This document shows positions 1 through 64,000 of a stretch of 64,000 nt of DNA, in pieces; the first letter of the stretch is position 1, and the number at the start of each line of letters is the position of its first letter. The DNA is from Cyanobium usitatum str. Tous. GTDB lineage: Bacteria; Cyanobacteriota; Cyanobacteriia; PCC-6307; Cyanobiaceae. The stretch covers positions 1-64,000 of the forward strand of contig NZ_PXXO01000004.1 of the NCBI RefSeq assembly GCF_003011885.1. The letters run 5' to 3'. Below the pieces are notes generated by a model, which saw nothing but the letters and a program-made list of their open reading frames with translations, did not search any database and was not told the origin of the DNA. Both the position numbers and the translations under genes were made by a program.

Positions 1-99
1 CTGAATGAAGGTCTGCGTGCCTGGATGGCACCGGCTGACCAGCCGCATGAAAACTTCGTCTTCCCTGAAGAGGTTCTGCCCCGTGGAAACGCCCTTTAA
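1..99 (+). CDS. psbD: Photosystem II D2 protein, C-terminal fragment
   Basis: The first frame reads 32 residues ending in a TAA stop and starts inside the gene, so only the C-terminus of D2 is present. The tail [16 protein letters not shown] is the conserved end of PsbD, the reaction-centre subunit that pairs with D1 in the thylakoid membrane. The stop lies inside the start region of psbC (17 bases shared with the GTG start), the arrangement seen in cyanobacteria and chloroplasts. The rest of the gene lies upstream of the window. Confidence 0.95.
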
Positions 100-1468
100 T
101 TCCAATCTGGTGGTCGGGGGCAAAGACCTCGACTCCACCGGCTATGCCTGGTGGGCGGGCAATGCCCGCCTGATCAACCTCTCCGGTCGCCTTCTCGGCG
201 CCCACGTCGCCCACGCTGGCCTGATGGTCTTCTGGGCTGGGGCCATGATGCTTTTCGAGGTGAGCCACTTCACCTTCGATAAGCCCATGTACGAGCAGGG
301 GCTAATCCTGTTCCCCCACGTAGCCACCCTGGGTTACGGCGTTGGTCCTGGTGGTGAGGTCACCGATCTCTATCCGTTCTTTGTCGTTGGTGTGCTGCAC
401 CTGATCAGCTCGGCCGTGCTCGGCCTTGGTGGTCTGTATCACGCCCTGCGTGGTCCCGAAGTGCTGGAGAACTACTCCACCTTCTTCTCCCAGGATTGGC
501 GCGACAAGAATCAGATGACCAACATCATTGGTTATCACCTGATTCTTCTCGGCGTCGGCGCCCTGCTGCTGGTCTTCAAGGCCATGTTCTTTGGCGGTGT
601 TTATGACACTTGGGCACCGGGCGGTGGCGATGTACGCATCATCACCAACCCAACCCTCAGCCCCGGCGTGATCTTCGGTTATCTCACCCGCGCACCCTTT
701 GGTGGCGAGGGCTGGATCATCGGGGTCAACTCGATGGAAGACATCATCGGCGGTCACATCTGGATCGGCCTGATCTGCATCTTCGGAGGCATCTGGCACG
801 CAATCACCAAGCCGTTCGGCTGGGTGCGTCGCGCCTTCATCTGGAATGGTGAGGCCTACTTGAGCTATAGCCTCGGCGCGCTGAGCTTTATGAGCTTCAT
901 CGCCTCGGCTTATATCTGGTTCAACAACACCGCCTATCCCTCCGAGTTTTACGGCCCTACAAACGCCGAATCCTCCCAGGCCCAAAGCTTCACCTTCCTA
1001 GTGCGTGACCAGCGCCTCGGCGCCAACATCGGTTCGGCCATGGGCCCCACCGGTCTGGGTAAGTACCTGATGCGCTCACCCACAGGCGAGATCATCTTCG
1101 GTGGTGAAACCATGCGTTTCTGGGACTTCCGCGGTCCCTGGCTGGAGCCCCTGCGCGGCCCCAACGGCCTGAGCCTGGACAAACTCCAGAACGATATTCA
1201 GCCCTGGCAAGTGCGCCGCGCGGCTGAATACATGACCCACGCTCCGAACGCCTCCCTGAACTCCGTTGGCGGCATCATCACCGAGCCCAACTCGGTGAAC
1301 TTCGTGAACATCCGCCAGTGGCTGGCGTCCACGCAGTTCGTGCTGGCCTTCTTCTTCCTGGTCGGCCACCTGTGGCATGCAGGTCGCGCTCGCGCTGCTG
1401 CTGCTGGTTTCGAGAAGGGCATTGATCGCAAGGCAGAGCCCACCTTGGCTATGCCGGATCTGGATTGA
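83..1468 (+). CDS. psbC: Photosystem II CP43 chlorophyll-binding core antenna protein
   Basis: PsbC binds chlorophyll a and beta-carotene, passes excitation to the D1/D2 reaction centre and contributes a ligand to the oxygen-evolving cluster. The protein (461 aa from GTG) opens with [14 protein letters not shown] and has six hydrophobic membrane segments and a large lumenal loop. [12 protein letters not shown] places the conserved glutamate at residue 342, equal to Glu354 in the usual 12-residue-longer numbering. I chose GTG because GAAGAGG precedes it and the length fits. An in-frame ATG at 47 would give the 473-aa form and a longer overlap with psbD. It is co-transcribed with psbD and followed directly by a strong terminator. 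Confidence 0.97.
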
Positions 1469-1488
1469 TCACACAGTGATCGTTGCTG

Positions 1489-1516
1489 GCCCCCGCTTTC
1501 GAGCGGGGGCTTTTTT
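1489..1516 (+). terminator. Rho-independent terminator of psbDC
   Basis: GCCCCCGCT pairs with AGCGGGGGC around a TTCG tetraloop (nine base pairs) and runs into TTTTTT. It sits 20 bases after the psbC stop and before the next gene's likely start at 1570. Confidence 0.87.
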
Positions 1517-1569
1517 GTTGCCGCCCCGCCCCTATCTACCTAGCTTTCGGAGAAATAAGACCTTTGTTA

Positions 1570-2628
1570 ATGGCCCGCCATTCAGTTCAAAACCTGAGCT
1601 CAAGATCACGGCTATTGGAGGCTGTTCTGCTGGCAACTGGTCTGAATATGGTTCCTTTACTGGCCCAGCCAGCCCAGGCCCAAGGAGCTATCACCTCTCC
1701 TGCTGCAGGTGTGATCTGCGACCAAGCTGGACCCACCTGCTACGACAAGCAAGGACCTTCCATCGGCCTGACCCAGACCTACTTCGGCAGCATCGCTGCC
1801 AACCGTCTTAGCTCCGAGCTGGGCAACCGCCCCCAAGCGAATGACTTCCGACTGAGCAACGGAGCTGTTTGCGACTCGCGAGCGGCCACCTGCTGGAGTG
1901 ATGGCTGGCAGAGGGCCCAAATGGCTCCCAACCTCACCCAGCAACTATTCGGCTCACTCCCAACAACAGCAAATCAATCCGGCGGCGGTCTCCAGGGTTT
2001 GCAAACCCCCCGTGCCGGAATCGTCTGCGACCCCGGCAGCAGTCCTGTCTGCTACGACCAGTCCGGCCTATCCCTCGGACTGACGAGGGAGTACTTCGGA
2101 TCCTTTGCCGAGCAAACCGCCCTGCGCAACCTGGCCGGCCAAGCACCGCCACGTCAATTTCGGCTCAGCAACGGCAGCGCCTGTGATCTCAACGCTCGCA
2201 CCTGCTGGAGCGATGGCTGGAACCGTCAGCAGGTGAATGTTGCTCTCTCCAACCAACTATTCGGTAGTGCGAATGGGACTGGCGCTGGCGGTGCCAGCAC
2301 CCAGACCCGAGCGGCCCAATGCCGCATGACCCGCTGGTTTAAATCCCTGTACAACGGCAACTGTGAACTGCGGGAAAACCGCACTGGCAAAGGACGACTC
2401 CTAGAGGTGAGTCTTCAAGACGGCAACGTTTACAGCGTTAGCAAGCCCAGGGGCGGCGGCTACCAGCTCAGCGATGTCAAGGGCAACTCCTGGCCAGTCA
2501 ATGTCAATGACCAGGGCCGCAGTGTCAGCTTCACCTGGTCTGATCGGGTACTCACCGTGACACCCACTGCTGCCCCCAGTAACGGCAATAGCTTCGGCCA
2601 GCTGCTCAACAACTTGATGGGGCTTTGA
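1570..2628 (+). CDS. Secreted protein with two tandem YcgJ/Fels-1-like repeats
   Basis: The product is 352 aa with an N-terminal signal peptide ending near AQPAQAQ. Two repeats of about 75 residues follow (roughly 45-120 and 140-220). Each has the pattern CD...CYD..G.S.GLT..YFGS, then F.LSNG..CD....CWSDGW. This spacing of cysteines resembles the YcgJ/Fels-1 prophage-like secreted family; the family link is my recognition and its function is unknown. A C-terminal part (about 255-340) is a basic, strand-rich domain. The four cysteines per repeat could form disulfides in the periplasm. I chose ATG 1570 because earlier in-frame starts lie in the psbC terminator. The 3' end overlaps the convergent maf gene by 23 bases. 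Confidence 0.7.
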
Positions 2629-3184
2629 GCCATCGCCTCAGCAACGGCAGGCTCAGGCCGATCACGTTGCTGAAGCAACCTTCAATCCGCTCCACCAGCA
2701 GCCCTCCACGCCCCTCCAAGGCAAAGCCACCGGCACATTGGAGGGGTTCGCCACTGGCTACATAGGCGTCGATCTCCGCCGAGCTGAGTAGAGCGAACTG
2801 CACGCGGGTCACTACCGCGGCCAACAGGGGCCCGCCATCAGCTGCTTCTTGATTGCAAGGCAGGAGGCAATGGCCGGTGATCAACTCACCCCAACCGCCT
2901 GCCATCTGCAACCAGCGCTGGCGAGCTTCGCCAGCGTCAGCTGGCTTGCCATACACCTCACCGTTGAAAACCAGCAGCGAATCGCAGCCAAGCACCCTGC
3001 AGCCCTGGGGCAGTTGTTGTGCCACCGCTTCGGCTTTGGCCCGGGCCAGCCGCTGCACTAGCTGGGCGGGATCGGGATCGCTGATCGACTCCTCATCAAC
3101 GCCACTCACCTGCACCTGGTGAGCGATGCCGGCCTGCTCCAGCAGGCGCCGGCGAGCTGGGGAGGCAGAGGCGAGCACGAGCAT
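2606..3184 (-). CDS. maf: Maf family nucleoside triphosphate pyrophosphatase
   Basis: The 192-aa protein begins [19 protein letters not shown], the Maf phosphate-binding signature, and has a later [16 protein letters not shown] segment with the conserved aspartate and lysine. Maf proteins hydrolyse non-canonical or methylated (d)NTPs to monophosphates in the cytoplasm, and overexpression affects septation in Bacillus. The internal ATG at 3184 is preferred over one 10 codons upstream because homologues start at the LASASP motif. It is divergent from the Npun_F0494 gene (22 bases apart) and converges on the YcgJ-like gene. Confidence 0.9.
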
Positions 3185-3205
3185 GGGGTCAGGGAGAATC
3201 CTTCT

Positions 3206-3601
3206 ATGCAACACCGGGAAGCTGCCTCAATCGACCCCCTGCTTCAAAACAAACGCTCCCTGTCCAGGGCCAGCCAGGCAATGCGCTGCCTGCCATTTAG
3301 GCGGGCGTTTTACGTGGAGGTGAGCGATCGGGCTCTCAGCGGCGGCGAGCTCTGCCGCCGGAACGACCTCCAGAGCCTTTGCCAGGGAGCACCGACGGCC
3401 GATCGGGTAGAAGCCCACTGGATCTGGCTGATCCAGCTCGGGGTGCTGCGGCGCGAGGTGGATGGTCAGGGCCTCACCGAGCGGGTGCGGCTCACGCCCA
3501 TGGGAAGGGAGCTGCTGGCCCAATGGCCTGGCGAAATTCCCGGCGCCAGCGGCCCCATTCGCCTGCAGCACTGGCTTCGCCGCCACCGGCCGCGTCTATG
3601 A
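3206..3601 (+). CDS. Npun_F0494 family protein (conserved cyanobacterial, unknown function)
   Basis: A basic 131-aa protein. I recognise the pattern of the cyanobacterial Npun_F0494 family, which has a small winged-helix-like core: around residues 70-110, a segment reading [18 protein letters not shown] is followed by [12 protein letters not shown], as in compact DNA-binding folds. No function is established. The ATG at 3206 is chosen because upstream residues read antisense through maf. The stop overlaps the cobQ start (ATGA), so the two are probably translated together. Confidence 0.72.
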
Positions 3602-5136
3602 GCGCAAAAGCTGCTCAGCCGGACCCAGCCGCACCCACCCCCCTGATGGTGCTTGGCACCAGCAGCGGGGCTGGCAAGTCGCTGATGACCGCTGCCCTCT
3701 GCCGGGTGCTGCGCCGTCGCGGCGAAACGCCCCTGCCCTTCAAGGGGCAGAACATGAGCAACAACGCCTGGGTTGATCAGGACGGCGGCGAAATGGCCTA
3801 CTCCCAGGCGCTGCAGGCCTGGGCCGCCGGACTCGAACCACACCACAGCATGAATCCGGTGCTGCTCAAGCCCCAGGGCGACTCCACCAGCGAGCTGATC
3901 CATCTGGGTCAGTCGGTGGGGCTGGCCCGCGCCGAGCACTACTACCGCGACTGGTTCCGGCCAGGCTGGGCGGCCATTCGCGCCGGCCTGAGCGAGCTGC
4001 AGGCGGCCCATCCGGGGGGGCGCCTAGTGCTGGAGGGAGCGGGCAGCCCGGTGGAGGTAAACCTGCAATCCCGCGACCTCACAAATTTGCGTTTAGCCCA
4101 ATTTCTGCGGGCCCGCTGCATCCTCGTGGCCGACATCGAGCGCGGTGGCGTTTTTGCCCAATTGATGGGCACCTTGGCGCTGCTGCGGCCGGTGGAGCGG
4201 CCCCTAATCCGCGGCCTGCTGATCAACCGCTTCCGCGGCCGCCGTGAGCTGTTTGACGAGGGGCGCCGCTGGTTGGAGGCCCACACCGGCATCCCCGTGC
4301 TGGGGGTGATGCCCTGGCTCGACGAGCTATTTCCGCCAGAAGACTCCCTCGATCTGCTGGAGCGCCGCGGCCGCAAAAGCAGCGCCGAGCTGGAGATCGC
4401 CGTGCTGCGCCTGCCATCACTGAGCAATTTCTCCGATCTCGATCCCCTCGAGGCCGAACCAAGCGTGCAGCTGCGCTGGCTGACGCCGGGGGAACCATTA
4501 GGGCGCCCCGATGCGGTAATCGTGCCGGGCAGCAAGCAGACCCTGAGGGATCTGGCGGCCCTGCAGCGAGCTGGGCTAGGGGAGGAACTGCGCAGCTACG
4601 TCGCCGGCGGGGGCCAGGTGTTTGGTATTTGCGGCGGCTTACAGCTTCTGGGCCGGGAGCTACTGGATCCGCAGGGCCTTGAGGGCGGTGATTGCGCCGC
4701 CGGGCAAGTGGTGGCCGGCCTGGATCTGCTGCCGCTACGCACCCGCTTCGGCGGCCGCAAGGCCCTGCGCCAGCGCCAAAGCACGGCCCGCTGGCCCGGC
4801 GAGGGCTTGAGCCTGGAGGGATTCGAACTGCATCGCGGCCTCAGCAGCCCCATCGAAACTGCCGGCCCCCTGCAGCCCCTCGCCACCGATCCCGACCTGG
4901 GCCATTGGTACAGCTTTGGCGAAGCGGGTGGTCTGGTGGCTGGCACCTACCTGCATGGGGTATTCGAAAGCGGGCCCTGGCGGCGCCGTTGGCTCAACCA
5001 ACTTCGCCAGCGTCGCGGCCTGGCTGCCCTGCCGGAGAACCCGCCCCACCACAGCCGGCAGCGAGACGCCCTCCTAGAGCGACTCGCCGATGCCTTTGAG
5101 GCCCAAGTGAACCTCACCCCCCTTCTGAGCCCCTAA
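3598..5136 (+). CDS. cobQ: Cobyric acid synthase (glutamine-hydrolysing)
   Basis: CobQ amidates side chains b, d, e and g of adenosylcobyrinic acid a,c-diamide with glutamine and ATP, a late cobalamin step. The 512-aa protein has the N-terminal P-loop-like [17 protein letters not shown] and [11 protein letters not shown]. Its C-terminal class I glutaminase-like domain shows [11 protein letters not shown], with the nucleophile Cys, and a late His in [10 protein letters not shown]. The start is the ATG overlapping the preceding stop. A small ferredoxin begins at the base after its stop codon. Confidence 0.95.
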
Positions 5137-5382
5137 ATGGCCGACTCCGCCACCAGCATCCACTGGCCCAACGGCCACACCAGCAGCTGCAACGCCGGGT
5201 GTGACTGGCTGGTGGCAGCCCAGGCCGCAGGCTTTCTGATCCCCACGGGCTGCCTGGGCGGCAGTTGCGGCGCCTGCGAGATCGAAGTAAACGGCCAGGT
5301 GGTGCGGGCCTGCATTGCCACGGTGCCCGCCAGCCGCTCCGGCTCGCTAACGGTGGAGCTAGCCAGCGACCCCTACTGGTGA
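5137..5382 (+). CDS. Small [2Fe-2S] plant-type ferredoxin
   Basis: An 81-aa protein with the cluster motif TGCLGGSCGACEIEVNG plus a distal Cys in VVRACIATV, giving the four ligands of a plant-type [2Fe-2S] ferredoxin (C-x4-C-x2-C...C). It is a soluble electron carrier. It begins right after the cobQ stop, so it is almost certainly in the same transcript. A reducing role in cobalamin metabolism is an inference from position only. It is shorter than photosynthetic PetF (about 97 aa). Confidence 0.85.
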   Translation: MADSATSIHWPNGHTSSCNAGCDWLVAAQAAGFLIPTGCLGGSCGACEIEVNGQVVRACIATVPASRSGSLTVELASDPYW

Positions 5383-5392
5383 CTGCCTGGGC

Positions 5393-6604
5393 TTAGGACT
5401 GAATCAGGCCTCCACCGAGCAGCACCTCACCGGCGTAGAACACCGCCGCCTGACCAGGCGTGATCGAAAACTGCTCCTCTGCAAACTCCAACCGCACCCG
5501 GTGGGGCCGCAGGGCTGCGCTATCGGCGTCGGTGGCGGGCAAGGGAATCAGTCGGGCCGGCTCGGGTGCACTGCGGTAACGCACCTGCACCTCCAGCTCC
5601 ATGGGCTCCGTAGGTGGCTCGATCGACACCCAATTCACCGCCCCCACCAACGCTTCGCCCCGGGCCGCCCCAGCGCGGGGAGCCACCACCACCTGGTTCA
5701 TCGCCCCATCAAGGCGCACCACATGCAGTGGCTCGCTCCAGGCCACCCCCAGGCCCTTGCGCTGGCCGATCGTGAAATGCTCAATGCCGTCGTGCTCGCC
5801 CACCACCGTGCCATCGGTAAGCACGATCTGTCCCTGGCGCGGCGGCAGGTAGGCATCGAGAAAGGCCTTCATCGAGCCGTGGTGATCGGCCAGGCAGAGG
5901 TCCTGGCTCTCGGGCTTCTGGGCCGTACGCAGCCCATGGCGCTCCGCCTCCAGCCGCGTGTCTGCCTTGGTGAGCTCGCCGAGGGGAAACACCAGCCGGC
6001 CCAGGGCCTCCTGGGGTAGGTCGTAGAGGAAGTAGCTCTGATCCTTCTGGCCATCTAAGCCGCGCAACAACTGGTGACGGCCGTTGTCGCTGCTGGCGCC
6101 ATGGCGCACCCGGGCGTAATGGCCCGTGGCGAGCCGGCCGATGCTCCGCTCGCTTTCAGCCCACTGGAGCATCGGCCCAAATTTCACCTCCCGATTGCAA
6201 CGAGAGCAAGGCAGCGGCGTCACGCCGGCCTGATAACCCTGCACCAGAAAATCAACGATCTGGGCCTGGAAGTGCTCGCGAAAATCCACCACGTGGTGGG
6301 GCACCCCGAGTTGCTCGCAGATGCCGGCGGCATCCACCAGGCCCTCGGCGCAGCAGGCACCCTTGCCACTCATCAGCCACAAGGTGAGGCCCTCCACCTG
6401 CCAGCCCGCCTCCACCAGCAGGGCTGCCGTCAAGGAGCTGTCAACGCCGCCTGAGAGGCCCACCGCAACGCGATGCTCCCCGGGCCAGGCCCGCAGCCGC
6501 TCTAAAGCGGCCTGGCCAGCGGGCGTAGAGGCAGGCGGCACAAAAGCGGAAGAAGCCACTGGAGCAGGCAAAGGGCAGACAGCTGGCGGGAGTACTCCCA
6601 TCAT
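5393..6604 (-). CDS. mnmA: tRNA-specific 2-thiouridylase
   Basis: MnmA puts sulfur on U34 of tRNA-Lys, -Glu and -Gln using ATP and a relayed persulfide. The protein has the PP-loop [13 protein letters not shown] near residue 50, the catalytic cysteine pair in [12 protein letters not shown] and in [11 protein letters not shown], and a C-terminal beta-barrel domain (about residues 290-400). It is about 403 aa from the first ATG at 6604. The first 30 residues are Ala/Pro-rich and poorly conserved in character, so translation may begin further in. It is divergent from nnr, with only 23 bases between the called starts. Confidence 0.93.
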
Positions 6605-6627
6605 GAAACCCAGATGCCTTAAAGGGG

Positions 6628-8181
6628 TTGGGAGAGCCGTCCGCAGTAGCCCCTTGGCCGGAACGCAATAGCAGCCACCTGCTGGTCAACAGCGCCCAGA
6701 TGGCAGCGCTGGAGGAGCAACTCTTCGCCAGCGGCCTGCCGGTGGAAGCCCTGATGGAGAAGGCCGCCCTGGCGGTGAGTCGGCTGCTGCTGGAGCAGCA
6801 CGGCGAGCGGCTGGGGCGCCATGGAGCGCTGGTGCTGGTGGGGCCAGGCCACAACGGCGGGGATGGGCTGGTAATCGCCCGGGAACTGCACCTGGCTGGT
6901 ATCTCAACGGCCATCTGGAGCCCGTTTGGGCGCCACAAGCCGCTCAGCGCCGCCCACTTGCGACACGCCCTGTGGCTTGGCATTCCCCGGCTGGAGTCAA
7001 GCCCCGATCCCAGCGGTGCCGCCCTCTGGATCGATGCCCTGCTGGGCATCGGCCAGCGGCGAGCACCTGGAGAGGCGATCGAAGCCCTGCTGCGGCAGCG
7101 CCAGCGCCAGCGGCCACATGCGCTAGTGGCGATTGATGTGCCCACGGGCCTCTGCGCCGACAGCGGCCAGGCCACCGGCTCATACACGGCCCAGGCCATC
7201 AGCACCTATGCAATCGGCCTCATCAAGACCGGCCTGGTTCAAGACGCGGCCCTAGAGGCTGTGGGGTCGCTGCACTGGGTCGACCTGGGCCTGCCGCCAG
7301 CGCTGCTGCAGGAGCTTCCCCTCAAAGTGCCCCTGGCTCTGGCGGAGCGGGATCTGGCGGCAAGGCCTAAACCCAAATTGAACCCGGCGGCATCGAAATA
7401 TCAGCGCGGCCGACTGCTGGTGGTAGCGGGCAGCGATACCTATCGGGGTGCCGCCAGCCTGGCCCTGGCCGGCGCCAGCAGCAGCGGCTGCGGCAGTGTC
7501 CGGGCCGCCCTGCCGGAGGCCCTGGCCGGCACCATCTGGCAGCAGCACCCACAGGTAGTGGTATGCCTCGATCCCCCGGCCGAACTCGATCCCCAGCGGC
7601 TGGATGCCCTGCTGGTCGGGCCCGGCCTGGGGGAGGCCAACTGCTGGCCCAATCCGCCGAGTTGGAGTGAGCTGCTGAGCTGGCAAGGGCTGCTGGTGCT
7701 TGATGCAGACGGCCTCAACCGCCTTGCGGGGCCAGTGAGCCAAGGGCTCGGTCTGCAGGCAAGCCGCTGGCTCCAGCAGCGACAGGGGCCTACCTGGATC
7801 ACCCCCCACCCCGGCGAATTCGCCCGCCTCTTTCCCGAGCTCGCCGGCAGCACCGCCCTGGAGGCGGCCGCCCAGGCGGCCATGAGCAGTGGGGCCTGCG
7901 TATTGCTCAAAGGGGCCCGCAGCATCGTGGCGGCCCCGGATGGTCGCCGCTGGCAATTGCTCGAAGCCAGCCCCGGCAGTGCCAGAACAGGACTCGGAGA
8001 CGTGCTGGCCGGCTACGCCGCCGGCCTGGGAGCGATGGCCCTGGCAGCCAGCGGCAACGCCGACGCCACTTGGCTCGCCGCGGCAGCACTGGCCCACGCC
8101 CAGGCTGGGCGACGGGGGGAAAACTCCGAGAGCGGTTTCACACCAATGCAGGTGGCAGAAAACCTGGCTCAGCTGTGTTGA
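6628..8181 (+). CDS. nnr: Bifunctional NAD(P)HX epimerase / ADP-dependent dehydratase
   Basis: Nnr repairs hydrated NAD(P)H: the N-terminal half epimerises it and the C-terminal half dehydrates it with ADP. The epimerase domain has [16 protein letters not shown] and a later IDVPTGL. The dehydratase domain (about residues 245-515) has [15 protein letters not shown] and [16 protein letters not shown]. The called start is TTG, because conserved-looking [17 protein letters not shown] precedes the first ATG (6700). Length (517 aa) is normal for the fused form. Confidence 0.92.
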
Positions 8182-8323
8182 TCACAACACGGAAATCAGT
8201 AAATGTCAGACCAGGACAGGGCTGCTTCTGTGTTGTTTTGCAAGTGAAAGCTAAAGGGTTGCTGAAAACACCCTCATAGAGCCGAATTTGCCTCGATAGT
8301 CAACTCCTTCGATAGGCCTTCCA

Positions 8324-9250
8324 ATGACCTCATCCCCGACGAGGGTCAGCGAAAGCAGTCGCCGTAGAAGTAGCGACCCGATTACGTGGTACCTGGCCAC
8401 GATCGGGCGAGAGCCCCTGTTGACGCCAGCTGAAGAGATCGAACTCGGCAATCAGGTGCAAACAATGATGCGCCTCACGGAGGAGGGCGATAGGGAGCTC
8501 AGCGACCTGGAAAAGAAATTGATGCGCATCGGCAAGCGCTCTAAGCAGCGCATGATGAAGGCCAATTTGCGCTTAGTCGTAAGTGTTGCCAAAAAATATC
8601 AAGGCAAGGGTCTCGAGCTGCTCGACTTAATCCAGGAAGGTTCACTGGGACTGGAGCGGGCTGTTGAGAAATTTGATCCCACCCGTGGTTATAAGTTTTC
8701 GACCTATGCCTTCTGGTGGATTCGCCAGAGCATGACCCGAGCGATCGCTTGCCAGTCGCGCACGATTCGACTGCCGGTGCATCTCAGCGAGCGCCTCACC
8801 GCCATTCGCAAGGTGAGCCTCGACCTTGCCCACAAGCTCGGCGCCATGCCCAGCCGCCAGGAGATCGCCGAGGCCATGGCCATGCCGATCGAAGAGCTTG
8901 ATGGCCTGTTGCGCCAGTCCCTCACCACCTCGAGCCTGGATGCGCCAGTAAACGGTGATGAAGGCCGCAGCTTCCTGGGCGATCTGATCGCCGATTCCTC
9001 CGAGGAGGAGCCTCTCGACCGGGTGGAGCGCGGCATCCATCAAGAGCAGCTAGGGCGCTGGCTGAGCCATTTGAGCGAACAGGAGCGCCAGGTGCTGCAA
9101 CTGCGCTTCGGGCTGGAAGGAGAGGAGCGTCAAACCCTGGCGGAGATCGGCCGGCGGCTCGATGTGTCCCGGGAGCGGGTGCGCCAGGTAGAACTCAAAG
9201 CTCTACGCAAGCTGCGCAATCTCACCCGCCGCACCCCCGCGACGCTTTAG
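8324..9250 (+). CDS. Group 2 RNA polymerase sigma-70 factor (SigB/C/D/E type)
   Basis: A 308-aa non-essential-type sigma factor. It starts with DPITWYLATIGREPLLTPAEE (region 1.2), then RLVVSVAKKYQGKG and LDLIQEGSLGL (region 2), FSTYAFWWIRQSMTRAI (2.3-2.4), region 3, and LAEIGRRLDVSRERVRQVE (region 4.2 helix-turn-helix). It lacks the long acidic N-terminus of SigA, so it is a cyanobacterial group 2 factor that redirects polymerase under stress or circadian conditions; which paralogue cannot be told. The upstream 142 bases hold its promoter region. Its stop codon lies inside a 15-bp tandem repeat. Confidence 0.93.
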   Translation: MTSSPTRVSESSRRRSSDPITWYLATIGREPLLTPAEEIELGNQVQTMMRLTEEGDRELSDLEKKLMRIGKRSKQRMMKANLRLVVSVAKKYQGKGLELLDLIQEGSLGLERAVEKFDPTRGYKFSTYAFWWIRQSMTRAIACQSRTIRLPVHLSERLTAIRKVSLDLAHKLGAMPSRQEIAEAMAMPIEELDGLLRQSLTTSSLDAPVNGDEGRSFLGDLIADSSEEEPLDRVERGIHQEQLGRWLSHLSEQERQVLQLRFGLEGEERQTLAEIGRRLDVSRERVRQVELKALRKLRNLTRRTPATL

Positions 9251-9285
9251 GGCACGACGCTTTAGGGCACGGGGCATTAGGGCAC
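9241..9285 (+). repeat. 15-bp tandem repeat spanning a stop codon
   Basis: GACGCTTTAGGGCAC occurs at 9241-9255 and 9256-9270 exactly, with a degenerate third copy (GGGGCATTAGGGCAC) at 9271-9285. The TAG stop of the sigma factor gene is inside copy 1. Confidence 0.95.
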
Positions 9286-9289
9286 GCGT

Positions 9290-9319
9290 ATCAGTCTTCC
9301 GCCCATCAGTCTTCCGCCC
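9290..9319 (-). repeat. 15-bp tandem duplication of the pdhA 3' end
   Basis: ATCAGTCTTCCGCCC is present twice without a gap (9290-9304, 9305-9319). Read on the minus strand each copy carries the last codons and the TGA stop of pdhA, so the second stop is a duplicate lying downstream of the gene. Confidence 0.95.
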
Positions 9320-10433
9320 AGATGTAGCGAGTGAGCTCTTCCGGCTTGGGTTCGGGAGCCGCCAGGGCGAATTCGACGCAATCTGCCACTTCGGCATCGA
9401 TCTCCTTCTCGATCGACTTGAGCTCCTCGGCTGTAGTCAAGCCCTGCTCGATCAACCGGCTGGCAAGGGATTTGATCGGATCTCGCTTGGCCCAAAACTC
9501 CTTTTCAGCCTCTTCGCGCAGCTCGTCGGGGTCAGCCAGGGAATGGCCGCGGAAGCGATAGGTGAGGCACTCCAGCAGGGTGGGGCCCTCTCCGGCCCGG
9601 GCCCTCTCAACGGCGCGCTGGGCGGCGGCACGCACCGCCAGCACGTCCATGCCGTCCACCTCCTCACCAGCCATGCCAAAGGCAGCGGCCTTACGCCAGA
9701 TCTCCGGATCGCTGGTGGCACGGTTGTGGTCCATACCAATGGCCCACTTGTTGTTCTCCACCACAAACAGGATCGGCAGCTTCCAAAGCGCCGCCATGTT
9801 TAGGCATTCATAAAATTGACCGATGTTGCAGGTGCCGTCGCCGAAGAAGGCTGCGGTGACGGAGTCGCTGGAGGCATCTCCGAGGGCGTCGCGCTTGTAG
9901 CGGCTGGTAAAAGCTGCGCCGAGGGCCACCGGAATGCCCTCGCCGATGAAGGCGTAGCCACCGAGCAGGTGATGCTCCTTGGAAAAAAGGTGCATGGAGC
10001 CGCCGCGGCCCTTGCTGCAGCCGGTTTCCTTGCCGAATAGCTCGCTCATCACCTCCCGGGCCGGCACGCCGCAGCTCAGGGCATGGACGTGGTCGCGGTA
10101 GGTGCTGCAAAACCAGTCGTGCTGCAGCTTCATCGCCTTGATCACGCCCGTGCTCACGGCCTCCTGGCCGTTGTAGAGGTGCACAAAGCCAAACATTTTG
10201 CCGCGGTAATACATCTCCGCGCACTTGTCCTCAAAACGCCGGCCCAGGGTCATGTCGCGATAGAGCATCAAGCCCTCGTCGCGATTCACCGTGGCAGGCA
10301 CGGATGGGTAAAGGTTCTCGAGGCGCTCAGCGTGAGCCCCCACCAAACTGGTGACGTCGGCTGAACAGGTCGGTGCTCCGGAGGCTGATCCAGGTGCCGC
10401 CGCAATGTCGTGGCCCATGTCCGCCTGCGTCAT
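9306..10433 (-). CDS. pdhA: Pyruvate dehydrogenase E1 component, alpha subunit
   Basis: E1 alpha binds thiamine diphosphate with E1 beta and decarboxylates pyruvate, feeding acetyl units to the E2 lipoyl arm (pdhC lies at 62058-63395). Motifs are [17 protein letters not shown], the loop [13 protein letters not shown], and the thiamine diphosphate motif [17 protein letters not shown]. Length is 375 aa. The first 40 residues are low in conserved character, so a start nearer [11 protein letters not shown] is possible. It is divergent from ftn2, and the two share a 95-base intergenic region. Confidence 0.95.
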
Positions 10434-10528
10434 TGCCCAACTGTACGAGGTCTGTTCCCGCGGCAGCTGACAATTTGTGCCACAACCGCTGACCCTGCCT
10501 ACAGTCAGCCACCAGTGGAAGGCAAGGA

Positions 10529-12523
10529 TTGGAACTGCCGATCGATCATTTCCGGTTGCTCGGAGTCAACCCGACCACGGACTTGCAGTCCCTGTTGCGC
10601 ACCCTGCAGCAACGCATCGACCGGGCGCCAGATCAGGGATTTACCCAGGAAACCCTGATAGCCCGTGAGGAACTACTGCGCGCCAGCGCCGACCTACTCA
10701 GCGACAGCAGCCGGCGCCAGGCCTACGAATCCGACCTGACGGCGCTGGCCGGCAGCGGGCCAACGCTGATGCCCGCCCTTGATGTGCCCACCAGCAAGGA
10801 GGTGGGCGGCCTGCTGCTGTTGCTCGAAGCGGGTCAAGCCTTCGAAAGCTTCGAGCTCGCCTGCCGGGCCCTACAGCCACCTCAGACGCCAGCGCTGGGA
10901 AGCACTCGCGAGGCCGACCTGGCCCTGTTAGCTGGCCTCGCCTGCCTGGCGGCCGCCGTCGACCTGCACCAGCAGCGGCGCTACGAGGCCGCCGCCCAGA
11001 CCCTGCAGCAGGGCCAGCACCTGCTGCAGCGGATGGGCCAATTACCAGCCATTCGCCAGCAACTCAGCGACGAGCTCGATGGTTTGCGGCCCTACCGAGT
11101 GCTGGACCTACTCAGCCGCAACCTCACTGCCCAAACGGAAAGAGCCGAGGGTCTGACCCTGCTTGAAGAGCTGGTGGCCCGCCGGGGCGGACTTGAGGGT
11201 TTCGGTGACCCGAGCATGGGCCCGGAGGAATTTCAAGCCTTTTTTAAGCAGATCCGTGCCTTCCTGACAGTGCAGGAGCAAGTGGATTTGTTCAGTCGCT
11301 GGGCAGAAGCCTCTGCGGCTGCAGATTTTTTGGCGAGCACCGCCCTCACCGCCTCCGGCTTTGCCCAACGCAAGCCCGAGCGCATCGCCGCGGCCCGCGA
11401 GCGGCTGGAGGCCAGCGGTCAAGACGGACTGCAACCGCTGCTGGCCTGCCTGCATCTGCTGCTTGGGCAGGTGGACAAAGCCCGCAGCGCCTTCGAGCAG
11501 GGAGCAACCCCCGAACTGAAGCGCTGGGCGGAGCAGCAAAGCAGCGATTCCCTTGCCCAACTTTGCGCCTACTGCCGCGACTGGTTGGCGCGTGATGTGT
11601 TGCCCGGCTACCGCGATCTGGAGGCTGATCCGGACCTGGAGGCCTACTTCGCCGACCGCGACGTACAGGCCTATGTCGAGCAGCACGACAGCCCCTCAGA
11701 GCGATTGCCAGCGACCACCGAAAACGCCTTTGCCTGGGACATGGGCTCAGCCCCAGTTAGCGCAGCCCCAGCCAGCCCCAGCGGCGGCTTCCCGGAACAG
11801 GAAGACGAAGACGAGCAGTGGGACTGGGACGGGACGTCCTGGCTAGAGAACCTGCGGGAAGCCTGGGATAGCCATGGTCCTGCCTCCTGGATGGAGCGCA
11901 TGCCCCACTGGCAGTGGCAGTGGCAGTGGCCGTCGCGCCGCATAACTACCGGAGTAGCCGTGGCAGCCGGGGTGGCACTGCTTGCCATCGCCTCGTTTGT
12001 GAGGCTGCGCTCTCCCGCCCCCGGCCCGGGCCGCACTCCCATCGCGGTGCAACCGGTCGCCCCACCGGCTGTTCCCATCAAGCCCACCCCTCCCGTTAAG
12101 GCCACCCCTGCCGCCGAGCCCAGCCTGCCCCTGCGGGAGGAAGCGCCGAGTGAAGCCCAGGTGCAGGCCCTGCTCGAAGCATGGCTCGACGCCAAGGCCG
12201 CAATCCTGGCAGGCAAAGACAGTCGCATTCCCCTGGAGGTGCTGGCCCGGCCAAGCCAGCTGGATCGACTCGAATCGGAGCGCGACGCCGACCAGGCCCG
12301 GGGCGAAACCCAGACCATCAGCACCGACATCACCAATCTGGTGATCAACGAGCGAGACGCCAACCGCATCGCCGCCACGGTGGGGCTGAGCTACACCGAT
12401 CAGCGGCTCAACTCCAAGGGGGATCCTCAAGGCGAGCCCAGCAAGATGGAGCTTCGCAACCTCTATGTGTTTGGCCGAGACGGAGGTATCTGGCGCCTGG
12501 TGAGCTTCCAGAAAGCTCCTTGA
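10529..12523 (+). CDS. ftn2: Cell division protein Ftn2/ZipN (ARC6 family)
   Basis: A 664-aa membrane protein. The N-terminus (about 1-70) is J-domain-like ([15 protein letters not shown]...[11 protein letters not shown]) without an obvious HPD motif. A long helical region follows. One membrane segment lies near residues 470-492 ([19 protein letters not shown]), and the C-terminal region ends in an ARC6-like IMS domain (about 535-660). Ftn2/ZipN tethers FtsZ to the membrane and organises the cyanobacterial divisome. The start is TTG, preceded by GGAAGG; no ATG is available nearby. It is divergent from pdhA. Confidence 0.86.
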
Positions 12524-12541
12524 CCAGCCGGACTGGTTTTT
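12523..12541 (+). terminator. Possible weak terminator after ftn2
   Basis: ACCAG and CTGGT form a 5-bp stem around CCGGA, followed by TTTTT. It overlaps the ftn2 stop codon. The short stem makes this a weak candidate. Confidence 0.35.
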
Positions 12542-12598
12542 ACGATCGTTTGAATATGGGGTCTAGGCCCCAACCCCTGGCCCCGGAGTGGCACCGCG

Positions 12599-14068
12599 AT
12601 GTTTGACGAGCTTTCCCAGCGATTTGAAGAGGCGGTTAAGAGCCTGAGAGGGCAGGCCTCGATCACGGAAACCAACGTGGAAGGCGCGCTCAAGCAGGTG
12701 CGTCGAGCCCTGCTGGAGGCGGATGTGAGCCTGCCGGTGGTTCAGGACTTCGTCGAGGAGGTGCGCCGCAAGGCCGTGGGCGCCGAGGTGGTCCGGGGCG
12801 TTAGCCCGGATCAGAAATTTATCCAGCTGGTGCACGAGCAGCTGGTTGAAACCATGGGAGGCGAGAACGCCCCCCTGGCCGCAGGAGGCAAACCCGGCGC
12901 GCCCTCGGTGGTGCTGATGGCCGGCCTGCAGGGCGCCGGCAAAACCACCGCCACCGCCAAGCTCGGCCTGCACCTCAAGGAACAGGGGCGCAAGGCCCTG
13001 CTGGTGGGAGCAGACGTCTACCGACCTGCCGCCATTGAGCAGCTAAAAACCCTGGGCGCCCAAATCGGCGTGGAGGTATTCAGCCTTGGCACCGAAGCCA
13101 AGCCCGAGGACATCGCCGCCGCCGGCATCGCCAAGGCCCGCGAGGAGGGCTTCGACACGGTGCTGGTAGACACCGCTGGCCGACTCCAAATCGACACGTC
13201 GATGATGGAGGAGATGGTGCGGATCCGTCAGGCCGTGCAGCCCGACGAGGTGCTGCTGGTGGTGGATTCGATGATCGGCCAGGAGGCCGCCGATCTAACC
13301 CGGGCCTTCCACGAGCAGGTTGGGATCACAGGAGCCGTGCTCACCAAGCTCGACGGCGACTCCCGCGGCGGTGCCGCCCTTTCGATCCGCAAGGTGAGCG
13401 GTGCGCCGATCAAGTTCATCGGCACCGGCGAGAAGGTAGAGGCTCTCCAGCCCTTCCATCCCGAGCGGATGGCAAGCCGCATCCTCGGCATGGGCGACGT
13501 GCTCACCCTGGTGGAGAAGGCCACCAAGGAGGTGGAGCTGGCCGACGTGGCCCGCATGCAGCAAAAACTCCAGGAAGCCAGTTTCGACTTCTCCGACTTT
13601 CTGCAGCAGATGCGCATGATCCGGCGCATGGGCTCCCTGGGCGGGCTGATGAAGCTGATCCCGGGCATGAACAAAATTGACGACGGCATGCTCAAGCAAG
13701 GCGAGGTGCAGCTCAAGAAGATCGAGGCGATGATTGGCTCAATGACAGAGATCGAGCGCCAGCAACCGGAGCTGCTGGCCTCCCAACCCTCAAGAAGGCG
13801 CCGCATCGCCTCTGGCTGCGGCCACAGCTCGGCCGAGGTGGACAAGGTGCTGGCCGATTTCCAGAAGATGCGCGGCTTCATGCAGCAGATGACCCGCGGC
13901 GGCGGCATGCCCGGCATGCCAGGGATGGGGGGTATGCCTGGAATGCCAGGGATGCCCGGCATGCCTGGACCCATGGGTGGCGGTGGCGGTGGCGGTCGCA
14001 GTGGCAGTGGGGCGGGGCAAAGAGTTGCCAAGCCCGCCAAGAAGCGCAAGGGATTCGGCCAGCTGTGA
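12599..14068 (+). CDS. ffh: Signal recognition particle GTPase Ffh
   Basis: Ffh with 4.5S RNA delivers nascent membrane proteins to FtsY. The N domain (about 1-95) carries LLEADVSLPVVQ. The G domain has GLQGAGKTTATAKLG, DTAGRLQIDTS and TKLDGDSRGGAAL. The methionine-rich M domain (about 320-440) binds RNA and signal peptides. The C-terminus is a run of GMPG-type repeats followed by a glycine and basic tail. Length 489 aa is normal for cyanobacteria. An SD-like GGAG lies about 10 bases before the ATG. It heads ffh-rpsP-phoH, a shortened version of the common ffh-rpsP-trmD order (trmD is at 21903). Confidence 0.97.
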   Translation: MFDELSQRFEEAVKSLRGQASITETNVEGALKQVRRALLEADVSLPVVQDFVEEVRRKAVGAEVVRGVSPDQKFIQLVHEQLVETMGGENAPLAAGGKPGAPSVVLMAGLQGAGKTTATAKLGLHLKEQGRKALLVGADVYRPAAIEQLKTLGAQIGVEVFSLGTEAKPEDIAAAGIAKAREEGFDTVLVDTAGRLQIDTSMMEEMVRIRQAVQPDEVLLVVDSMIGQEAADLTRAFHEQVGITGAVLTKLDGDSRGGAALSIRKVSGAPIKFIGTGEKVEALQPFHPERMASRILGMGDVLTLVEKATKEVELADVARMQQKLQEASFDFSDFLQQMRMIRRMGSLGGLMKLIPGMNKIDDGMLKQGEVQLKKIEAMIGSMTEIERQQPELLASQPSRRRRIASGCGHSSAEVDKVLADFQKMRGFMQQMTRGGGMPGMPGMGGMPGMPGMPGMPGPMGGGGGGGRSGSGAGQRVAKPAKKRKGFGQL

Positions 14069-14117
14069 GCACCCGACGGGGTACATTGCTTGTTTGGACA
14101 CCTAGCGCAAGGCCACG

Positions 14118-14564
14118 ATGATCAAGCTCCGCCTGAAGCGGTTTGGAAAGAAGCGGGAAGCGAGTTTCCGCCTTGTGGCCACTAACAGCACCTCTCGCCG
14201 CGACGGACGTCCGCTTGAGGAGCTGGGCTTCTACAACCCCCGTACCAAAGAGACCCGTCTCGACACCGAGGCGATCCGCACTCGCCTGGGCCAGGGGGCC
14301 CAACCCACCGACACGGTGCGCTCCTTGCTGGAGAAGGGTGGTCTGATCGAGAAGACAGTGCGCCCCGCCGAGGTAGTTGGCAAGCAGAAGCAGGCTGATG
14401 CCCGCGAAGCTGCAGCCAAGCAGGCTGCCAAGGAAGCAGCTGAGGCCAAGGCTGCCGAAGCTGCTGCTGCCGCCGAAGCCAAAGCAGCTGCCGAAGCTGC
14501 TGCTGCTGAAGCCGCCAGTGCCGACGAAGCAACTACGGAAGCCGCCGCTACCGCCGAAGCTTGA
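14118..14564 (+). CDS. rpsP: 30S ribosomal protein S16 with long Ala/Glu-rich tail
   Basis: Residues 1-85 are standard S16 ([19 protein letters not shown], then [13 protein letters not shown]), a primary 16S rRNA-binding protein. Residues from about 90 to 148 form a repetitive, acidic tail of alanine, glutamate and lysine that is predicted to be helical or disordered. S16 in many bacteria is about 80-90 aa, so the tail nearly doubles the length; similar tails occur in cyanobacteria. Its stop lies next to the phoH start. Confidence 0.97.
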
Positions 14565-14575
14565 GCTTTCGCCCC

Positions 14576-15607
14576 ATGGCAGAGCCAAAGGGGCCCACAA
14601 GCTTTGCCATTCCCCTGCCCAATCCTGCCGCGGCTCTAGCCCTGGCAGGTGACGCCGAATCATCCACCCTGCACCAACTCGAAGCCCTCACCGGAGCTTC
14701 GCTAGTGCTGCGGGGGCTGGATTTGGTCATTCAGGCACCTCCTAGCCAGATGGAGAGAGCTGCGGCGTTGGTGGAATTGCTTCGCCCCCTGTGGCAGGAA
14801 GGCCAAGCCATCACCCAAGTGGATGTGCGGGTAGCCCTGCAGGCCCTCGACACCGGCAGGAGCGCGGAGCATCAGCAAATGGGGCGCCAAGTGCTGGCCC
14901 GCAGCCAGAGTGGCAAATTGCTGCGCCCGCGCACCCTGCGCCAGCAGTCCTATGTGGAAGCTATGGAGCACCACGACCTCACCATTGCCCTCGGCCCGGC
15001 GGGCACTGGCAAAACCTTTCTGGCCGCCGTTCAGGCGGTGCGCATGCTCACCGAGCGCAAGGTCGAGCGGTTGGTGCTCACTCGCCCGGCGGTTGAGGCG
15101 GGCGAACGGCTCGGGTTTTTACCAGGCGATCTTCAGCAGAAAGTTGATCCCTACCTGCGCCCCCTCTACGACGCCCTGCACGCCCTGCTTGGCGCCGAGC
15201 GCACCGGTGCCCTGCTGGAAAAAGGGGTGATTGAAGTGGCCCCTCTTGCTTACATGCGTGGCCGCACCCTGGCCGACGCCTTTGTGATCCTCGACGAAGC
15301 CCAAAACACCACCACCGCCCAGATGCGGATGGTGCTTACCCGGCTGGGGGAACACTCCCGCATGGTGGTAACTGGCGATCCCACCCAGGTGGACCTGCCC
15401 TATGGGGTAAAGAGCGGCCTGCAGGAAGCTGCCCAGGTGCTGCAGGGGGTGGAGGGGGTGGCGATCTGCGAGCTCACCGCGGCTGACGTGGTGCGCCACC
15501 CGCTAGTGCAGCGGCTGGTGGAGGCCTATGCCGATCGCGATGCCACCAAGCTGGCGCCTGCCGTTAAAAGGCAATTCGGTAGCCCGTGCAGTGAGCCTGA
15601 GCCATGA
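14576..15607 (+). CDS. phoH: PhoH-like ATPase
   Basis: A 343-aa protein. The N-terminal KH-like part is followed by an ATPase core with Walker A ALGPAGTGKTFLAAVQAV, Walker B FVILDEAQNTT and the GDPTQVDLP sensor. PhoH/YbeZ proteins are ATP-binding and are linked to RNA processing and ribosome maturation through the partner YbeY. An in-frame TTG at 14561 overlaps the rpsP stop; I prefer the ATG at 14576. The 3' end overlaps the next gene by ATGA. Confidence 0.9.
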   Translation: MAEPKGPTSFAIPLPNPAAALALAGDAESSTLHQLEALTGASLVLRGLDLVIQAPPSQMERAAALVELLRPLWQEGQAITQVDVRVALQALDTGRSAEHQQMGRQVLARSQSGKLLRPRTLRQQSYVEAMEHHDLTIALGPAGTGKTFLAAVQAVRMLTERKVERLVLTRPAVEAGERLGFLPGDLQQKVDPYLRPLYDALHALLGAERTGALLEKGVIEVAPLAYMRGRTLADAFVILDEAQNTTTAQMRMVLTRLGEHSRMVVTGDPTQVDLPYGVKSGLQEAAQVLQGVEGVAICELTAADVVRHPLVQRLVEAYADRDATKLAPAVKRQFGSPCSEPEP

Positions 15608-16110
15608 ACAAGGCAGAGCGCCTGCGCATCCCCGCCGAAATCGCCATAGCGGCGTTGGTGGCTTACTTGCTCGGCTACTGGTTCACAAATCTGTTCCCGG
15701 GCTACCTACCCAAGATCGGCGGGCTTTGGTCGGCGATCTCCGCGATCGTGGTAACCCAGGCCACCCGCAGGGAGACAACCTCCTCAGCCTCGCTGCGAAT
15801 TTTGGGTTCAGCCATAGGCGCCGGCACCAGTGCCATCTACCTGACGCTGCTTCCCTTTCACCCCCTGGGCATGGCCGTGGCAATCTTCGCCACAGTTGCG
15901 CTCTGCGCAGCGATCAATGTGCCCAGCCATGGCCGCCTCGCAGCGATCACCGTGATCGTTGTGATGGTCACCGGCAGCCTGGATCCGAAGCTGAGTCCGG
16001 GGCTAAATGCCCTGCTGCGCTTGGCTGAATCATTCATCGGCACCGGCGTTGCGGTGCTCGCGGCGGGGCTCTGGCCTGGCTCAAACAACCAGGTCGGTGG
16101 CGATTCCTGA
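15604..16110 (+). CDS. FUSC/aromatic acid exporter-like membrane protein
   Basis: A 168-aa protein with four to six hydrophobic segments (for example IAIAALVAYLLGYWF, ILGSAIGAGTSAIYL, ITVIVVMVTGSL). The pattern WSAISAIVVTQATRRETTSSA plus GSAIGAGT is typical of the N-terminal membrane half of FUSC/ArAE-type exporters, but the cytoplasmic half is missing. Substrate is unknown. It is coupled to phoH by ATGA. Confidence 0.7.
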   Translation: MNKAERLRIPAEIAIAALVAYLLGYWFTNLFPGYLPKIGGLWSAISAIVVTQATRRETTSSASLRILGSAIGAGTSAIYLTLLPFHPLGMAVAIFATVALCAAINVPSHGRLAAITVIVVMVTGSLDPKLSPGLNALLRLAESFIGTGVAVLAAGLWPGSNNQVGGDS

Positions 16111-16182
16111 AGCCCAGGCGCCAAACCTGTGCCCAATCCCGATAGGGAGATCCGCACCAACGGCAGCCAGCAGGGCCTCCCG

Positions 16183-16211
16183 TTGCCTGCAGATCACTGG
16201 CAGGATATAGA
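16183..16211 (+). promoter_or_regulatory. Candidate sigma-70 promoter for the BI-1 gene
   Basis: TTGCCT (16183-16188) and TATAGA (16206-16211) are separated by 17 bases and lie about 24 bases upstream of the ATG at 16235. Support is from sequence pattern only. Confidence 0.42.
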
Positions 16212-16234
16212 AACTTCGAAACCACTGGTGCGCC

Positions 16235-16972
16235 ATGCCGGCCAGCAGCAATTTTCAACAGGCCATTCGTGAGGCCCAATCAAGCGCCCTAGTGGGCCCC
16301 AATGTGGTCAACAAGGCCCTGCCCTATGTGGGCGGCGGCATGGTGCTCACCGCCGGTGGGGTGATGGGAGGCCTGGCCCTGATGGCCAGCAGCCCAGCCT
16401 TGTTCATGCCCCTGTTCTGGGTGGCCCTGATCGGCAACTTCATCCTGTTCTTCGTGGCCCAGAATGTGGCCCTGAAGGGCAACAACAACACTGCCCTGCC
16501 GCTGCTGACGGCCTACAGCCTGATCACCGGCTTCACCCTCAGTGGCATCGTTGCCTACGCCGTAAGTGCCGCTGGTGTAGGCGCCATAGGCACTGCCACC
16601 CTGGCTACGGGCATCACCTTTGTGGTGGCCTCAGTGGTGGGTCGCCGCATGAGCGACAACATCGGCCAAGCCCTGAGCGGCGTAGTGGGTCTGGGCATCC
16701 TCGGCCTGCTGATCGCCATGGTCGTGCAGATCATCGGTGGCATTTTTGCCCCAGGCGTTTTCAGCGGCGGCACCTTCGAACTGCTGATTGCAGGCTTCGG
16801 CACGGTGCTGTTCGTAGGCGCAGCCTTCGTCGACTTCTACACGATGCCTCGCACCTACAGCGACGACCAATATTTGGCCGGCGCTTTGGGGATGTATCTC
16901 ACCTACATCAACCTATTTATCTTCATCCTGCGCCTGATCATTGCCCTCCAGGGCGGCGGCCGCCGCGACTGA
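16235..16972 (+). CDS. Bax inhibitor-1/YccA family membrane protein
   Basis: A 245-aa polytopic protein with about seven hydrophobic segments. LPLLTAYSLITGFTLSG, GTATLATGITFVVASVVG and FVDFYTMPRTYSDDQYL followed by GMYLTYINLFIFILRL match the BI-1/YccA (TMBIM) family. Bacterial members act as pH-sensitive calcium leak channels or modulate FtsH in the inner membrane. It has its own candidate promoter and a strong terminator. Confidence 0.85.
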   Translation: MPASSNFQQAIREAQSSALVGPNVVNKALPYVGGGMVLTAGGVMGGLALMASSPALFMPLFWVALIGNFILFFVAQNVALKGNNNTALPLLTAYSLITGFTLSGIVAYAVSAAGVGAIGTATLATGITFVVASVVGRRMSDNIGQALSGVVGLGILGLLIAMVVQIIGGIFAPGVFSGGTFELLIAGFGTVLFVGAAFVDFYTMPRTYSDDQYLAGALGMYLTYINLFIFILRLIIALQGGGRRD

Positions 16973-16991
16973 GCTTCAATCCAGCAACTTC

Positions 16992-17017
16992 AGCGCCCCC
17001 AAAGGGGCGCTTTTTTT
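16992..17017 (+). terminator. Rho-independent terminator of the BI-1 gene
   Basis: AGCGCCCC pairs with GGGGCGCT around CAAA (eight pairs) and is followed by a seven-T run. The end of the T run forms the TAA stop of the convergent hydrolase gene. Confidence 0.87.
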
Positions 17018-18569
17018 ATGGCTGAGCCTGTGGCTTGGGCGTTGGCTTGGGCAACGCCGATGTCACGTCCCGCAGCGGATGGGTTGCACTGCCCCAACCA
17101 GCAAGCGGCAATTCAGGCGGGTTACCTGGGCTTAAGCGAGCAGCAGAGTTAAACCAAGCCAGCAGCAGGGCCCGCAAGGCCCCCCCGGACTCGCCCCTGG
17201 GCGAACGCAAATTGAAGTGATCGGCATTCTCAGCCAGCACCAGGCGATGGCCACTGGCGCCGCCCCGGGTGGCCCTGGCCATGGGCTCGATCGCCTCGGG
17301 CCCGGGCGGAACCACCCAGTCGCGGCTACCGCTGATCACCAGCACCTTCGCCTTCATGCTGCCGGCGGAATCGACATCAAATAGCAAGCGCATCGGCGGA
17401 CTTACCGCAATGGCAGCAGCCACCCGGGGGTCTACCAGAGCGGCACTATCCGCCGAACCAACGAAGTTGCACTGCAGTATCCAGCTGAGATTGCGGGAGG
17501 GGTCGCGCACCTCATCGCAAAGCTGCTGAAGTTTGGTGGTGATGGGCCGGGCCCCAGCCAGCTGCAACGCAGTGGTCGCTCCCCAGGAATGGCCTGCCAC
17601 CAGCACCGCCTGGGTGTTCACCGGTCGGCGCAAGGCGAGCCGCCCCTGGGCGGCGGCATCGATCACGGCCGACACATCTTTTGGCCGCAGGGCCAGCTCA
17701 GACGGACTAGGAGGCGGCTGCTTGCCGGCCAGCATGGCTCGCTGCTGGCTTTGATCGCTGCCTGGGTGGCGGGGCAGCACCACGGTGTAGCCATGGCTAG
17801 CCAGGTGGGCTGCCCAGCCCTCGAAGTTGCTGGGGTCATCCCAAAGCCCGTGGGAAATCACCACCAGTCGATTTGGCGCCGCTCCAGATCCGGTTGGCTC
17901 GAGCACCACCAGAGCCAACGGCTCCGGGCGATGGCCAACGACGATTTTTAATTCCTGGCGGGCAACAGACTGCCGCCCTGGCTCCTGCAGTGGTCCAGCA
18001 CTGCCCACAGCCGGGATGGATGCAATCAGCTTTTCAGCCGAGCGGCGTTGGTCTCGAAACCGCTGAATTGAAAATCCCAACCGGCCCAGCTCCACCGTGA
18101 CGCTCTGGCCTGGTAGCTGCTCGATCACATCCAGCAGGGTGATGCCCCCCTTAGCGGCAGACCGCTCCATGGCTTGCTCAAACTGAGCCGGATCGAGGGG
18201 ATCAGGCAAGCCATCGATATCGCCTAGGGCCCCCACCAACAGCAGCACCTGATCAAGCAGCGGTGAACCCTGGGCCTTGCGAATAACCGCCTTGGCATCA
18301 AAGGGCAGGTTTGAGTTCACCACAGCCTTAAGCCTGCGGCCAATCTCGCCTCGGGTGGCACGGTCGAGCTCGGCCAGATCGCTGTCGCCGGCAATCAATG
18401 CTTCCGGACTGCGCAATTCAGCGACCCTGATGCTGAAGTCTGTCTCGAGCAGGGGCAGGCGCAAATTGATGGTTTCAATCGCCCTGGCCGGCGCCGAGCC
18501 CAGCAGGGCGGCGGCACCGATTCCCGTGGCAAGAATGGATAAAGCCCGGAATCTGAAGGGGCGATTCAT
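17016..18569 (-). CDS. Secreted alpha/beta hydrolase with DUF1400 N-terminal region
   Basis: A 517-aa protein with a signal peptide (AALLGSAPARA). Residues 30-200 resemble the cyanobacterial DUF1400 domain (IETINLRLPLLETDFSIRV). The hydrolase domain has VVISHGLWDDP as oxyanion region, the nucleophile elbow AGHSWGATTALQL, an aspartate near VISGSRDWVVPPG, and a histidine in ENADHFNL. This is a full Ser-Asp-His set, so it is probably an active lipase/esterase-like enzyme in the periplasm. Substrate unknown. Its stop codon lies in the T run of the opposing gene's terminator. Confidence 0.82.
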   Translation of the reverse strand: MNRPFRFRALSILATGIGAAALLGSAPARAIETINLRLPLLETDFSIRVAELRSPEALIAGDSDLAELDRATRGEIGRRLKAVVNSNLPFDAKAVIRKAQGSPLLDQVLLLVGALGDIDGLPDPLDPAQFEQAMERSAAKGGITLLDVIEQLPGQSVTVELGRLGFSIQRFRDQRRSAEKLIASIPAVGSAGPLQEPGRQSVARQELKIVVGHRPEPLALVVLEPTGSGAAPNRLVVISHGLWDDPSNFEGWAAHLASHGYTVVLPRHPGSDQSQQRAMLAGKQPPPSPSELALRPKDVSAVIDAAAQGRLALRRPVNTQAVLVAGHSWGATTALQLAGARPITTKLQQLCDEVRDPSRNLSWILQCNFVGSADSAALVDPRVAAAIAVSPPMRLLFDVDSAGSMKAKVLVISGSRDWVVPPGPEAIEPMARATRGGASGHRLVLAENADHFNLRSPRGESGGALRALLLAWFNSAARLSPGNPPELPLAGWGSATHPLRDVTSALPKPTPKPQAQP

Positions 18570-18612
18570 GGGCAGAAGCGACGGCGGGGCAATCCAGTCA
18601 TCTTGGCCCGTT

Positions 18613-19137
18613 TCAAGCCTCAGCCACCGCCTCGACTGCAGCGGCGATCGAGCTCCGCTGCTCGGCGTCGTAGCCCCAGCGATCTAGGAAGGCGACGTCT
18701 TCTCCCTGCCCGGCGGTAGCCGCCAGCAGGATTTCCAGCCGCTCCTTAACGGCCTGAGGCTCAAGGCTCCGCAGCAGTTCGGTGCAGCGGGCTTGCACCC
18801 GCTCCGAAGCCCCCTGCTGGCTGGAATCGCCAGCACGTTGATGGTGCAGGGCCATCGCCGTACTCATGGCCAGGTTGCGGGCCGAGAGATCGACGACGCC
18901 CTCGCCTGCCAGCCGCAGCTGGAGCAGCAGGGTTTCGGGCAGGCGGTCCATCAGCGGGCAGTCGCCGGCCAGGCTCACAACAAAAAAGCCCCGGGCACCA
19001 TCGCGGCTAGCCACCAGCTCAGCCACCCGGTCGGCAAGTACTTCATCACTGAGTTCGCCGTGCTCCCACAACTCCAGCCACTGGGCCGTGATCTCCATGG
19101 CCTGCTGAAAGGTGGGTTGGCGAGGAGCTGGGGTCAT
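18613..19137 (-). CDS. Conserved cyanobacterial hypothetical protein
   Basis: A 174-aa, acidic, mainly helical protein with no membrane segment, starting MTPAPRQPTFQQAMEITAQW. The segment ELVASRDGARGFFVVSLAGD suggests a structured core. I do not recognise a function. The ATG at 19137 is chosen over one 46 codons upstream, whose extra residues read antisense through the neighbour's start. It is divergent from the acetolactate decarboxylase gene with 79 bases between. Confidence 0.65.
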   Translation of the reverse strand: MTPAPRQPTFQQAMEITAQWLELWEHGELSDEVLADRVAELVASRDGARGFFVVSLAGDCPLMDRLPETLLLQLRLAGEGVVDLSARNLAMSTAMALHHQRAGDSSQQGASERVQARCTELLRSLEPQAVKERLEILLAATAGQGEDVAFLDRWGYDAEQRSSIAAAVEAVAEA

Positions 19138-19216
19138 CGCTGTAGACACAAGTTGCACACCAAAGCAGCCTATGGGCGTTCGCCGCCCCGCTTCGATGTC
19201 CTGCCGCCGCCACACG

Positions 19217-20050
19217 ATGGAGCTGCACTTGCCCGAGGGACACCGCCGGGCCCTGGAGGCGCATTGCCGTCGCACGGGCGAAAGCGCCAGCCACGTGCTG
19301 CGAGCGGCTCTGAGCGACTATCTCGACCTGGAGCACCACACCCTCTGGCAGTTGTCCACCTCCACGGCCGTGGTGGAAGGGGTGTCCCAGGGCTGCCTGC
19401 GGGTAGGCGAGCTGGCCCGGCATGGCGATTTCGGCCTGGGCACCTTCGATCACCTAGATGGCGAAGGGGTGCTGCTGGAGGGCGAATGCTGGCAAGCCCG
19501 GGCCGATGGTTCCCTCAGCCGAGCCCCCGACGAGGAACTGACGCCCTTTTTTGTGGTGACCCATTTCCACAGCGACCAGCAGCACCAGTTCGAGCAGGTG
19601 ACCAGCTGGGCAGACCTTTGCAACCGCCTCGACGCGTTGCGACCGAGCGACAACCTCTTCATGGCCATCCGCGTGCGCGGCATGCTGGACCGCATCGAGG
19701 TGCGAACCGTCAGCGCCGTGGAGACCGGCACGGAACTGGAGGCAGCCGCCGCAGTCCAGACCGTGTTCGACCACCACAACCTCAGCGGCACCCTGGTGGG
19801 CTTCTGGTCGCCGAGTTACGTCAGCAGCCTGAATATCCCTGGCTATCACTTCCATTTCCTCAGCGACGATCGCCATTGCGGAGGCCATGTGCTCGAGAAC
19901 GGCGCCGTGAAAGCGGGCCAGTTGACCGTGGATCTGCACCTGGAATCCGAGCTGCGGGTGGCCCTGCCCCAGACGCGCGACTTCCTCGAGGCTGACCTCA
20001 GCCGGGATCCCAGCGAAGCCCTGGCCCGGGCAGAAGCCAAATCCTTCTAA
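19217..20050 (+). CDS. budA: Alpha-acetolactate decarboxylase with extra N-terminal RHH-like segment
   Basis: The core (about residues 40-275) matches BudA: LWQLSTSTAVVEGVSQG, then LGTFDHLDGEGVLLEG, and the zinc site PGYHFHFLSDDRHCGGHVL with three histidines. BudA converts 2-acetolactate to acetoin. The first 38 residues, MELHLPEGHRRALEAHC then GESASHVLRAALSDYLD, look like a ribbon-helix-helix strand plus two helices, a DNA-binding fold not normally part of BudA (usually about 240-260 aa; here 277). The ATG at 19217 is chosen because it starts this segment cleanly; starts further upstream add unstructured residues. No acetolactate synthase gene is nearby. Confidence 0.86.
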   Translation: MELHLPEGHRRALEAHCRRTGESASHVLRAALSDYLDLEHHTLWQLSTSTAVVEGVSQGCLRVGELARHGDFGLGTFDHLDGEGVLLEGECWQARADGSLSRAPDEELTPFFVVTHFHSDQQHQFEQVTSWADLCNRLDALRPSDNLFMAIRVRGMLDRIEVRTVSAVETGTELEAAAAVQTVFDHHNLSGTLVGFWSPSYVSSLNIPGYHFHFLSDDRHCGGHVLENGAVKAGQLTVDLHLESELRVALPQTRDFLEADLSRDPSEALARAEAKSF

Positions 20051-20076
20051 GGCCTGCCGGCTGCCAGGCTGGTGAT

Positions 20077-21006
20077 ATGGAGTTTCCCACGACCATCCCG
20101 GCCCTGCCCACGAGCCCAGAAGGCTTTCGCTCCGGCTTCGTGGCGCTGATCGGCCGGCCAAACGTGGGTAAATCCACCCTGCTCAACCAGCTGGTGGGCG
20201 AAAAGGTGGCGATCACCTCGCCCGTTGCCCAAACCACCCGCAACCGGCTGCGGGCGATCCTCACCACCGAAACAGCCCAGCTGGTGCTGCTAGATACGCC
20301 GGGTATCCACAAGCCCCACCACCTGCTGGGGGAGCGACTGGTACAGAGCGCCCGCCGCGCCATCGGGGAAGTGGATGTGGTGCTGCTGCTGGTGGATGGC
20401 AGCGAGCCGGCTGGCCGGGGCGATGGCTTCATCGTGGAGATGTTGCAGCACTGCAGCGCACCGGTACACCTAGCCCTCAACAAAAATGACCTGGTGGATC
20501 CGGCCCGGACCGAGGAGCTAGCCCAGAGCTACCGCGAGCTGGTGCCGGGCTGGCCCCTGCATCCGGTGAGCGCCTTGAACGGCGCGGGTACCAGCGAGTT
20601 GGTGGCAGCTCTGGCAGCCGACCTACCGGAGGGTCCCCACCTATACCCACCTGATGCGGTGAGCGATCAGCCCGAGCAGCTGCTCCTGGCGGAGTTGATC
20701 CGCGAGCAGGTGTTGCACCAAACCCGCGAGGAGATTCCCCACTCGGTGGCGGTGCAGATCGAGCGCATCGTCGACGACGGGCCGCGCACCGCCGTGCTGG
20801 CCACGGTGTTGGTGGAGCGCAGCAGCCAGAAGGGAATCCTGATCGGAAAAGGGGGCCGCATGCTTAAGGAGATCGGCAGCGGCGCCCGCCAGCAGATGCA
20901 GAAATTGATCGACGGGCCGGTGTATCTGGAGCTGTTCGTGAAGGTGGTGCCCAATTGGCGCCGCAGCGCCGCGCGCTTGAGCGAACTGGGCTACCGGGGG
21001 GAGTAA
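20077..21006 (+). CDS. era: GTPase Era
   Basis: Era binds the 3' end of 16S rRNA and guides small-subunit maturation. The G1 motif is GRPNVGKSTL, then DTPGIHKP (G3) and NKNDLVD (G4). The C-terminal KH domain shows ILIGKGGRMLKEIG. Length 309 aa is standard. It is followed at 36 bases by a toxin-antitoxin remnant. Confidence 0.97.
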   Translation: MEFPTTIPALPTSPEGFRSGFVALIGRPNVGKSTLLNQLVGEKVAITSPVAQTTRNRLRAILTTETAQLVLLDTPGIHKPHHLLGERLVQSARRAIGEVDVVLLLVDGSEPAGRGDGFIVEMLQHCSAPVHLALNKNDLVDPARTEELAQSYRELVPGWPLHPVSALNGAGTSELVAALAADLPEGPHLYPPDAVSDQPEQLLLAELIREQVLHQTREEIPHSVAVQIERIVDDGPRTAVLATVLVERSSQKGILIGKGGRMLKEIGSGARQQMQKLIDGPVYLELFVKVVPNWRRSAARLSELGYRGE

Positions 21007-21042
21007 CACCTGCTTAGCCGCCTTACCGGCTAAGCCGAAGCA

Positions 21043-21381
21043 ATGCAAGTCAACCTCCACGACGCCAAAACCAATCTCTCCCGGTATGTCGAGCAAGCGC
21101 TCGGCTTTCTTCAGGGGTCTGAGGTTCTGGACTGCGACCTCAAAGCCGAGCTGCTGCTCTGGCTGGCCATCGCCCCTGAGCGCCTACCGGCAACGTTGCG
21201 TGGCACCCTCATGGACCGCCGCTTGCCCATGCTGTACAGCGTGGTGAGCCTCTGGGAAGTGGCGATCAAAACCTCCCTCGGCAAACCTGGATTAGTCGTC
21301 GACGCTGCTCAAATGCGTGACGGACTGAAGCAGCAGGGCCACCAGGTGATCTGGATGGGCGACGGCGGGGCAGGCGGCTGA
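21043..21381 (+). pseudogene. Fused remnant of a Phd/YefM antitoxin and a PIN-domain toxin
   Basis: The 112-aa frame begins as a Phd/YefM antitoxin (MQVNLHDAKTNLSRYVEQAL). After about 24 residues it passes into the start of a VapC-like PIN toxin (VLDCDLKAELLLWLAIAPE, then YSVVSLWEVAIKTSLGKPG). It loses phase after about residue 104, ending in GDGGAGG. The rest of the antitoxin and the C-terminal PIN half with its other acidic residues are missing. This reads as an internal deletion plus 3' truncation. It could still make a peptide, but toxin activity is unlikely. Confidence 0.66.
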
Positions 21382-21394
21382 GAGAATCACGCCC

Positions 21395-21898
21395 ATGAGC
21401 GAGCCCAGACCCAACACCGCCCCATTTCCTCCCGAAGAAATCGGAGCCTTTCTGCGCTGTTGCGCCGGCGAATGGATGGGCCTGCGCAGCCAGTTCGCCC
21501 TCGGCGAGGTAAGTGCCGGCGATGACGACGACGACGGCTGGCACACAAGCGACCGCGGCGAGCTGGTGGTGGCCTTTCTCGAGGCCGAGACAGCTGGTGG
21601 GGCGGGCGGCCTGCAAGTGGGCCAGAAAGATGCGGTGGCCCTGCAGCAGCTGCACTTCGACGCCGAAGGTGGCTTCCGCAGCGGCGAGCAGCAGGGCCGC
21701 TGGCAGCTCTGGCCCGACGGCAGCCTGGAGCTGGTGATCACAGGTGATGGCCGGGAGGTGCGCGAGCGGATCTGGTTCACCAAGCCCAATCTGAGGCTGC
21801 GCTCCACGGTGGAAACCAGCGCTGATGGCAGCCCCGGCCGAGCCAGCTTCAGCTCCGAGATCCGCCGGGTGAGCCGGCCCTCCGTGCCCGCGAGCTGA
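21395..21898 (+). CDS. CpcS/CpeS-like phycobiliprotein chromophore lyase family protein
   Basis: A 167-aa protein with a calycin-like pattern. FLRCCAGEWMGLRSQF near the start and RERIWFTKPNLRLRSTVE followed by ASFSSEIRRV near the end match the ending of the CpcS/CpeS lyases, which attach bilins to phycobiliprotein cysteines. The middle has an acidic insert (GDDDDDG). Which bilin and subunit it serves cannot be told; it could also be a lyase-like paralogue. It lies just ahead of trmD (4-base gap). Confidence 0.7.
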   Translation: MSEPRPNTAPFPPEEIGAFLRCCAGEWMGLRSQFALGEVSAGDDDDDGWHTSDRGELVVAFLEAETAGGAGGLQVGQKDAVALQQLHFDAEGGFRSGEQQGRWQLWPDGSLELVITGDGREVRERIWFTKPNLRLRSTVETSADGSPGRASFSSEIRRVSRPSVPAS

Positions 21899-21902
21899 GC
21901 TG

Positions 21903-22604
21903 ATGCGCCTTGATGTGGTGAGCCTGGCACCGGAGGCCTTTGCTCCACTGCTGGGCCTGGGGGTGATCGGCCGGGCCTTTGCTGCCGGCATCGCCGGGCT
22001 CCACACCCACAACCCCCGTGATTTCGCCACCGACAAATACCGCAAAGTCGACGACGAGCCCTACGGCGGCGGCGCCGGCATGGTGCTCAAACCAGAGCCG
22101 GTATTTGCGGCGGTGGAGGCGATCCCGGTGCTGCTGCGGCGGCGGGTGCTGCTGATGAGCCCCCAGGGCAAGCCCCTGCAGCAGAGCAATCTGCGCCGCT
22201 GGGCTAGCGGCTACGACCAGCTGGTGCTGATCTGCGGCCACTACGAAGGATTCGATGAACGCATCCGCTCCCTAGCTGATGAGGAGGTGTCGATCGGCGA
22301 CTTTGTGCTCACCGGCGGCGAGCTGCCGGCGGCGGTGATCATCAACGGTGTAGTGCGGCTGCTGCCCGGCACCGTGGGTACCCAGGCCTGCCTCGAGGAG
22401 GAGAGCCACAGCGCCCTACTGCTCGAGCATCCCCACTACACCCGTCCCGCCAACTTCCGGGAGCTGGAGGTGCCGGCGGTGCTGCGCAGCGGCGACCATG
22501 GCGCCATCGCCCGCTGGCGCTTTGAGCAGCAGCAGCAGCGCACCGCCGAACGCCGGCCGGATTTATTCGGGCGCTGGCAGGCGCAGCAGCAACTCCAGCA
22601 GTAG
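21903..22604 (+). CDS. trmD: tRNA (guanine-37-N1)-methyltransferase
   Basis: TrmD methylates G37 next to the anticodon and prevents frameshifting. The 233-aa protein starts [15 protein letters not shown] and carries the trefoil-knot SAM site: [13 protein letters not shown], then [17 protein letters not shown]. The C-terminal helical part holds [17 protein letters not shown]. It is separated from ffh-rpsP, with which it is linked in many bacteria. Confidence 0.96.
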
Positions 22605-22645
22605 AAACAGCAAACTGGGCTCAGCCTCCGGTTGCCTTAACACCG

Positions 22646-23029
22646 ATGCTGCTCAGCACCACCTCCAGCCTTGAAGGCCAGCCGATACGGCACTACCTGG
22701 GCCTGGTGCACGGCGAGACCATTTTGGGCGCCAATATCTTTCGCGACATCCTGGCCTCAATCCGCGACCTAATCGGCGGGCGGGCTAGGTCCTATGAGGT
22801 CACTCTTGAGCGGGCCCGGGAGATGGCACTGCAGGAACTAGGCAGGCGCGCTCGATTGCTGGGAGCCGATGCGGTTGTGGGGGTGCGGGTGGACTACGAG
22901 GTGCTGGGACAGGCGGGTGGAATGTTGATGGCTTGCGCCATCGGCACTGCCGTAAGGCTCGAGGCTGCTGGGGATTGGGCTTCTGGGGATAGGGGCCTAC
23001 CACCGCCGCCTCTGCCACCTCAACCCTGA
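22646..23029 (+). CDS. YbjQ/UPF0145 family protein
   Basis: A 127-aa protein of the YbjQ family (heavy-metal-binding domain-like). Motifs are [37 protein letters not shown] and VRVDYEVLG. It is predicted to form a pentameric barrel; function is unsettled. The proline-rich tail after residue 108 may be dispensable. It converges on the SPFH gene with a 10-base overlap. Confidence 0.8.
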
Positions 23030-23928
23030 CCCTGCTGCAGACCCCGCAACGCCGTGAGTAGGGCTGCCGGACTCTGGGGATCCACCATCAGCACACTGCC
23101 TCCAGGCGCATGGGCCATCTGCTCGCCCATGGCCATCCAGTCGCCGGCCAGCAGCAAACGCATCGCCTCGGCGGCCTGGGGGTTGGCCTGCATCGCCTCC
23201 GCCAGCCGACTGGCCGCATCGGCCCTGGCCTGGGCCAGCAGGGTCTGCTGCTTGGCCTGGGCTTCGGCATCCAGCAGCAGGGCCTCCGCCCGGCCCCGGG
23301 CCGCATTCACCTGGGAGTCGCGCTCCCCTTCCGAACGCAGGATCGCCGCCCGCTTCTCCCGCTCAGCCGTCATCTGCTGCTCCATCGCCTGCTGCACGCC
23401 CCGGGAGGGCTGGATATCGCGTAGTTCCACCCGCGTCACCTTCACGCCCCAGGGATCGGTGGCCTGATCCAGCTCCTTCATCAGCACCTCATTCACCTCC
23501 TGGCGGGTGGTGAAGGTTTGGTCAAGGTCGAGCTTGCCCATCTCGGCGCGGATCTGGGTCAGCACCAGATTCACCATGGCCGCCTGCAGGTTGTCGACGG
23601 CGTAGTAAGCGCGGGCGTGCTCCAGCAGCTGCCAATAAACAACCGCATCCACCTCGATGCCGACGTTGTCGCGGGTGATGCACTGCTGGGGCGGGATATC
23701 GAGCACCCGCTCCTTAAGTGATTCATGGCTCACCACCTTCTCCAGCACCGGCAGCACAAGCGACAGGCCCGGCTGCAGCTGGCGGTCGTATTTGCCAAGG
23801 CGCTCCACCAGACGCGACTGGCCGCCGCTGGTGACCTTGACGCTGCTAACGCCCAGCAGGGCCATCAGCACCAAGGCGGGCAGGGAGAGCAGAGCTTCCA
23901 CGGCGGGAATCCGAGCAGGAGATGCCAA
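23020..23928 (-). CDS. SPFH/Band 7 (stomatin-like) membrane protein
   Basis: A 302-aa protein with one N-terminal membrane segment ([17 protein letters not shown]) and an SPFH domain ([46 protein letters not shown]). A helical Ala/Glu/Gln-rich stretch follows ([17 protein letters not shown]). Such proteins form membrane scaffold rings and often work with NfeD proteins. An NfeD-like gene starts divergently 48 bases away, so the pair probably shares a promoter region. Confidence 0.9.
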
Positions 23929-23976
23929 CGCTAGTCAGCATGGGCGGGCCGAACCACCCACGCCCGCCGCGCCGCC

Positions 23977-24396
23977 ATGGCTCCCGTGTCGCTCCTCTGT
24001 CTGCTGCTGGCCACCGGCCTGCTGCTGCTTGCCCTAGCGGGTGCTGAGGTGGATGGCCTGCTGCCGGCGGCGGTGGTGGCTCTGGTGTTGTCAGTGGCGA
24101 CGGCCTGGTTACCCCTGCCGCCCCTGCTGCAGCTAGGGCTACTGGCGGGCCTCACCGGCCTGGGGGTGTTGGGTCTGCGGCGCTGGTCGGCACGGCAGCG
24201 CCACCGCAGCCTGCCGCCAGCGGAAAATGCCACGGTGCTGAGTGGCTTCAACGGCAGCGATACCGGTCGGGTGCGCTGGCACGGCCAAAGCTGGAGCGCC
24301 GTCAACCTGGGCAGCAGCCAAGCCCTCAGCCCGGGTGCGACCGTGACCGTGCTGGGCCGCGAAGGCAATCAGCTGCAAGTGCTGGGGCCTGGGTGA
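23977..24396 (+). CDS. NfeD-like membrane protein
   Basis: A 139-aa protein with two or three N-terminal hydrophobic segments and a C-terminal OB-fold-like domain (about 80-139: [21 protein letters not shown], then [16 protein letters not shown]). This layout matches short NfeD proteins, partners of SPFH/stomatin proteins. It is divergent from the SPFH gene, which supports the call. Confidence 0.7.
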
Positions 24397-24455
24397 GATT
24401 GGGTCTTGGTTTAGATACAGCCCTAGGTGAGACTGGGACCAAGCACCCCCACTCC

Positions 24456-24941
24456 ATGCAACTGCGCATCGGCAACGGCTACGACATCCACCGGCTGGTG
24501 CCCGGTCGGGCGCTGATCCTGGGCGGCCAGCGCCTGGAGCATCCCGCCGGCCTGGGGCTTGATGGCCACAGCGATGCCGACGTGCTGGTGCACGCAATCA
24601 TGGACGCCCTACTGGGGGCCCTTTCCCTGGGTGACATCGGCCTCTATTTCCCGCCGGACGACCCGCAGTGGCAGGGGGCCGACAGCCTGGAGCTGCTGGA
24701 GCAGGTGGTGGCCCTGGTGATGGAGCGGGGTTGGAGCGTGGTGAATGTGGATTCAGTGCTAGTGGCCGAGCGGCCCAAGCTCAAGCCCCACATCGCCGCG
24801 ATGTGTTCTGCAATCGCCTCCCGCATGGGGCTGACAGCCGATCAGGTGGGTGTCAAAGCCACCACCAACGAGCAGCTGGGGCCTGAAGGCCGCGAAGAGG
24901 GCATCTCCTGCCACGCCGTGGTCCTGCTGCAAAAGCCGTGA
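24456..24941 (+). CDS. ispF: 2-C-methyl-D-erythritol 2,4-cyclodiphosphate synthase
   Basis: IspF closes the cyclodiphosphate ring in the MEP isoprenoid pathway that supplies carotenoids, chlorophyll and quinones. The protein (161 aa from ATG 24456) has the metal site [12 protein letters not shown] and [19 protein letters not shown]. It also has [17 protein letters not shown] and [17 protein letters not shown]. An upstream GTG overlapping the nfeD stop would add 21 untypical residues. Confidence 0.96.
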
Positions 24942-25390
24942 GCCGCCTCTGGCAGTCCAGCTTTTCTAAGTTTGTGAGATCAATATTGCTTCTAGGGATG
25001 ACCCTGGTGCTGCTCTCCAGCCAAGCCAGCCCGGTGCACGCGGCCTTTGCCGAGCCCGATGGCTCCTACGACGTGGTGGTGGTGGAACACCTGCGCCTGA
25101 AGGTGCCTGCCGAGGGCCGCCAGGCCTGGCTTGAGGCGGAACGGGGCAGCTGGGAACCATGGCTGGCCCAGCAGGAGGGCTTCCTCGATCGCCAGCTGCT
25201 CTGGGATCCCGTCACCGAGGAGGGCACCCTGCTGATCCGGTGGGTCGATCGCGAGCACTGGAAGGCGATTGCGCCGCAAGCGGTGCAGGCGGTGCAGGAG
25301 CGCTTCGAGCAGCTGGCCCAGGCGGCCACCGGCCAATCGCAAGGTAACCCCTTCCCGCTGGTGTTTGAAGGTGAGCTGCTGCCGGCATGA
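24938..25390 (+). CDS. TIGR03792 family protein (secreted, ABM-like fold)
   Basis: A 150-aa protein with a signal peptide or anchor ([19 protein letters not shown]). It has a dimeric alpha/beta-barrel-like core with [34 protein letters not shown] and [14 protein letters not shown]. This matches the cyanobacterial TIGR03792 family, related in fold to antibiotic monooxygenase domains. Function unknown. It overlaps ispF by ATGA and the following small frame by ATGA. Confidence 0.75.
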
Positions 25391-25500
25391 GCCGCATCAG
25401 CGCAGACCAGGCCACCTACGTGCTCGGCAGCCATGCCGAAGAGAGGGCCAGCCTCTGGGAAACACCGACATTGGTGGAGATGGTGTGGGAGCGGCAATGA
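25387..25500 (+). CDS. Possible 37-aa translationally coupled peptide
   Basis: A 38-codon frame starts at the ATGA shared with the preceding stop and ends at the ATGA shared with the larB start. The product starts [15 protein letters not shown] and continues HAEERASLWETPTLVEM. The YVLGS-HAEE pattern resembles the N-terminus of some SAM methyltransferases, so it may be a remnant of a lost gene that is kept for coupling, or a real small protein. No ribosome site beyond the overlap is evident. Confidence 0.42.
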   Translation: MSRISADQATYVLGSHAEERASLWETPTLVEMVWERQ

Positions 25501-26210
25501 AAAGCAGCCCGGAACATCGGCTCGACCTCGGCCGCCGCCAGCGGCTGGGGATGGTGGAGGCCATCTGGGGCGAGCACAAAAGTGCCGAGCAGATCGCCCG
25601 GATCCTGGAGGAGCTGCATAGGGCAGGAGAGCTGGCGCTTGTGACCCGCGTCTCCCCTGAGAAGGCTGAAGCCGTGGCAGCACTGCTAGGGCGGGAGCGA
25701 GGGGAGGCCTGGCTTCTGCAGCACCATCCCCAGGCCCGCTGTCTCAGCGCCGGGCTCCTACCAAGCCCAGAATCAAGGCTTGGTCGGGTAGCGGTGCTAA
25801 GCGGCGGCACCAGCGATTTACCGGTGGCGGCCGAGGCCCAGCTGGCCCTGGCCTGCCATGGCATCGCCACCGAGCTGGTGCTGGATGTGGGCGTGGCGGG
25901 GCTGCACCGGCTGCTGGAGCGCCTCGAAGACCTGCGTCATGCCGATGTGCTGATCGCCTGCGCTGGCATGGAGGGAGCCCTGCCCACCGTGCTGGCCGGG
26001 CTGCTGCCCCAGCCGGTGATTGGAGTGCCCGTGGCGGTGGGCTACGGCGTAAGTGCCGGTGGCGTCGCCGCCCTGCACGGCATGTTGGCGAGTTGCGCCC
26101 CCGGGCTCACGGTGGTCAACATCGACAACGGTTATGGCGCCGCCATGGCAGCCCTGCGGATCCTGGGCTGCGGGCCTGGGCGCTCAGCAGCCTGGACGCA
26201 GGGGAGTTGA
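25497..26210 (+). CDS. larB: Nickel-pincer cofactor biosynthesis protein LarB
   Basis: LarB is an AIR-carboxylase-like enzyme that carboxylates nicotinic acid adenine dinucleotide in making the lactate racemase nickel-pincer cofactor. The 237-aa protein has the N-terminal GLGRRQ-type helix (LDLGRRQRLGMVEAIWGEH), then VAVLSGGTSDLPVAAEAQ and VLIACAGMEGALPTVLAG. It also has GVPVAVGYGVSAGGVAALHG and NIDNGYGAA. A GTG 12 bases upstream is an alternative start. LarC, LarE and the racemase are not in this window, so the protein may serve another pathway in cyanobacteria. Confidence 0.88.
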   Translation: MKSSPEHRLDLGRRQRLGMVEAIWGEHKSAEQIARILEELHRAGELALVTRVSPEKAEAVAALLGRERGEAWLLQHHPQARCLSAGLLPSPESRLGRVAVLSGGTSDLPVAAEAQLALACHGIATELVLDVGVAGLHRLLERLEDLRHADVLIACAGMEGALPTVLAGLLPQPVIGVPVAVGYGVSAGGVAALHGMLASCAPGLTVVNIDNGYGAAMAALRILGCGPGRSAAWTQGS

Positions 26211-26342
26211 ACCTGGCTGCTCAATCTCGAGCAACGCTTGGATCCAGAGCTGCATCGAGCGGGGCAAAAGTCCCTGCTCGTAGCGCTCGATAGCCTGCAG
26301 CAGCACCGCTGTATTGACCCAGGTTGGCGAGCGACGCAGCAT
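26184..26342 (-). CDS. Possible small protein (52 aa)
   Basis: A minus-strand frame in the 238-base gap between larB and the DUF1517 gene reads MLRRSPTWVNTAVLLQA, then IERYEQGLLPRSMQLWI and QALLEIEQP. It is amphipathic, helical and protein-like in composition. It overlaps the 3' end of larB by 27 bases. No family is recognised. Confidence 0.32.
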   Translation of the reverse strand: MLRRSPTWVNTAVLLQAIERYEQGLLPRSMQLWIQALLEIEQPGSTPLRPGC

Positions 26343-26448
26343 GAAAACAGCCGGCACTCAGCGCAGTGTGGGTAGCTAGCCAGGCAGGGGCAAGGGGACA
26401 AGCAACGATCTCCCCTCGCCGTTTGGGACTCGAACCAGGACAACAGTC

Positions 26449-27459
26449 CTAGAGGTGTTGAAGCTGGGGGTAGGCCGTCAGCAATTCTTCGGTGCTCAGC
26501 ACTTCACCGGCCCCTTCAGGCTGCCAGATCACCTCGATCGCCAACAGATCAGCGGCACCGACGGCGCCGAGCTGCTGCAGCGAATCACGCACCTGGTCCG
26601 CACTGCCCGAACCCTTGAGAGCAAGCCGGCTGCGGCTTGCCACCAGCAGGGTGACGGCGATGAAATCGCTACTGGCATCGCTATCTCCCGCAGCCACGCT
26701 GTCATCGCTAAAGCGCTTGCCGCCCACATTGGTGGTGACCTCACGCTGCAACTTGCTGCGCTCCGTCATCGAGAGGCGATTGAAGGTGGATTCGGCACTA
26801 GCAAAAGGCACCTGACCCACCTCTGAATTGGCATAGACCCAGAGGTCGGGGTGGCGCAGCAGGGCCAAGGTGGTCTCTTGAAGCAGGGCTTGGAGGCCCG
26901 CCGCATGGCTGGTGTCAGCGCTGCCAGCTAGACGGCGCAGATCGGTTTGAAGCTGGCGGGCCGATGCCAGCAGCCCAACCTGCAGCTGGCTGATCGTGAC
27001 GGGGCCATCGGGGCGGCCGCCGCCCACCAGATCGCCGCGGCTGCCAGAAATTGCTGGCCCCTGGCCGCCACCACCGCCACCTCGCACCGCGTTGAGCAAC
27101 AGACCTCCCACGGCCATCAGCACAAGAAAACCGAACAGGCCGCCACCACCGAAACCAAACATTGGAATCAGGAAGGGAAAGCCGATACCCCCTCCCCCGT
27201 AGCCACCGCGGTAGCCGCTGTTGTATCCACCACCACCTCCGTAGCCACCACCGCCATAGCTCCTCGGCATCGAGGGGGCCGAGCGGAAGCTGCCGCCACC
27301 GATGCGGCCGCCACTGGCGGCCCAGCTGGGGCTGGGGTGCACCACCAACAGGCTCAGGGCCAACATCGGCACAGCCAACAAGCTGAAACAGCGCCGCAAA
27401 ACCAAACGGGTTGAAAGCGCCAAGGCGCTGAAAGCAATTGGTCGAAATCTAGGAACCAC
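26449..27459 (-). CDS. DUF1517 domain membrane protein
   Basis: After a hydrophobic signal region ending VHPSPSWAASGGRIGGGSF comes a glycine/tyrosine-rich stretch with repeated GGGGY. A transmembrane segment follows (GLFGFLVLMAVGGLLL), then a globular C-terminal domain (about 140-330) with LQTDLRRLAG, WVYANSEVGQV and DDSVAAGDSDASSDFIAVT. This is the cyanobacterial/plastid DUF1517 layout. Function unknown. The true start is uncertain: an ATG at 27489 overlaps thiS by 41 bases; the GTG used here overlaps by 11; a later start closer to the signal region is possible. Confidence 0.8.
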   Translation of the reverse strand: MVPRFRPIAFSALALSTRLVLRRCFSLLAVPMLALSLLVVHPSPSWAASGGRIGGGSFRSAPSMPRSYGGGGYGGGGGYNSGYRGGYGGGGIGFPFLIPMFGFGGGGLFGFLVLMAVGGLLLNAVRGGGGGGQGPAISGSRGDLVGGGRPDGPVTISQLQVGLLASARQLQTDLRRLAGSADTSHAAGLQALLQETTLALLRHPDLWVYANSEVGQVPFASAESTFNRLSMTERSKLQREVTTNVGGKRFSDDSVAAGDSDASSDFIAVTLLVASRSRLALKGSGSADQVRDSLQQLGAVGAADLLAIEVIWQPEGAGEVLSTEELLTAYPQLQHL

Positions 27460-27655
27460 CGCCCACAATGGTGACCACCTCAAGCACATCGGATTCCACC
27501 ACCGGCTGGGCGGGCCAGAGCTGTCTGGCCAAAATCGTGCCGTTGAACTCCACCACCACCAAGCGGGGTTGATAGCCCAGCTCCAGCAGGGCCTGCTCCA
27601 AATTGAGCCCGTCTGAGCAAACTCGCTGATCGCCGTTTACCTGCAGGGTGATCAC
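27449..27655 (-). CDS. thiS: Sulfur carrier protein ThiS
   Basis: A 68-aa ubiquitin-like protein (MITLQVNGDQRVCSDGLNLEQ) ending VTIVGGGS. The C-terminal di-glycine is thiocarboxylated to give sulfur for the thiazole ring of thiamine; here one serine follows the glycines. It overlaps the thiE stop by ATGA, so the two are coupled. Confidence 0.9.
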   Translation of the reverse strand: MITLQVNGDQRVCSDGLNLEQALLELGYQPRLVVVEFNGTILARQLWPAQPVVESDVLEVVTIVGGGS

Positions 27656-28731
27656 AGAGCCGGCGCCTCTAGTGCTGCCAGCAGCTCGGCGGTGGCGGCA
27701 GCCGGATCAACCGCCTCGGTGATCGCCCGCACCACCGCAATCCGCTGGGCTCCAGCAGCCCGCACCGCAGCCACCTTGCTGGCCTCCAGCCCGCCGATGG
27801 CAAAGAAGGGGATCGGACTAGCCGCCGCGGCCTGGCGCACGTAATCGAGCCCCACCGGCTCCCGGCCGGGCTTGGTGGGGGTGGCCTCCACCGGGCCGAC
27901 TCCGAGGTAGTCGCAGCCATCGCTGACCGCCTGCTGCAGCTGGTCCAGGGCATGGGTGCTGCGGCCAATTAACCGATCGGGGCCCAGCAGCTGGCGCGCC
28001 ACCGCCGGCGGCAGATCCCCCTGGCCCAAGTGCACCCCATCGGCCTCCACCGCCAGGGCAATATCAATTCGATCATTCACCAAAAACAGGGCGCCATGGG
28101 CGGCGCAGAGTTGGCGCAGGGCCCGGGCCTGGCTGAGTTTTTGCAGGTCATTGAGACCGGCGGCCTCCTTGGCGCGGTATTGCACCAGGCGTACCCCGGC
28201 CCCCAGGGCGGCGGCCACCACCCACTCCAGGTTTGGCACTGGCGAGGTAACTAAATAAAGGCGGCAGCTAGCCAGCAGCTCTCGGCGGCCCGCCCCGCCC
28301 GCAGCGGCCAGCCGACAGGCCTGCAACAAATCCACTTCCAGGTCGTAGAGCAGATAGCGCAGAGCTGAGGCCTCCTCAGCCAGCAGGGGATCGCTGCTGC
28401 GCCCAAATTCCTCCAGCACCCGCAAAGCCTCCTGCACCCGGCCGGCGTTGGCACCCACCACGGCGCTGGGGCTGGATCGCTCCGCTTGGGCCGGATGGCC
28501 GAGGCCCGCGGCCGGATCGGTAGCGGTGTGGCGCGCAAATTTGTAGGCATCGCGATGCAACCGGCCGAGCCGCTGGCGCATGTCCTTGGTGCGCACCACC
28601 AAATCGCCCCGATCGAGGCCAAAGCGGGCCCAATCTTCCAGCACCCGCAAGCCCTCCCGAGCCCGATCGAGGTTGGCATCGAGCAGCCGGTCGCGAGCTG
28701 GGCTGGAGGAGCTGTCTAGGGTGGGATCCAT
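27652..28731 (-). CDS. thiE: Thiamine phosphate synthase with N-terminal extra domain
   Basis: ThiE joins the pyrimidine and thiazole moieties to thiamine phosphate. The ThiE barrel (about residues 150-355) has LVQYRAKEAAGLNDLQK, FLVNDRIDIALAVEADGVHLGQ-type motifs, YLGVGPVEATPTKPGR and FFAIGGLEAS. An N-terminal helical domain of about 140 residues (LLDANLDRAREGLRVLEDWA) is the ThiD2-like extension typical of cyanobacteria. I use ATG 28731; an upstream in-frame start adds 36 untypical residues. Confidence 0.93.
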   Translation of the reverse strand: MDPTLDSSSSPARDRLLDANLDRAREGLRVLEDWARFGLDRGDLVVRTKDMRQRLGRLHRDAYKFARHTATDPAAGLGHPAQAERSSPSAVVGANAGRVQEALRVLEEFGRSSDPLLAEEASALRYLLYDLEVDLLQACRLAAAGGAGRRELLASCRLYLVTSPVPNLEWVVAAALGAGVRLVQYRAKEAAGLNDLQKLSQARALRQLCAAHGALFLVNDRIDIALAVEADGVHLGQGDLPPAVARQLLGPDRLIGRSTHALDQLQQAVSDGCDYLGVGPVEATPTKPGREPVGLDYVRQAAAASPIPFFAIGGLEASKVAAVRAAGAQRIAVVRAITEAVDPAAATAELLAALEAPAL

Positions 28732-28793
28732 CACACAATGGGCCAATGGCAGGCGAGCCAGGCAATCCAAATCGGGCCAATTCCGACAGCCCG

Positions 28794-28883
28794 ATGCTGG
28801 TGCTGATTTCAGGGATTCTGCTGCTCGGCGGGATCGCAACCTTCATTGGCTGGGGCCTCACCCACGCCTATCCCGGCGCTTAA
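28794..28883 (+). CDS. Possible 29-aa single-span membrane peptide
   Basis: ATG to TAA encodes MLVLISGILLLGGIATFI followed by GWGLTHAYPGA: one hydrophobic span and a short polar tail, as in the tiny subunits of cyanobacterial membrane complexes. It lies in the thiE-ribF gap and overlaps, antisense, the last 75 bases of ribF, which encode an unconserved-looking tail. No clear ribosome site precedes it. Could be real or a chance frame. Confidence 0.36.
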   Translation: MLVLISGILLLGGIATFIGWGLTHAYPGA

Positions 28884-29837
28884 GGCGCGGGCCAGCTGGG
28901 CATCGGCGGCAATCTGGGCTGCGAGCTGCTCAAAGCTGGCGAAGGTTTGCTGGCGGCGCAGCAGTTGCAGCGGCTCCACCACCAGCTCCAATCCCTCAAG
29001 CTCCAGCTGTCGATCGAGCAGGTGCACCTCCACCGCCGAAGGGGCGGTGGGATCCACCGTGGGCTGGGGGCCGAGGTTCATCACCGCCGGCAGCATCGGG
29101 CCGCCGGCCACCGATGCCATGGCTGCATAAACCCCCTCCAGCGGCAAAAACTTGCGGCCATCCACCTGCAGGTTGGCGGTGGGCCAACCGAGTTGCTTAC
29201 CAAGCCCGCGGCCACGCACCACCAGCCCACTGAAGCGATAGGGACGCTCCAGCAAGCGGCGGGCCTCCGCCAGATCTCCGGCCCCTAGGGCCCGGCGGAT
29301 GCGGCTGCTGCTCACCCGCTCCTCGCCATCCCAGAGCATCGGCAGCACCTCCACCTCGATGCCGTGACGGGCACCAATCACCGCCAGGGCCTGACTGTCG
29401 CCGCTGCGGCCGGCCCCGAAGCGGAAGTTGTCACCCACGGCGACCCGCTGGGCCGCCAGCTGGCCCACCAGCACCTGCTCCACGAAGGCCTCGGGGCTGA
29501 GAGCGGCAAGCTCCCGGCTGAAGGGCACCAGCACCAGCTGCTCAATGCCCAGGGGCTCCAGCAGATGCAGCTTTTCAGCGGGCAGGTCGAGCCGCAAGCG
29601 CGCCTCGCCGTGCAGCACCTCGCGGGGATGGGGCCAAAAGCTCACCACCGTGGGAATCGCCGCCGCTTCGTTGCCAGCCGCAGCAGTTACTGCCGCGATG
29701 ACGCGGCGATGGCCCTGATGCAGGCCATCAAAGCTGCCGAGGGCGATGGCCGTGGGGCGCAGGGCCTCCTGGGGGGATCGCAGGGGTATCAACGCTACGG
29801 AACCCAAAGGCAACGGGAGCCAAATCGATCCTCCCAT
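28809..29837 (-). CDS. ribF: Bifunctional riboflavin kinase / FAD synthetase
   Basis: RibF phosphorylates riboflavin to FMN and adenylates it to FAD. The N-terminal FAD synthetase has ALGSFDGLHQGHRRVI, FWPHPREVL and the VSSSRIRRAL motif. The C-terminal kinase has VVRGRGLGKQLGWPTANL and AVMNLGPQPT. Length 342 aa, slightly long because of a disordered C-terminal tail that lies antisense to a possible small peptide gene. Confidence 0.94.
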   Translation of the reverse strand: MGGSIWLPLPLGSVALIPLRSPQEALRPTAIALGSFDGLHQGHRRVIAAVTAAAGNEAAAIPTVVSFWPHPREVLHGEARLRLDLPAEKLHLLEPLGIEQLVLVPFSRELAALSPEAFVEQVLVGQLAAQRVAVGDNFRFGAGRSGDSQALAVIGARHGIEVEVLPMLWDGEERVSSSRIRRALGAGDLAEARRLLERPYRFSGLVVRGRGLGKQLGWPTANLQVDGRKFLPLEGVYAAMASVAGGPMLPAVMNLGPQPTVDPTAPSAVEVHLLDRQLELEGLELVVEPLQLLRRQQTFASFEQLAAQIAADAQLARALSAGIGVGEAPANEGCDPAEQQNP

Positions 29838-29869
29838 GGCACCTTTGGTTCACCCATCTGGATGGCTGA

Positions 29870-30451
29870 ATGGCTGACCGCCTCGACCTGCAGCTAATCG
29901 CCGCGGCATTGCGGCGCCTGGGCTGGATTCGGCTCTGGTCCCAGGTGGTGCTGGGGGTGGTGGTGGTTGGGGTGCTGCTTTTCAACAACATCGGCGGCCG
30001 CCTGGCGGCCAATTCAGCCCGCGCCCTCGGCCTGGGGCCTGGCATCTCGCTCACCACCATCGCCTTCCTGCTGCTGCTCTGGTGCATCTGGCAGAGCTGG
30101 CTGGTGGTGCGCTGCGGCCGGGCCCTCAATTCGCCGGTGCGGCCCAGCAAGGGTGAAACCTCGCGGCTGATCAAGCGGGGCGTGCTGGCCGACCTGGCCG
30201 GCATCACCCTGGCGGTGCTGGGCTATCAGTCGCTGGCCGGCAGCCTGTTTGTGCAGGCCTCCCAACAGGTGCCAGGCTTCTTTGGTGCCCAGATCCAGGC
30301 AACCCCTGGCGTGGCTGGGCGAGTGATCGGTCTACCGATCACCTCGATCGAGATGTTGGCCGTGCTGGGCAACACCCAGGTGCTGTTTGCCCATCTGATC
30401 GGGCTCTGGATCAGCCTCTGGCTGCTGCAGCGGGTTTACCGCACAGCCTGA
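29870..30451 (+). CDS. DUF3611 family membrane protein
   Basis: A 193-aa protein with four membrane segments (for example WSQVVLGVVVVGVLLF and TTIAFLLLLWCIWQSW) and the conserved pair GETSRLIKRGVLADLAG and VFAHLIGLW-like ending. DUF3611 is shared by cyanobacteria and plants, and its function is unknown. The frame starts 32 bases from ribF, in the opposite direction. Confidence 0.8.
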   Translation: MADRLDLQLIAAALRRLGWIRLWSQVVLGVVVVGVLLFNNIGGRLAANSARALGLGPGISLTTIAFLLLLWCIWQSWLVVRCGRALNSPVRPSKGETSRLIKRGVLADLAGITLAVLGYQSLAGSLFVQASQQVPGFFGAQIQATPGVAGRVIGLPITSIEMLAVLGNTQVLFAHLIGLWISLWLLQRVYRTA

Positions 30452-30462
30452 TTAAAGGCCGC

Positions 30463-31248
30463 TCACCAAACCGGCAGATCAGCCGTGCGGCCGCGCCAAA
30501 AAATATCCGGTTGGAGCGGCGTCAGGGAGACACCACCGGCATTGATCTGGGCCACATCGGTGGGCCAGGCCGCCGGCCCCGACACCTGAGCCTCCAGATC
30601 GTTGACCACCTCCCCCGCCAGCCAGTAGTAGCTGCGGCCGCGGGGGTCTACCCGCTGCTCGAACTGGTCGGTGTAGCGACGCACCGCTGAATTACACCAG
30701 CGCAGCTCTCCAATCGCCTCAGCTGGCCGGGGCGGCACATTGAGATTGAGCAACATGTTGCTGGGCCAACCCTCCGCCAGCATCCGCTCAGCCACATCGA
30801 GGGCGAGGCGTGCCGCTGGCGCAAATTGGCGCCATTGAAAGTCGGCACTACTTACTGCCAGGGCGGGGAGGCCTTCAATCGTGCCCTCCATCGCCGCACT
30901 CACCGTGCCGGAATACAGCACATCTGTGCCCAGGTTGGGGCCGTGGTTGATGCCGGAGAGCACCAGATCCGGCCACTCATCCAGCAAGGAAAACAGGGCC
31001 AGCTTGACGCAGTCCGAGGGGGTGCCGCTGCAGGCCCAGGCCTGGACGCCATCATCGAACAACTCATCAGCCCGCTCCGCCCGTATTGGGGTCTGCAGGG
31101 TGAGACCGTGGCCCGTAGCGGAGCGCTCCTGGTCAGGACACACCACACTCACCTGGTGGCCGCGGGCCAGGGCCGCATTGGCCAGAGTTCGAATGCCTTC
31201 AGCGAAGACCCCGTCGTCGTTGCTGATCAGGATCTTGAGCGGTGCCAT
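30463..31248 (-). CDS. surE: 5'/3'-nucleotidase SurE
   Basis: SurE is a divalent-metal-dependent nucleotidase acting on nucleoside monophosphates, linked to stationary-phase survival. The 261-aa protein starts [19 protein letters not shown] with the metal-binding DD pair. It also has [11 protein letters not shown] and the conserved [22 protein letters not shown] 31248 is preferred over one five codons upstream. Confidence 0.95.
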
Positions 31249-31320
31249 CGGGCCTAACGCCATTTAGCCGCAAGGTAACTGGGGCGGCTCCTTACAGTCA
31301 GTAATCCCTCTGCCCCTGCC

Positions 31321-32328
31321 GTGAGCGCCACCGTTTCCCTGCAGCAGCTCACCGACCAGCTCCAGGCGCTGGAAAGCCAGGCTGCAGCAGAGATCTCCAC
31401 CGCCAGCACCGCTGCTGAACTGGAAGAACTTCGCGTGGGACTGCTCGGCAAGAAGGGGCGCCTTTCTGGCGTGCTTGGCGCTATGGGCAAGCTGCCTGGC
31501 GATGAGCGGCCCCTGATCGGCCAAAGGGCCAACGTGCTCAAAGAGCAGGTGCAGGCGCTCCTTGGCGAGCGGCTTACGGCAGTGAAAAGCGCAGCCATGG
31601 CCGAGCGTCTCGCCGGCGAAACCATTGACGTAACTGCGGCCTGCAGCTTCACGCCGCCTGGCCACCGCCACCCCTTAATCAGCACGATCGAGGAGATCGT
31701 CGACATCTTTGCCGGCCTGGGATATCGGGTATCGGAGGGGCCTGAGATCGAGAGCGATTACTACAACTTCACGGCCCTCAACATCCCCGAGCATCACCCC
31801 GCCCGGGACATGCAGGACACCTTTTATCTGGGCGATAGCCAACTGCTACGCACCCACACCTCGCCGGTGCAGATCCGCTACCTGGAGAACAACCCACCGC
31901 CAGTGCGGGTGATCGCCCCAGGGCGGGTGTATCGCCGCGACGCCGTGGATGCCACCCACTCGCCCGTGTTCCACCAGGTGGAGGTCCTGGCGATTGATGA
32001 GGGGTTGGACTTCAGCCACCTGCGCGGCACCGTCACGGCCTTTCTGCAGCAGTTTTTCGGCGACCTGCCAGTGCGCTTTCGGGCCAGCTACTTCCCCTTC
32101 ACCGAACCCAGCGCCGAGGTGGATGTGCAGTGGCGTGGCCGCTGGCTGGAGGTGATGGGCTGCGGCATGGTCGACCCCGCCGTGCTCACCGGTATGGGCC
32201 TCGATCCAGAGCGCTGGAGCGGCTTCGCCGCTGGCCTGGGCGTCGAGCGCTTCTGCATGGTGCGCCACGGCATCGACGACATTCGCCGGCTCTACACCAG
32301 CGACCTGCGCTTCCTGGAGCAGTTTTAG
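31321..32328 (+). CDS. pheS: Phenylalanine--tRNA ligase alpha subunit
   Basis: A 335-aa class II synthetase subunit that forms an alpha2-beta2 enzyme with PheT (not in the window). The N-terminal coiled coil (about 1-90) is followed by [19 protein letters not shown] and [17 protein letters not shown]. Motif 2 is around [19 protein letters not shown] and motif 3 near [18 protein letters not shown]. The start is GTG. Confidence 0.96.
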
Positions 32329-32383
32329 TTGGGCGGTTTGATTGGAGCCCCATAAACTCGGGCAGCCCCTCGCTTCCCGATCG

Positions 32384-33301
32384 GTGCCCCGCGTCGGACT
32401 GATCGTGAATGACGGCAAGGACCTCGCCCTGTCCACCGCCGACACCATCGAGGCGCGCTTTACGGCGGCTGGCTATGGCGTGGTGCGGGTTAGCAGCTCC
32501 GGCGGCATGGTGGGTTTCGCCAACCCCGACCAGCACCTGCGCACCCGGGGCTATGCGGCCTGCGTGCCGGCCGGCTTCGACCGGGATCTAAGCCTGGCGG
32601 TGGTGCTGGGCGGCGACGGCACCGTGCTTTCAGCCGCCCGTCAAACGGCTCCGGTTGGCATCCCGATCCTCACCATCAATACGGGCCATCTGGGCTTTCT
32701 GGCGGAGGCCTACCTGCACCAGCTGGAGGGGGCCCTGGAGCAGGTGCTCTCCGGCGAGTGGACGGTGGAGGAGCGCACGATGCTGATCGTCAGCGTGATG
32801 CGCGGCGAGCAGCGGCGCTGGGAGGTGCTCTGCCTCAACGAAATGGCCTTGCACCGCGAGCCGCTCACCTCGATGTGCCACTTCGAAATCGCCATCGGCC
32901 GCCATGCGCCGGTCGATATCGCCGCCGACGGGGTGATCCTTGCCACCCCCACCGGCTCCACCGCCTACGCCCTCAGCGCCGGTGGACCGGTGATCACCCC
33001 GGACTGCCCGGTGCTGCAACTCACGCCGATCGCGCCCCATTCGCTGGCCTCGCGCGCCCTGGTGTTCAGCGACCGCGAGCCGGTGACGGTGTTTCCCGCC
33101 ACGCCCGAGCGACTGATGATGGTGGTGGATGGCAGCGCTGGTTGTTACATCTGGCCGGAGGATCGAATCCTGGTGCGCCGCAGCGAGCAGCCCGTGCGCT
33201 TTGTGCGGCTGGCCAACCACGAGTTTTTCCAGGTGCTGCGCAACAAATTGGGTTGGGGCCTGCCCCACGTGGCCAAGCCCGGCAACGGCACGGCGCCATG
33301 A
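32384..33301 (+). CDS. nadK: NAD kinase
   Basis: NadK makes NADP from NAD and ATP. The 305-aa protein from GTG starts [18 protein letters not shown]. Signatures are [36 protein letters not shown] and [20 protein letters not shown]. An in-frame TTG at 32342 would add 14 residues, but homologues begin at PRVGLI. It overlaps the next gene by ATGA. Confidence 0.94.
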
Positions 33302-33969
33302 ACTATTCCCACATCCTGCTGCTGGGCCCGGAGGCCGAGGCCCTGGCGCCACGGCTCGAGGCTTCCGGCTACTCGTGCTGCAGGGAGCCTGTGCCGGCTG
33401 GGGCAACCCCAGATGCGGTGCTGCTCTCCAGCGGCGATTCGGGCCGCATCGCCTCCCTGCGAGAGCAGTGGGGCCCCATCCCCGTGCTGCTGGATGTGGG
33501 CGACGACACGGTGGAGGCGCGGGTCCACTGCCTCAGCTCAGGAGCAGACGACTTCTGGCTTTCGAGCCTCGGCCCCAGCGACCTCCTGATGCGGCTGCGA
33601 TTGCATCTAGATCTCACAAGCAGCGCCAATGTGCCGGCCCAGCTACTGCAGGTGGGGGACCTGGTGCTGAATCCCAGCACCCGCCAAGTGAAACGGGGAG
33701 CGCGGCTCGTGGGCCTGACGGCCAGGGAATACCAGCTGCTGCTGCTGCTGCTGGAGCGCAAGGGCACTGTGGTGAGCCGGGAGTTGATCCTGCGCCAGGT
33801 ATGGAACGATGAGCAGGCCAGCAACAGCAGCAGCAACGTGATTGAGGTGTATGTGCGCTACCTGCGCCAGAAGCTGGAGGAGGGCGGCGAACGACGGCTG
33901 ATCCACACGATCCGCGGTCAGGGCTACTGCCTGAGCGAGCGGCTGCCCCAGCTGGAGACCTGCGAATGA
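33298..33969 (+). CDS. OmpR/PhoB-type response regulator with degenerate receiver
   Basis: A 223-aa protein. The C-terminal winged helix (about 125-220) is standard: [17 protein letters not shown], then [17 protein letters not shown] and [11 protein letters not shown]. The receiver half lacks the usual acidic pair ([11 protein letters not shown] instead of a VEDD motif). It has serines where the phosphorylated Asp should be ([11 protein letters not shown]) and lacks the conserved Thr and Lys. It should therefore not be phosphorylated in the normal way, and is probably regulated by abundance or another ligand. No kinase is adjacent. Confidence 0.86.
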
Positions 33970-34457
33970 GCGCCAGACGCGGCTGGGTGCTAGCCCTGCC
34001 TGGAGTGGCTGCCCTGCTGTGCGGCTTCACGCCGCCGCCGCCCCAATGGCTGCCGATCACGGCCCGGTGGTGCCTGGCGCCTGATCGCTGCATCGCCCTG
34101 GAGGTGGCCGACACCCCCGAAAAGCAAATCAAGGGACTGCAGCTGCGGCCAGCGCTAGCGCCATTGCGGGGCATGTGGTTCCCCTACAACCCGCCGTCTC
34201 TGGCGCGCTTCTGGATGCACCGCACCCCCGAACCCCTCGACATGTTATTTGTGCAGGGCGGCCGGGTGGTGGCGATCGAAGCCCACACCAAACCCTGCCT
34301 GCACCTGCCCTGCCGCAGCTACGGCCCTGATCAGGAGGTGGACGGCGTGCTGGAGCTTGCCGCCGGCCAGGCCGCAGCCCAGGGCATCCAGGTGGGCACG
34401 GCGGTGCGGCTAGAGGCCATCAAGGCAGCCGCCCCGTCAGCACCAGCACGGGATTAA
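33966..34457 (+). CDS. DUF192 family protein (exported)
   Basis: A 163-aa protein with a short signal peptide (LALPGVAALLCGF). The DUF192 core has EVADTPEKQIKGLQLRPAL, GMWFPYNPPSLARFWMHRT and VVAIEAHTKPC. The family has a small beta fold of unknown function. It overlaps the response regulator by ATGA. Its 3' end overlaps the opposing cobL gene by 38 bases. Confidence 0.8.
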   Translation: MSARRGWVLALPGVAALLCGFTPPPPQWLPITARWCLAPDRCIALEVADTPEKQIKGLQLRPALAPLRGMWFPYNPPSLARFWMHRTPEPLDMLFVQGGRVVAIEAHTKPCLHLPCRSYGPDQEVDGVLELAAGQAAAQGIQVGTAVRLEAIKAAAPSAPARD

Positions 34458-35700
34458 GCGGCGCCAGGCGGGTGCCATCGGCGAGGGGGGCACCGCGCCA
34501 GGCCTGGTGCTGGGCCAGCGCCACCTGGCAGCCCGCCTGCTCCAGCAGCGGCCGCAACTCCGCCAAGGCTTCCAGCGTGGCCAGGGGGATCACCACCACA
34601 CCGCTGGGCCGCAGCCGCTGCAGCACCGCAGCCAGCACCGCCGCGCGCTCGCGGCCACCTCCGCCGATCAGCACCCGATCCGGATCGGGCAGCTCCGCCA
34701 GGGCTTCGGGGGCCCGGCCCTCGTGAATCCCCGCCGGACGCACCCCCAGCCGCTCGGCATTGGCTGCGATCAAAGCTGCAGAGCCGCCGCGGGCCTCCAG
34801 GGCCCAGAGCGCCAGGCCAGGCCGCAGCCGCAGCGCCTCGAGCCCCACCGAACCCACGCCGGCGCCGATATCCCAGATCACGCCGCACTCGGGCAGCTCC
34901 AGATCGGCCAGCAGCTGAATGCGCACCTCCCGCTTGGTCATCAAGCCGGGGCGGTCGTCGTGCTGGAGGAACAGGCCGTCTTCAAGGCCAAACAGGGGGA
35001 GGGCGGCGGGATCAGCCGGGGGCGCCGGCGGCTCAGCGATCAGCAGCACTAGGTGCAGCGGATCCAAGTCGGGCGGCAGGGGTGCCCCGGGGACCAGCCG
35101 CTGCATCCGCTCCGCCGGATGGCCCAGGCGCTCACACAGCCAGAAGGCATAGGCCGCCTCCAGGCCAGAGGCCGCCAGGATCCGCCGCACCTCCTCGGCG
35201 CCGCCGCGGCCCGGGTCGGTGAGCACCGCCAGGGCAGGCGGTCGCTTCCGCAGGGCGGCGGCCAGGGGTTCGGGGTCGCGGCCGTGCAGGCTGATCCAGC
35301 TGGCGTCCTGCCAGGGGCGGCCGAGGCGGGCAAAGGCCAGCTGCAAGGAGCAGGGGGCGGGATGAAAGCGCAGCTGGGCGGCTGGAAAGCGCTGCAGCAG
35401 CAGGCGACCGATGCCAAACCAAAGCGGGTCGCCACTAGCGAGCAGCACCGCCGGCCGGCCCGTCGCCAGGGCCTGCTCCAGCGGGCCGAAAATCTGCTCG
35501 GGCCGATCGCTGGCCAGGAGCTGGGGGCAGGGGTTCCCCGCCGGGATGCGGCCGGCCCCCTGTTCCTCCTGCCACCAGGGGCCAAGCTCCGCCAGCAAGC
35601 GCTGGGGGGCAAGCAGCAGCTGGGCAGCTCGCACCAAGGCGAGGCTGGGGGCCGGCAGCGCAGCCACCCCCCCGGCATCGGTGCCGACCACCTCCAACAC
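34420..35700 (-). CDS. cobL: Precorrin-6Y C5,15-methyltransferase (decarboxylating), CbiE-CbiT fusion
   Basis: CobL methylates C5 and C15 and decarboxylates ring C acetate in corrin synthesis. The N-terminal CbiE half has VVGTDAGGVAALPA and LLASGDPLWFGIGRLLL. The C-terminal CbiT half (about 230-420) has the SAM-binding GVIWDIGAGVGSVGLEALRL and PDRVLIGGGG. Start is GTG. Length 426 aa matches the fusion. With cobQ at 3598 it points to a full corrin pathway in this genome. Confidence 0.92.
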   Translation of the reverse strand: MLEVVGTDAGGVAALPAPSLALVRAAQLLLAPQRLLAELGPWWQEEQGAGRIPAGNPCPQLLASDRPEQIFGPLEQALATGRPAVLLASGDPLWFGIGRLLLQRFPAAQLRFHPAPCSLQLAFARLGRPWQDASWISLHGRDPEPLAAALRKRPPALAVLTDPGRGGAEEVRRILAASGLEAAYAFWLCERLGHPAERMQRLVPGAPLPPDLDPLHLVLLIAEPPAPPADPAALPLFGLEDGLFLQHDDRPGLMTKREVRIQLLADLELPECGVIWDIGAGVGSVGLEALRLRPGLALWALEARGGSAALIAANAERLGVRPAGIHEGRAPEALAELPDPDRVLIGGGGRERAAVLAAVLQRLRPSGVVVIPLATLEALAELRPLLEQAGCQVALAQHQAWRGAPLADGTRLAPLNPVLVLTGRLP

Positions 35701-35752
35701 GGCCTGCTGAGCCAGGGCGCCCCACGGTCACTGCAGCCATGATGGCCGGCCT

Positions 35753-36016
35753 GTGCCACCGGACCCAGCCGTGAGCGACCGCCGCCAGCGCATCCACGAC
35801 CTGGTGCTGGCCCTGCTAGCCCAGCAAAAAGACCTGGAGCTGCTCGCCGGCGACGGCACGGGCCTGCCTAGCAGCGATCCCGGCAATTGGATCGAGCGCA
35901 ACCGCCGCGTGGTGCAGCGCTATCAGGCCCTAGTGCGCTCGGCCGTGACCCTCGACGCCCTGGTGGATCAGGAGGTGAACGGGGGATTCCAGGCGCCAGC
36001 GAACCAGGCCTACTGA
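35753..36016 (+). CDS. Conserved cyanobacterial hypothetical protein
   Basis: An 87-aa helical protein: IHDLVLALLAQQKDLELL, then NWIERNRRVVQRYQALV and TLDALVDQEVNG. It starts with GTG at 35753 or, more likely, GTG at 35771 (VSDRRQRIHD). No membrane segment and no known function. Divergent from cobL by 52 bases. Confidence 0.6.
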   Translation: MPPDPAVSDRRQRIHDLVLALLAQQKDLELLAGDGTGLPSSDPGNWIERNRRVVQRYQALVRSAVTLDALVDQEVNGGFQAPANQAY

Positions 36017-36101
36017 TCGGCTCTGCTCAATCCCGATCACCAGTCCAACACCAAAATCCGCTTAAACTGCTCTCAGGGTCGGACTCGAGGTAGCTGAAAC
36101 C

Positions 36102-36332
36102 ATGAAAGTGACCGTTGAACTTTCGGATACTGAGATGACCGAAATCCTGGAGCTCACCGGCGAGCGCAAGAAGGGGCCCGCCATCCGCCGCCTGATGGAG
36201 GAGGCCCTGCAGCAGCACCGTCGCGCCCAGATCGCTCAGCGATTCCTCAGCGGCGAGTGGGGCGTCGAGCTGGAGAGCTTCGAGTCCGACCAAGAGCGCG
36301 AGCGCCAACGGAACCAGGAGTTCGCTGCATGA
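36102..36332 (+). CDS. vapB: VapB-family antitoxin
   Basis: A 76-aa protein with an N-terminal strand-helix segment (MKVTVELSDTEMTEIL) and an acidic C-terminal tail rich in Glu/Arg, as in DUF2191/VapB antitoxins. The tail would wrap the toxin; the N-terminus would bind the operon promoter. It overlaps vapC by ATGA. The type II pair looks complete, unlike the remnant at 21043. Confidence 0.8.
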   Translation: MKVTVELSDTEMTEILELTGERKKGPAIRRLMEEALQQHRRAQIAQRFLSGEWGVELESFESDQERERQRNQEFAA

Positions 36333-36733
36333 CCCTGCTGCTCGACACCAGCCTGTGGGTCGACTTCACCCGTACCCGGAGCCCGGCCCCCCTCAAACAG
36401 TTCATCGCGCCCTTCGTGCTCGACCCTGAGGCCCACCTGGCGGAACCGGTGCGTTTTGAGATGCTGCGTTCAGCCCGTCCAGACGAAACCCGCCAACTGA
36501 TAGCCCAGTTCGACACCCTGCCCACGCTCTCCACCCCTGTAGATCTGTGGCAGCGGGCGATCGACCTGGGCCAGGCCTGCCGCCAGATCGGTCAGACGGT
36601 TCTCAGCCTCGACCTCCTAGTGGCCGCCGTGGCTCTGCACCACAACGCAGTGTTGGTGAGTTTCGATGCCGATTTCGAAGCCATCGCCTCGGTGAGTGAG
36701 CTGCGCCTGCAGCGCCTTGAACGCCCTGCCTGA
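36329..36733 (+). CDS. vapC: VapC PIN-domain RNase toxin
   Basis: A 134-aa PIN protein: LLLDTSLWVDFTRTRSP supplies the first catalytic Asp, VRFEMLRSARPDE the Glu, LSLDLLVAAVALHHNAVLVS the third acidic residue and SFDADFEAIASV the last. VapC toxins cut tRNA or rRNA. The start overlaps the vapB stop. Confidence 0.88.
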   Translation: MTLLLDTSLWVDFTRTRSPAPLKQFIAPFVLDPEAHLAEPVRFEMLRSARPDETRQLIAQFDTLPTLSTPVDLWQRAIDLGQACRQIGQTVLSLDLLVAAVALHHNAVLVSFDADFEAIASVSELRLQRLERPA

Positions 36734-36876
36734 CCCATTCGAAGCCTTTACGTTCATCTAGCCATCGCATCTTTCTGCCATCTTCTGCACACACCACTTC
36801 TGTTAGAGCCCCTGCAGGAAGCCCAGTCCCAGCCGCCAACAACCTCTGACAAGCTGGACGCACCTTTTCTGGCCCC

Positions 36877-39378
36877 ATGGCGCGCTTCGGCCTTTCAGCC
36901 CTCACATCGCTGCTGAAGGGCAACGGGGCTCCCACCGCTGGCAGCAGTAGCTGGAGCCGGCCCTTTGGCCTGGGTTGGGAGCAGCCCTACATGGTGCGTT
37001 ATGCCAGCAACCTCGACGACGGTCCCAACCACGGCATGCCCTTGGGGGGCTTCGGCGCCGGCTGCATCGGCCGCGCCCCCGATGGCTCCTTCAACCTTTG
37101 GCACCTCGATGGCGGCGAGCACTGGTTTGGCAACTTGCCCGACTGCCAGTTCGCCCTGTTTGAAAGCGACGGCGACCAGAGCCGCGCCCATGCCCTAGCG
37201 GTGAAGCCAGAGGTCGATGCCTCCAGGCCCGCAGCCGGCGAACCCCTGAGCGCCTGGAGCTGGTATCCCGCCAGTAGCGACAAGGAGCGCACCGGCACCT
37301 ATGCCGCCCGCTACCCGATCAGCAGCACCCAGTACACGGGTGTGTTCCAAGCCGAGGTGAGCTGCGAAGCCTTCAGTCCGATCCTGCCGGGCGACTACCA
37401 GCGCACCAGCTACCCGGTGGCGGTGTTCGTCTGGACCCTCACCAACCCCACCAACCGCCCCCTCGACCTCTCCCTGCTGCTGAGCTGGCGCAACACCACG
37501 GGCTGGTTCACCAACACCGATCCCTCAGCAGCAGTCACGTTTCGAGATGACGGCAGCCCGGAGCACAACTACGTGCCGGCGATCGGCCGCAGCAAGGGCC
37601 ACCGCAACACCTGGGTTGAGCACCCGGGGCTCAAGGGGGTGCTGCTTGATGGTGAGCGCGCCACCCCCCTCGCCGAGGGCCAGGGCCAGTGGTGCATCGC
37701 CACCGCCGACCACCTCGAAGTGCAGCGCTGCAGCCGTTGGGATCCCAGCGGCAGTGGCGCCGAGCTATGGGAACCCTTCGCCCGCGACGGCTCGATTCCT
37801 GATAGCAACAACGACCGCCGCAGTGGCGATAGCGACCCTGCCAGCGCCGCCCTGGCGGTGAAGTGCTGCCTGGAGCCGGGGGCCAGCATCGAGATTCCCC
37901 TGGTGATCAGCTGGGACCTGCCGGTCACGGCTTTCGCCACCGGCAGCCGCGCCTTGCGCCGCTACAGCGATTTTTTTGGCGGAGAGGCCGGCGGCGATAG
38001 TGGCACCAGCGCCGCCGCCATCGCCGCCGAGGCTCTTCGCGACTGGCGCGACTGGCGCGCCCAGATCGAGGCCTGGCAAAAGCCGGTGCTGGAGCGCAGC
38101 GATCTGCCCGAACCGCTGCGGATGGCCCTGTTCAACGAGCTCTACGACCTAGCCAGTGGCGGCAGCCTCTGGACCGCCGCTGCTGCAGGCGATCCGGTGG
38201 GTCAGTTTGGAGTGCTGGAGTGCCTCGACTACGCCTGGTACGAAAGCCTGGACGTACGGCTTTACGGCTCCTTTGCCCTGCTGCAGCTCTGGCCCGAGCT
38301 CGACAAGGCCGTGCTGCGCAGCTTCGCCCGCGCCATCCCCGCCGCTGACGCCACGCTGCGGCCGATCGGCTGGTATTTCACCCAGGGCAAGGGCCGGGTG
38401 GAGGCCGCCCGCAAATTGGCCGGTGCCACCCCCCACGACCTGGGTGCCCCCAACGAGCGGCCCTTTGAGGCCACCAATTACACCGCCTATCAAGACTGCA
38501 ATCTCTGGAAAGACCTGGCCAGCGACTATGTGCTGCAGGTGTGGCGCACCTTCAAGCTCGCTCCCAACGGCCCAGACCTTGGCTTCCTGGCCGAGTGCTG
38601 GCCGGCAGCTATCCAGGCCCTCACCTACCTCAAAACTTTCGACGTCAACAACGACGGCCTGCCCGACAACGGCGGCGCCCCCGACCAAACCTTCGACGAC
38701 TGGCCGCTCAAGGGCGTGAGCGCCTACTGCGGCGCCCTCTGGATCGCCGCCCTGGAGGCGGGGCTAGCGATCGCCCAGCAGCTGCAACTGGAGCTAGGGC
38801 TAGACACCAGCGGCGAACAGCGCCAACTGGGCGGCTGGCTGGAGCAGTCGCGCGCCAACTTCGACCTGCTGCTCTGGAACGGCGAGTTTTACAAAATCGA
38901 TGCCGAGAGCGGCACGCCGGTGGTGATGGCAGACCAGCTCTGCGGCGACTTCTACGCCCGCCTGCTGGGACTGCCCGCCGTGGTGGCTGATGAGCGCGCC
39001 AGCAGTGCGCTCAAAGCGATTAAGGAGTCGTGCTTTGAGGGTTTCCAGGGGGGCCGGCTCGGCGTGGCCAATGGCCTGCGCCGCGATGGCACCCCGCTCG
39101 ATCCCAACGGCACCCATCCCCTTGAGGTGTGGACCGGCATCAACTTCGGCCTGGCGGCCTACTACCGCCTAATGGGAGAAACCAGCACGGCCTTTGCCAT
39201 CACCGGCGCCGTGGTGGAGCAGGTGTACAGCGGCGGCCTGCAGTTCCGCACCCCCGAGGCGATCACTGGCGTGAACACCTTCCGGGCCTGTCACTACCTG
39301 CGCGCCATGGCGATCTGGGCCCTGTGGGCTACCCACACCAACTGGCAAGCGATTCCAGGCGCCGAGCGCCAACCATGA
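36877..39378 (+). CDS. Glycoside hydrolase family GH116 (glucosylceramidase/beta-glucosidase type)
   Basis: An 833-aa soluble protein. The N-terminal beta domain (about 40-400) starts at GMPLGGFGAGCIGRAPDG and includes WTLTNPTNRPLDLSLLLSW. The C-terminal (alpha/alpha)6 domain includes LECLDYAWYESLDVRLYG, TYLKTFDVNNDGLPDN, GAPDQTFDDWPLKG and THPLEVWTGINFGLAAYY. This matches GH116, retaining enzymes related to GBA2. The catalytic acids probably lie in the LECLDYAWYE and PDQTFDDW segments, but exact assignment needs alignment. No signal peptide, so it is cytoplasmic. The substrate in cyanobacteria is unclear. It leads an operon with DUF3122, ribD and mscS. Confidence 0.9.
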   Translation: MARFGLSALTSLLKGNGAPTAGSSSWSRPFGLGWEQPYMVRYASNLDDGPNHGMPLGGFGAGCIGRAPDGSFNLWHLDGGEHWFGNLPDCQFALFESDGDQSRAHALAVKPEVDASRPAAGEPLSAWSWYPASSDKERTGTYAARYPISSTQYTGVFQAEVSCEAFSPILPGDYQRTSYPVAVFVWTLTNPTNRPLDLSLLLSWRNTTGWFTNTDPSAAVTFRDDGSPEHNYVPAIGRSKGHRNTWVEHPGLKGVLLDGERATPLAEGQGQWCIATADHLEVQRCSRWDPSGSGAELWEPFARDGSIPDSNNDRRSGDSDPASAALAVKCCLEPGASIEIPLVISWDLPVTAFATGSRALRRYSDFFGGEAGGDSGTSAAAIAAEALRDWRDWRAQIEAWQKPVLERSDLPEPLRMALFNELYDLASGGSLWTAAAAGDPVGQFGVLECLDYAWYESLDVRLYGSFALLQLWPELDKAVLRSFARAIPAADATLRPIGWYFTQGKGRVEAARKLAGATPHDLGAPNERPFEATNYTAYQDCNLWKDLASDYVLQVWRTFKLAPNGPDLGFLAECWPAAIQALTYLKTFDVNNDGLPDNGGAPDQTFDDWPLKGVSAYCGALWIAALEAGLAIAQQLQLELGLDTSGEQRQLGGWLEQSRANFDLLLWNGEFYKIDAESGTPVVMADQLCGDFYARLLGLPAVVADERASSALKAIKESCFEGFQGGRLGVANGLRRDGTPLDPNGTHPLEVWTGINFGLAAYYRLMGETSTAFAITGAVVEQVYSGGLQFRTPEAITGVNTFRACHYLRAMAIWALWATHTNWQAIPGAERQP

Positions 39379-39872
39379 AAAGCCTGCTTTCGCTGCTGCT
39401 GGCACCCTTGCTGGCGCTAGGGCTCTGGCTGAGCCTGGCCACACCACCGGCCCAGGCCCTGGTGCACGCCCACAACGACGAAAACGGCACCCCGGTGGTG
39501 CGCAGCCTCGAGAGCCTGCGCGACCTCGACTACCAGAGCTGGCAGGTGGTGGCTTACCGCGAAGGCCCCCCTGGCGGCCCCCTGAAGCTGCGCATCGTGG
39601 GCTACCCCGGCAAGGTGCGACTAGACCACCCCACATCTCTGCAGGTGCGCAGCGGCCACTTCCGCTGGGAGCTGGCCGATGTGACCCTGGCCAATCCCCA
39701 GCTGGCGGGTGATGGCCGCGCCGCCGCCGCCGAGTTTGATCTGGCCCCCCTGCTGGCCGACCTACGCCAAGACCGGCCCCTGCGCCTGGTGCTGCCGGGG
39801 GTGTTTGTGGAGCTGCCGGTGCCGCCATTTGTGGTGGCGGAATGGCGCAGCCTGCCCAGCGCTGCTGGATGA
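39375..39872 (+). CDS. DUF3122 family secreted protein
   Basis: A 165-aa protein with a signal peptide (LLALGLWLSLATPPAQA). The mature part starts LVHAHNDENGTPVVRSLESLR-like and includes YQSWQVVAYREG and a C-terminal strand LRLVLPGVFVELPVPPFVV. DUF3122 is a cyanobacterial family of unknown function. It overlaps the GH116 stop by ATGA. Confidence 0.76.
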   Translation: MKSLLSLLLAPLLALGLWLSLATPPAQALVHAHNDENGTPVVRSLESLRDLDYQSWQVVAYREGPPGGPLKLRIVGYPGKVRLDHPTSLQVRSGHFRWELADVTLANPQLAGDGRAAAAEFDLAPLLADLRQDRPLRLVLPGVFVELPVPPFVVAEWRSLPSAAG

Positions 39873-39879
39873 GCCAGTG

Positions 39880-40983
39880 ATGCCCTCCACGGCGCCCTGG
39901 CTTCCCTGGATGCAACGGGCCCTGCAGCTAGCTGAGCTGGGCGCCGGACGCACCAGCCCCAACCCCCTGGTAGGTGCGGTGGTGCTCGATGCCGGCGGCT
40001 CGCTGGTGGGGGAGGGCTACCACGCCCGGGCCGGCGAACCCCACGCCGAGGTGGGCGCCCTGGCCCAGGCGGGCGAGCGAGCCCGCGGCGGCACCCTGGT
40101 GGTGACCCTGGAGCCCTGCTGCCACCAAGGCCGCACCCCCCCCTGCAGCCAGGCGGTGATCGCCGCCGGCATCGCCCGGGTGGTGGTGGCCATGGCCGAT
40201 CCCAACCCCCAGGTGGCTGGGGGCGGCCTAGCCCAGCTGCGGGCCGCGGGCATCGAGGTGATCACCGGCGTAGCCGAGGCCGAGGCCCGCGCCCTCAACC
40301 GGGCCTTCATTCACCGCATCAGCAGCGGCCGCCCCTTAGGCATCCTCAAGTGGGCCATGGGCATCGATGGCCGCACCGCCCTGAGCAATGGCGCCAGCCA
40401 GTGGATCAGTGGCCCCGAGGCCCGCGCTTGGGTGCACCAGCTACGGGCCGGCTGCGATGCGGTGATCGTTGGCGGCGGCACCGTGCGCGCCGACGACCCC
40501 CTGCTCACCAGCCGCGGCCAACGCCAGCCCGAGCCGCTGCGGGTGGTGCTCAGCCGCCGCCTGGAGCTCCCTGCAGCGGCCAAGCTCTGGGATCAGAGCG
40601 CCGCCGCCACCCTGGTGGTGCATGGGCCAGAGGCTCCAGCCGCGGCCGCCGCCGCCCTGGAAAAACGCGGCGTGCCCAGACTGGAGCTAGTGGGCTGCAG
40701 CCCCCGACTGCTGCTGGAGGCCTTGGCGCTGCGGGGCTGCAACCAGGTGCTCTGGGAATGCGGACCTGAACTGGCAGCCGCCGCCTTAGCCGAAGGCTGC
40801 GTGCAGGAGCTGGCCGCCGTGATCGCCCCGAAGCTGATGGGCGGCCAGCCGGCCCGCACCCCCCTTGGTGAGCTGGGTTTCACATCTATGGCCCAGGTGC
40901 GGAGCTGGCAGGCTCAAGCGCCCCGGCACCAGGGGAGCGATCTGCTCTGGCAACTCAGCTCACCTGCGGAGCTGGAGCCATGA
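39880..40983 (+). CDS. ribD: Riboflavin biosynthesis deaminase/reductase RibD
   Basis: RibD deaminates and then reduces the pyrimidine intermediate of riboflavin synthesis. The deaminase domain has the zinc site HAEVGAL plus EPCCHQGRTPPC. The reductase domain (about 150-360) starts ILKWAMGIDGRTAL and has VIVGGGTVRADDPLLTSR. Start ATG 39880 (a GTG precedes it directly). 367 aa is standard. It sits between DUF3122 and mscS and overlaps the latter by ATGA. Confidence 0.94.
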   Translation: MPSTAPWLPWMQRALQLAELGAGRTSPNPLVGAVVLDAGGSLVGEGYHARAGEPHAEVGALAQAGERARGGTLVVTLEPCCHQGRTPPCSQAVIAAGIARVVVAMADPNPQVAGGGLAQLRAAGIEVITGVAEAEARALNRAFIHRISSGRPLGILKWAMGIDGRTALSNGASQWISGPEARAWVHQLRAGCDAVIVGGGTVRADDPLLTSRGQRQPEPLRVVLSRRLELPAAAKLWDQSAAATLVVHGPEAPAAAAAALEKRGVPRLELVGCSPRLLLEALALRGCNQVLWECGPELAAAALAEGCVQELAAVIAPKLMGGQPARTPLGELGFTSMAQVRSWQAQAPRHQGSDLLWQLSSPAELEP

Positions 40984-41999
40984 TCGCCGCAAACCTGCCC
41001 TTCGATCTGCAGATTCCCCTGGCGGGAGTGTTGCTGGCCCTGGGCACCTGGCTGCTGCTGGGCCGGCTCGGCAGGCGCTGCCGCAGCGGCTCCCTGGGGC
41101 AAACCCTGCTACTCAGCGGGCGAGTCAGCTTGGCGGGCACGGTGTTGCTCAGCAGTGCGGGCTGGTGGCTGGCTGGCCTGGAGGTGCGCAATCTGCTGCT
41201 CACCATCGGCGTGATTTGGACCCTGCTGCGCTGGCGCGGCGAACTCAAACAGCGCGCCGAGCACTACGCCGCCCAGTTGCTGCCACACCTCTCCAGCAAG
41301 GACCAGTTGTTCCTGTTCGACGTGCTCGACAAGCTGCTGACCACAGCAGCCCTGCTGGTGGTGCTGGTAATGGCCCTAGATCTGCTGGGTGTATCGGCGG
41401 GAGTGCTGATCACCGCAGGGGGCTTTGGAGCAGCGGCACTGGGTTTCGGCGCCCGCACCATCGTGGAAAACGGCCTCAGTGGCTTGAGCCTTTACATCAA
41501 CCGCCCCTTCGTGCTCGGAGACACCATCAACCTGCCCGGCCTGAGTTTGCTTGGCACCGTTGAGCAGGTGGGCTGGTTTTACACCGAGCTTCGCGATCCG
41601 GAACGCCAGCGAATTTATGTACCGAATGGGGTGTTCACCAGCCAAGCAATCCAGAATCTGGCCCAGATCGACAACCGCCGCATCTGGATCGAATTCGGCC
41701 TCAGCTTCTCCGACCGGGAGCGCGTCGCCACGATCACCCAAAACCTGGAGCAGCGCCTCTCAAGCTTGCCCGGCGTAGACCCGGCCAAGGATCAGCTAGC
41801 CCACTTCGTTGGCTATGGCGAGTCCAGCCTCCAGCTGCGCCTGCTCTGCTACGCCGCCAGCAGCGACATCCACGCTGCCTGGGCCCTGCGGCAGCAAGCC
41901 CTGCTGTTGATCGGCGAGGTGGTGGAGCAGGCCGGTGGCTCGATGCCCTTCCCCACCAGGCTGCTCATACGAGCTCCGAATGCAAAGGATCACCCTTGA
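40980..41999 (+). CDS. MscS-type mechanosensitive channel
   Basis: A 339-aa membrane protein with three to four N-terminal spans (VLLALGTWLLLGRLG, VSLAGTVLLSSAGWWL, LLVVLVMALDLLGV). The pore-lining helix with small residues is GGFGAAALGFGARTIVENG, followed by NRPFVLGDTINLPG at the start of the cytoplasmic beta domain. It releases solutes under osmotic downshock. The 3' end overlaps the opposing DUF427 gene by 35 bases. Confidence 0.91.
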   Translation: MIAANLPFDLQIPLAGVLLALGTWLLLGRLGRRCRSGSLGQTLLLSGRVSLAGTVLLSSAGWWLAGLEVRNLLLTIGVIWTLLRWRGELKQRAEHYAAQLLPHLSSKDQLFLFDVLDKLLTTAALLVVLVMALDLLGVSAGVLITAGGFGAAALGFGARTIVENGLSGLSLYINRPFVLGDTINLPGLSLLGTVEQVGWFYTELRDPERQRIYVPNGVFTSQAIQNLAQIDNRRIWIEFGLSFSDRERVATITQNLEQRLSSLPGVDPAKDQLAHFVGYGESSLQLRLLCYAASSDIHAAWALRQQALLLIGEVVEQAGGSMPFPTRLLIRAPNAKDHP

Positions 42000-42453
42000 A
42001 CGGCCCCTGCACCTGGGATGTGATCCAGCCACCGTAGAAGCCGCCAGGCTGGGGCTGCACGGGTTCACCATCCAGCCAGCAACCGTCCATCAAGGCCGGG
42101 TACACCGCAAACCAACCGGCCAAAGCAGCAAAGGCCTGGGTGGGTTCGGGGTAGGTCCAAACCGCCCTCCGCAGCCGGCGCTCGGCCGGTCCGCCCGCAT
42201 CCACCACCACATCGAAGTAGCGCGCCACCCCCTTCCACTCGCAAAAACTGGCTCCGCTGCTGGGCAAAAGCAGCTCCTGGCGCACCGCCTCAGGCGGCAG
42301 GTAGTAGGTGGGTGGGTGAAAGGTTTCCAGCACCCGCAAACTGCGGCGGCTCTTGGCCAGAAGCTGGCCAAGAGCCTCAACCCGCACCAGCTGGCTGCTC
42401 TCAACCAGGGCCGGTGGGCGGGGGTAGGCGCCTACCTGCTCAGGGGCTGCCAT
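41965..42453 (-). CDS. DUF427 family protein
   Basis: A 162-aa protein with VLETFHPPTYYLPPEAVRQE, SFCEWKGVARYFDVVVDAG and WTYPEPTQAFAALAGWFAVY, the DUF427 pattern (small beta-tent fold, function unknown). The start overlaps the Nif11-like stop by ATGA, making it the last gene of a SRAP-Nif11-DUF427 operon. Confidence 0.83.
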   Translation of the reverse strand: MAAPEQVGAYPRPPALVESSQLVRVEALGQLLAKSRRSLRVLETFHPPTYYLPPEAVRQELLLPSSGASFCEWKGVARYFDVVVDAGGPAERRLRRAVWTYPEPTQAFAALAGWFAVYPALMDGCWLDGEPVQPQPGGFYGGWITSQVQGPFKGDPLHSELV

Positions 42454-42698
42454 CAGGAATAGATGAAATTGCGCAACCGCCGGCCTTCAGCGCCAGCCCG
42501 CTCCTGCAGCTCCGCATCGCTGAGGCTGGACTCCTGCCGCTGCTGCGCGGCGATCACATCAGCCTCCTCAAGGGCATAGCCAGCGCCGCGGGCCAACTCC
42601 AGGAAGTCCTGCAGCTCCAAGGGCTCCGCCAACTGGGTCGCCAGCTGGGGCGATTGGCGGGCATGCGCCAAAAAGGCATCGAGGCGCTCGAGGCTCAC
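42453..42698 (-). CDS. Nif11-like leader peptide family protein
   Basis: An 81-aa protein from GTG: SLERLDAFLAHARQSPQLA, ELQDFLELARGAGYALEE, ADVIAAQ and then SSLSDAELQERAG. This is the Nif11 leader pattern seen in precursors of ribosomal peptides. The usual GG/AG cleavage point is present only as RAGAEG, followed by a ten-residue tail (RRLRNFIYS) with no Cys, Ser or Thr-rich core, so it may be a leader-type regulator rather than a peptide precursor. GTGA overlap with the SRAP gene and ATGA overlap with DUF427. Confidence 0.72.
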   Translation of the reverse strand: MSLERLDAFLAHARQSPQLATQLAEPLELQDFLELARGAGYALEEADVIAAQQRQESSLSDAELQERAGAEGRRLRNFIYS

Positions 42699-43333
42699 AG
42701 GTCCAGTTCCAACTGCGGTTGGTCTAGCGCCATCGCTGCCCCATCGGCCTGCCAGTCGCCCCCATCCCAGGGCAGCAGCAGCGGTTCGAGGGCCCGTAGG
42801 CCATGGCCATCGGTGGGCTCGAGCCAGGCCTGCTCCAGGCCGTTGGGAATCACCACCGGCATGCGCCGGTGGATTGGCGCCACTAGGGCATTGGGGGCGG
42901 TGGTGAGCACGCAGCAGCTGTCGAGCTCGCTGCCATCGGGGCCGATCCAACGCTCCCAGAGGCCGGCAAGCCAAAACAGATCGCCATCGCGGCGGCGCAG
43001 CCACTGGCCCTGCTCCCAAAAAGCATCAGCAGGAATCAGGCAGCGGCGATGGCGCCAGGCGGCGCGAAAGCTGGGCTTGAAGGCCACCGTCTCAGCGCGG
43101 GCATGCAGGCAACGGTGGGCGGTGGCGGGATCCTTGACCCAGTCGGGCAGCAGCCCCCAAAGGGCTAGCCCCACCTGCAGCTGGCCATTTTCCTGGCGCT
43201 GGATCAGCAGGGGTTCGCCGGGAAGCACTTGCGCGCGGGGCGCGTAGTGGGCCGCCAGGCCGGGCGGCAGAGGACCCTGCAAACGGGGCTGCAGGCGATC
43301 GAAGTCGGCGCAGAGGGAGTAACGACCACACAT
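42695..43333 (-). CDS. SRAP (SOS response-associated peptidase/HMCES) family protein
   Basis: SRAP proteins crosslink to abasic sites in single-stranded DNA through Cys2. The 212-aa protein starts MCGRYSLCADFDRL, giving the catalytic Cys2 after Met removal. It also has LWGLLPDWVKDP, HARAETVAFKPSFR, RCLIPADAFWEQ and PNALVAPIHRRMPVVI with the conserved Asn and His. The start at 43333 is fixed by the need for Cys2. It leads the operon with the Nif11-like and DUF427 genes. Confidence 0.92.
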   Translation of the reverse strand: MCGRYSLCADFDRLQPRLQGPLPPGLAAHYAPRAQVLPGEPLLIQRQENGQLQVGLALWGLLPDWVKDPATAHRCLHARAETVAFKPSFRAAWRHRRCLIPADAFWEQGQWLRRRDGDLFWLAGLWERWIGPDGSELDSCCVLTTAPNALVAPIHRRMPVVIPNGLEQAWLEPTDGHGLRALEPLLLPWDGGDWQADGAAMALDQPQLELDL

Positions 43334-43428
43334 AGCTGAATTGGGTCCTCGTTCGGTTCTCCCAACCCGCCGCCGAAACGGCCAGGGGACCACAGCCCTA
43401 GTTTGGGTGCACCTTTGGCTGCCGCACC

Positions 43429-45288
43429 ATGGCGATCCGCCAGGACGACAACCGCCCTAACCGCCGCTTCGGAATCATCAACCTGGTGTTGATCGGTTTT
43501 GGTGTGCTGCTGCTGTTCAGCAACTTCCTGCCCAATCCAGCCGCCCAGGTGCCGCGGGTGCCCTATTCCCTGTTCATCGACCAGGTGAACGGCAGCAACG
43601 TCAAGCGGGCCTACATCACCTCAGACCAGATCCGCTACGAGCTCAAGGAGCCCGAGGAGGAGGGGGCCCCCACCGTGCTCTCCACCACGCCGATCTTCGA
43701 CATGGATCTGCCCCAGCGGCTCGAGTCGCACGGGGTGGAATTCGCCGCCGCGCCCCCCCAGAAGCCCAGCTTCCTCACCACCGCCTTGAGCTGGGTGGTG
43801 CCGCCGCTGATCTTCATCCTGGTGCTGCAATTCTTCGCCCGCCGCCAGATGGGCGGTGGCGCCCAGGGAGCTTTGAGCTTCACCAAGAGCAAGGCCAAGG
43901 TTTACGTGCCCGATGAGGAATCACGGGTCACCTTTGCCGACGTTGCTGGCGTGGATGAGGCCAAGGCCGAGCTGGCAGAGATTGTCGACTTCCTCAAAAA
44001 ACCCGAGCGCTACGCCGCCATCGGCGCCCGCATTCCCAAAGGTGTGCTGCTGGTGGGTCCTCCCGGCACGGGCAAAACCCTGCTCTCCAAGGCCGTTGCA
44101 GGTGAAGCAGGCGTGGCCTTCTTCATCATTTCCGGCTCCGAATTCGTGGAGCTCTTCGTTGGTGCTGGCGCTGCGCGAGTGCGCGATCTATTCGAAGAAG
44201 CCAAGAAAAAAGCGCCTTGCATCATCTTTATCGACGAGCTAGATGCCATCGGCAAGAGCCGATCGGGTTCGATGGGTGTGGTCGGCGGCAACGACGAACG
44301 CGAGCAGACCCTCAACCAGCTGCTCACAGAGATGGATGGCTTTGCCGGCCAGGACAAGCCGGTGATCGTGCTGGCAGCCACCAACCAGCCCGAAACCCTT
44401 GATGCTGCGCTGCTGCGCCCAGGTCGTTTCGACCGCCAGGTGCTGGTGGATCGCCCCGACCTGTCTGGTCGCAAGTTGATTCTGGAGATCTACGCCAAGA
44501 AGGTGAAGCTCTCCAGCGCCGTCGACCTCGACAAAATTGCCCAGGCCACCAGCGGCTTTGCCGGCGCCGACCTGGCCAACCTCGTGAACGAAGCAGCCCT
44601 GCTCGCCGCCCGCTCGTATCGCACCGAGGTGGAGCAAGGCGACCTCAACGAGGCGATTGAGCGCGTGGTGGCTGGTCTGGAGAAGAAGAGCCGGGTGCTG
44701 CAACCCGATGAGAAAAAAGTGGTGGCATATCACGAAGTTGGCCACGCGATCGTGGGGCACCTGATGCCCGGCGGCAGCAAGGTGGCCAAGATCTCGATCG
44801 TGCCCCGCGGCATGAGCGCCTTGGGCTACACCCTGCAGCTGCCCACCGAAGAGCGCTTCCTCAATTCCAAAGAAGACCTTGAAGGTCAAATTGCCACCTT
44901 GCTGGGCGGCCGCAGCGCTGAAGAGGTGGTGTTTGGTGAGGTCACAACCGGCGCCGCCAACGACCTGCAACGCGCCACCGACATCGCCGAGCAGATGGTG
45001 GGCACCTTCGGCATGAGCGAAACCCTCGGCCCCCTGGCCTACGACAAGCAGGGCGGCAGCCGCTTCCTCGGCGGCAACAACAACCCCCGCCGGGTGGTGA
45101 GTGACGCCACGGCCCAAGCGATCGATAAGGAGGTTCGCTCCCTTGTCGACAACGCCCACAACAAGGCGCTGGCGATCCTTAACCACAACCGGGGGCTGCT
45201 CGAATCGATCTCCGAGAAGATCCTCGAAAAGGAGGTGATCGAAGGTGATGACCTCAAGGAGCTGCTGGCAAGCAGCGTCATGCCCTAG
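43429..45288 (+). CDS. ftsH: ATP-dependent zinc metalloprotease FtsH
   Basis: A 619-aa membrane AAA+ protease. Two membrane segments (about 18-35 and 115-138) flank a lumenal/periplasmic domain. Walker A is [17 protein letters not shown], Walker [12 protein letters not shown], the SRH is near [16 protein letters not shown], and the zinc site HEVGH lies near residue 437. In cyanobacteria FtsH complexes remove damaged D1 during photosystem II repair; which paralogue this is cannot be told. argF follows at 10 bases. Confidence 0.97.
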
Positions 45289-45298
45289 GAGTTGAGCC

Positions 45299-46252
45299 AT
45301 GGCTGCCATCAGTGCCTATCCACCCCTGGCAGAGCTGCGCGGGCGGGACCTGCTCTCCTCGTCCGACCTCAACGGCGAACAGACCCAGTCCCTGCTGCAG
45401 CTGGCTGCCGACCTAAAGGCCGGCAGCAGCAGTTTCGATTTAGGCGGCAAAACCCTTGGACTGATCTTCAGCAAGGCCTCCACCCGCACTCGGGTGAGTT
45501 TCTCGGTGGCCATGGCCAGGCTTGGTGGCCAAACCATCGATCTCAATCCCCAGGTGAGCCAGGTAGGCCGCGGTGAGCCGGTGGCCGACACGGCGCGGGT
45601 GCTGAGCCGCTACGTGGATGCCCTGGCGATCCGCACCTTCGCCCAGGGCGAACTCGAAGAGTACGCCCACTGGGCCACGATCCCGGTGATCAATGCCCTA
45701 ACCGACCTGGAGCACCCCTGCCAGGCCCTCGCCGACTACCTGACGCTGCAGGAGGTCTTCGGAGCAGTGAAGGGCCTGACCCTCAGCTACGTGGGCGACG
45801 GCAACAACGTGGCCCACTCGTTGATGCTCTGCGGCGCCCTGCTCGGGGTGAATGTGCGCATCGGCTGCCCGGTGGGATTTGAACCAGATGCAACCGTGCT
45901 TGAGCAGTCACGCCACCTAGCTGCTGCTCGCGGATCCGAGGTGGTGGTGATGCACGAGCCGGTGGCTGCCGTGCGTGGCGCCCACGCCCTCTACACAGAT
46001 GTGTGGGCCTCAATGGGGCAGGAGGAGGAAAAGGCAGAGCGGCAAAGGGCCTTCGCCGGCTGGTGTCTCAACGAAGAGCTGGTGGCAGAAGCAGATCCAA
46101 GCGCAATCGTGCTGCACTGCCTCCCGGCATATCGCGGCCTGGAAATCAGCGCTGGCGCCATGGAGGGCAGCTCCAGCCGCATATTTGACCAGGCCGAAAA
46201 CCGCCTCCACGCCCAACAAGCCCTACTGGCAGCCCTACTCGACAGCACCTGA
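45299..46252 (+). CDS. argF: Ornithine carbamoyltransferase
   Basis: ArgF makes citrulline from ornithine and carbamoyl phosphate. The 317-aa protein has the carbamoyl phosphate loop FSKASTRTRVSFSVAM, LEHPCQALADYLTLQE, VGDGNNVAHSLMLCGALL and the ornithine-binding HCLPAYRGLEIS. It ends 52 bases before lexA, and the gap contains a LexA-box-like site. Confidence 0.96.
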   Translation: MAAISAYPPLAELRGRDLLSSSDLNGEQTQSLLQLAADLKAGSSSFDLGGKTLGLIFSKASTRTRVSFSVAMARLGGQTIDLNPQVSQVGRGEPVADTARVLSRYVDALAIRTFAQGELEEYAHWATIPVINALTDLEHPCQALADYLTLQEVFGAVKGLTLSYVGDGNNVAHSLMLCGALLGVNVRIGCPVGFEPDATVLEQSRHLAAARGSEVVVMHEPVAAVRGAHALYTDVWASMGQEEEKAERQRAFAGWCLNEELVAEADPSAIVLHCLPAYRGLEISAGAMEGSSSRIFDQAENRLHAQQALLAALLDST

Positions 46253-46275
46253 GCTGGACAAACAGGCCGCGAGGC

Positions 46276-46289
46276 GGTACATCTGTATC
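46276..46289 (+). promoter_or_regulatory. LexA-box-like operator ahead of lexA
   Basis: GGTACATCTGTATC matches the cyanobacterial LexA consensus RGTACNNNDGTWCB at 13 of 14 positions (one mismatch in the second half-site). It lies 16 bases upstream of the lexA GTG, a place where binding would block its own transcription or initiation. Confidence 0.47.
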
Positions 46290-46304
46290 AGCGACGTAGC
46301 GTCC

Positions 46305-46934
46305 GTGCCCCATCCCAGCAACAACCAAGTCCAGCAGGAGCTCTCCTCTGCCCAGCAAGAGCTATACGACTGGCTTAGCGACTACATCGGCAGCAACCGC
46401 CACAGTCCCTCGATCCGCCAAATGATGGAAGCGATGGGGCTGCGCTCTCCGGCGCCGATCCAGAGCCGCCTGCGCCACCTGCAGCAGAAGGGCTGGATCA
46501 CCTGGCAAGAGGGCCAAGCCCGCACCCTGCAGCTCCTGGGCGGCATGGCCAGCGGCATCCCAGTGCTCGGCGCCGTGGCCGCCGGCGGCCTGGTTGAAAC
46601 CTTCGACGACATCCAGGAGCGCCTCGACCTGGCCCCCGTGCTCGATACCCGCGGCCTTTTTGCCCTTACCGTGAACGGCGATTCAATGGTGGACGCCCAC
46701 ATCGCCGACGGGGACGTGGTGCTGCTCGAGCCCGTCAGCGACCCGAGCCGGCTCAAAGCAGGCACGATCGTCAGCGCCCTGGTGCCGGGCAGTGGCACCA
46801 CCTTGAAGCACTTCCACCGCAGCGGCGCCACGGTGACCCTGGAAGCAGCCAACCCCGCCTATGCCCCAATCGTGCTCCCCGCCGACCAGGTAACGGTGCA
46901 GGGCAAGCTAGTGGCCGTCTGGCGCCAGGTCTAA
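46305..46934 (+). CDS. lexA: LexA repressor
   Basis: A 209-aa protein. The N-terminal winged helix (about 15-75) has SPSIRQMMEAMGLRS and HLQQKGWITW. The cleavage site is Ala93-Gly94 (LGAVAAGGLVE). The catalytic serine is Ser127 (NGDSMVDAH) and the lysine is near 168 (TTLKHF), so self-cleavage residues are all kept, which is not true of every cyanobacterial LexA. The GTG at 46305 is chosen because it gives the usual length and follows the operator-like site. Confidence 0.94.
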   Translation: MPHPSNNQVQQELSSAQQELYDWLSDYIGSNRHSPSIRQMMEAMGLRSPAPIQSRLRHLQQKGWITWQEGQARTLQLLGGMASGIPVLGAVAAGGLVETFDDIQERLDLAPVLDTRGLFALTVNGDSMVDAHIADGDVVLLEPVSDPSRLKAGTIVSALVPGSGTTLKHFHRSGATVTLEAANPAYAPIVLPADQVTVQGKLVAVWRQV

Positions 46935-46984
46935 ACGGATGGCGTTGTAAGCTCAGTGCGCGCCAGGCAAGGCCACAAGCCAAG

Positions 46985-47003
46985 CGGAATGACCAGCATT
47001 CCG
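46985..47003. repeat. Perfect 7-bp inverted repeat between lexA and tRNA-Ala
   Basis: CGGAATG and CATTCCG flank a five-base loop (ACCAG). No T run follows, so it is not a standard terminator; it could be a factor-dependent end or tRNA leader structure. Confidence 0.45.
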
Positions 47004-47021
47004 TTGCCACTGCGTCCTATA

Positions 47022-47094
47022 GGGGCCATAGCTCAGCTGGTAGAGCACCTGCATGGCATGCAGGGGGTCAGCGGTTCGAATCCGCTTGGCTCCA
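47022..47094 (+). tRNA. tRNA-Ala (anticodon GGC)
   Basis: A 73-base gene folds into a full cloverleaf: acceptor GGGGCCA/TGGCTCC (one G-U pair), D arm GCTC/GAGC, anticodon stem CCTGC/GCAGG with loop ATGGCAT giving anticodon GGC, and T arm AGCGG-TTCGAAT-CCGCT. The discriminator is A; CCA is not encoded. It decodes GCC/GCU alanine codons. A terminator follows at 8 bases. Confidence 0.97.
47050..47071. repeat. Direct-repeat copy 1 (tRNA-Ala anticodon region)
   Basis: TGCATGGCATGCAGG plus GGGTCAG, within the tRNA gene. A 20-of-22 match lies at 49336-49357, on the far side of the AbiE genes. The first 13 bases are a near-perfect palindrome. Confidence 0.5.
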
Positions 47095-47102
47095 TTCCGT
47101 CA

Positions 47103-47131
47103 GACTCCTTGCGCTACAAGGGGTCTTTTTT
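47103..47131 (+). terminator. Terminator after tRNA-Ala
   Basis: GACTCCTTG pairs with CAAGGGGTC (nine pairs with one G-T) around CGCTA and leads into TTTTTT. Confidence 0.87.
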
Positions 47132-47243
47132 GTAGGCCAGGGGGTCGCTGGCATGCCCGGCGGGGCCGAAAAGCGTAAAATCAAGCTCAAAACTGAGGCA
47201 AGCGACGGCCCCGAATGGGTCCGGATCGGAATGGTTCGGCTGC

Positions 47244-48305
47244 TCAGGCGAGGGAGCGCGCGATGGCATTGCAGTGCTCCTCCAGCTGACTGATCCGCTC
47301 CAGCAGCTCCGGGAAGCTCGGGAACTCACCGCGCAGCATCCCTGAGTCAGCCATGGCCGTGTAGTCAGACTCCAGTGCCTGCCGGGCGGCATCGGTCGGG
47401 ACCAGCTGCAGGTTGCCGCTGAGGGCGTAGAGGTAGTCGATGGGCTGCTCATCGGCATCCGTGGCACGCCAGAAATCCTCCTTTTGCTGAGCCACTTCTG
47501 CGGTGAGGAGGCCATCGCGAACGGCCTCCTCCGCGATGCCTGCCCGGGCCAGGCGATCAAGGTCATACCAGTGCCGTGAATAACGGTCGCCCTCACCGCT
47601 GCCCCAACGGCCTCTTCGGCAGGAGACATGGATCGCCGCGGCCTTCTCCAGGAACGTGCGCTTCGGGTCCATCACCAGTGGCCTGGCAGTCGGGAAATCG
47701 AGCATGGCCAGGTGGGCGGCTGCCTCGCAGGTGATGGGCATCGGCCCATGCGGTTCGCCGGTGGAATGGGCACCGAACTCCAGCAGCACCGTTGGCCGCA
47801 CGTAGCCGTAGGTGCCCTCAGGCGGCGGGGTCAGCGGTGGGTAGTTGAGAACGATGGTGGGTGGCTGCCGGCGCCTTAGTTCCGCCGCTTTGAGCGTCAG
47901 CTTCACCGGGATGCCTGCGGCCGAGACAGCCCCTTGAAGCAGTGGCATGGGGATCTCGCTTACCCATTGCTTGAGCTTGCTGTCGGCGGCCTTACGGCGC
48001 CTTTCGGCCTGGCTTGGATTGACTGCCGGCGCCAGGTCGACATCCGGCCAGAGGTGCTGAATGTTGACGGTGAGGTCAACGTCCTCCGAGAAGCGGTCAA
48101 TCAACCCATGGGCCTTGGAGAGCGAGGTTCCGCCCTTGAAGGTGAGGCTCTGCAGGAGTTGCTGATCTGTGCCAAGGATCTGCAGGGCCCAAACCACCCA
48201 GATGTCCTTCTCAAGCAGATAGGCAGGCCAGCCGGATTCGGCAGCAGCCACCGCCAAGGCTTCCTTCTGATCCTCTGCGGAAAGAGCAAACCAGGACTCA
48301 GCCAC
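47244..48305 (-). CDS. abiEii: AbiEii/AbiGii family nucleotidyltransferase toxin
   Basis: A 353-aa protein with the nucleotidyltransferase motif FKGGTSLSKAHGLIDRFSEDVDL-type (GG-T/S then D-x-D), KRTFLEKAAAIH and SRHWYDLDRLARAG. These match the AbiEii toxin of type IV toxin-antitoxin/abortive phage infection systems, proposed to use a nucleotide to block growth (related MenT toxins modify tRNA). GTG 48305 is chosen: it overlaps the antitoxin stop by 8 bases and GGAGG precedes it closely; GTG 48335 would add ten residues. The gene follows its antitoxin on the minus strand. Confidence 0.86.
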   Translation of the reverse strand: MAESWFALSAEDQKEALAVAAAESGWPAYLLEKDIWVVWALQILGTDQQLLQSLTFKGGTSLSKAHGLIDRFSEDVDLTVNIQHLWPDVDLAPAVNPSQAERRRKAADSKLKQWVSEIPMPLLQGAVSAAGIPVKLTLKAAELRRRQPPTIVLNYPPLTPPPEGTYGYVRPTVLLEFGAHSTGEPHGPMPITCEAAAHLAMLDFPTARPLVMDPKRTFLEKAAAIHVSCRRGRWGSGEGDRYSRHWYDLDRLARAGIAEEAVRDGLLTAEVAQQKEDFWRATDADEQPIDYLYALSGNLQLVPTDAARQALESDYTAMADSGMLRGEFPSFPELLERISQLEEHCNAIARSLA

Positions 48306-49002
48306 GAACCTCCAGCGGTCCCTGATCTTGTTCACTGAGCAGCTCAGCCAGCCACAAGGGCAGCTCAGCGCTGACGGAGAGCAGGGCTTCCCATTCTTCA
48401 GGAGGCAGCACGGTTCGGAGCTTCGGCAGAACTGCTGAAGCCTGATCAGGGCCGAGCCAGGTCAGGGCGCGGATCGCCTGGCCGGCAGGGCGATCGGCCA
48501 GCAGGAAGTTCCAGGCGGCTGCCGTACGGATGGTGACCTGCTGCTTGCCGAAGACATAGCGCTTCTGGCTCCGGCTGCGGGACAGATAGATCTGCTGTAC
48601 GGGCATCTGGGTGGTGAGGCCAAGGGCATTGGCAGCGGCAGCACCACTGCTCACCAACTGCTGAACGCCCTCCTGGTTGAGCCAGCCCATCACCGCCTCC
48701 GGCGCCGGTGGTCTGGTGCCAAAGCGACTGCAAACGGGCAGGGCGTAACGGCCGCGGGTGATCTTCACAAGCTTGCCCCGGGCCGCCAGGCGCCGCAGGG
48801 CCTGGTCCACCGCATCGCGCTTGCCCAGCGCAAGGAACTGCTTGGCAGCCAGCAGGAATCCCTCAGGGCACTTGCCTGCCGCTTCAAGGATCTGCTCGCT
48901 CAGCACGGCCTTCTCGCTCGGAACAGCCTTCTCGCTCGGAACAGCCTTCTCGCTCGGAACAGCCTTCTCGCTCGGAACAGCCTTCTCGCTCGGAACAGCC
49001 AT
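48298..49002 (-). CDS. abiEi: AbiEi-type (DUF6088) antitoxin/regulator with N-terminal repeats
   Basis: A 234-aa protein. After the first residues, VPSEK+A is repeated five times. A winged helix follows (about 35-90: QALRRLAARGKLVKITRGRYALP), then the DUF6088 C-terminal domain (SSGAAAANALGL, QQIYLSRSRSQKRYVFG). AbiEi antitoxins repress their own promoter and neutralise AbiEii without direct binding. The ATG at 49002 has AGGA about 13 bases upstream. The repeat DNA may change antitoxin length without a frame shift, since the unit is 18 bp. Confidence 0.83.
   Translation of the reverse strand: MAVPSEKAVPSEKAVPSEKAVPSEKAVPSEKAVLSEQILEAAGKCPEGFLLAAKQFLALGKRDAVDQALRRLAARGKLVKITRGRYALPVCSRFGTRPPAPEAVMGWLNQEGVQQLVSSGAAAANALGLTTQMPVQQIYLSRSRSQKRYVFGKQQVTIRTAAAWNFLLADRPAGQAIRALTWLGPDQASAVLPKLRTVLPPEEWEALLSVSAELPLWLAELLSEQDQGPLEVRG
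48908..48997 (-). repeat. Five perfect 18-bp tandem repeats at the antitoxin 5' end
   Basis: GCCTTCTCGCTCGGAACA is repeated exactly five times (48908-48925 through 48980-48997) with a diverged copy on the gene-internal side. Each unit encodes six residues (A-V-P-S-E-K). Confidence 0.97.
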
Positions 49003-49031
49003 GACGCCTGGATAGGTCCTGTTATGTCCTG

Positions 49032-49065
49032 GGGTGTCAGGAGCCTACACAAGTTTCTGACACCC
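49032..49065. promoter_or_regulatory. Perfect inverted repeat in the abiE promoter region (probable operator)
   Basis: GGGTGTCAG (49032-49040) and CTGACACCC (49057-49065) are exact inverted copies with a 16-base spacer, 30-63 bases upstream of the antitoxin ATG. AbiEi proteins are known to bind inverted repeats in their own promoter, so this is the likely autoregulation site. Confidence 0.62.
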
Positions 49066-49423
49066 TGTCTACAGAGCTTTTGCCATCGCCTCCGTGAGAC
49101 CGGTGCTCTTGACTTGGCCGTCGACGCGCTCCGGGGCAGGTGATTGGGGTGGAGGGAAGAAGGGGCCCTCCATCGGCGTCCAGCGAGCGGGCGGGCAGTA
49201 GCGCAAGACCTAGCGCAAAAAAGCGCAAAACCGATGCATCCAGAGACATCCACTTGACCACAGATCTTGTCCAAATCGACTGCAATGCAATGGCTTTACC
49301 AGTGGCGATCAGGGGGCTGGAAGGGTGGCATTTATTGCATGGCATGCAGGAGTTCAGCCCTGGTTTTTTTGATGTTTGGCCGATGAGCTGCCGGGGGGCA
49401 ACCCACTAGCTCACTTAAGAAGT
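49066..49423. other. 358-base gene-free stretch beyond the AbiE promoter
   Basis: No convincing coding frame on either strand. It has AGCGCAA-type short repeats near 49199-49222, the tRNA-like direct repeat copy at 49336-49357, and a T run at 49364-49370 behind a weak CAGG/CCTG stem. It looks like the scar side of an inserted cassette. Confidence 0.5.
49336..49357. repeat. Direct-repeat copy 2 of the tRNA-Ala anticodon region
   Basis: TGCATGGCATGCAGG (15 exact bases) followed by AGTTCAG, against GGGTCAG in the tRNA gene. It could be a former attachment site bounding the AbiE genes. The palindromic core lowers the significance of the match. Confidence 0.45.
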
Positions 49424-49996
49424 TCAGCTAGAGCTGCCACCGTGGCGGGTCAAAGATTGGGGGAAGGAGTAGTCCTTTTCCCGAAACAGCGCCAGGCAAG
49501 CTTCCACCACAGCGCCGTCGAACAGGGTATTTTTGCCCGCACTGACGACCTCCAACGCCTCCACCAATCCTTTGGCAAAGCGATAGGGACGGTTGGCAGT
49601 CATCGCTTCTACGGTGTCGGCCACCGCCAGAATCCTGGCCTCGACAATGATGGCGTCATCCTCAAGCACGTGAAGGTAGCCGCTGCCATCGAGACGCTCG
49701 TGGTGTTGACGCACCGCCTTAGCCACCGGCCAGAGAAAATCAATTTCACTAAGCACCTCATATCCCACCTCCCCATGGCTCTTTATCAGAGCCATTTCCC
49801 AAGCAGACAAGGCGATGGGCTTGGTCAATAACTCTGCGGGAATTGCAATCTTGCCAATGTCGTACACAAGTGCAGAAATGCGTAAACCCTGCATGGTGCT
49901 TGCATCTAGGCCCAGCCCTCGACCAATCGCCTCGGCAAGACCCGCCACTCGGTGAGTATTGCCAGCGGCATATAGCTTCGCCAACCGAATAGACAT
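49424..49996 (-). CDS. HD-GYP-like protein with altered metal-binding residues
   Basis: A 190-aa protein with only an HD-GYP domain: THRVAGLAEAIGRGLGLD, SALVYDIGKIAIPAELL, HHERLDGSGYLHVLEDD and RILAVADTVEAMTANRPYR. In active HD-GYP c-di-GMP phosphodiesterases the second motif is HDIGKI and an earlier His lies in GHQ/GHS. Here these are Tyr (VYDIGKI) and Asn (AAGNTH), and GYP is GYL. It probably lacks normal catalysis. A stop codon lies two codons before the ATG, so no upstream sensory domain is attached. It may be a truncated, decaying gene. Confidence 0.75.
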   Translation of the reverse strand: MSIRLAKLYAAGNTHRVAGLAEAIGRGLGLDASTMQGLRISALVYDIGKIAIPAELLTKPIALSAWEMALIKSHGEVGYEVLSEIDFLWPVAKAVRQHHERLDGSGYLHVLEDDAIIVEARILAVADTVEAMTANRPYRFAKGLVEALEVVSAGKNTLFDGAVVEACLALFREKDYSFPQSLTRHGGSSS

Positions 49997-50423
49997 TGCT
50001 TACAAATTTCACCGCCAATCTCCCACAACTTCAAGCCCCCCAATTTCAGCAGAGGGACAACCAAGTAGATCGCAGAGTTAGGGATTGACCTTCATAATCA
50101 AGCCAGTCAACGCATAAATTATCCAAATGCCATCTTGGGCAGACTCAAAAAGACGCCATTAGAGCTACTCCGACTCCTACAACGACCGTTGAATTAGATA
50201 TTCCTGCTTCGTCACTATCTTTTCTCCCCCAACCCCTAAAGCCTATCTAGGCAAATGGCTTGCGGCCATAAGGAAATAGGGGAGACGGCCTACACAGATC
50301 TCCGCTCTCACCAGCCTCCTCTTGTTTTGGGGCTTTTGCCGCAATCAGTTGACTGCCCTTAGGGATTTCCTACCCACCCAGCGTTGTTTAGCTGGCAGAA
50401 TGGCAGTTGACCATTGCAAGCCC
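49997..50423. other. 427-base intergenic region, AT-richer than its surroundings
   Basis: The gap between the divergent HD-GYP-like and Rrf2 genes has no supported coding frame. It holds a spaced inverted repeat (TTGAC near 50094 and GTCAA 16 bases on). A TTGACT at 50349 could be a -35 element for the Rrf2 gene, but no good -10 follows. Base composition is visibly less GC-rich than the genes around it. Confidence 0.5.
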
Positions 50424-50855
50424 ATGGGCTTCAGCGCCAAAACCCAATATGGATTGGTCGCCCTCATAGACCTCGCCGGGGCTTACGCCTCTGGAGCCTT
50501 GGTTCAAACCGGCGAGATCTGCAAGCGCCATGCCATTCCCGAACGCTACCTCGAGCAGATGCTCACCGGCCTGCGCAAGGCCGGACTGCTAAACAGCATC
50601 CGCGGACCGAAGGGTGGCTTTCAACTCGCCCTCAATCCAGACAACATCACCGTGGCCGATGTAGTGGCTGCGCTGGAAGGCAGCAGCAACACGGAGCTGC
50701 AAAGAGAACCAGATGACCCGGCCTTCCTAGTGCTTGCGGCTCTAGACCAAAAACTGGATGCCAGCAAGGAAGCCCTTCTCACCGCAACCACCCTGGCCCA
50801 ACTGCTGCGCGAGCACGATGCATTCAAGCAGCCATTGCCGATGTTCTACATCTGA
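50424..50855 (+). CDS. Rrf2 family transcriptional regulator
   Basis: A 143-aa protein with the Rrf2 winged helix: FSAKTQYGLVALIDLAG, CKRHAIPERYLEQMLTGLR and SIRGPKGGFQLAL. The Cys cluster that binds the Fe-S centre in IscR/NsrR is absent from residues 85-110, so it is probably a cluster-free member such as the CymR type. ATG 50424 is chosen to begin at MGFSAKTQYG; an ATG near 50400 is also in frame. It overlaps the next small gene by TGATG. Confidence 0.86.
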   Translation: MGFSAKTQYGLVALIDLAGAYASGALVQTGEICKRHAIPERYLEQMLTGLRKAGLLNSIRGPKGGFQLALNPDNITVADVVAALEGSSNTELQREPDDPAFLVLAALDQKLDASKEALLTATTLAQLLREHDAFKQPLPMFYI

Positions 50856-51058
50856 TGCGCAACCGCAAGCCCTTGCCTCCATCAATGGAGGATCAAGAAG
50901 ACTGGCCCATCGACCAGGGGCGTCCCGTGTTGCTAAGGCTGCTGGCCCTGCTTGGGGCCCTTGGCTTCGTGATGCTGGGGGTTAACAGCCTCTTGCCTGC
51001 CTTTGAGCCGCCCAGCCCCAAGCCAATGCCCGATCAGCGCAACCGCTCAATCACTTGA
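50855..51058 (+). CDS. Small single-span membrane protein
   Basis: A 67-aa protein with a polar N-terminus (PPSMEDQEDWPIDQGRP), one membrane segment (LLRLLALLGALGFVMLGV) and a proline-rich tail. No family recognised. The start overlaps the Rrf2 stop, so the two are coupled. Confidence 0.58.
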   Translation: MRNRKPLPPSMEDQEDWPIDQGRPVLLRLLALLGALGFVMLGVNSLLPAFEPPSPKPMPDQRNRSIT

Positions 51059-51061
51059 GGG

Positions 51062-51391
51062 CTAGAAGCGGGACATCGCCACGATCTTGGCCAGCTTCTC
51101 GGCTTCTAGACCATTCAGTTCGTCGAGCTGCAGCAGGCTGTCTTTAACCAAGCTGGCAAACACGAACAGGATGCCGTCGAGGCGGAAATCAAACCGACCT
51201 TCGATCGTGTGGCGCTCGATACTGAGGTAATCGTGCAGCTGCCATACGGTTTCAGCATCCTCAAGCTCGTCGGCCTTAGCACGCACCTGAGCCACTAGCT
51301 GCTGCACTGCCCGGGTGTAAGCACGGTCGAAGGCTTCGCGGGCAACTGCCTGCTCCGTATCTGTCCAACCCTCAAGCATAGTGTCCATCAT
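51062..51391 (-). CDS. frp: Fluorescence recovery protein
   Basis: FRP binds the active red form of OCP on the phycobilisome and speeds its return to the orange form. The 109-aa protein contains VWQLHDYLSIERHTIEG; with the ATG at 51391 the key residues fall at Trp50, His53, Asp54 and Arg60, the numbering of the Synechocystis protein. The C-terminus has LLFVFA-like GILFVFASLVKDSLLQL. It is last in ocp-crtW-frp and overlaps crtW by ATGA. Confidence 0.9.
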   Translation of the reverse strand: MMDTMLEGWTDTEQAVAREAFDRAYTRAVQQLVAQVRAKADELEDAETVWQLHDYLSIERHTIEGRFDFRLDGILFVFASLVKDSLLQLDELNGLEAEKLAKIVAMSRF

Positions 51392-52179
51392 GTGAATTGA
51401 GCCCTCTCCCTTAGCAGCGAGGCTAGTCGGGGACTCAGCCTGCTGCGAGACCTACGCCGCTGGGCCGGAAGTTCAAACCAGGCAAGCGTCGGGGCGTCGT
51501 GGTGTTCCCTGTGATAACCGAAGTGGAAACAGGCCAGTAACGAAAGCCAGGGAGCCAGTTCGAGGCTATCGGCGTGGGGGCGACGCTGGGGCAAACGCTG
51601 GCCTCGATGGGGCAGGTAGGTGCCGAAAACAAACAACTGCAGCGAGCTGAGCAGCAGGGGCAAGGTGCAAAACAGCAGCACATTCAGCCAGCCGAATGGA
51701 GCCAAGCGGCAGGCGATCAAGGCCAACACTGTCCAGCCCATAAGTAACCGGCCCATCTGGCCCCAGGTGAGATAGCCAGCCATGAAGCGGGCATACCAAG
51801 CGATGGCCCCTGCGGCTGGATCCCCGTGGAAATCAGGGTCAGAGGCGCTAGCGGTGAATAGATGGTGGTGTTGATGGTTGCGGCAACAGGCTTGATAAGG
51901 AAGCGCCGCATATAGGCCCAGGGCGATCCTGCCCAGCAAGGCATTGCGATTGCGGCAATGGGGCCACAACACCCCATGCATGGCGTCGTGACCAACGATG
52001 AATAGGCCTGTTTGCAGCAGGGTGCGGCCAACCACTCCAATAAAGATGGCCAGCCAGACCCATGGTCTGGCCAGCTGGGTGGCATTTAAATCCCAGCTCA
52101 GCAGGCCAGCAAGGCTGACCAGCCAACCCATCGTTATCAGTGCTGCAAGCAGAAGCCCCTTGCGGCTGGCTGCGTTCAA
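51388..52179 (-). CDS. crtW: Beta-carotene ketolase CrtW
   Basis: CrtW adds 4-keto groups to beta-carotene, giving echinenone/canthaxanthin, the pigment bound by OCP. The 263-aa membrane protein has the di-iron histidine boxes HDAMHG, NHQHHHLFT and FGYHREHHDAP, with four or five hydrophobic segments. The start is TTG overlapping the ocp stop (TTGA). Placement between ocp and frp links pigment synthesis to the quencher. Confidence 0.9.
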   Translation of the reverse strand: MNAASRKGLLLAALITMGWLVSLAGLLSWDLNATQLARPWVWLAIFIGVVGRTLLQTGLFIVGHDAMHGVLWPHCRNRNALLGRIALGLYAALPYQACCRNHQHHHLFTASASDPDFHGDPAAGAIAWYARFMAGYLTWGQMGRLLMGWTVLALIACRLAPFGWLNVLLFCTLPLLLSSLQLFVFGTYLPHRGQRLPQRRPHADSLELAPWLSLLACFHFGYHREHHDAPTLAWFELPAQRRRSRSRLSPRLASLLRERAQFT

Positions 52180-53129
52180 CGGCCGAATTTCAGCAAATCT
52201 GCAGGGGAAGCCAACAGATCGATGGCCACGAAGTAGATCTTGCCGTCAGGGTTGAGCAGGAAACGCCAAGCAACGTTCATACCAACGCCGGCTCCAAACC
52301 AGGGGGTCTGGACCTTGCCAGTCACCTTGATTTGGGTGAAGTTGCCTTCAGTGGGTTCAGCGAAACCGCGCTCAGGAAGAAGCTGCAAGTTCTGGCAGTC
52401 TTCACGGAAGAAGCGAAGAATCGCGTCACGTCCCACGATTGGCTTCTGGAAAGGGGCCTGTAGGGCACCATCCGTCAGAAACAGCTCGATCAGGTTGTCG
52501 AAGTCGTTGGCGTTCAGCAGGTCCATATAGCTGTTCACCGTTGGGTTGATAACGCCCTCGATGAACACCCGCTTGCGCTGCTCTTGGGGAGTGGGAGCGG
52601 CAATGGGCTCCATGACCCGCTGTCCCTCGCCTTTGGCGGGGTCGTAGCCCATATCCACCACAAAGTTGCGCAGCAGGGTGATCTGCTGACCCTGATCGAC
52701 AGCTTTAACTGAGCTGAGCACCGCAGAAGCGTTAGGCGACAGCTGATAGCCATCGGGGATCGGAGCAACAAAACCGGCGGCCATCCATTCTCCCAGCTGG
52801 TACCAGAAGCCCAGCTTGATGTTCACCGACCAGCAGGCGTAAGTGCGGCCGATTTGGGTATCGGCGCGATTGGCAAGCTCGCACATCACCTGGCTTTGCT
52901 CAGCGAAGCTCATCGCCTTGATCTGGTTGAGCACAGGCTCGGCAAACTGCATCCGCGCTGCGCCAGGGGCGGCAACGGTGATCGTGTTGCCCATTTCGAG
53001 GTAGGCATACCAGATCAGAGCCAGTTGGTCCTCGGCGCTCAGCAAGCGAAAGCGGGCCGTGATCGCAGGCACGACGTCAGCTGAAGCTGTATCGGGAAAG
53101 ATCTGGGTTGCCTTCTCAAGCGTGAACAT
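52176..53129 (-). CDS. ocp: Orange carotenoid protein
   Basis: OCP senses strong blue-green light and quenches phycobilisome excitation. The 317-aa protein has the helical N-terminal domain (1-165: QLALIWYAYLEMG, RTYACWSVNIKLGFWYQLG) and the NTF2-like C-terminal domain (about 190-317). Ligands to the keto group are Tyr201 and Trp288; Trp109 and Arg154 correspond to Trp110 and Arg155 of Synechocystis. ATG 53129 is chosen to start MFTLEKATQIFP. Presence of frp and crtW beside it fits the OCP1 type. Confidence 0.97.
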   Translation of the reverse strand: MFTLEKATQIFPDTASADVVPAITARFRLLSAEDQLALIWYAYLEMGNTITVAAPGAARMQFAEPVLNQIKAMSFAEQSQVMCELANRADTQIGRTYACWSVNIKLGFWYQLGEWMAAGFVAPIPDGYQLSPNASAVLSSVKAVDQGQQITLLRNFVVDMGYDPAKGEGQRVMEPIAAPTPQEQRKRVFIEGVINPTVNSYMDLLNANDFDNLIELFLTDGALQAPFQKPIVGRDAILRFFREDCQNLQLLPERGFAEPTEGNFTQIKVTGKVQTPWFGAGVGMNVAWRFLLNPDGKIYFVAIDLLASPADLLKFGR

Positions 53130-53255
53130 GCGGCGACGATCCAATTGTTAAGGAGATTTGCAGACTCTAGCGCCAAGGAGCCAGATCTGATAAGTCGCAG
53201 CCGCTTTGCAGCTCCGCCATGATCCAATTCTGCTCCAAACACCCCACTCCTGACC

Positions 53256-53918
53256 ATGATTGCGCCCGTACCGGTGCTTAACGAAGCCGACCGTTACAAG
53301 CTCGATCGTTCAGACGACGCTCTTTTTTACGCCGAGCCCCGCTTCGTACAGCACCTTGATGCCAGCTTCCGCGCCCGGCTGACCTCCCTATATCGCGAGC
53401 GCATCCCCCCTTGCGCAACCGTGCTGGATCTGATGAGCAGCTGGGTGAGCCATCTGCCAGAGGACATCACCTATCAGGAGGTGATCGGCCATGGCCTCAA
53501 TGCCGAAGAGCTCAAAGCCAATCCGCGCCTTGATCGCCATTGGGTGCAAAACCTCAACGTTGATCAGCAGCTACCGCTAGCCAACGAAAGCGTTGATGTG
53601 GCTCTGATCGTGGCCGGCTGGCAATACCTTCAACAACCGGAAGCTGTAGCTGCGGAGCTGCTGCGGGTGGTCCGGCCCAGGGGTGAAGTGATCGTGGCGT
53701 TCAGCAACCGGATGTTCTTTCAAAAAGCGCCCCAGATCTGGACCGACGGCGGCGACCGTGATCACCTGGCCTACGTGGCCCAAGTATTGATGGCTCAAGG
53801 TTGGGGCAGGCCGGAACTGGTAGCGGAAGAGACAGCAGCTCCAGGAGCTCTCGGCTGGCTTGGCCACAAAGGCGATCCTTTCTTGGCGGTGATTGCCGCC
53901 AAGCAGATTGCCAGCTAG
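53256..53918 (+). CDS. Class I SAM-dependent methyltransferase-like protein
   Basis: A 220-aa protein: ATVLDLMSSWVSHLPED as a motif I variant, VIGHGLNAEELKANPRLD, LPLANESVDVALIVAGWQYL and ELLRVVRPRGEVIVAFSNRMF. Motif I is DLMSSW rather than a glycine-rich loop, so cofactor binding may differ. Substrate unknown. It is divergent from ocp, sharing a 126-base promoter region, so shared light control is possible. Confidence 0.76.
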   Translation: MIAPVPVLNEADRYKLDRSDDALFYAEPRFVQHLDASFRARLTSLYRERIPPCATVLDLMSSWVSHLPEDITYQEVIGHGLNAEELKANPRLDRHWVQNLNVDQQLPLANESVDVALIVAGWQYLQQPEAVAAELLRVVRPRGEVIVAFSNRMFFQKAPQIWTDGGDRDHLAYVAQVLMAQGWGRPELVAEETAAPGALGWLGHKGDPFLAVIAAKQIAS

Positions 53919-53940
53919 GCAACCAGCAGATTCTGCAGAC

Positions 53941-53970
53941 AAAAAACCCGGGCAGTATTTACTGTCCGGG
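53941..53970 (-). terminator. Terminator of the HLIP gene
   Basis: On the minus strand CCCGGACAGT and ACTGCCCGGG pair around a four-base loop (one A-C mismatch) and run into TTTTTT. It lies 40 bases past the HLIP stop and also separates it from the convergent methyltransferase gene. Confidence 0.83.
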
Positions 53971-54009
53971 GAAAAGCTCAGAGGGCTGATGCACCCAGCC
54001 CGAATGGAT

Positions 54010-54153
54010 TCAGCCCAAACCAAGTTGGCCCAGGATTCCTTGGCCGGTGAGGAGCTCGGTGCCAAGTCCGATCACGAAACCGAGCATGGCGAGACGACCA
54101 TTCCAGGTTTCAGCGAAAGCGACAAAACCGAAGCGAGTTGTGGATTCACCCAT
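54010..54153 (-). CDS. hli: High light-inducible protein (one-helix chlorophyll-binding)
   Basis: A 47-aa protein: GESTTRFGFVAFAETW, then NGRLAMLGFVIGLGTELL and TGQGILGQLGLG. The ExxNGRxAMxGF core is the chlorophyll-binding motif of the LHC superfamily. HLIPs bind chlorophyll and carotenoid and protect photosystem assembly under light stress. It has its own terminator, and its placement near the OCP operon groups light-stress genes. Confidence 0.9.
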   Translation of the reverse strand: MGESTTRFGFVAFAETWNGRLAMLGFVIGLGTELLTGQGILGQLGLG

Positions 54154-54284
54154 AAATTTTCGTTAGTTACGAAACTTGAAGTGACCGTAACAGATCTTGA
54201 AGCCATGGTTGCGCTCGATCGGGGCCAGCCATAGGGGTTCCTGCAGGCCAGCCCGGGATTGATCACCACTGCTGAGCAGTGGGC

Positions 54285-54393
54285 TTTTCCCCAGCCAAGC
54301 GCCCTTATCCCCAGCTTTGCGTAGGTTTTTCCACAGAACGGCGGCTCAATATCGGCCGCTCGTCCTGATCCTTTTGATTCTGGATGGGGAAAA
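54285..54393. promoter_or_regulatory. Cluster of four DnaA-box-like sites
   Basis: TTTTCCCCA (54285-54293), TTATCCCCA (54305-54313) and TTTTCCACA (54327-54335) lie on the plus strand at 20- and 22-base steps, about two helical turns apart. TTTTCCCCA also occurs on the minus strand (54385-54393). TTTTCCACA is the cyanobacterial DnaA-box sequence; the others differ by one or two bases. The surrounding 54154-54577 stretch has no other supported gene. Confidence 0.42.
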
Positions 54394-54577
54394 CGGCCCT
54401 CCCCTTGACGCGTCTCCAAGCAACACTTCCGAGCCTGAAGCCGCTGCTCCCAAACCCCGAAAGCGCCCATGGGCCGGTGCTGGCGGCCGTGCGTCTTGCC
54501 GGACTCGCCTCCCGGGTCAGCCTTTGACGGATGCGCGCCTGGCGTGGGGTGATGGGGGGACCCAGGCCGAAGCCGCC

Positions 54578-54823
54578 ATGCTGCAGATCCCAGACCACGC
54601 CCCCGCCTTTGTTTCGGTCGAAAACCAGTTCCCTGAGGAGCTGTACGACGCCATGCGGGAGTTTGTCCGGGTTCACCCGCAGTGGGATCAATACCGCCTG
54701 ATGCAGGCAGCTCTGGCCGGCTTTCTCTTCCAGCACGGCTGCCCAGACCGGGCCGTGGCTCGCCATTACCTCGACGGACTATTCCGCCGCCAAGAACCCG
54801 ATCCCACCGCAACCAGACCCTGA
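54578..54823 (+). CDS. DUF2811 family protein
   Basis: An 81-aa protein: FVSVENQFPEELYDAMREFV, HPQWDQYRLMQAALAGFLF and ARHYLDGLFR, the pattern of the cyanobacterial DUF2811 family (function unknown). ATG 54578 is used because the frame upstream to 54317 lies in the DnaA-box-like region and has no conserved character. It is followed at 44 bases by crcB. Confidence 0.76.
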   Translation: MLQIPDHAPAFVSVENQFPEELYDAMREFVRVHPQWDQYRLMQAALAGFLFQHGCPDRAVARHYLDGLFRRQEPDPTATRP

Positions 54824-54867
54824 GCTCCCTTGCCGGGGGCAGACTGGCAAGGCGTTGTTGGACAGCA

Positions 54868-55257
54868 ATGGCCGCAGGAGCATCAGAGGCCGATGCCCTC
54901 CTGGTGGCGATCGGCGCCGTTCCCGGCGCCTGGCTCCGCTTCCGGGTGGTGGATCACCTGGAGCCCGTGCTGCCCAGCCGGCACTGGGGCACCTTTGGGG
55001 TCAATGTGATCGCCTGCTTTGCCCTAGGGCTGATTGTGGGCCTAGAGCAGAGCTGCGGCGAAGCTTCCCGCAGAGCATTGCTTCTATTGGGCACTGGCTT
55101 CCTGGGTAGTTTCAGCACCTTCTCCAGCTTCAGCGCCGAGCTCTGGAGCGAGCTGGGCAAGCGGCATTGGCGCGAGGCTGCCGTGCTCGCAGGAGGATCG
55201 GTAGCAGGAGGGCTGCTGGCGATGCTGGCGGGCCTCAGCCTGGGCGCTCAGCCATGA
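54868..55257 (+). CDS. crcB: Fluoride channel CrcB, first subunit
   Basis: A 129-aa protein with four membrane spans: VAIGAVPGAWLRFRVVDHL, WGTFGVNVIACFALGLIVG, then LGTGFLGSFSTFSSFSAELW and GGLLAMLAGLSLG. The TFSSFS motif and the GAxxGAxxR start are CrcB/Fluc signatures. These dual-topology channels export fluoride. It overlaps the second crcB by ATGA; the pair probably forms a heterodimer of opposite orientation. Confidence 0.88.
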   Translation: MAAGASEADALLVAIGAVPGAWLRFRVVDHLEPVLPSRHWGTFGVNVIACFALGLIVGLEQSCGEASRRALLLLGTGFLGSFSTFSSFSAELWSELGKRHWREAAVLAGGSVAGGLLAMLAGLSLGAQP

Positions 55258-55643
55258 GCACCCTGCCAAGCCGCAGCCTGAAGGGCGATTTGCGCGACCT
55301 GGCCCTAGTGGCCGGGGGCGCCATCCCCGGCGCCCTACTGCGCTGGCAGCTGGATGCCGATGTGGTCGCCAACATGCTGGGCTGCCTACTGCTCGGGGTG
55401 GTTTTGGCCCAAGCCAGCCAGCGCAAAAGGCTGATGCTGTGGGCAGGCATCGGCTTCTGCGGGTCCCTCACCACCTTCTGCACCTGGATGTTGGACCTGA
55501 CAAGGGCCCTGCAGGCCGGCAAACCAGGGGAAAGCGCGCTGTTGCTGCTGGCGAGCCTCGCCGGTGGCGTTGCTTTGGTCGCCCTTGGCCACACCATTGG
55601 GATGCTTTTGAGCCACCGTCTGCGAGATACGTCTGCGAGATAG
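55254..55643 (+). CDS. crcB: Fluoride channel CrcB, second subunit
   Basis: A 129-aa homologue with GGAIPGALLRWQLDADV, NMLGCLLLGVVLAQ and GIGFCGSLTTFCTWMLDL. TTFCTW replaces the TFSSFS-like motif of its partner. Coupled to the first crcB. The final codons and stop lie in a 13-bp tandem repeat, so the C-terminus RLRDTSAR is shaped by the repeat. Confidence 0.86.
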   Translation: MSTLPSRSLKGDLRDLALVAGGAIPGALLRWQLDADVVANMLGCLLLGVVLAQASQRKRLMLWAGIGFCGSLTTFCTWMLDLTRALQAGKPGESALLLLASLAGGVALVALGHTIGMLLSHRLRDTSAR

Positions 55644-55660
55644 GGCGGCGAGATAGGGCG
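55618..55660 (+). repeat. 13-bp tandem repeat spanning the crcB stop codon
   Basis: GTCTGCGAGATAC (55618), GTCTGCGAGATAG (55631) and GGCGGCGAGATAG (55644) follow in a 13-base register. Seen another way, GCGAGATAGGGCG is repeated exactly at 55635 and 55648. The TAG stop of the second crcB is inside the second unit. Confidence 0.93.
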
Positions 55661-55755
55661 GCAATGCCAAAAAACCAATGAGCAGCGCTCCTGTGAGCTG
55701 TCAGACGTTGCACCTTGTCCCTAAAAACACGGCTCGTTTGAAAAGGACCACTTAG

Positions 55756-57213
55756 TCAATGCTTGGCGCGCCGCAGCACCGCCCCCACCAGCACCAGTAG
55801 CAAGGGAAGCTCTCCCCAGCGGTCGTAGGGGCTGGGGGCCTGCAGGCGGGGCACGGTGAACACACCGGTGGCTGCCCGCCCGGAAGGCAGCGAGGCCACG
55901 GGCAGGCCCCGGCTATTCACCAGCAGGCTGGGCCCTGTGTTGGCGGCACTCACCAGCCAGCGGCCCGTTTCGATGGCCCGCAGCTGGGCCAGGGCCTGAA
56001 ACTGCTGCTGGAGCAGCAGCGGATAGGGATCGAGGTTGGCGCTGGCCAGCAGCCAGCCGGCTCCATCGCGGGCGGCGGCAGCCAGGGAGGCCCCATCGGA
56101 TAGCTCGTAGCAAATTGCCCCACCGATGGCGCCAGCTGGCCGGAGTAACAACCGCGACGGCGCCCCTGGCTGCAGGCCCCCCACGGCCGAAAGGCCGCTC
56201 CAGCGAGCCAGGTTTGCCAGGGGCACCCATTCCCCTAGGGGCACCAGCCGATGCTTATCGAGCCAGCTACTGGCCCGGCTTTCCCCTGGCGCCAGGCGCA
56301 ACAGGGCGCTGCGCTGCTCAGGCTCCCCCGCCACCTCCTGCCAGCGGAAGCCGCCGCTGATCAGCTCCACCGGCACCGGCTGCGCCAGCTGGGGCTCAAG
56401 ACCGAGGGCCCCCTCCGGCAGGACCACCACATCCACCGAGCGCTGGGCCGCCTCCGCCAGCGCGGACGCCAGGCGCTGCTGCAGCCGCTGCTGCTGGTCC
56501 CACTGAAACTTGCGGCGGGTGGGAATCGCCGGCTGCAGCACCAGCACTCGCTCGCTGCCGCCCTCCCCCCGCAGGGGCATGGCCGCCAGGGCAGCAGCAC
56601 CGGCGCCGTGGCTGAGCAGCACGGCAGCGGCTGTAACCACAAGCCAGCGGCGGCGCTGGGGGGCGGTGCAGCAGCGCCAGAGGCACCAACCCAGCAGCAA
56701 CTGCACCGCCGCCAGAAGGCCACCACCACCAAGGGCAGCCAAGCCCGCCAAGGGGCGATCGCCGGGTAGGGCAGCAGCCCCCAGCCCCAGCCAAAAAAGG
56801 GGCCCTTTGGCCAGCAGCACCTCAACCAGCCCCCAGCCAGCGGCTAACAGCAGGGCGCTGCTGAAGCGGCGCGGGTCCAGGCGCCGCGCCAGCAGCACCC
56901 AGAGGACCACCAGCAGTGCTCCCGCCAGGGCACACAGCAATAGCAACAACAGGGCCAGGGGCAGGCTCAAGGGGCCTGGTACGCCGATCCAATCGAGGGG
57001 ATGGAGACCCAGTAACCAGCGGTGACTCACCAGCACGGCGGCAGCGCCCCACAGGGCCCCACCCCAAGCGCCGAGGGCTGAGCCAGCCAGGGCCCACAGG
57101 GGCACCAGGGCCAGCCAAAGCAGGGGAGGCATGCCCAGAGGCGGCAGCGCCAGCCCGGCCAGCAGACCCGAGGCCAGCGCCAGCCACCACCTCCCCAGCC
57201 GGTCATTGCCCAT
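55756..57213 (-). CDS. lnt: Apolipoprotein N-acyltransferase
   Basis: Lnt adds the third acyl chain to lipoproteins at the inner membrane. The 485-aa protein has six to eight N-terminal spans and a C-terminal nitrilase-like domain. Its catalytic triad is Glu in VVLPEGALGLEP, Lys in LDKHRLVPLGEWVP and Cys in GGAICYELSDGA. ATG 57213 is chosen; a start at 57288 would overlap the divergent gene's 5' end. Confidence 0.92.
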   Translation of the reverse strand: MGNDRLGRWWLALASGLLAGLALPPLGMPPLLWLALVPLWALAGSALGAWGGALWGAAAVLVSHRWLLGLHPLDWIGVPGPLSLPLALLLLLLCALAGALLVVLWVLLARRLDPRRFSSALLLAAGWGLVEVLLAKGPLFWLGLGAAALPGDRPLAGLAALGGGGLLAAVQLLLGWCLWRCCTAPQRRRWLVVTAAAVLLSHGAGAAALAAMPLRGEGGSERVLVLQPAIPTRRKFQWDQQQRLQQRLASALAEAAQRSVDVVVLPEGALGLEPQLAQPVPVELISGGFRWQEVAGEPEQRSALLRLAPGESRASSWLDKHRLVPLGEWVPLANLARWSGLSAVGGLQPGAPSRLLLRPAGAIGGAICYELSDGASLAAAARDGAGWLLASANLDPYPLLLQQQFQALAQLRAIETGRWLVSAANTGPSLLVNSRGLPVASLPSGRAATGVFTVPRLQAPSPYDRWGELPLLLVLVGAVLRRAKH

Positions 57214-57261
57214 GGCAAGCAAGAGTAGGAAGCGCCAGGGTGTCTGGGGAATCAAGCCGCC

Positions 57262-57618
57262 ATGGATCCGAACAACCCCCTCCAACAACTGCTGCTGCGC
57301 GGCCTCGGCACCACCTCCCTGGTGTCAGAGCGGCTGCGCAGCGTGACCCAGGCCTGGGTGCGCAGCGGCAAGCTCGATCCCAGCCAGGCTCCAGCCCTCG
57401 TCGACGACGTACTCAAAGCCCTGCGGGGCGAAACCCCCGAGCTAGAGCAGCAGGCCGAGCGCCAGCTGGAGCGCAATAAAGACCAGCTCCTGCAAGACCT
57501 AGGACTGGCCCGTCAGCGCGAACTTGATGAGCTGCGGGGCCGACTCGACCGGCTTGAACGCAGCCTGCGTCAGCGCCCAGGCAATGAAATGCCTGGCGAG
57601 ATCGAAATTCCCGACTGA
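57262..57618 (+). CDS. Phasin-like coiled-coil protein
   Basis: A 118-aa helical protein: [30 protein letters not shown] and a charged coiled coil ([20 protein letters not shown], then [19 protein letters not shown]). The layout resembles the phasin-family/PhaI-like proteins often annotated in cyanobacteria. A granule role is not shown by context, since no pha genes are present here. Confidence 0.65.
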
Positions 57619-57671
57619 TCAGCCCTGGCTATCCGTCTGCCCGTCAGAATCAGTCCACTACTTGGAGTCCC

Positions 57672-58310
57672 ATGCGCGACATCCTGATCAGCTCCGCTGT
57701 CTGCGTGGCATGTCTGCTGCTGGCTCTGGTGAGCCAGCTGGTCAATCCCACCGTGGTTGACGCGGCCAGAGTTGATGCGGCCAGCGCCGGTGGCCAAGCC
57801 ATGGCCTCCCTGTTTTCAGCCCAAGCGCGGCCAGCCGTGAGCAGCAGCTTCGAGCTCGACCCCGACGACCCCAACCCCACCCTTTTTGTGATGGCCAGCG
57901 AAAACGATCAAACCAACGGCGCTGAGATCGCCCAGGCCAGCGGCCTCGGCGGTGAACTCAACGCTCCCAAAGAGCGCACCACCCCCAGCGGCCTGCGCAT
58001 CACCGACCTGGTAGTCGGCAACGGCGCCGAAGCCATCGCCGGCCAGACCGTGGCCGTGAACTACCGGGGCACCCTGGCCAACGGCACGGAATTCGACAGC
58101 AGCTACGGCCGCGGTCCCTTCTCCTTTCCCCTTGGCGGCGGCCGGGTGATCCAGGGCTGGGATGAGGGTGTGGCTGGCATGAAGGTGGGCGGTAAGCGCA
58201 AGCTGGTGATTCCACCCGATCTGGCCTACGGCGATCGTGGCGCCGGCGGCGTTATCCCCCCCAACGCCACCCTCACTTTCGAGGTGGAGCTGTTGCGCAT
58301 CGGCGGCTGA
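57672..58310 (+). CDS. FKBP-type peptidyl-prolyl cis-trans isomerase
   Basis: A 212-aa protein with an N-terminal signal/anchor ([17 protein letters not shown]), a spacer of about 90 residues and a C-terminal FKBP domain (about 105-212). Motifs are [53 protein letters not shown] and [13 protein letters not shown]. It assists folding in the periplasm or thylakoid lumen. Confidence 0.93.
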
Positions 58311-58398
58311 GCTGCGGGCTGGGATCGTTAGGATGGGCGCTCTGGCTGGATGCTGGCGCGCCGCCCCTCCTGCCCACCCCTTCTTCTTTTTCCTCTCC

Positions 58399-58998
58399 AT
58401 GGCTCACACGCTGCCCGCGCTGCCCTACGGCCTCGATGCGCTCGAGCCCAACATCTCCCGCTCCACCCTGGAGTTTCACCACGGCAAGCACCACGCTGCC
58501 TACGTGACCAACCTCAACAACCTGGTGGCTGGCACCGACCTGGAGGACAAGAGCCTGGAAGACACCATCACCGCAGTGGCTGGTGATGCTGGCAAGGCTG
58601 GCGTTTTCAACAACGCAGCTCAGGTGTGGAACCACAGCTTTTATTGGCAGTGCATGAAGCCCGGTGGTGGTGGCCAGCCCACCGGCGCCCTGGCCGACAA
58701 GATCAATGCTGATTTCGGCAGCTACGAGGCCTTCGTCGAGCAGTTCAAAACCGCCGGTGCCACCCAGTTCGGCAGCGGCTGGGCCTGGCTGGTGCTCGAT
58801 GGCGGCACCCTGAAAGTCACCAAGACCGCCAATGCCGACCTGCCCCTAGCCCACGGCCAGAAGGCCCTGCTCACCATGGATGTGTGGGAGCACGCCTACT
58901 ACCTCGACTACCAGAACCGCCGTCCCGACTACATGACCACCTACCTCGAGAAGCTGGTGAACTGGGACTTCGTAGCTGCGAACCTGGCTGCCGCCTGA
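58399..58998 (+). CDS. sodB: Iron superoxide dismutase
   Basis: A 199-aa Fe/Mn-type dismutase: LEFHHGKHHAAYVTNLN and QVWNHSFYWQCMKP supply two His ligands, and LLTMDVWEHAYYLDYQNR supplies Asp and His. TQFGSGWAWLVL and FNNAAQVWNHSFYW favour the iron form. It removes superoxide from photosynthetic electron flow. ATG 58399 is chosen; the upstream open frame lies in the FKBP gene. A strong terminator follows. Confidence 0.96.
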   Translation: MAHTLPALPYGLDALEPNISRSTLEFHHGKHHAAYVTNLNNLVAGTDLEDKSLEDTITAVAGDAGKAGVFNNAAQVWNHSFYWQCMKPGGGGQPTGALADKINADFGSYEAFVEQFKTAGATQFGSGWAWLVLDGGTLKVTKTANADLPLAHGQKALLTMDVWEHAYYLDYQNRRPDYMTTYLEKLVNWDFVAANLAAA

Positions 58999-59035
58999 GT
59001 CGAACCCCTCCAGGCGTTCAAACGTCATTGAGGCC

Positions 59036-59065
59036 AAGCCCCCGGAGAACCCGGGGGCTTTTTTT
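59036..59065 (+). terminator. Rho-independent terminator of sodB
   Basis: AAGCCCCCGG pairs with CCGGGGGCTT around AGAAC, then a run of T. The end of the T run supplies the TAA stop of the convergent queA gene. Confidence 0.88.
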
Positions 59066-60182
59066 ATGGCCTTGCCGAGCTGAGCACCACTTCCGGCGCA
59101 ATCCACATGGCATCGCCATAGGAGAAGAAGCGGTACTGGCGCTCGATCGCCTCGGCATAAAGAGCCAAAAGGCGCTCGCGGCCTAGCAGGGCACTCACCA
59201 GTAGCAGCAAGGAGCTCTTGGGCAGGTGGAAGTTGGTTAGCAGCCCCTGCACCACGGCAAACCTGTAGCCCGGCTGGATCACCAGATTCACCGGCCCCGT
59301 GTGGGGCCGCAGCTCGCCGCCATGCAGCTGGGCCACTGCCTCGAGGCTGCGCACCGAGGTGGTGCCGATGGCTATCACGCGGCCGCCACGGGCGCGGCAG
59401 GCGGCCACCGCCGCCACCAGCTCTGGGGTCACCTCCACCCACTCACTGTGCAGCTGGAGTTGGCTTAGATCTTCCGTTTCCACGGGGCGAAAGGTGCCTA
59501 GGCCCACGTGCAGGGTGGTGGTGGCCAGCTCCACGCCCCGAGCGCGAATCGCCGCCAGCAGTTCATCGCTGAGGTGCAGCCCCGCCGTTGGCGCAGCAAC
59601 AGCCCCAGGCTTGGCGGCGTAGCGGGTCTGATAGCGCTCGTTGTCGCTTTCGTCGTGCTCGTGGATATAGGGCGGCAGGGGGATAGCGCCGTACTGCACC
59701 AGCAGCGGCTCCAATGCCGCCGCATCGGCGCACTCCAGCGGAAACTGCACAATCCGCCCGCCCGTATCGGGGTCACTGCCAAGCACCTGCAAAGGCAGCG
59801 GCGTCTGGCCTTCGGCCACCACCTCGATCCAATCACCAGGCTTGAGCTTCTTGGCGGGTTTAGCCAGGCAGAGCCACTGGCCCAGCCCGCCATGCCAAGG
59901 CTCCAGCACCAGCAGTTCCACGGAGCCGCCACTGGGCCGGCGCGCCTCCAGCCGAGCCCTCAACACCCTTGTGTTGTTCACCACCAGCAGGTCACCTTGC
60001 CTCAGCTCCTGCTGCAGGTCCCAGACGCTCAGATGGCGAGCATGGGGCGCAGGGCCTACGCCTGCGGCCTCCACCGCCAGCAGCCGCGCGGCGTGCCGCG
60101 GCTCCACGGGCCGTTGGGCGATGCGTTCCTCTGGCAGATGAAAGTCGTAACTGGAAAGCCGTAGATCGGCGGAATCGCTCAT
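59064..60182 (-). CDS. queA: S-adenosylmethionine:tRNA ribosyltransferase-isomerase
   Basis: QueA transfers the ribosyl part of SAM to 7-aminomethyl-7-deazaguanine in tRNA, giving epoxyqueuosine. The 372-aa protein starts [19 protein letters not shown] and has [35 protein letters not shown] and [16 protein letters not shown]. Also present are [19 protein letters not shown] and the end FSYGDAMWI. It overlaps the upstream permease gene by ATGA. Confidence 0.95.
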
Positions 60183-62044
60183 GCCGGAAGGTAGTAGCGC
60201 ACGAGGGTAAAAACGCGATTGCCGCTGGCATCTAGGGCTCTGTGCATATTGATGCCGCGTTGATTGAGAAGTAGCGAATCAAAGCTGTAACGAGGTATCG
60301 CCATCGGCATCACAATCGTGTGGGTGACGTCTGGGTGAAGCTGCTCCTCAGACGCCACGAATGCCACAAAAGGATCAACCAGCGAGGAGAAGGGGCTTGC
60401 CAAGATATGCAATTGGATTCCGGGCGACTCGCCTACTAGCCGCTGCCAGTCGCGGCGGATCATTGCAGGGTCGTCCTCCTCGGAGCGAACCCACACCCCA
60501 ATCACCTGATCCGACACCTTGGCGGCGTAGCGCAGGGCGTCAAGTGATGGACGTGACAGGGAAGGAATCCAGACGATGCTGCAGTTGCCCACGGGGTCGC
60601 GTCGATCAGGCAAGCGCACTGTGCCCTGTGCATCGGCTGGCAGGGAAATAGCCGCATAAACCCTGTGATAGCGGCCCCGAATGCGAGCCAGTAGCCACAC
60701 CAGAAGCGGGATAGCAATCACCACTATCCAAGCCCCCTCGGCAAATTTTCCCACCACGATCACCAGCAGCACCACCAAGGTCGTAAGTGCTCCCAAGGCA
60801 TTCATCGTCAATCGACCCAGCCAGCCAGCGCCCCGTAGCCGCCACCAGCGCACCACCATCCCCGCCTGGGAAAGGGTGAAGGCCAGGAACACGCCCAAGG
60901 CGTAGAGGTTCACAGCCACGCTGGTGTCACCCCGGCACACGAGGATGATCAGAGCGGTGGTCACCAGCAACACGGCGATACCGTTCTGAAATACAAGCCT
61001 GTCGCCAATCCAGCCCATCTGACGGGGCAGGAAGCGGTCATGGGCCAGCATCGCCGCCAATCGGGGGAACCCCGCAAAGGCGGTGTTGGCCGCCAGGGCA
61101 AGGATCAGCAGAGTGGTGATCTGCAATGCCCAGAACATTGGACTGCCGGCGCCAAACACCCTCATGCCGATTTGGGCCAGCACCGTGCGCTCCGGATCAG
61201 GAGCCACTCCGTAGAGGAATGCAAGTCCGCTGACGACCAGGAACATGGCGGCCAGCATTACCCCCATTACCAACAAGGTGGCCTGGGCCCGGCGAGCCGC
61301 CGGTTCACGAAACACCGAAACTCCATTGGCGATGGCTTCAATTCCAGTCATCGCAGAGCAGCCAGAGCTGAAGGCACGAAGCAGCAAAAACAGTCCCAGG
61401 GGCTCCACCGCCCGGATCACCGGTGGCGCATCGGGCGTAAAGCCATGGGCAAACACCAGGTTGTGGAGGCCGAACACCGCCAGCAGCGCCACCATCACCA
61501 CAAAGGCGTAGGTGGGAACGGTGAACGCTTGGCCGGCTTCGCGCAGGCCCCGCAGATTGGCCCATCCGACAGCCAGGAGCAGCAGCAGCGCCAAGGGCAC
61601 CTCGTAGGGGAGCAGGGCTGGCAAAAGCGAGGAGAGGGCTTGAGTACCTGCCATCAGACTCACTGCCGCGGTGAGGGTGTAATCCACCAAAAGAGCTGCT
61701 GCCGCCACCAGCGAAGGACCGGTGCCCAGGTTTTCGCGGGCCACCACATAGGAGCCACCCCCCTGGGGATAGGCCTCGATCGTCTGGCGATAGGAGAACA
61801 CCACAATGGCGATCAAAACAACGATCGCTGCGGTGATCGGCAGCGACAGGCCCAGGGCCTGGCTGCCGGCCAACACAAGAACCCCAAGCGCAGCCTCGGT
61901 TGCGTAGGCCACCGAGGAGAGAGCATCTGAGGAAAGAATCGGCAGAGCCTGCACACTGGGCAGACGCTGAGCGGAGGCATCCGCGCGAGGCAGAGGCTTG
62001 CCTAACAGCCTGCGGAGCAATGGTTGGGCCACAGGCTGCTTCAT
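60179..62044 (-). CDS. KimA-type APC family potassium permease
   Basis: A 621-aa protein with about twelve membrane spans and a soluble C-terminal domain (about 480-620) like a universal-stress-type fold. [36 protein letters not shown] and [18 protein letters not shown] match B. subtilis KimA, a high-affinity K+/H+ symporter controlled by c-di-AMP, better than amino acid permeases. Substrate here is inferred from that match. It lies between pdhC and queA on the same strand. Confidence 0.86.
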
Positions 62045-62057
62045 CTCGATAGGGGCT

Positions 62058-63395
62058 TCAGAACGCCAGGCTTTCTGGGTTGGTCTCGATCAGATGAGCC
62101 AGATCCTTGAGGAAGGCAGCCGCCTGGGCGCCATAAATAGTGCGGTGGTCGCAGGTGAGATTCACCTGCATTTGATTGGCCACCCGAATCGAACCGTCCT
62201 TGCCAGCGACCACTGCGGGCCGGGAGGCGGCCACCGCCAGGATGGCGCCGGTGCCTGGGGGCAGGATTGCGTCGAAGCGATCCACACCAAACATGCCCAG
62301 GTTGGAGAGGGTGAAGGTGCCAGTGCTGTATTCCTCAGGCTGGAGCTGCTTGCTGCGGGCCCGCGCCACCAGGTCGGCCCAGTTGCGGGCCATGGCATAG
62401 ATATCGGTCTTATCGGCGTTGGCCAGCACCGGTGTGATCAGGCCGCCGTCTTCCATGGCTACGGCCACGGCCACATTCACTGAGGCGGGAAAAGCCATGG
62501 CAGTGCCATCGGCGCTGGTGGCTGCATTTACCTGGGGATGGCGCGCCAGCACCACGCCCACGGCCTTGGCCAGCAGGGCAGTCATCGTGAGGCCCTTGGG
62601 CTTCACCTGCTTGTAGAAAGCATCGAGCTTGGTGGTGGTGATTGTGTATCCCACCCGGAAACAGGGCACCGCCAAGCTGGCGAACATGTTGCGGTTGACC
62701 GCGTTTTGCAGCGTGTTGAAGTTCACGCTCTCACCGGGCCGGCCGAAGGCATCGCCGGCGGGAGCTGGGGCAGGCGCGGCTGCACCATTGGAAGCGGCAG
62801 GTGCGTAGGCGGGGCCTGATCCCTCAGCAACCCGCGGCACCGTGATCGGCTGACCAGTGGCAGCCATCACGTCTTCCGCCTGGATGCGGCCGTGGGGACC
62901 GCTGCCGCGCAGGGCAACCAAATCGACACCCAATTGGGAGGCAAGCTTCTTGGCCCGCGGCGAGGCCACCACTCGGCCGCTGGCCGTCGACGCGGGAGCC
63001 ACCACCGGAGCCGCCACAGCTGTTGCAGGGGCAGGGGCTGTTGCAGGCGCAGGAGGTGGGGTTACGGGTGCGGAGGGTGCAGGTGCAGCAGCTGGGGCAG
63101 GGGCGACAGCAGGTTCCGCTGGGGCCTTGGCTGCCACCTCGGCAATCTCAGCCTCGGTTTCGACGATCAGGCCAATTGTTTCGCCCACCGGCGCCGTACC
63201 GCCGGCAGGCATCAACACAGCCGCCAGGTAGCCCTCGTTGAAAGACTCCACGTCCATGTCGGCCTTATCCGACTCGACGACCAGCACGGACTCCCCGCGC
63301 TCAACCTTGTCGCCTGGCTGCTTCAGCCACTCCACGATCTTGCCCTCCGTCATGGTGGAGGAGAGGGCCGGCATGAAGATTTCGTGGGTGGCCAA
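62058..63395 (-). CDS. pdhC: Pyruvate dehydrogenase E2 (dihydrolipoamide acetyltransferase)
   Basis: A 445-aa E2. The lipoyl domain has the modified Lys in VVESDKADMDVESFNEG. An Ala/Pro-rich linker and a peripheral-subunit-binding domain follow (VVASPRAKKLASQLGVD, GPHGRIQAEDVMAA). The catalytic domain (about 225-445) ends CDHRTIYGAQAAAFLKDL with the active His; Tyr where many E2s have Asp is also seen in plastid-type E2. It acetylates CoA using acetyl groups from E1 (pdhA at 9306). Confidence 0.95.
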   Translation of the reverse strand: MATHEIFMPALSSTMTEGKIVEWLKQPGDKVERGESVLVVESDKADMDVESFNEGYLAAVLMPAGGTAPVGETIGLIVETEAEIAEVAAKAPAEPAVAPAPAAAPAPSAPVTPPPAPATAPAPATAVAAPVVAPASTASGRVVASPRAKKLASQLGVDLVALRGSGPHGRIQAEDVMAATGQPITVPRVAEGSGPAYAPAASNGAAAPAPAPAGDAFGRPGESVNFNTLQNAVNRNMFASLAVPCFRVGYTITTTKLDAFYKQVKPKGLTMTALLAKAVGVVLARHPQVNAATSADGTAMAFPASVNVAVAVAMEDGGLITPVLANADKTDIYAMARNWADLVARARSKQLQPEEYSTGTFTLSNLGMFGVDRFDAILPPGTGAILAVAASRPAVVAGKDGSIRVANQMQVNLTCDHRTIYGAQAAAFLKDLAHLIETNPESLAF

Positions 63396-63446
63396 CGGAG
63401 GTCTGCCGTGTAATCGGCTGATTTTACGCGGCTCCCGCCAGGGGGA

Positions 63447-63887
63447 TCAGCCGGCCTCGATGGCCTCGATCACGCCATCGCGCACCAGCACAGCCGCCTG
63501 CAACTTTTCAACCAGGTTGTCGCCCACCTGCACATCGCAGACGCTCTCGATCTGGCCTTGCTCCACGATTTGCTCCATTTCCAGTTCACGCACCTGGCGC
63601 TGCTGCTCCAGCATCTGGCGCTTCTGCTCCTCCAGCTCGGCGCGCTTTGCCGCCACCTGCTGCTGCACTGAAGCCACCTGCTCCTGCACCCGGGGGTCGA
63701 GGGGGTTGGCGCTCTGGCGGCGGATCTCGTCTACCAGTTGCTGACCCTCCTGCTCTAGCTGGGACAACTGGGCGTCGACATTGGCGATGGCATTGCTTAG
63801 CTCTCGCTCGGCGTCCTCCTTCCAACGGGGGGTAACCACGGCACGCACGGTGATGGTGCGTTTGATCGTGAGGGAGCCGTCAGCCAT
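63447..63887 (-). CDS. YlqD family protein
   Basis: A 146-aa protein: LTIKRTITVRAVVTPRWKED starts a small beta part, followed by a long coiled coil (QLEQEGQQLVDEI, then AKRAELEEQKRQMLEQQRQ). It ends in a strand-rich QIESVCDVQVGDNLVEKL and VLVRDGVIEAI. This is the YlqD layout; function unknown. It precedes pdhC on the same strand by 51 bases. Confidence 0.76.
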   Translation of the reverse strand: MADGSLTIKRTITVRAVVTPRWKEDAERELSNAIANVDAQLSQLEQEGQQLVDEIRRQSANPLDPRVQEQVASVQQQVAAKRAELEEQKRQMLEQQRQVRELEMEQIVEQGQIESVCDVQVGDNLVEKLQAAVLVRDGVIEAIEAG

Positions 63888-63968
63888 GGGGGATGTAAAT
63901 CAGCGCTCAGGCTGTCAGCAGGGCGCACCGGGGTCAACCGCCGGTTCGCCGCACCGCACCCACAAGCC

Positions 63969-64000
63969 TCAGCGGGGTGCGTAGATCGACTCAATCGCCG
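63969..64000 (-). CDS. Possible C-terminal end of a gene running off the window
   Basis: On the minus strand the last bases read AIESIYAPR followed by a TGA stop. The short stretch looks like a protein end but cannot be identified; the gene would lie beyond 64000. Confidence 0.35.
   Translation of the reverse strand, partial: AIESIYAPR

Follow-up and report, generated by a model that had tools for sequence, protein, structure and literature searches.

We analysed a 64,000-nucleotide stretch of the genome of Cyanobium usitatum str. Tous (contig NZ_PXXO01000004.1, positions 1 to 64,000; hereafter the window) and conclude, with a probability of roughly 0.93, that positions 47095-49358 are what decay has left of an integrative genomic island that inserted at tRNA-Ala(GGC) and later lost its integrase. 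Sequence comparison reveals the target, both attachment sites, the empty site, a scar of the integrase gene and horizontal spread of the element, and we class the locus among decayed islands rather than autonomous ones. A sequence-only reading of this DNA had proposed that a cassette carrying an AbiE toxin-antitoxin pair entered at the tRNA. Three observations bear this proposal out: a close relative has the empty site, other genera have full displaced tRNA halves, and members of one integrase family lie beside copies of the sequence. Two refinements apply: the pair most likely arrived within a larger integrase-bearing element, not as a 2.3-kb unit, and the right-hand site was truncated on its tRNA side after arrival.

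The target, tRNA-Ala(GGC), occupies 47022-47094 on the forward strand (ARAGORN; Rfam tRNA model, 66.8 bits). It is the only tRNA gene in the window and, by pattern search of the 2.5-Mb genome, is single-copy. Its anticodon stem-loop and variable region form the attL core (TGCATGGCATGCAGGGGGTCAGC, 47050-47072, forward strand), the point from which all displaced copies are identical. The attR (TGCATGGCATGCAGGAGTTCAGC, 49336-49358, forward strand) is the displaced 3′ half of tRNA-Ala, cut short beyond the variable region; its full version is present in G187, G265, G166 and L163. The two sequences match at 21 of 23 bases, the first 15 of them consecutive, in direct orientation and with 2286 bases between their starts; the repeat first described as 22 bases with 20 matches, 15 of them consecutive, is real and one base longer. 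The 13-mer core of the repeat was matched twice in the window and never in 100 shuffles, and the 15-mer core, of which many unrelated genomic copies would have spoken against the proposal, is not scattered but confined to these two sites in the whole 2.5 Mb. Between the copies lie abiEii and abiEi, a point on which annotation and domain searches agree with the first reading. A point against the island reading is that the attR of the window is only 23 bp long, with two mismatches.

Using the lexA-tRNA flank as a query against 40 relatives, we compared the regions downstream of the tRNA. A relative with the same site and 93% identical flanks (G005) has an empty site in which tRNA-Ala is followed by AAACCCAGGCTATTCCTGGGTTTTTTGATG; the order there is tRNA, TACCGAAACCCAGGCTATTCCTGGGTTTTTTGATG and then an HD-domain gene whose window counterpart lies at 49424-49996. 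Homology between the window and G005 ends just past the tRNA (47099) and restarts exactly at 49359, the base after the tRNA copy. The first host bases beyond the island (49359-49375, forward strand) match CCTGGGTTTTTTGATG of the empty site; they are what remains of the ancestral terminator of tRNA-Ala, namely its right arm and T-run. Between the tRNA copy and 49359 the window lacks about 41 bp of the empty site: the T arm, the acceptor strand and, with the first terminator half, about 19 further bases. The comparison with abiE-less relatives suggested by the sequence-only reading thus shows the tRNA joined to the far flank in G005, with about 41 bp of ancestral junction that the window lacks. 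A second copy of the repeat in such relatives had been named as evidence against entry at the tRNA, and none of those in the genus carries one. Two features of tRNA islands are therefore present: an empty site in a close relative, and an intact tRNA at one end with a displaced fragment of it at the other, which is truncated in the window.

Other relatives show further states of this site. In G012, of the same genus (L046, about 231-392), the tRNA is followed by the element terminator, 86 bp surviving from the 3′ end of abiEii and then host DNA, an arrangement that is a fossil of the same insertion. G001 (94% identical; L033, 2443-7207) carries a different 4.7-kb insert at tRNA-Ala(GGC), with the C-terminal remnant of a tyrosine recombinase and a gene resembling a subtilisin-type protease. 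The integrase remnant beside the tRNA of G001 gave no match to the integrase of G265 described below, and was therefore treated as unrelated.

The same cassette is found at the same tRNA in a different genus (G187), where the displaced copy matches 47050-47130, that is, the whole tRNA 3′ half and the terminator. In G265, G166 and a Cyanobium MAG (L163), the right end seen in the window is likewise followed by a full tRNA 3′ half. The earlier remark that the T arm is not duplicated consequently holds for the window but not for these four loci, in which the copy includes the T arm and the 3′ end of the tRNA. These data bear on whether the repeat could be a chance match of the anticodon stem-loop, with abiE having come by homologous recombination or another route. 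The core is indeed nearly palindromic, as was pointed out at the start, and the copy is short and without its T arm, but the absence of a match as good in 100 shuffles and of any further copy in 2.5 Mb, the restart of empty-site homology exactly past the copy, the full displaced halves in these four loci and the presence of integrase genes adjoining repeat copies led us to reject coincidence, whose probability we regard as negligible.

Identity of the abiE region is 95.5% to G187 and 95.2% to G265, compared with 82.1% and 79.9%, respectively, for lexA, the adjoining gene outside the element. Because abiE identity far exceeds lexA identity, the element has moved between genera and the host flank has not. 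An arrangement inherited vertically within the genus and lost from relatives such as G005 by clean excision might explain why G012 and G003, of the same genus, keep the left end of the element (G012 together with its abiEii relic), and an old partial presence is possible. We nevertheless hold this history to be very unlikely, as abiE is far closer to its counterparts in G187 and G265, of another genus, than the flanks are and sister genomes carry unrelated inserts at the same place. Of the carriers of the island, G265 is the best candidate for a whole parent, and its two ends sit on separate contigs. One (C57) holds the tRNA and abiE, followed by DUF499, DUF1156 methylase, helicase and KAP-ATPase genes that resemble HmaABC and PifA defence proteins; the other (C107) holds a primase, the integrase and attR. 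These are likely the two ends of one island. Relaxase or conjugation genes were not seen in the parent pieces examined (G265, split over the two contigs).

Among 400 family genomes surveyed, many have two or three direct tRNA-Ala copies on one contig, enclosing 2.2-46 kb. In the ten genomes that were read around the copies, with 4.6 to 46 kb enclosed, every distal copy runs from the anticodon stem to the 3′ end of the tRNA. From this shared starting point we regard tRNA-Ala(GGC) as an integration hotspot at which crossover takes place at or close to the anticodon loop, as is often the case for tyrosine integrases. G235 (L133, L134) and G157 (L135-L137) carry two islands in tandem at this tRNA, so that three 3′ halves of the tRNA follow one another; an integrase lies beside each distal copy, one of them with a stop codon. 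A second integration site is tRNA-Arg(CCT). In G015, of the same genus (L142), a relative of the abiE pair, at about 76% nucleotide identity, lies between this tRNA and a 29-bp copy of the tRNA-Arg(CCT) 3′ end about 2.2 kb away. Its sister G004 (L194, L195) has a roughly 62-kb island there, which includes a displaced 3′ half of the tRNA and shares its right flank with G015. No abiE was found in G004.

The ends of the element can be recognized in the window. At the left end, a terminator-like hairpin (TCAGACTCCTTG..CAAGGGGTCTTTTTT, 47098-47130, forward strand) replaces the ancestral tRNA terminator. Hairpins of this type also follow the tRNA in G187, G265, G306, G209, G282 and G003, whereas the empty site of G005 has a different one; as other carriers of the element share the type, the hairpin came with the element. 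Two direct repeats of the AGCGCAAAA type, 12 bp apart, lie about 75-90 bp beyond the tRNA (47172-47192, forward strand; AGCGTAAAA at 47172-47180 and AGCTCAAAA at 47184-47192), with perfect copies at matching places in G187 and G265. Three further repeats of this type are present at the right end (49200-49230, forward strand) and also in G265, L163 and G166, while the right end of G187 has none. Both sets are candidate arm-type sites, at which the integrase would have bound. The right end itself (49187-49358, forward strand), terminating at attR, is 87% identical to G265 (L146, 5776-5947) and L163 (809-980). Adjoining the abiE promoter, a leftover of the interior of the parent island (49127-49156) is 90% identical to the G265 interior (L107 oriented, 6552-6581).

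A tyrosine integrase gene adjoins attR in G265, L163 and G166. The G265 gene, which precedes attR and starts 183 bp from the tRNA copy, encodes 425 aa (PHROG integrase, 1.3e-10), has the motifs GLFGLRPAEL, YSLRHGYAWR and GHNPATHHRHY by eye, and adjoins a Prim-Pol/PriCT_2/DUF3987 primase. The protein was recognized by PHROGs and not by Pfam or NCBIfam, and a genome scan with PF00589 missed it. Homologues are present in 159 of 300 family genomes. A copy of TGCATGGCATGCAGG lies less than 700 bp from the integrase homologue, mostly at 155-235 bp, in 29 of the 57 matches listed, and in 21 of the 31 listed with at least 45% identity.

What is left of this gene in the window is a 26-bp scar (49166-49191, reverse strand), 92% identical to the G265 gene (L146, 5153-5178; E 2.8e-6). 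It matches the middle of that gene, whereas 49187-49358 matches the DNA from the gene start to attR; these pieces share 5 bp (GCGGG) where they meet, which suggests a deletion at microhomology. So short a match gains its weight from position, order and orientation and from parallel scars elsewhere: in G187 another part of the integrase gene, 74 bp long, survives (100% identity), G209 has two further pieces, and the match scores of the scar segments of the window, G187 and G209 were each reached by 0 of 200 shuffles. In G166 most of the gene survives, interrupted by two in-frame TGA codons and by a break at which the reading frame changes. As the scars of the window, G187 and G209 differ, at least three genomes have lost the integrase independently, each through its own deletions. 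The statement of the sequence-only reading that no integrase is present is thus correct for an intact gene and incomplete with respect to the scar. An integrase gene inside the island, which Islander requires, is intact in G265 and reduced to this scar in the window.

The scars also bear on the nature of the mobile form. Compact attL-abiE-attR forms of about 2-2.3 kb exist in the window, G187 and G209, in two genera, and such a unit may itself be what moves, as an integrase-less passenger cassette mobilized in trans by the integrases of other tRNA-Ala islands. AbiE regions that are 95% identical between genera differing by 18% outside, AGCGCAAAA repeats retained at both ends in the window and cognate integrases encoded by many relatives would all fit this explanation. 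We nonetheless find it very unlikely, since the differing scars imply that each compact form arose by its own deletions, the arm repeats are gone from the right end of G187, the attR of the window cannot rebuild the tRNA, and the nearest homologue of the cognate integrase in the genome of the window is only 33% identical. Spread of one compact cassette as such is unlikely for the first of these reasons. Decay of a larger integrase-bearing island at the tRNA is the reading that we retain.

Both genes of the AbiE pair are intact on the reverse strand and overlap by 38 bp. The gene abiEii (47244-48335) encodes the 363-aa nucleotidyltransferase toxin of an AbiE (type IV) toxin-antitoxin system (Pfam AbiEii, 1.6e-29; PADLOC AbiEii, 304 bits), and abiEi (48298-49002) its 234-aa antitoxin/regulator (DUF6088, AbiEi; Pfam DUF6088, 8.7e-19; PADLOC AbiEi, 175.5 bits). 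A nucleotidyltransferase with motif GGTSLSKAHGLIDRFSEDVDL, read in the sequence, thus stands next to an AbiEi-type regulator, as in AbiE systems of type IV. In that type, the antitoxin opposes a growth-inhibiting toxin to which it does not bind. NCBIfam gave no match for AbiEii, AbiEi or the G265 integrase, and AbiEii matched no PDB sequence at E 0.1. Values of dN/dS for abiEii against homologues are 0.15-0.28, and 0.15-0.34 over pairwise comparisons of AbiEii and AbiEi, so that the AbiE family is under purifying selection, although these values do not date selection in the window itself. The pair is presumably retained as an addictive or phage-defence pair and is predicted to be active. AbiEii/DUF6088 pairs are common on plasmids, all less than 60% identical. 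Viral contigs also gave pattern hits, and the AbiEii loci matched are only 43-49% identical. Within the stretches read, abiE loci of the family in G074, G173, G300, G221, G048 and G163 had no bounding tRNA repeat. Two variants were observed within the pair. The start of abiEi (48895-49000) contains about six 18-bp units, mostly encoding AVPSEK, of which G187, G265 and G209 have about three, a variable-number repeat in the N-terminus of the antitoxin. In G209 (L110, 3659-4488), abiEii is cut after about 75 residues with abiEi intact, and an ORF resembling by eye a RelE/ParE-type toxin replaces the rest.

Several known classes of element resemble this locus. Islander defines tRNA-integrated genomic islands by an algorithm that requires an integrase gene in the island (PMC4383910). 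The tRNA restored by the island, the displaced tRNA fragment at the far end and the tyrosine integrase family are as in these islands, but the window keeps only an integrase scar; Islander-type searches would miss it because the gene is required. Decayed elements termed CIMEs, classically 1.2-13 kb, keep att sites and cargo, have lost recombination and transfer genes, and derive from conjugative or mobilizable elements (PMC7563491). The residue likewise has attachment sites and cargo without recombination or transfer genes, its attR keeping the core and having lost the tRNA T arm; it differs from CIMEs in this truncation. The parent pieces examined, split over two contigs, show integrase, primase and defence genes and no relaxase. 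Tycheposons are described as picocyanobacterial cargo islands bounded by tRNA genes and carrying a tyrosine recombinase (PMC10872708, PMC11389934). The present island is like them as far as this description goes, and may differ in recombinase family and tRNA set. Finally, ICESsuHN105 is an integrative element that also carries an AbiEi/AbiEii pair, in which AbiEi helps to stabilize the element (PMC11062541); in the window the pair, known here from its sequence, outlives the integrase.

We infer both the recombination event itself and the gene content of the larger parent from these comparisons. A tyrosine integrase would have recombined an attP carrying a copy of the tRNA-Ala(GGC) 3′ half with the anticodon-loop region of the chromosomal tRNA, so that the element would have supplied the 3′ half from the anticodon stem onward. 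The outcome would be a left end (attL) with an intact, chimeric tRNA and a right end (attR) formed by the original 3′ half, now displaced. The parent element would have had abiE beside attL, the integrase gene beside attR and other genes between, which in one relative probably include primase and defence genes. Deletions would then have stripped out the interior together with almost the whole integrase gene, of which the 26-bp scar is left, and a further deletion of about 41 bp would have cost the displaced tRNA half its T arm and the old terminator one of its halves. When the flanks of the window are joined at the shared core, ARAGORN finds no tRNA, whereas it does find one when the flanks of G187 are joined in this way, and also in the empty site of G005. 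Because the attR of the window is without a T arm and its joined flanks give no tRNA, exact excision would remove the single-copy tRNA gene. Such excision would now harm its host, as the tRNA is not regenerated, and the residue is probably locked in.

Decayed tRNA islands with a toxin-antitoxin pair are already known as a kind, and the interesting part here is the repeated reduction to AbiE. On a tentative reading, which we think has well below an even chance of being right, AbiE would repeatedly be the last pair left in decaying tRNA islands across these cyanobacteria, the truncated attR further tying the residue to its tRNA. This reading draws on the different integrase deletions in the window, G187 and G209 and on the AbiE-only residue at tRNA-Arg(CCT) in G015, and AbiE would outlast other genes because loss of the antitoxin has to wait for loss of the toxin. 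If true, the host can neither delete nor exactly excise the residue cheaply. The loci described here form a set in which one kind of element has decayed in parallel, including integrase-less residues that escape island finders demanding an integrase, and they point to tRNA-Ala(GGC) as a busy hotspot across the picocyanobacterial family and to its integrase family. Finally, this set allows testing of whether toxin-antitoxin pairs survive the erosion of islands.
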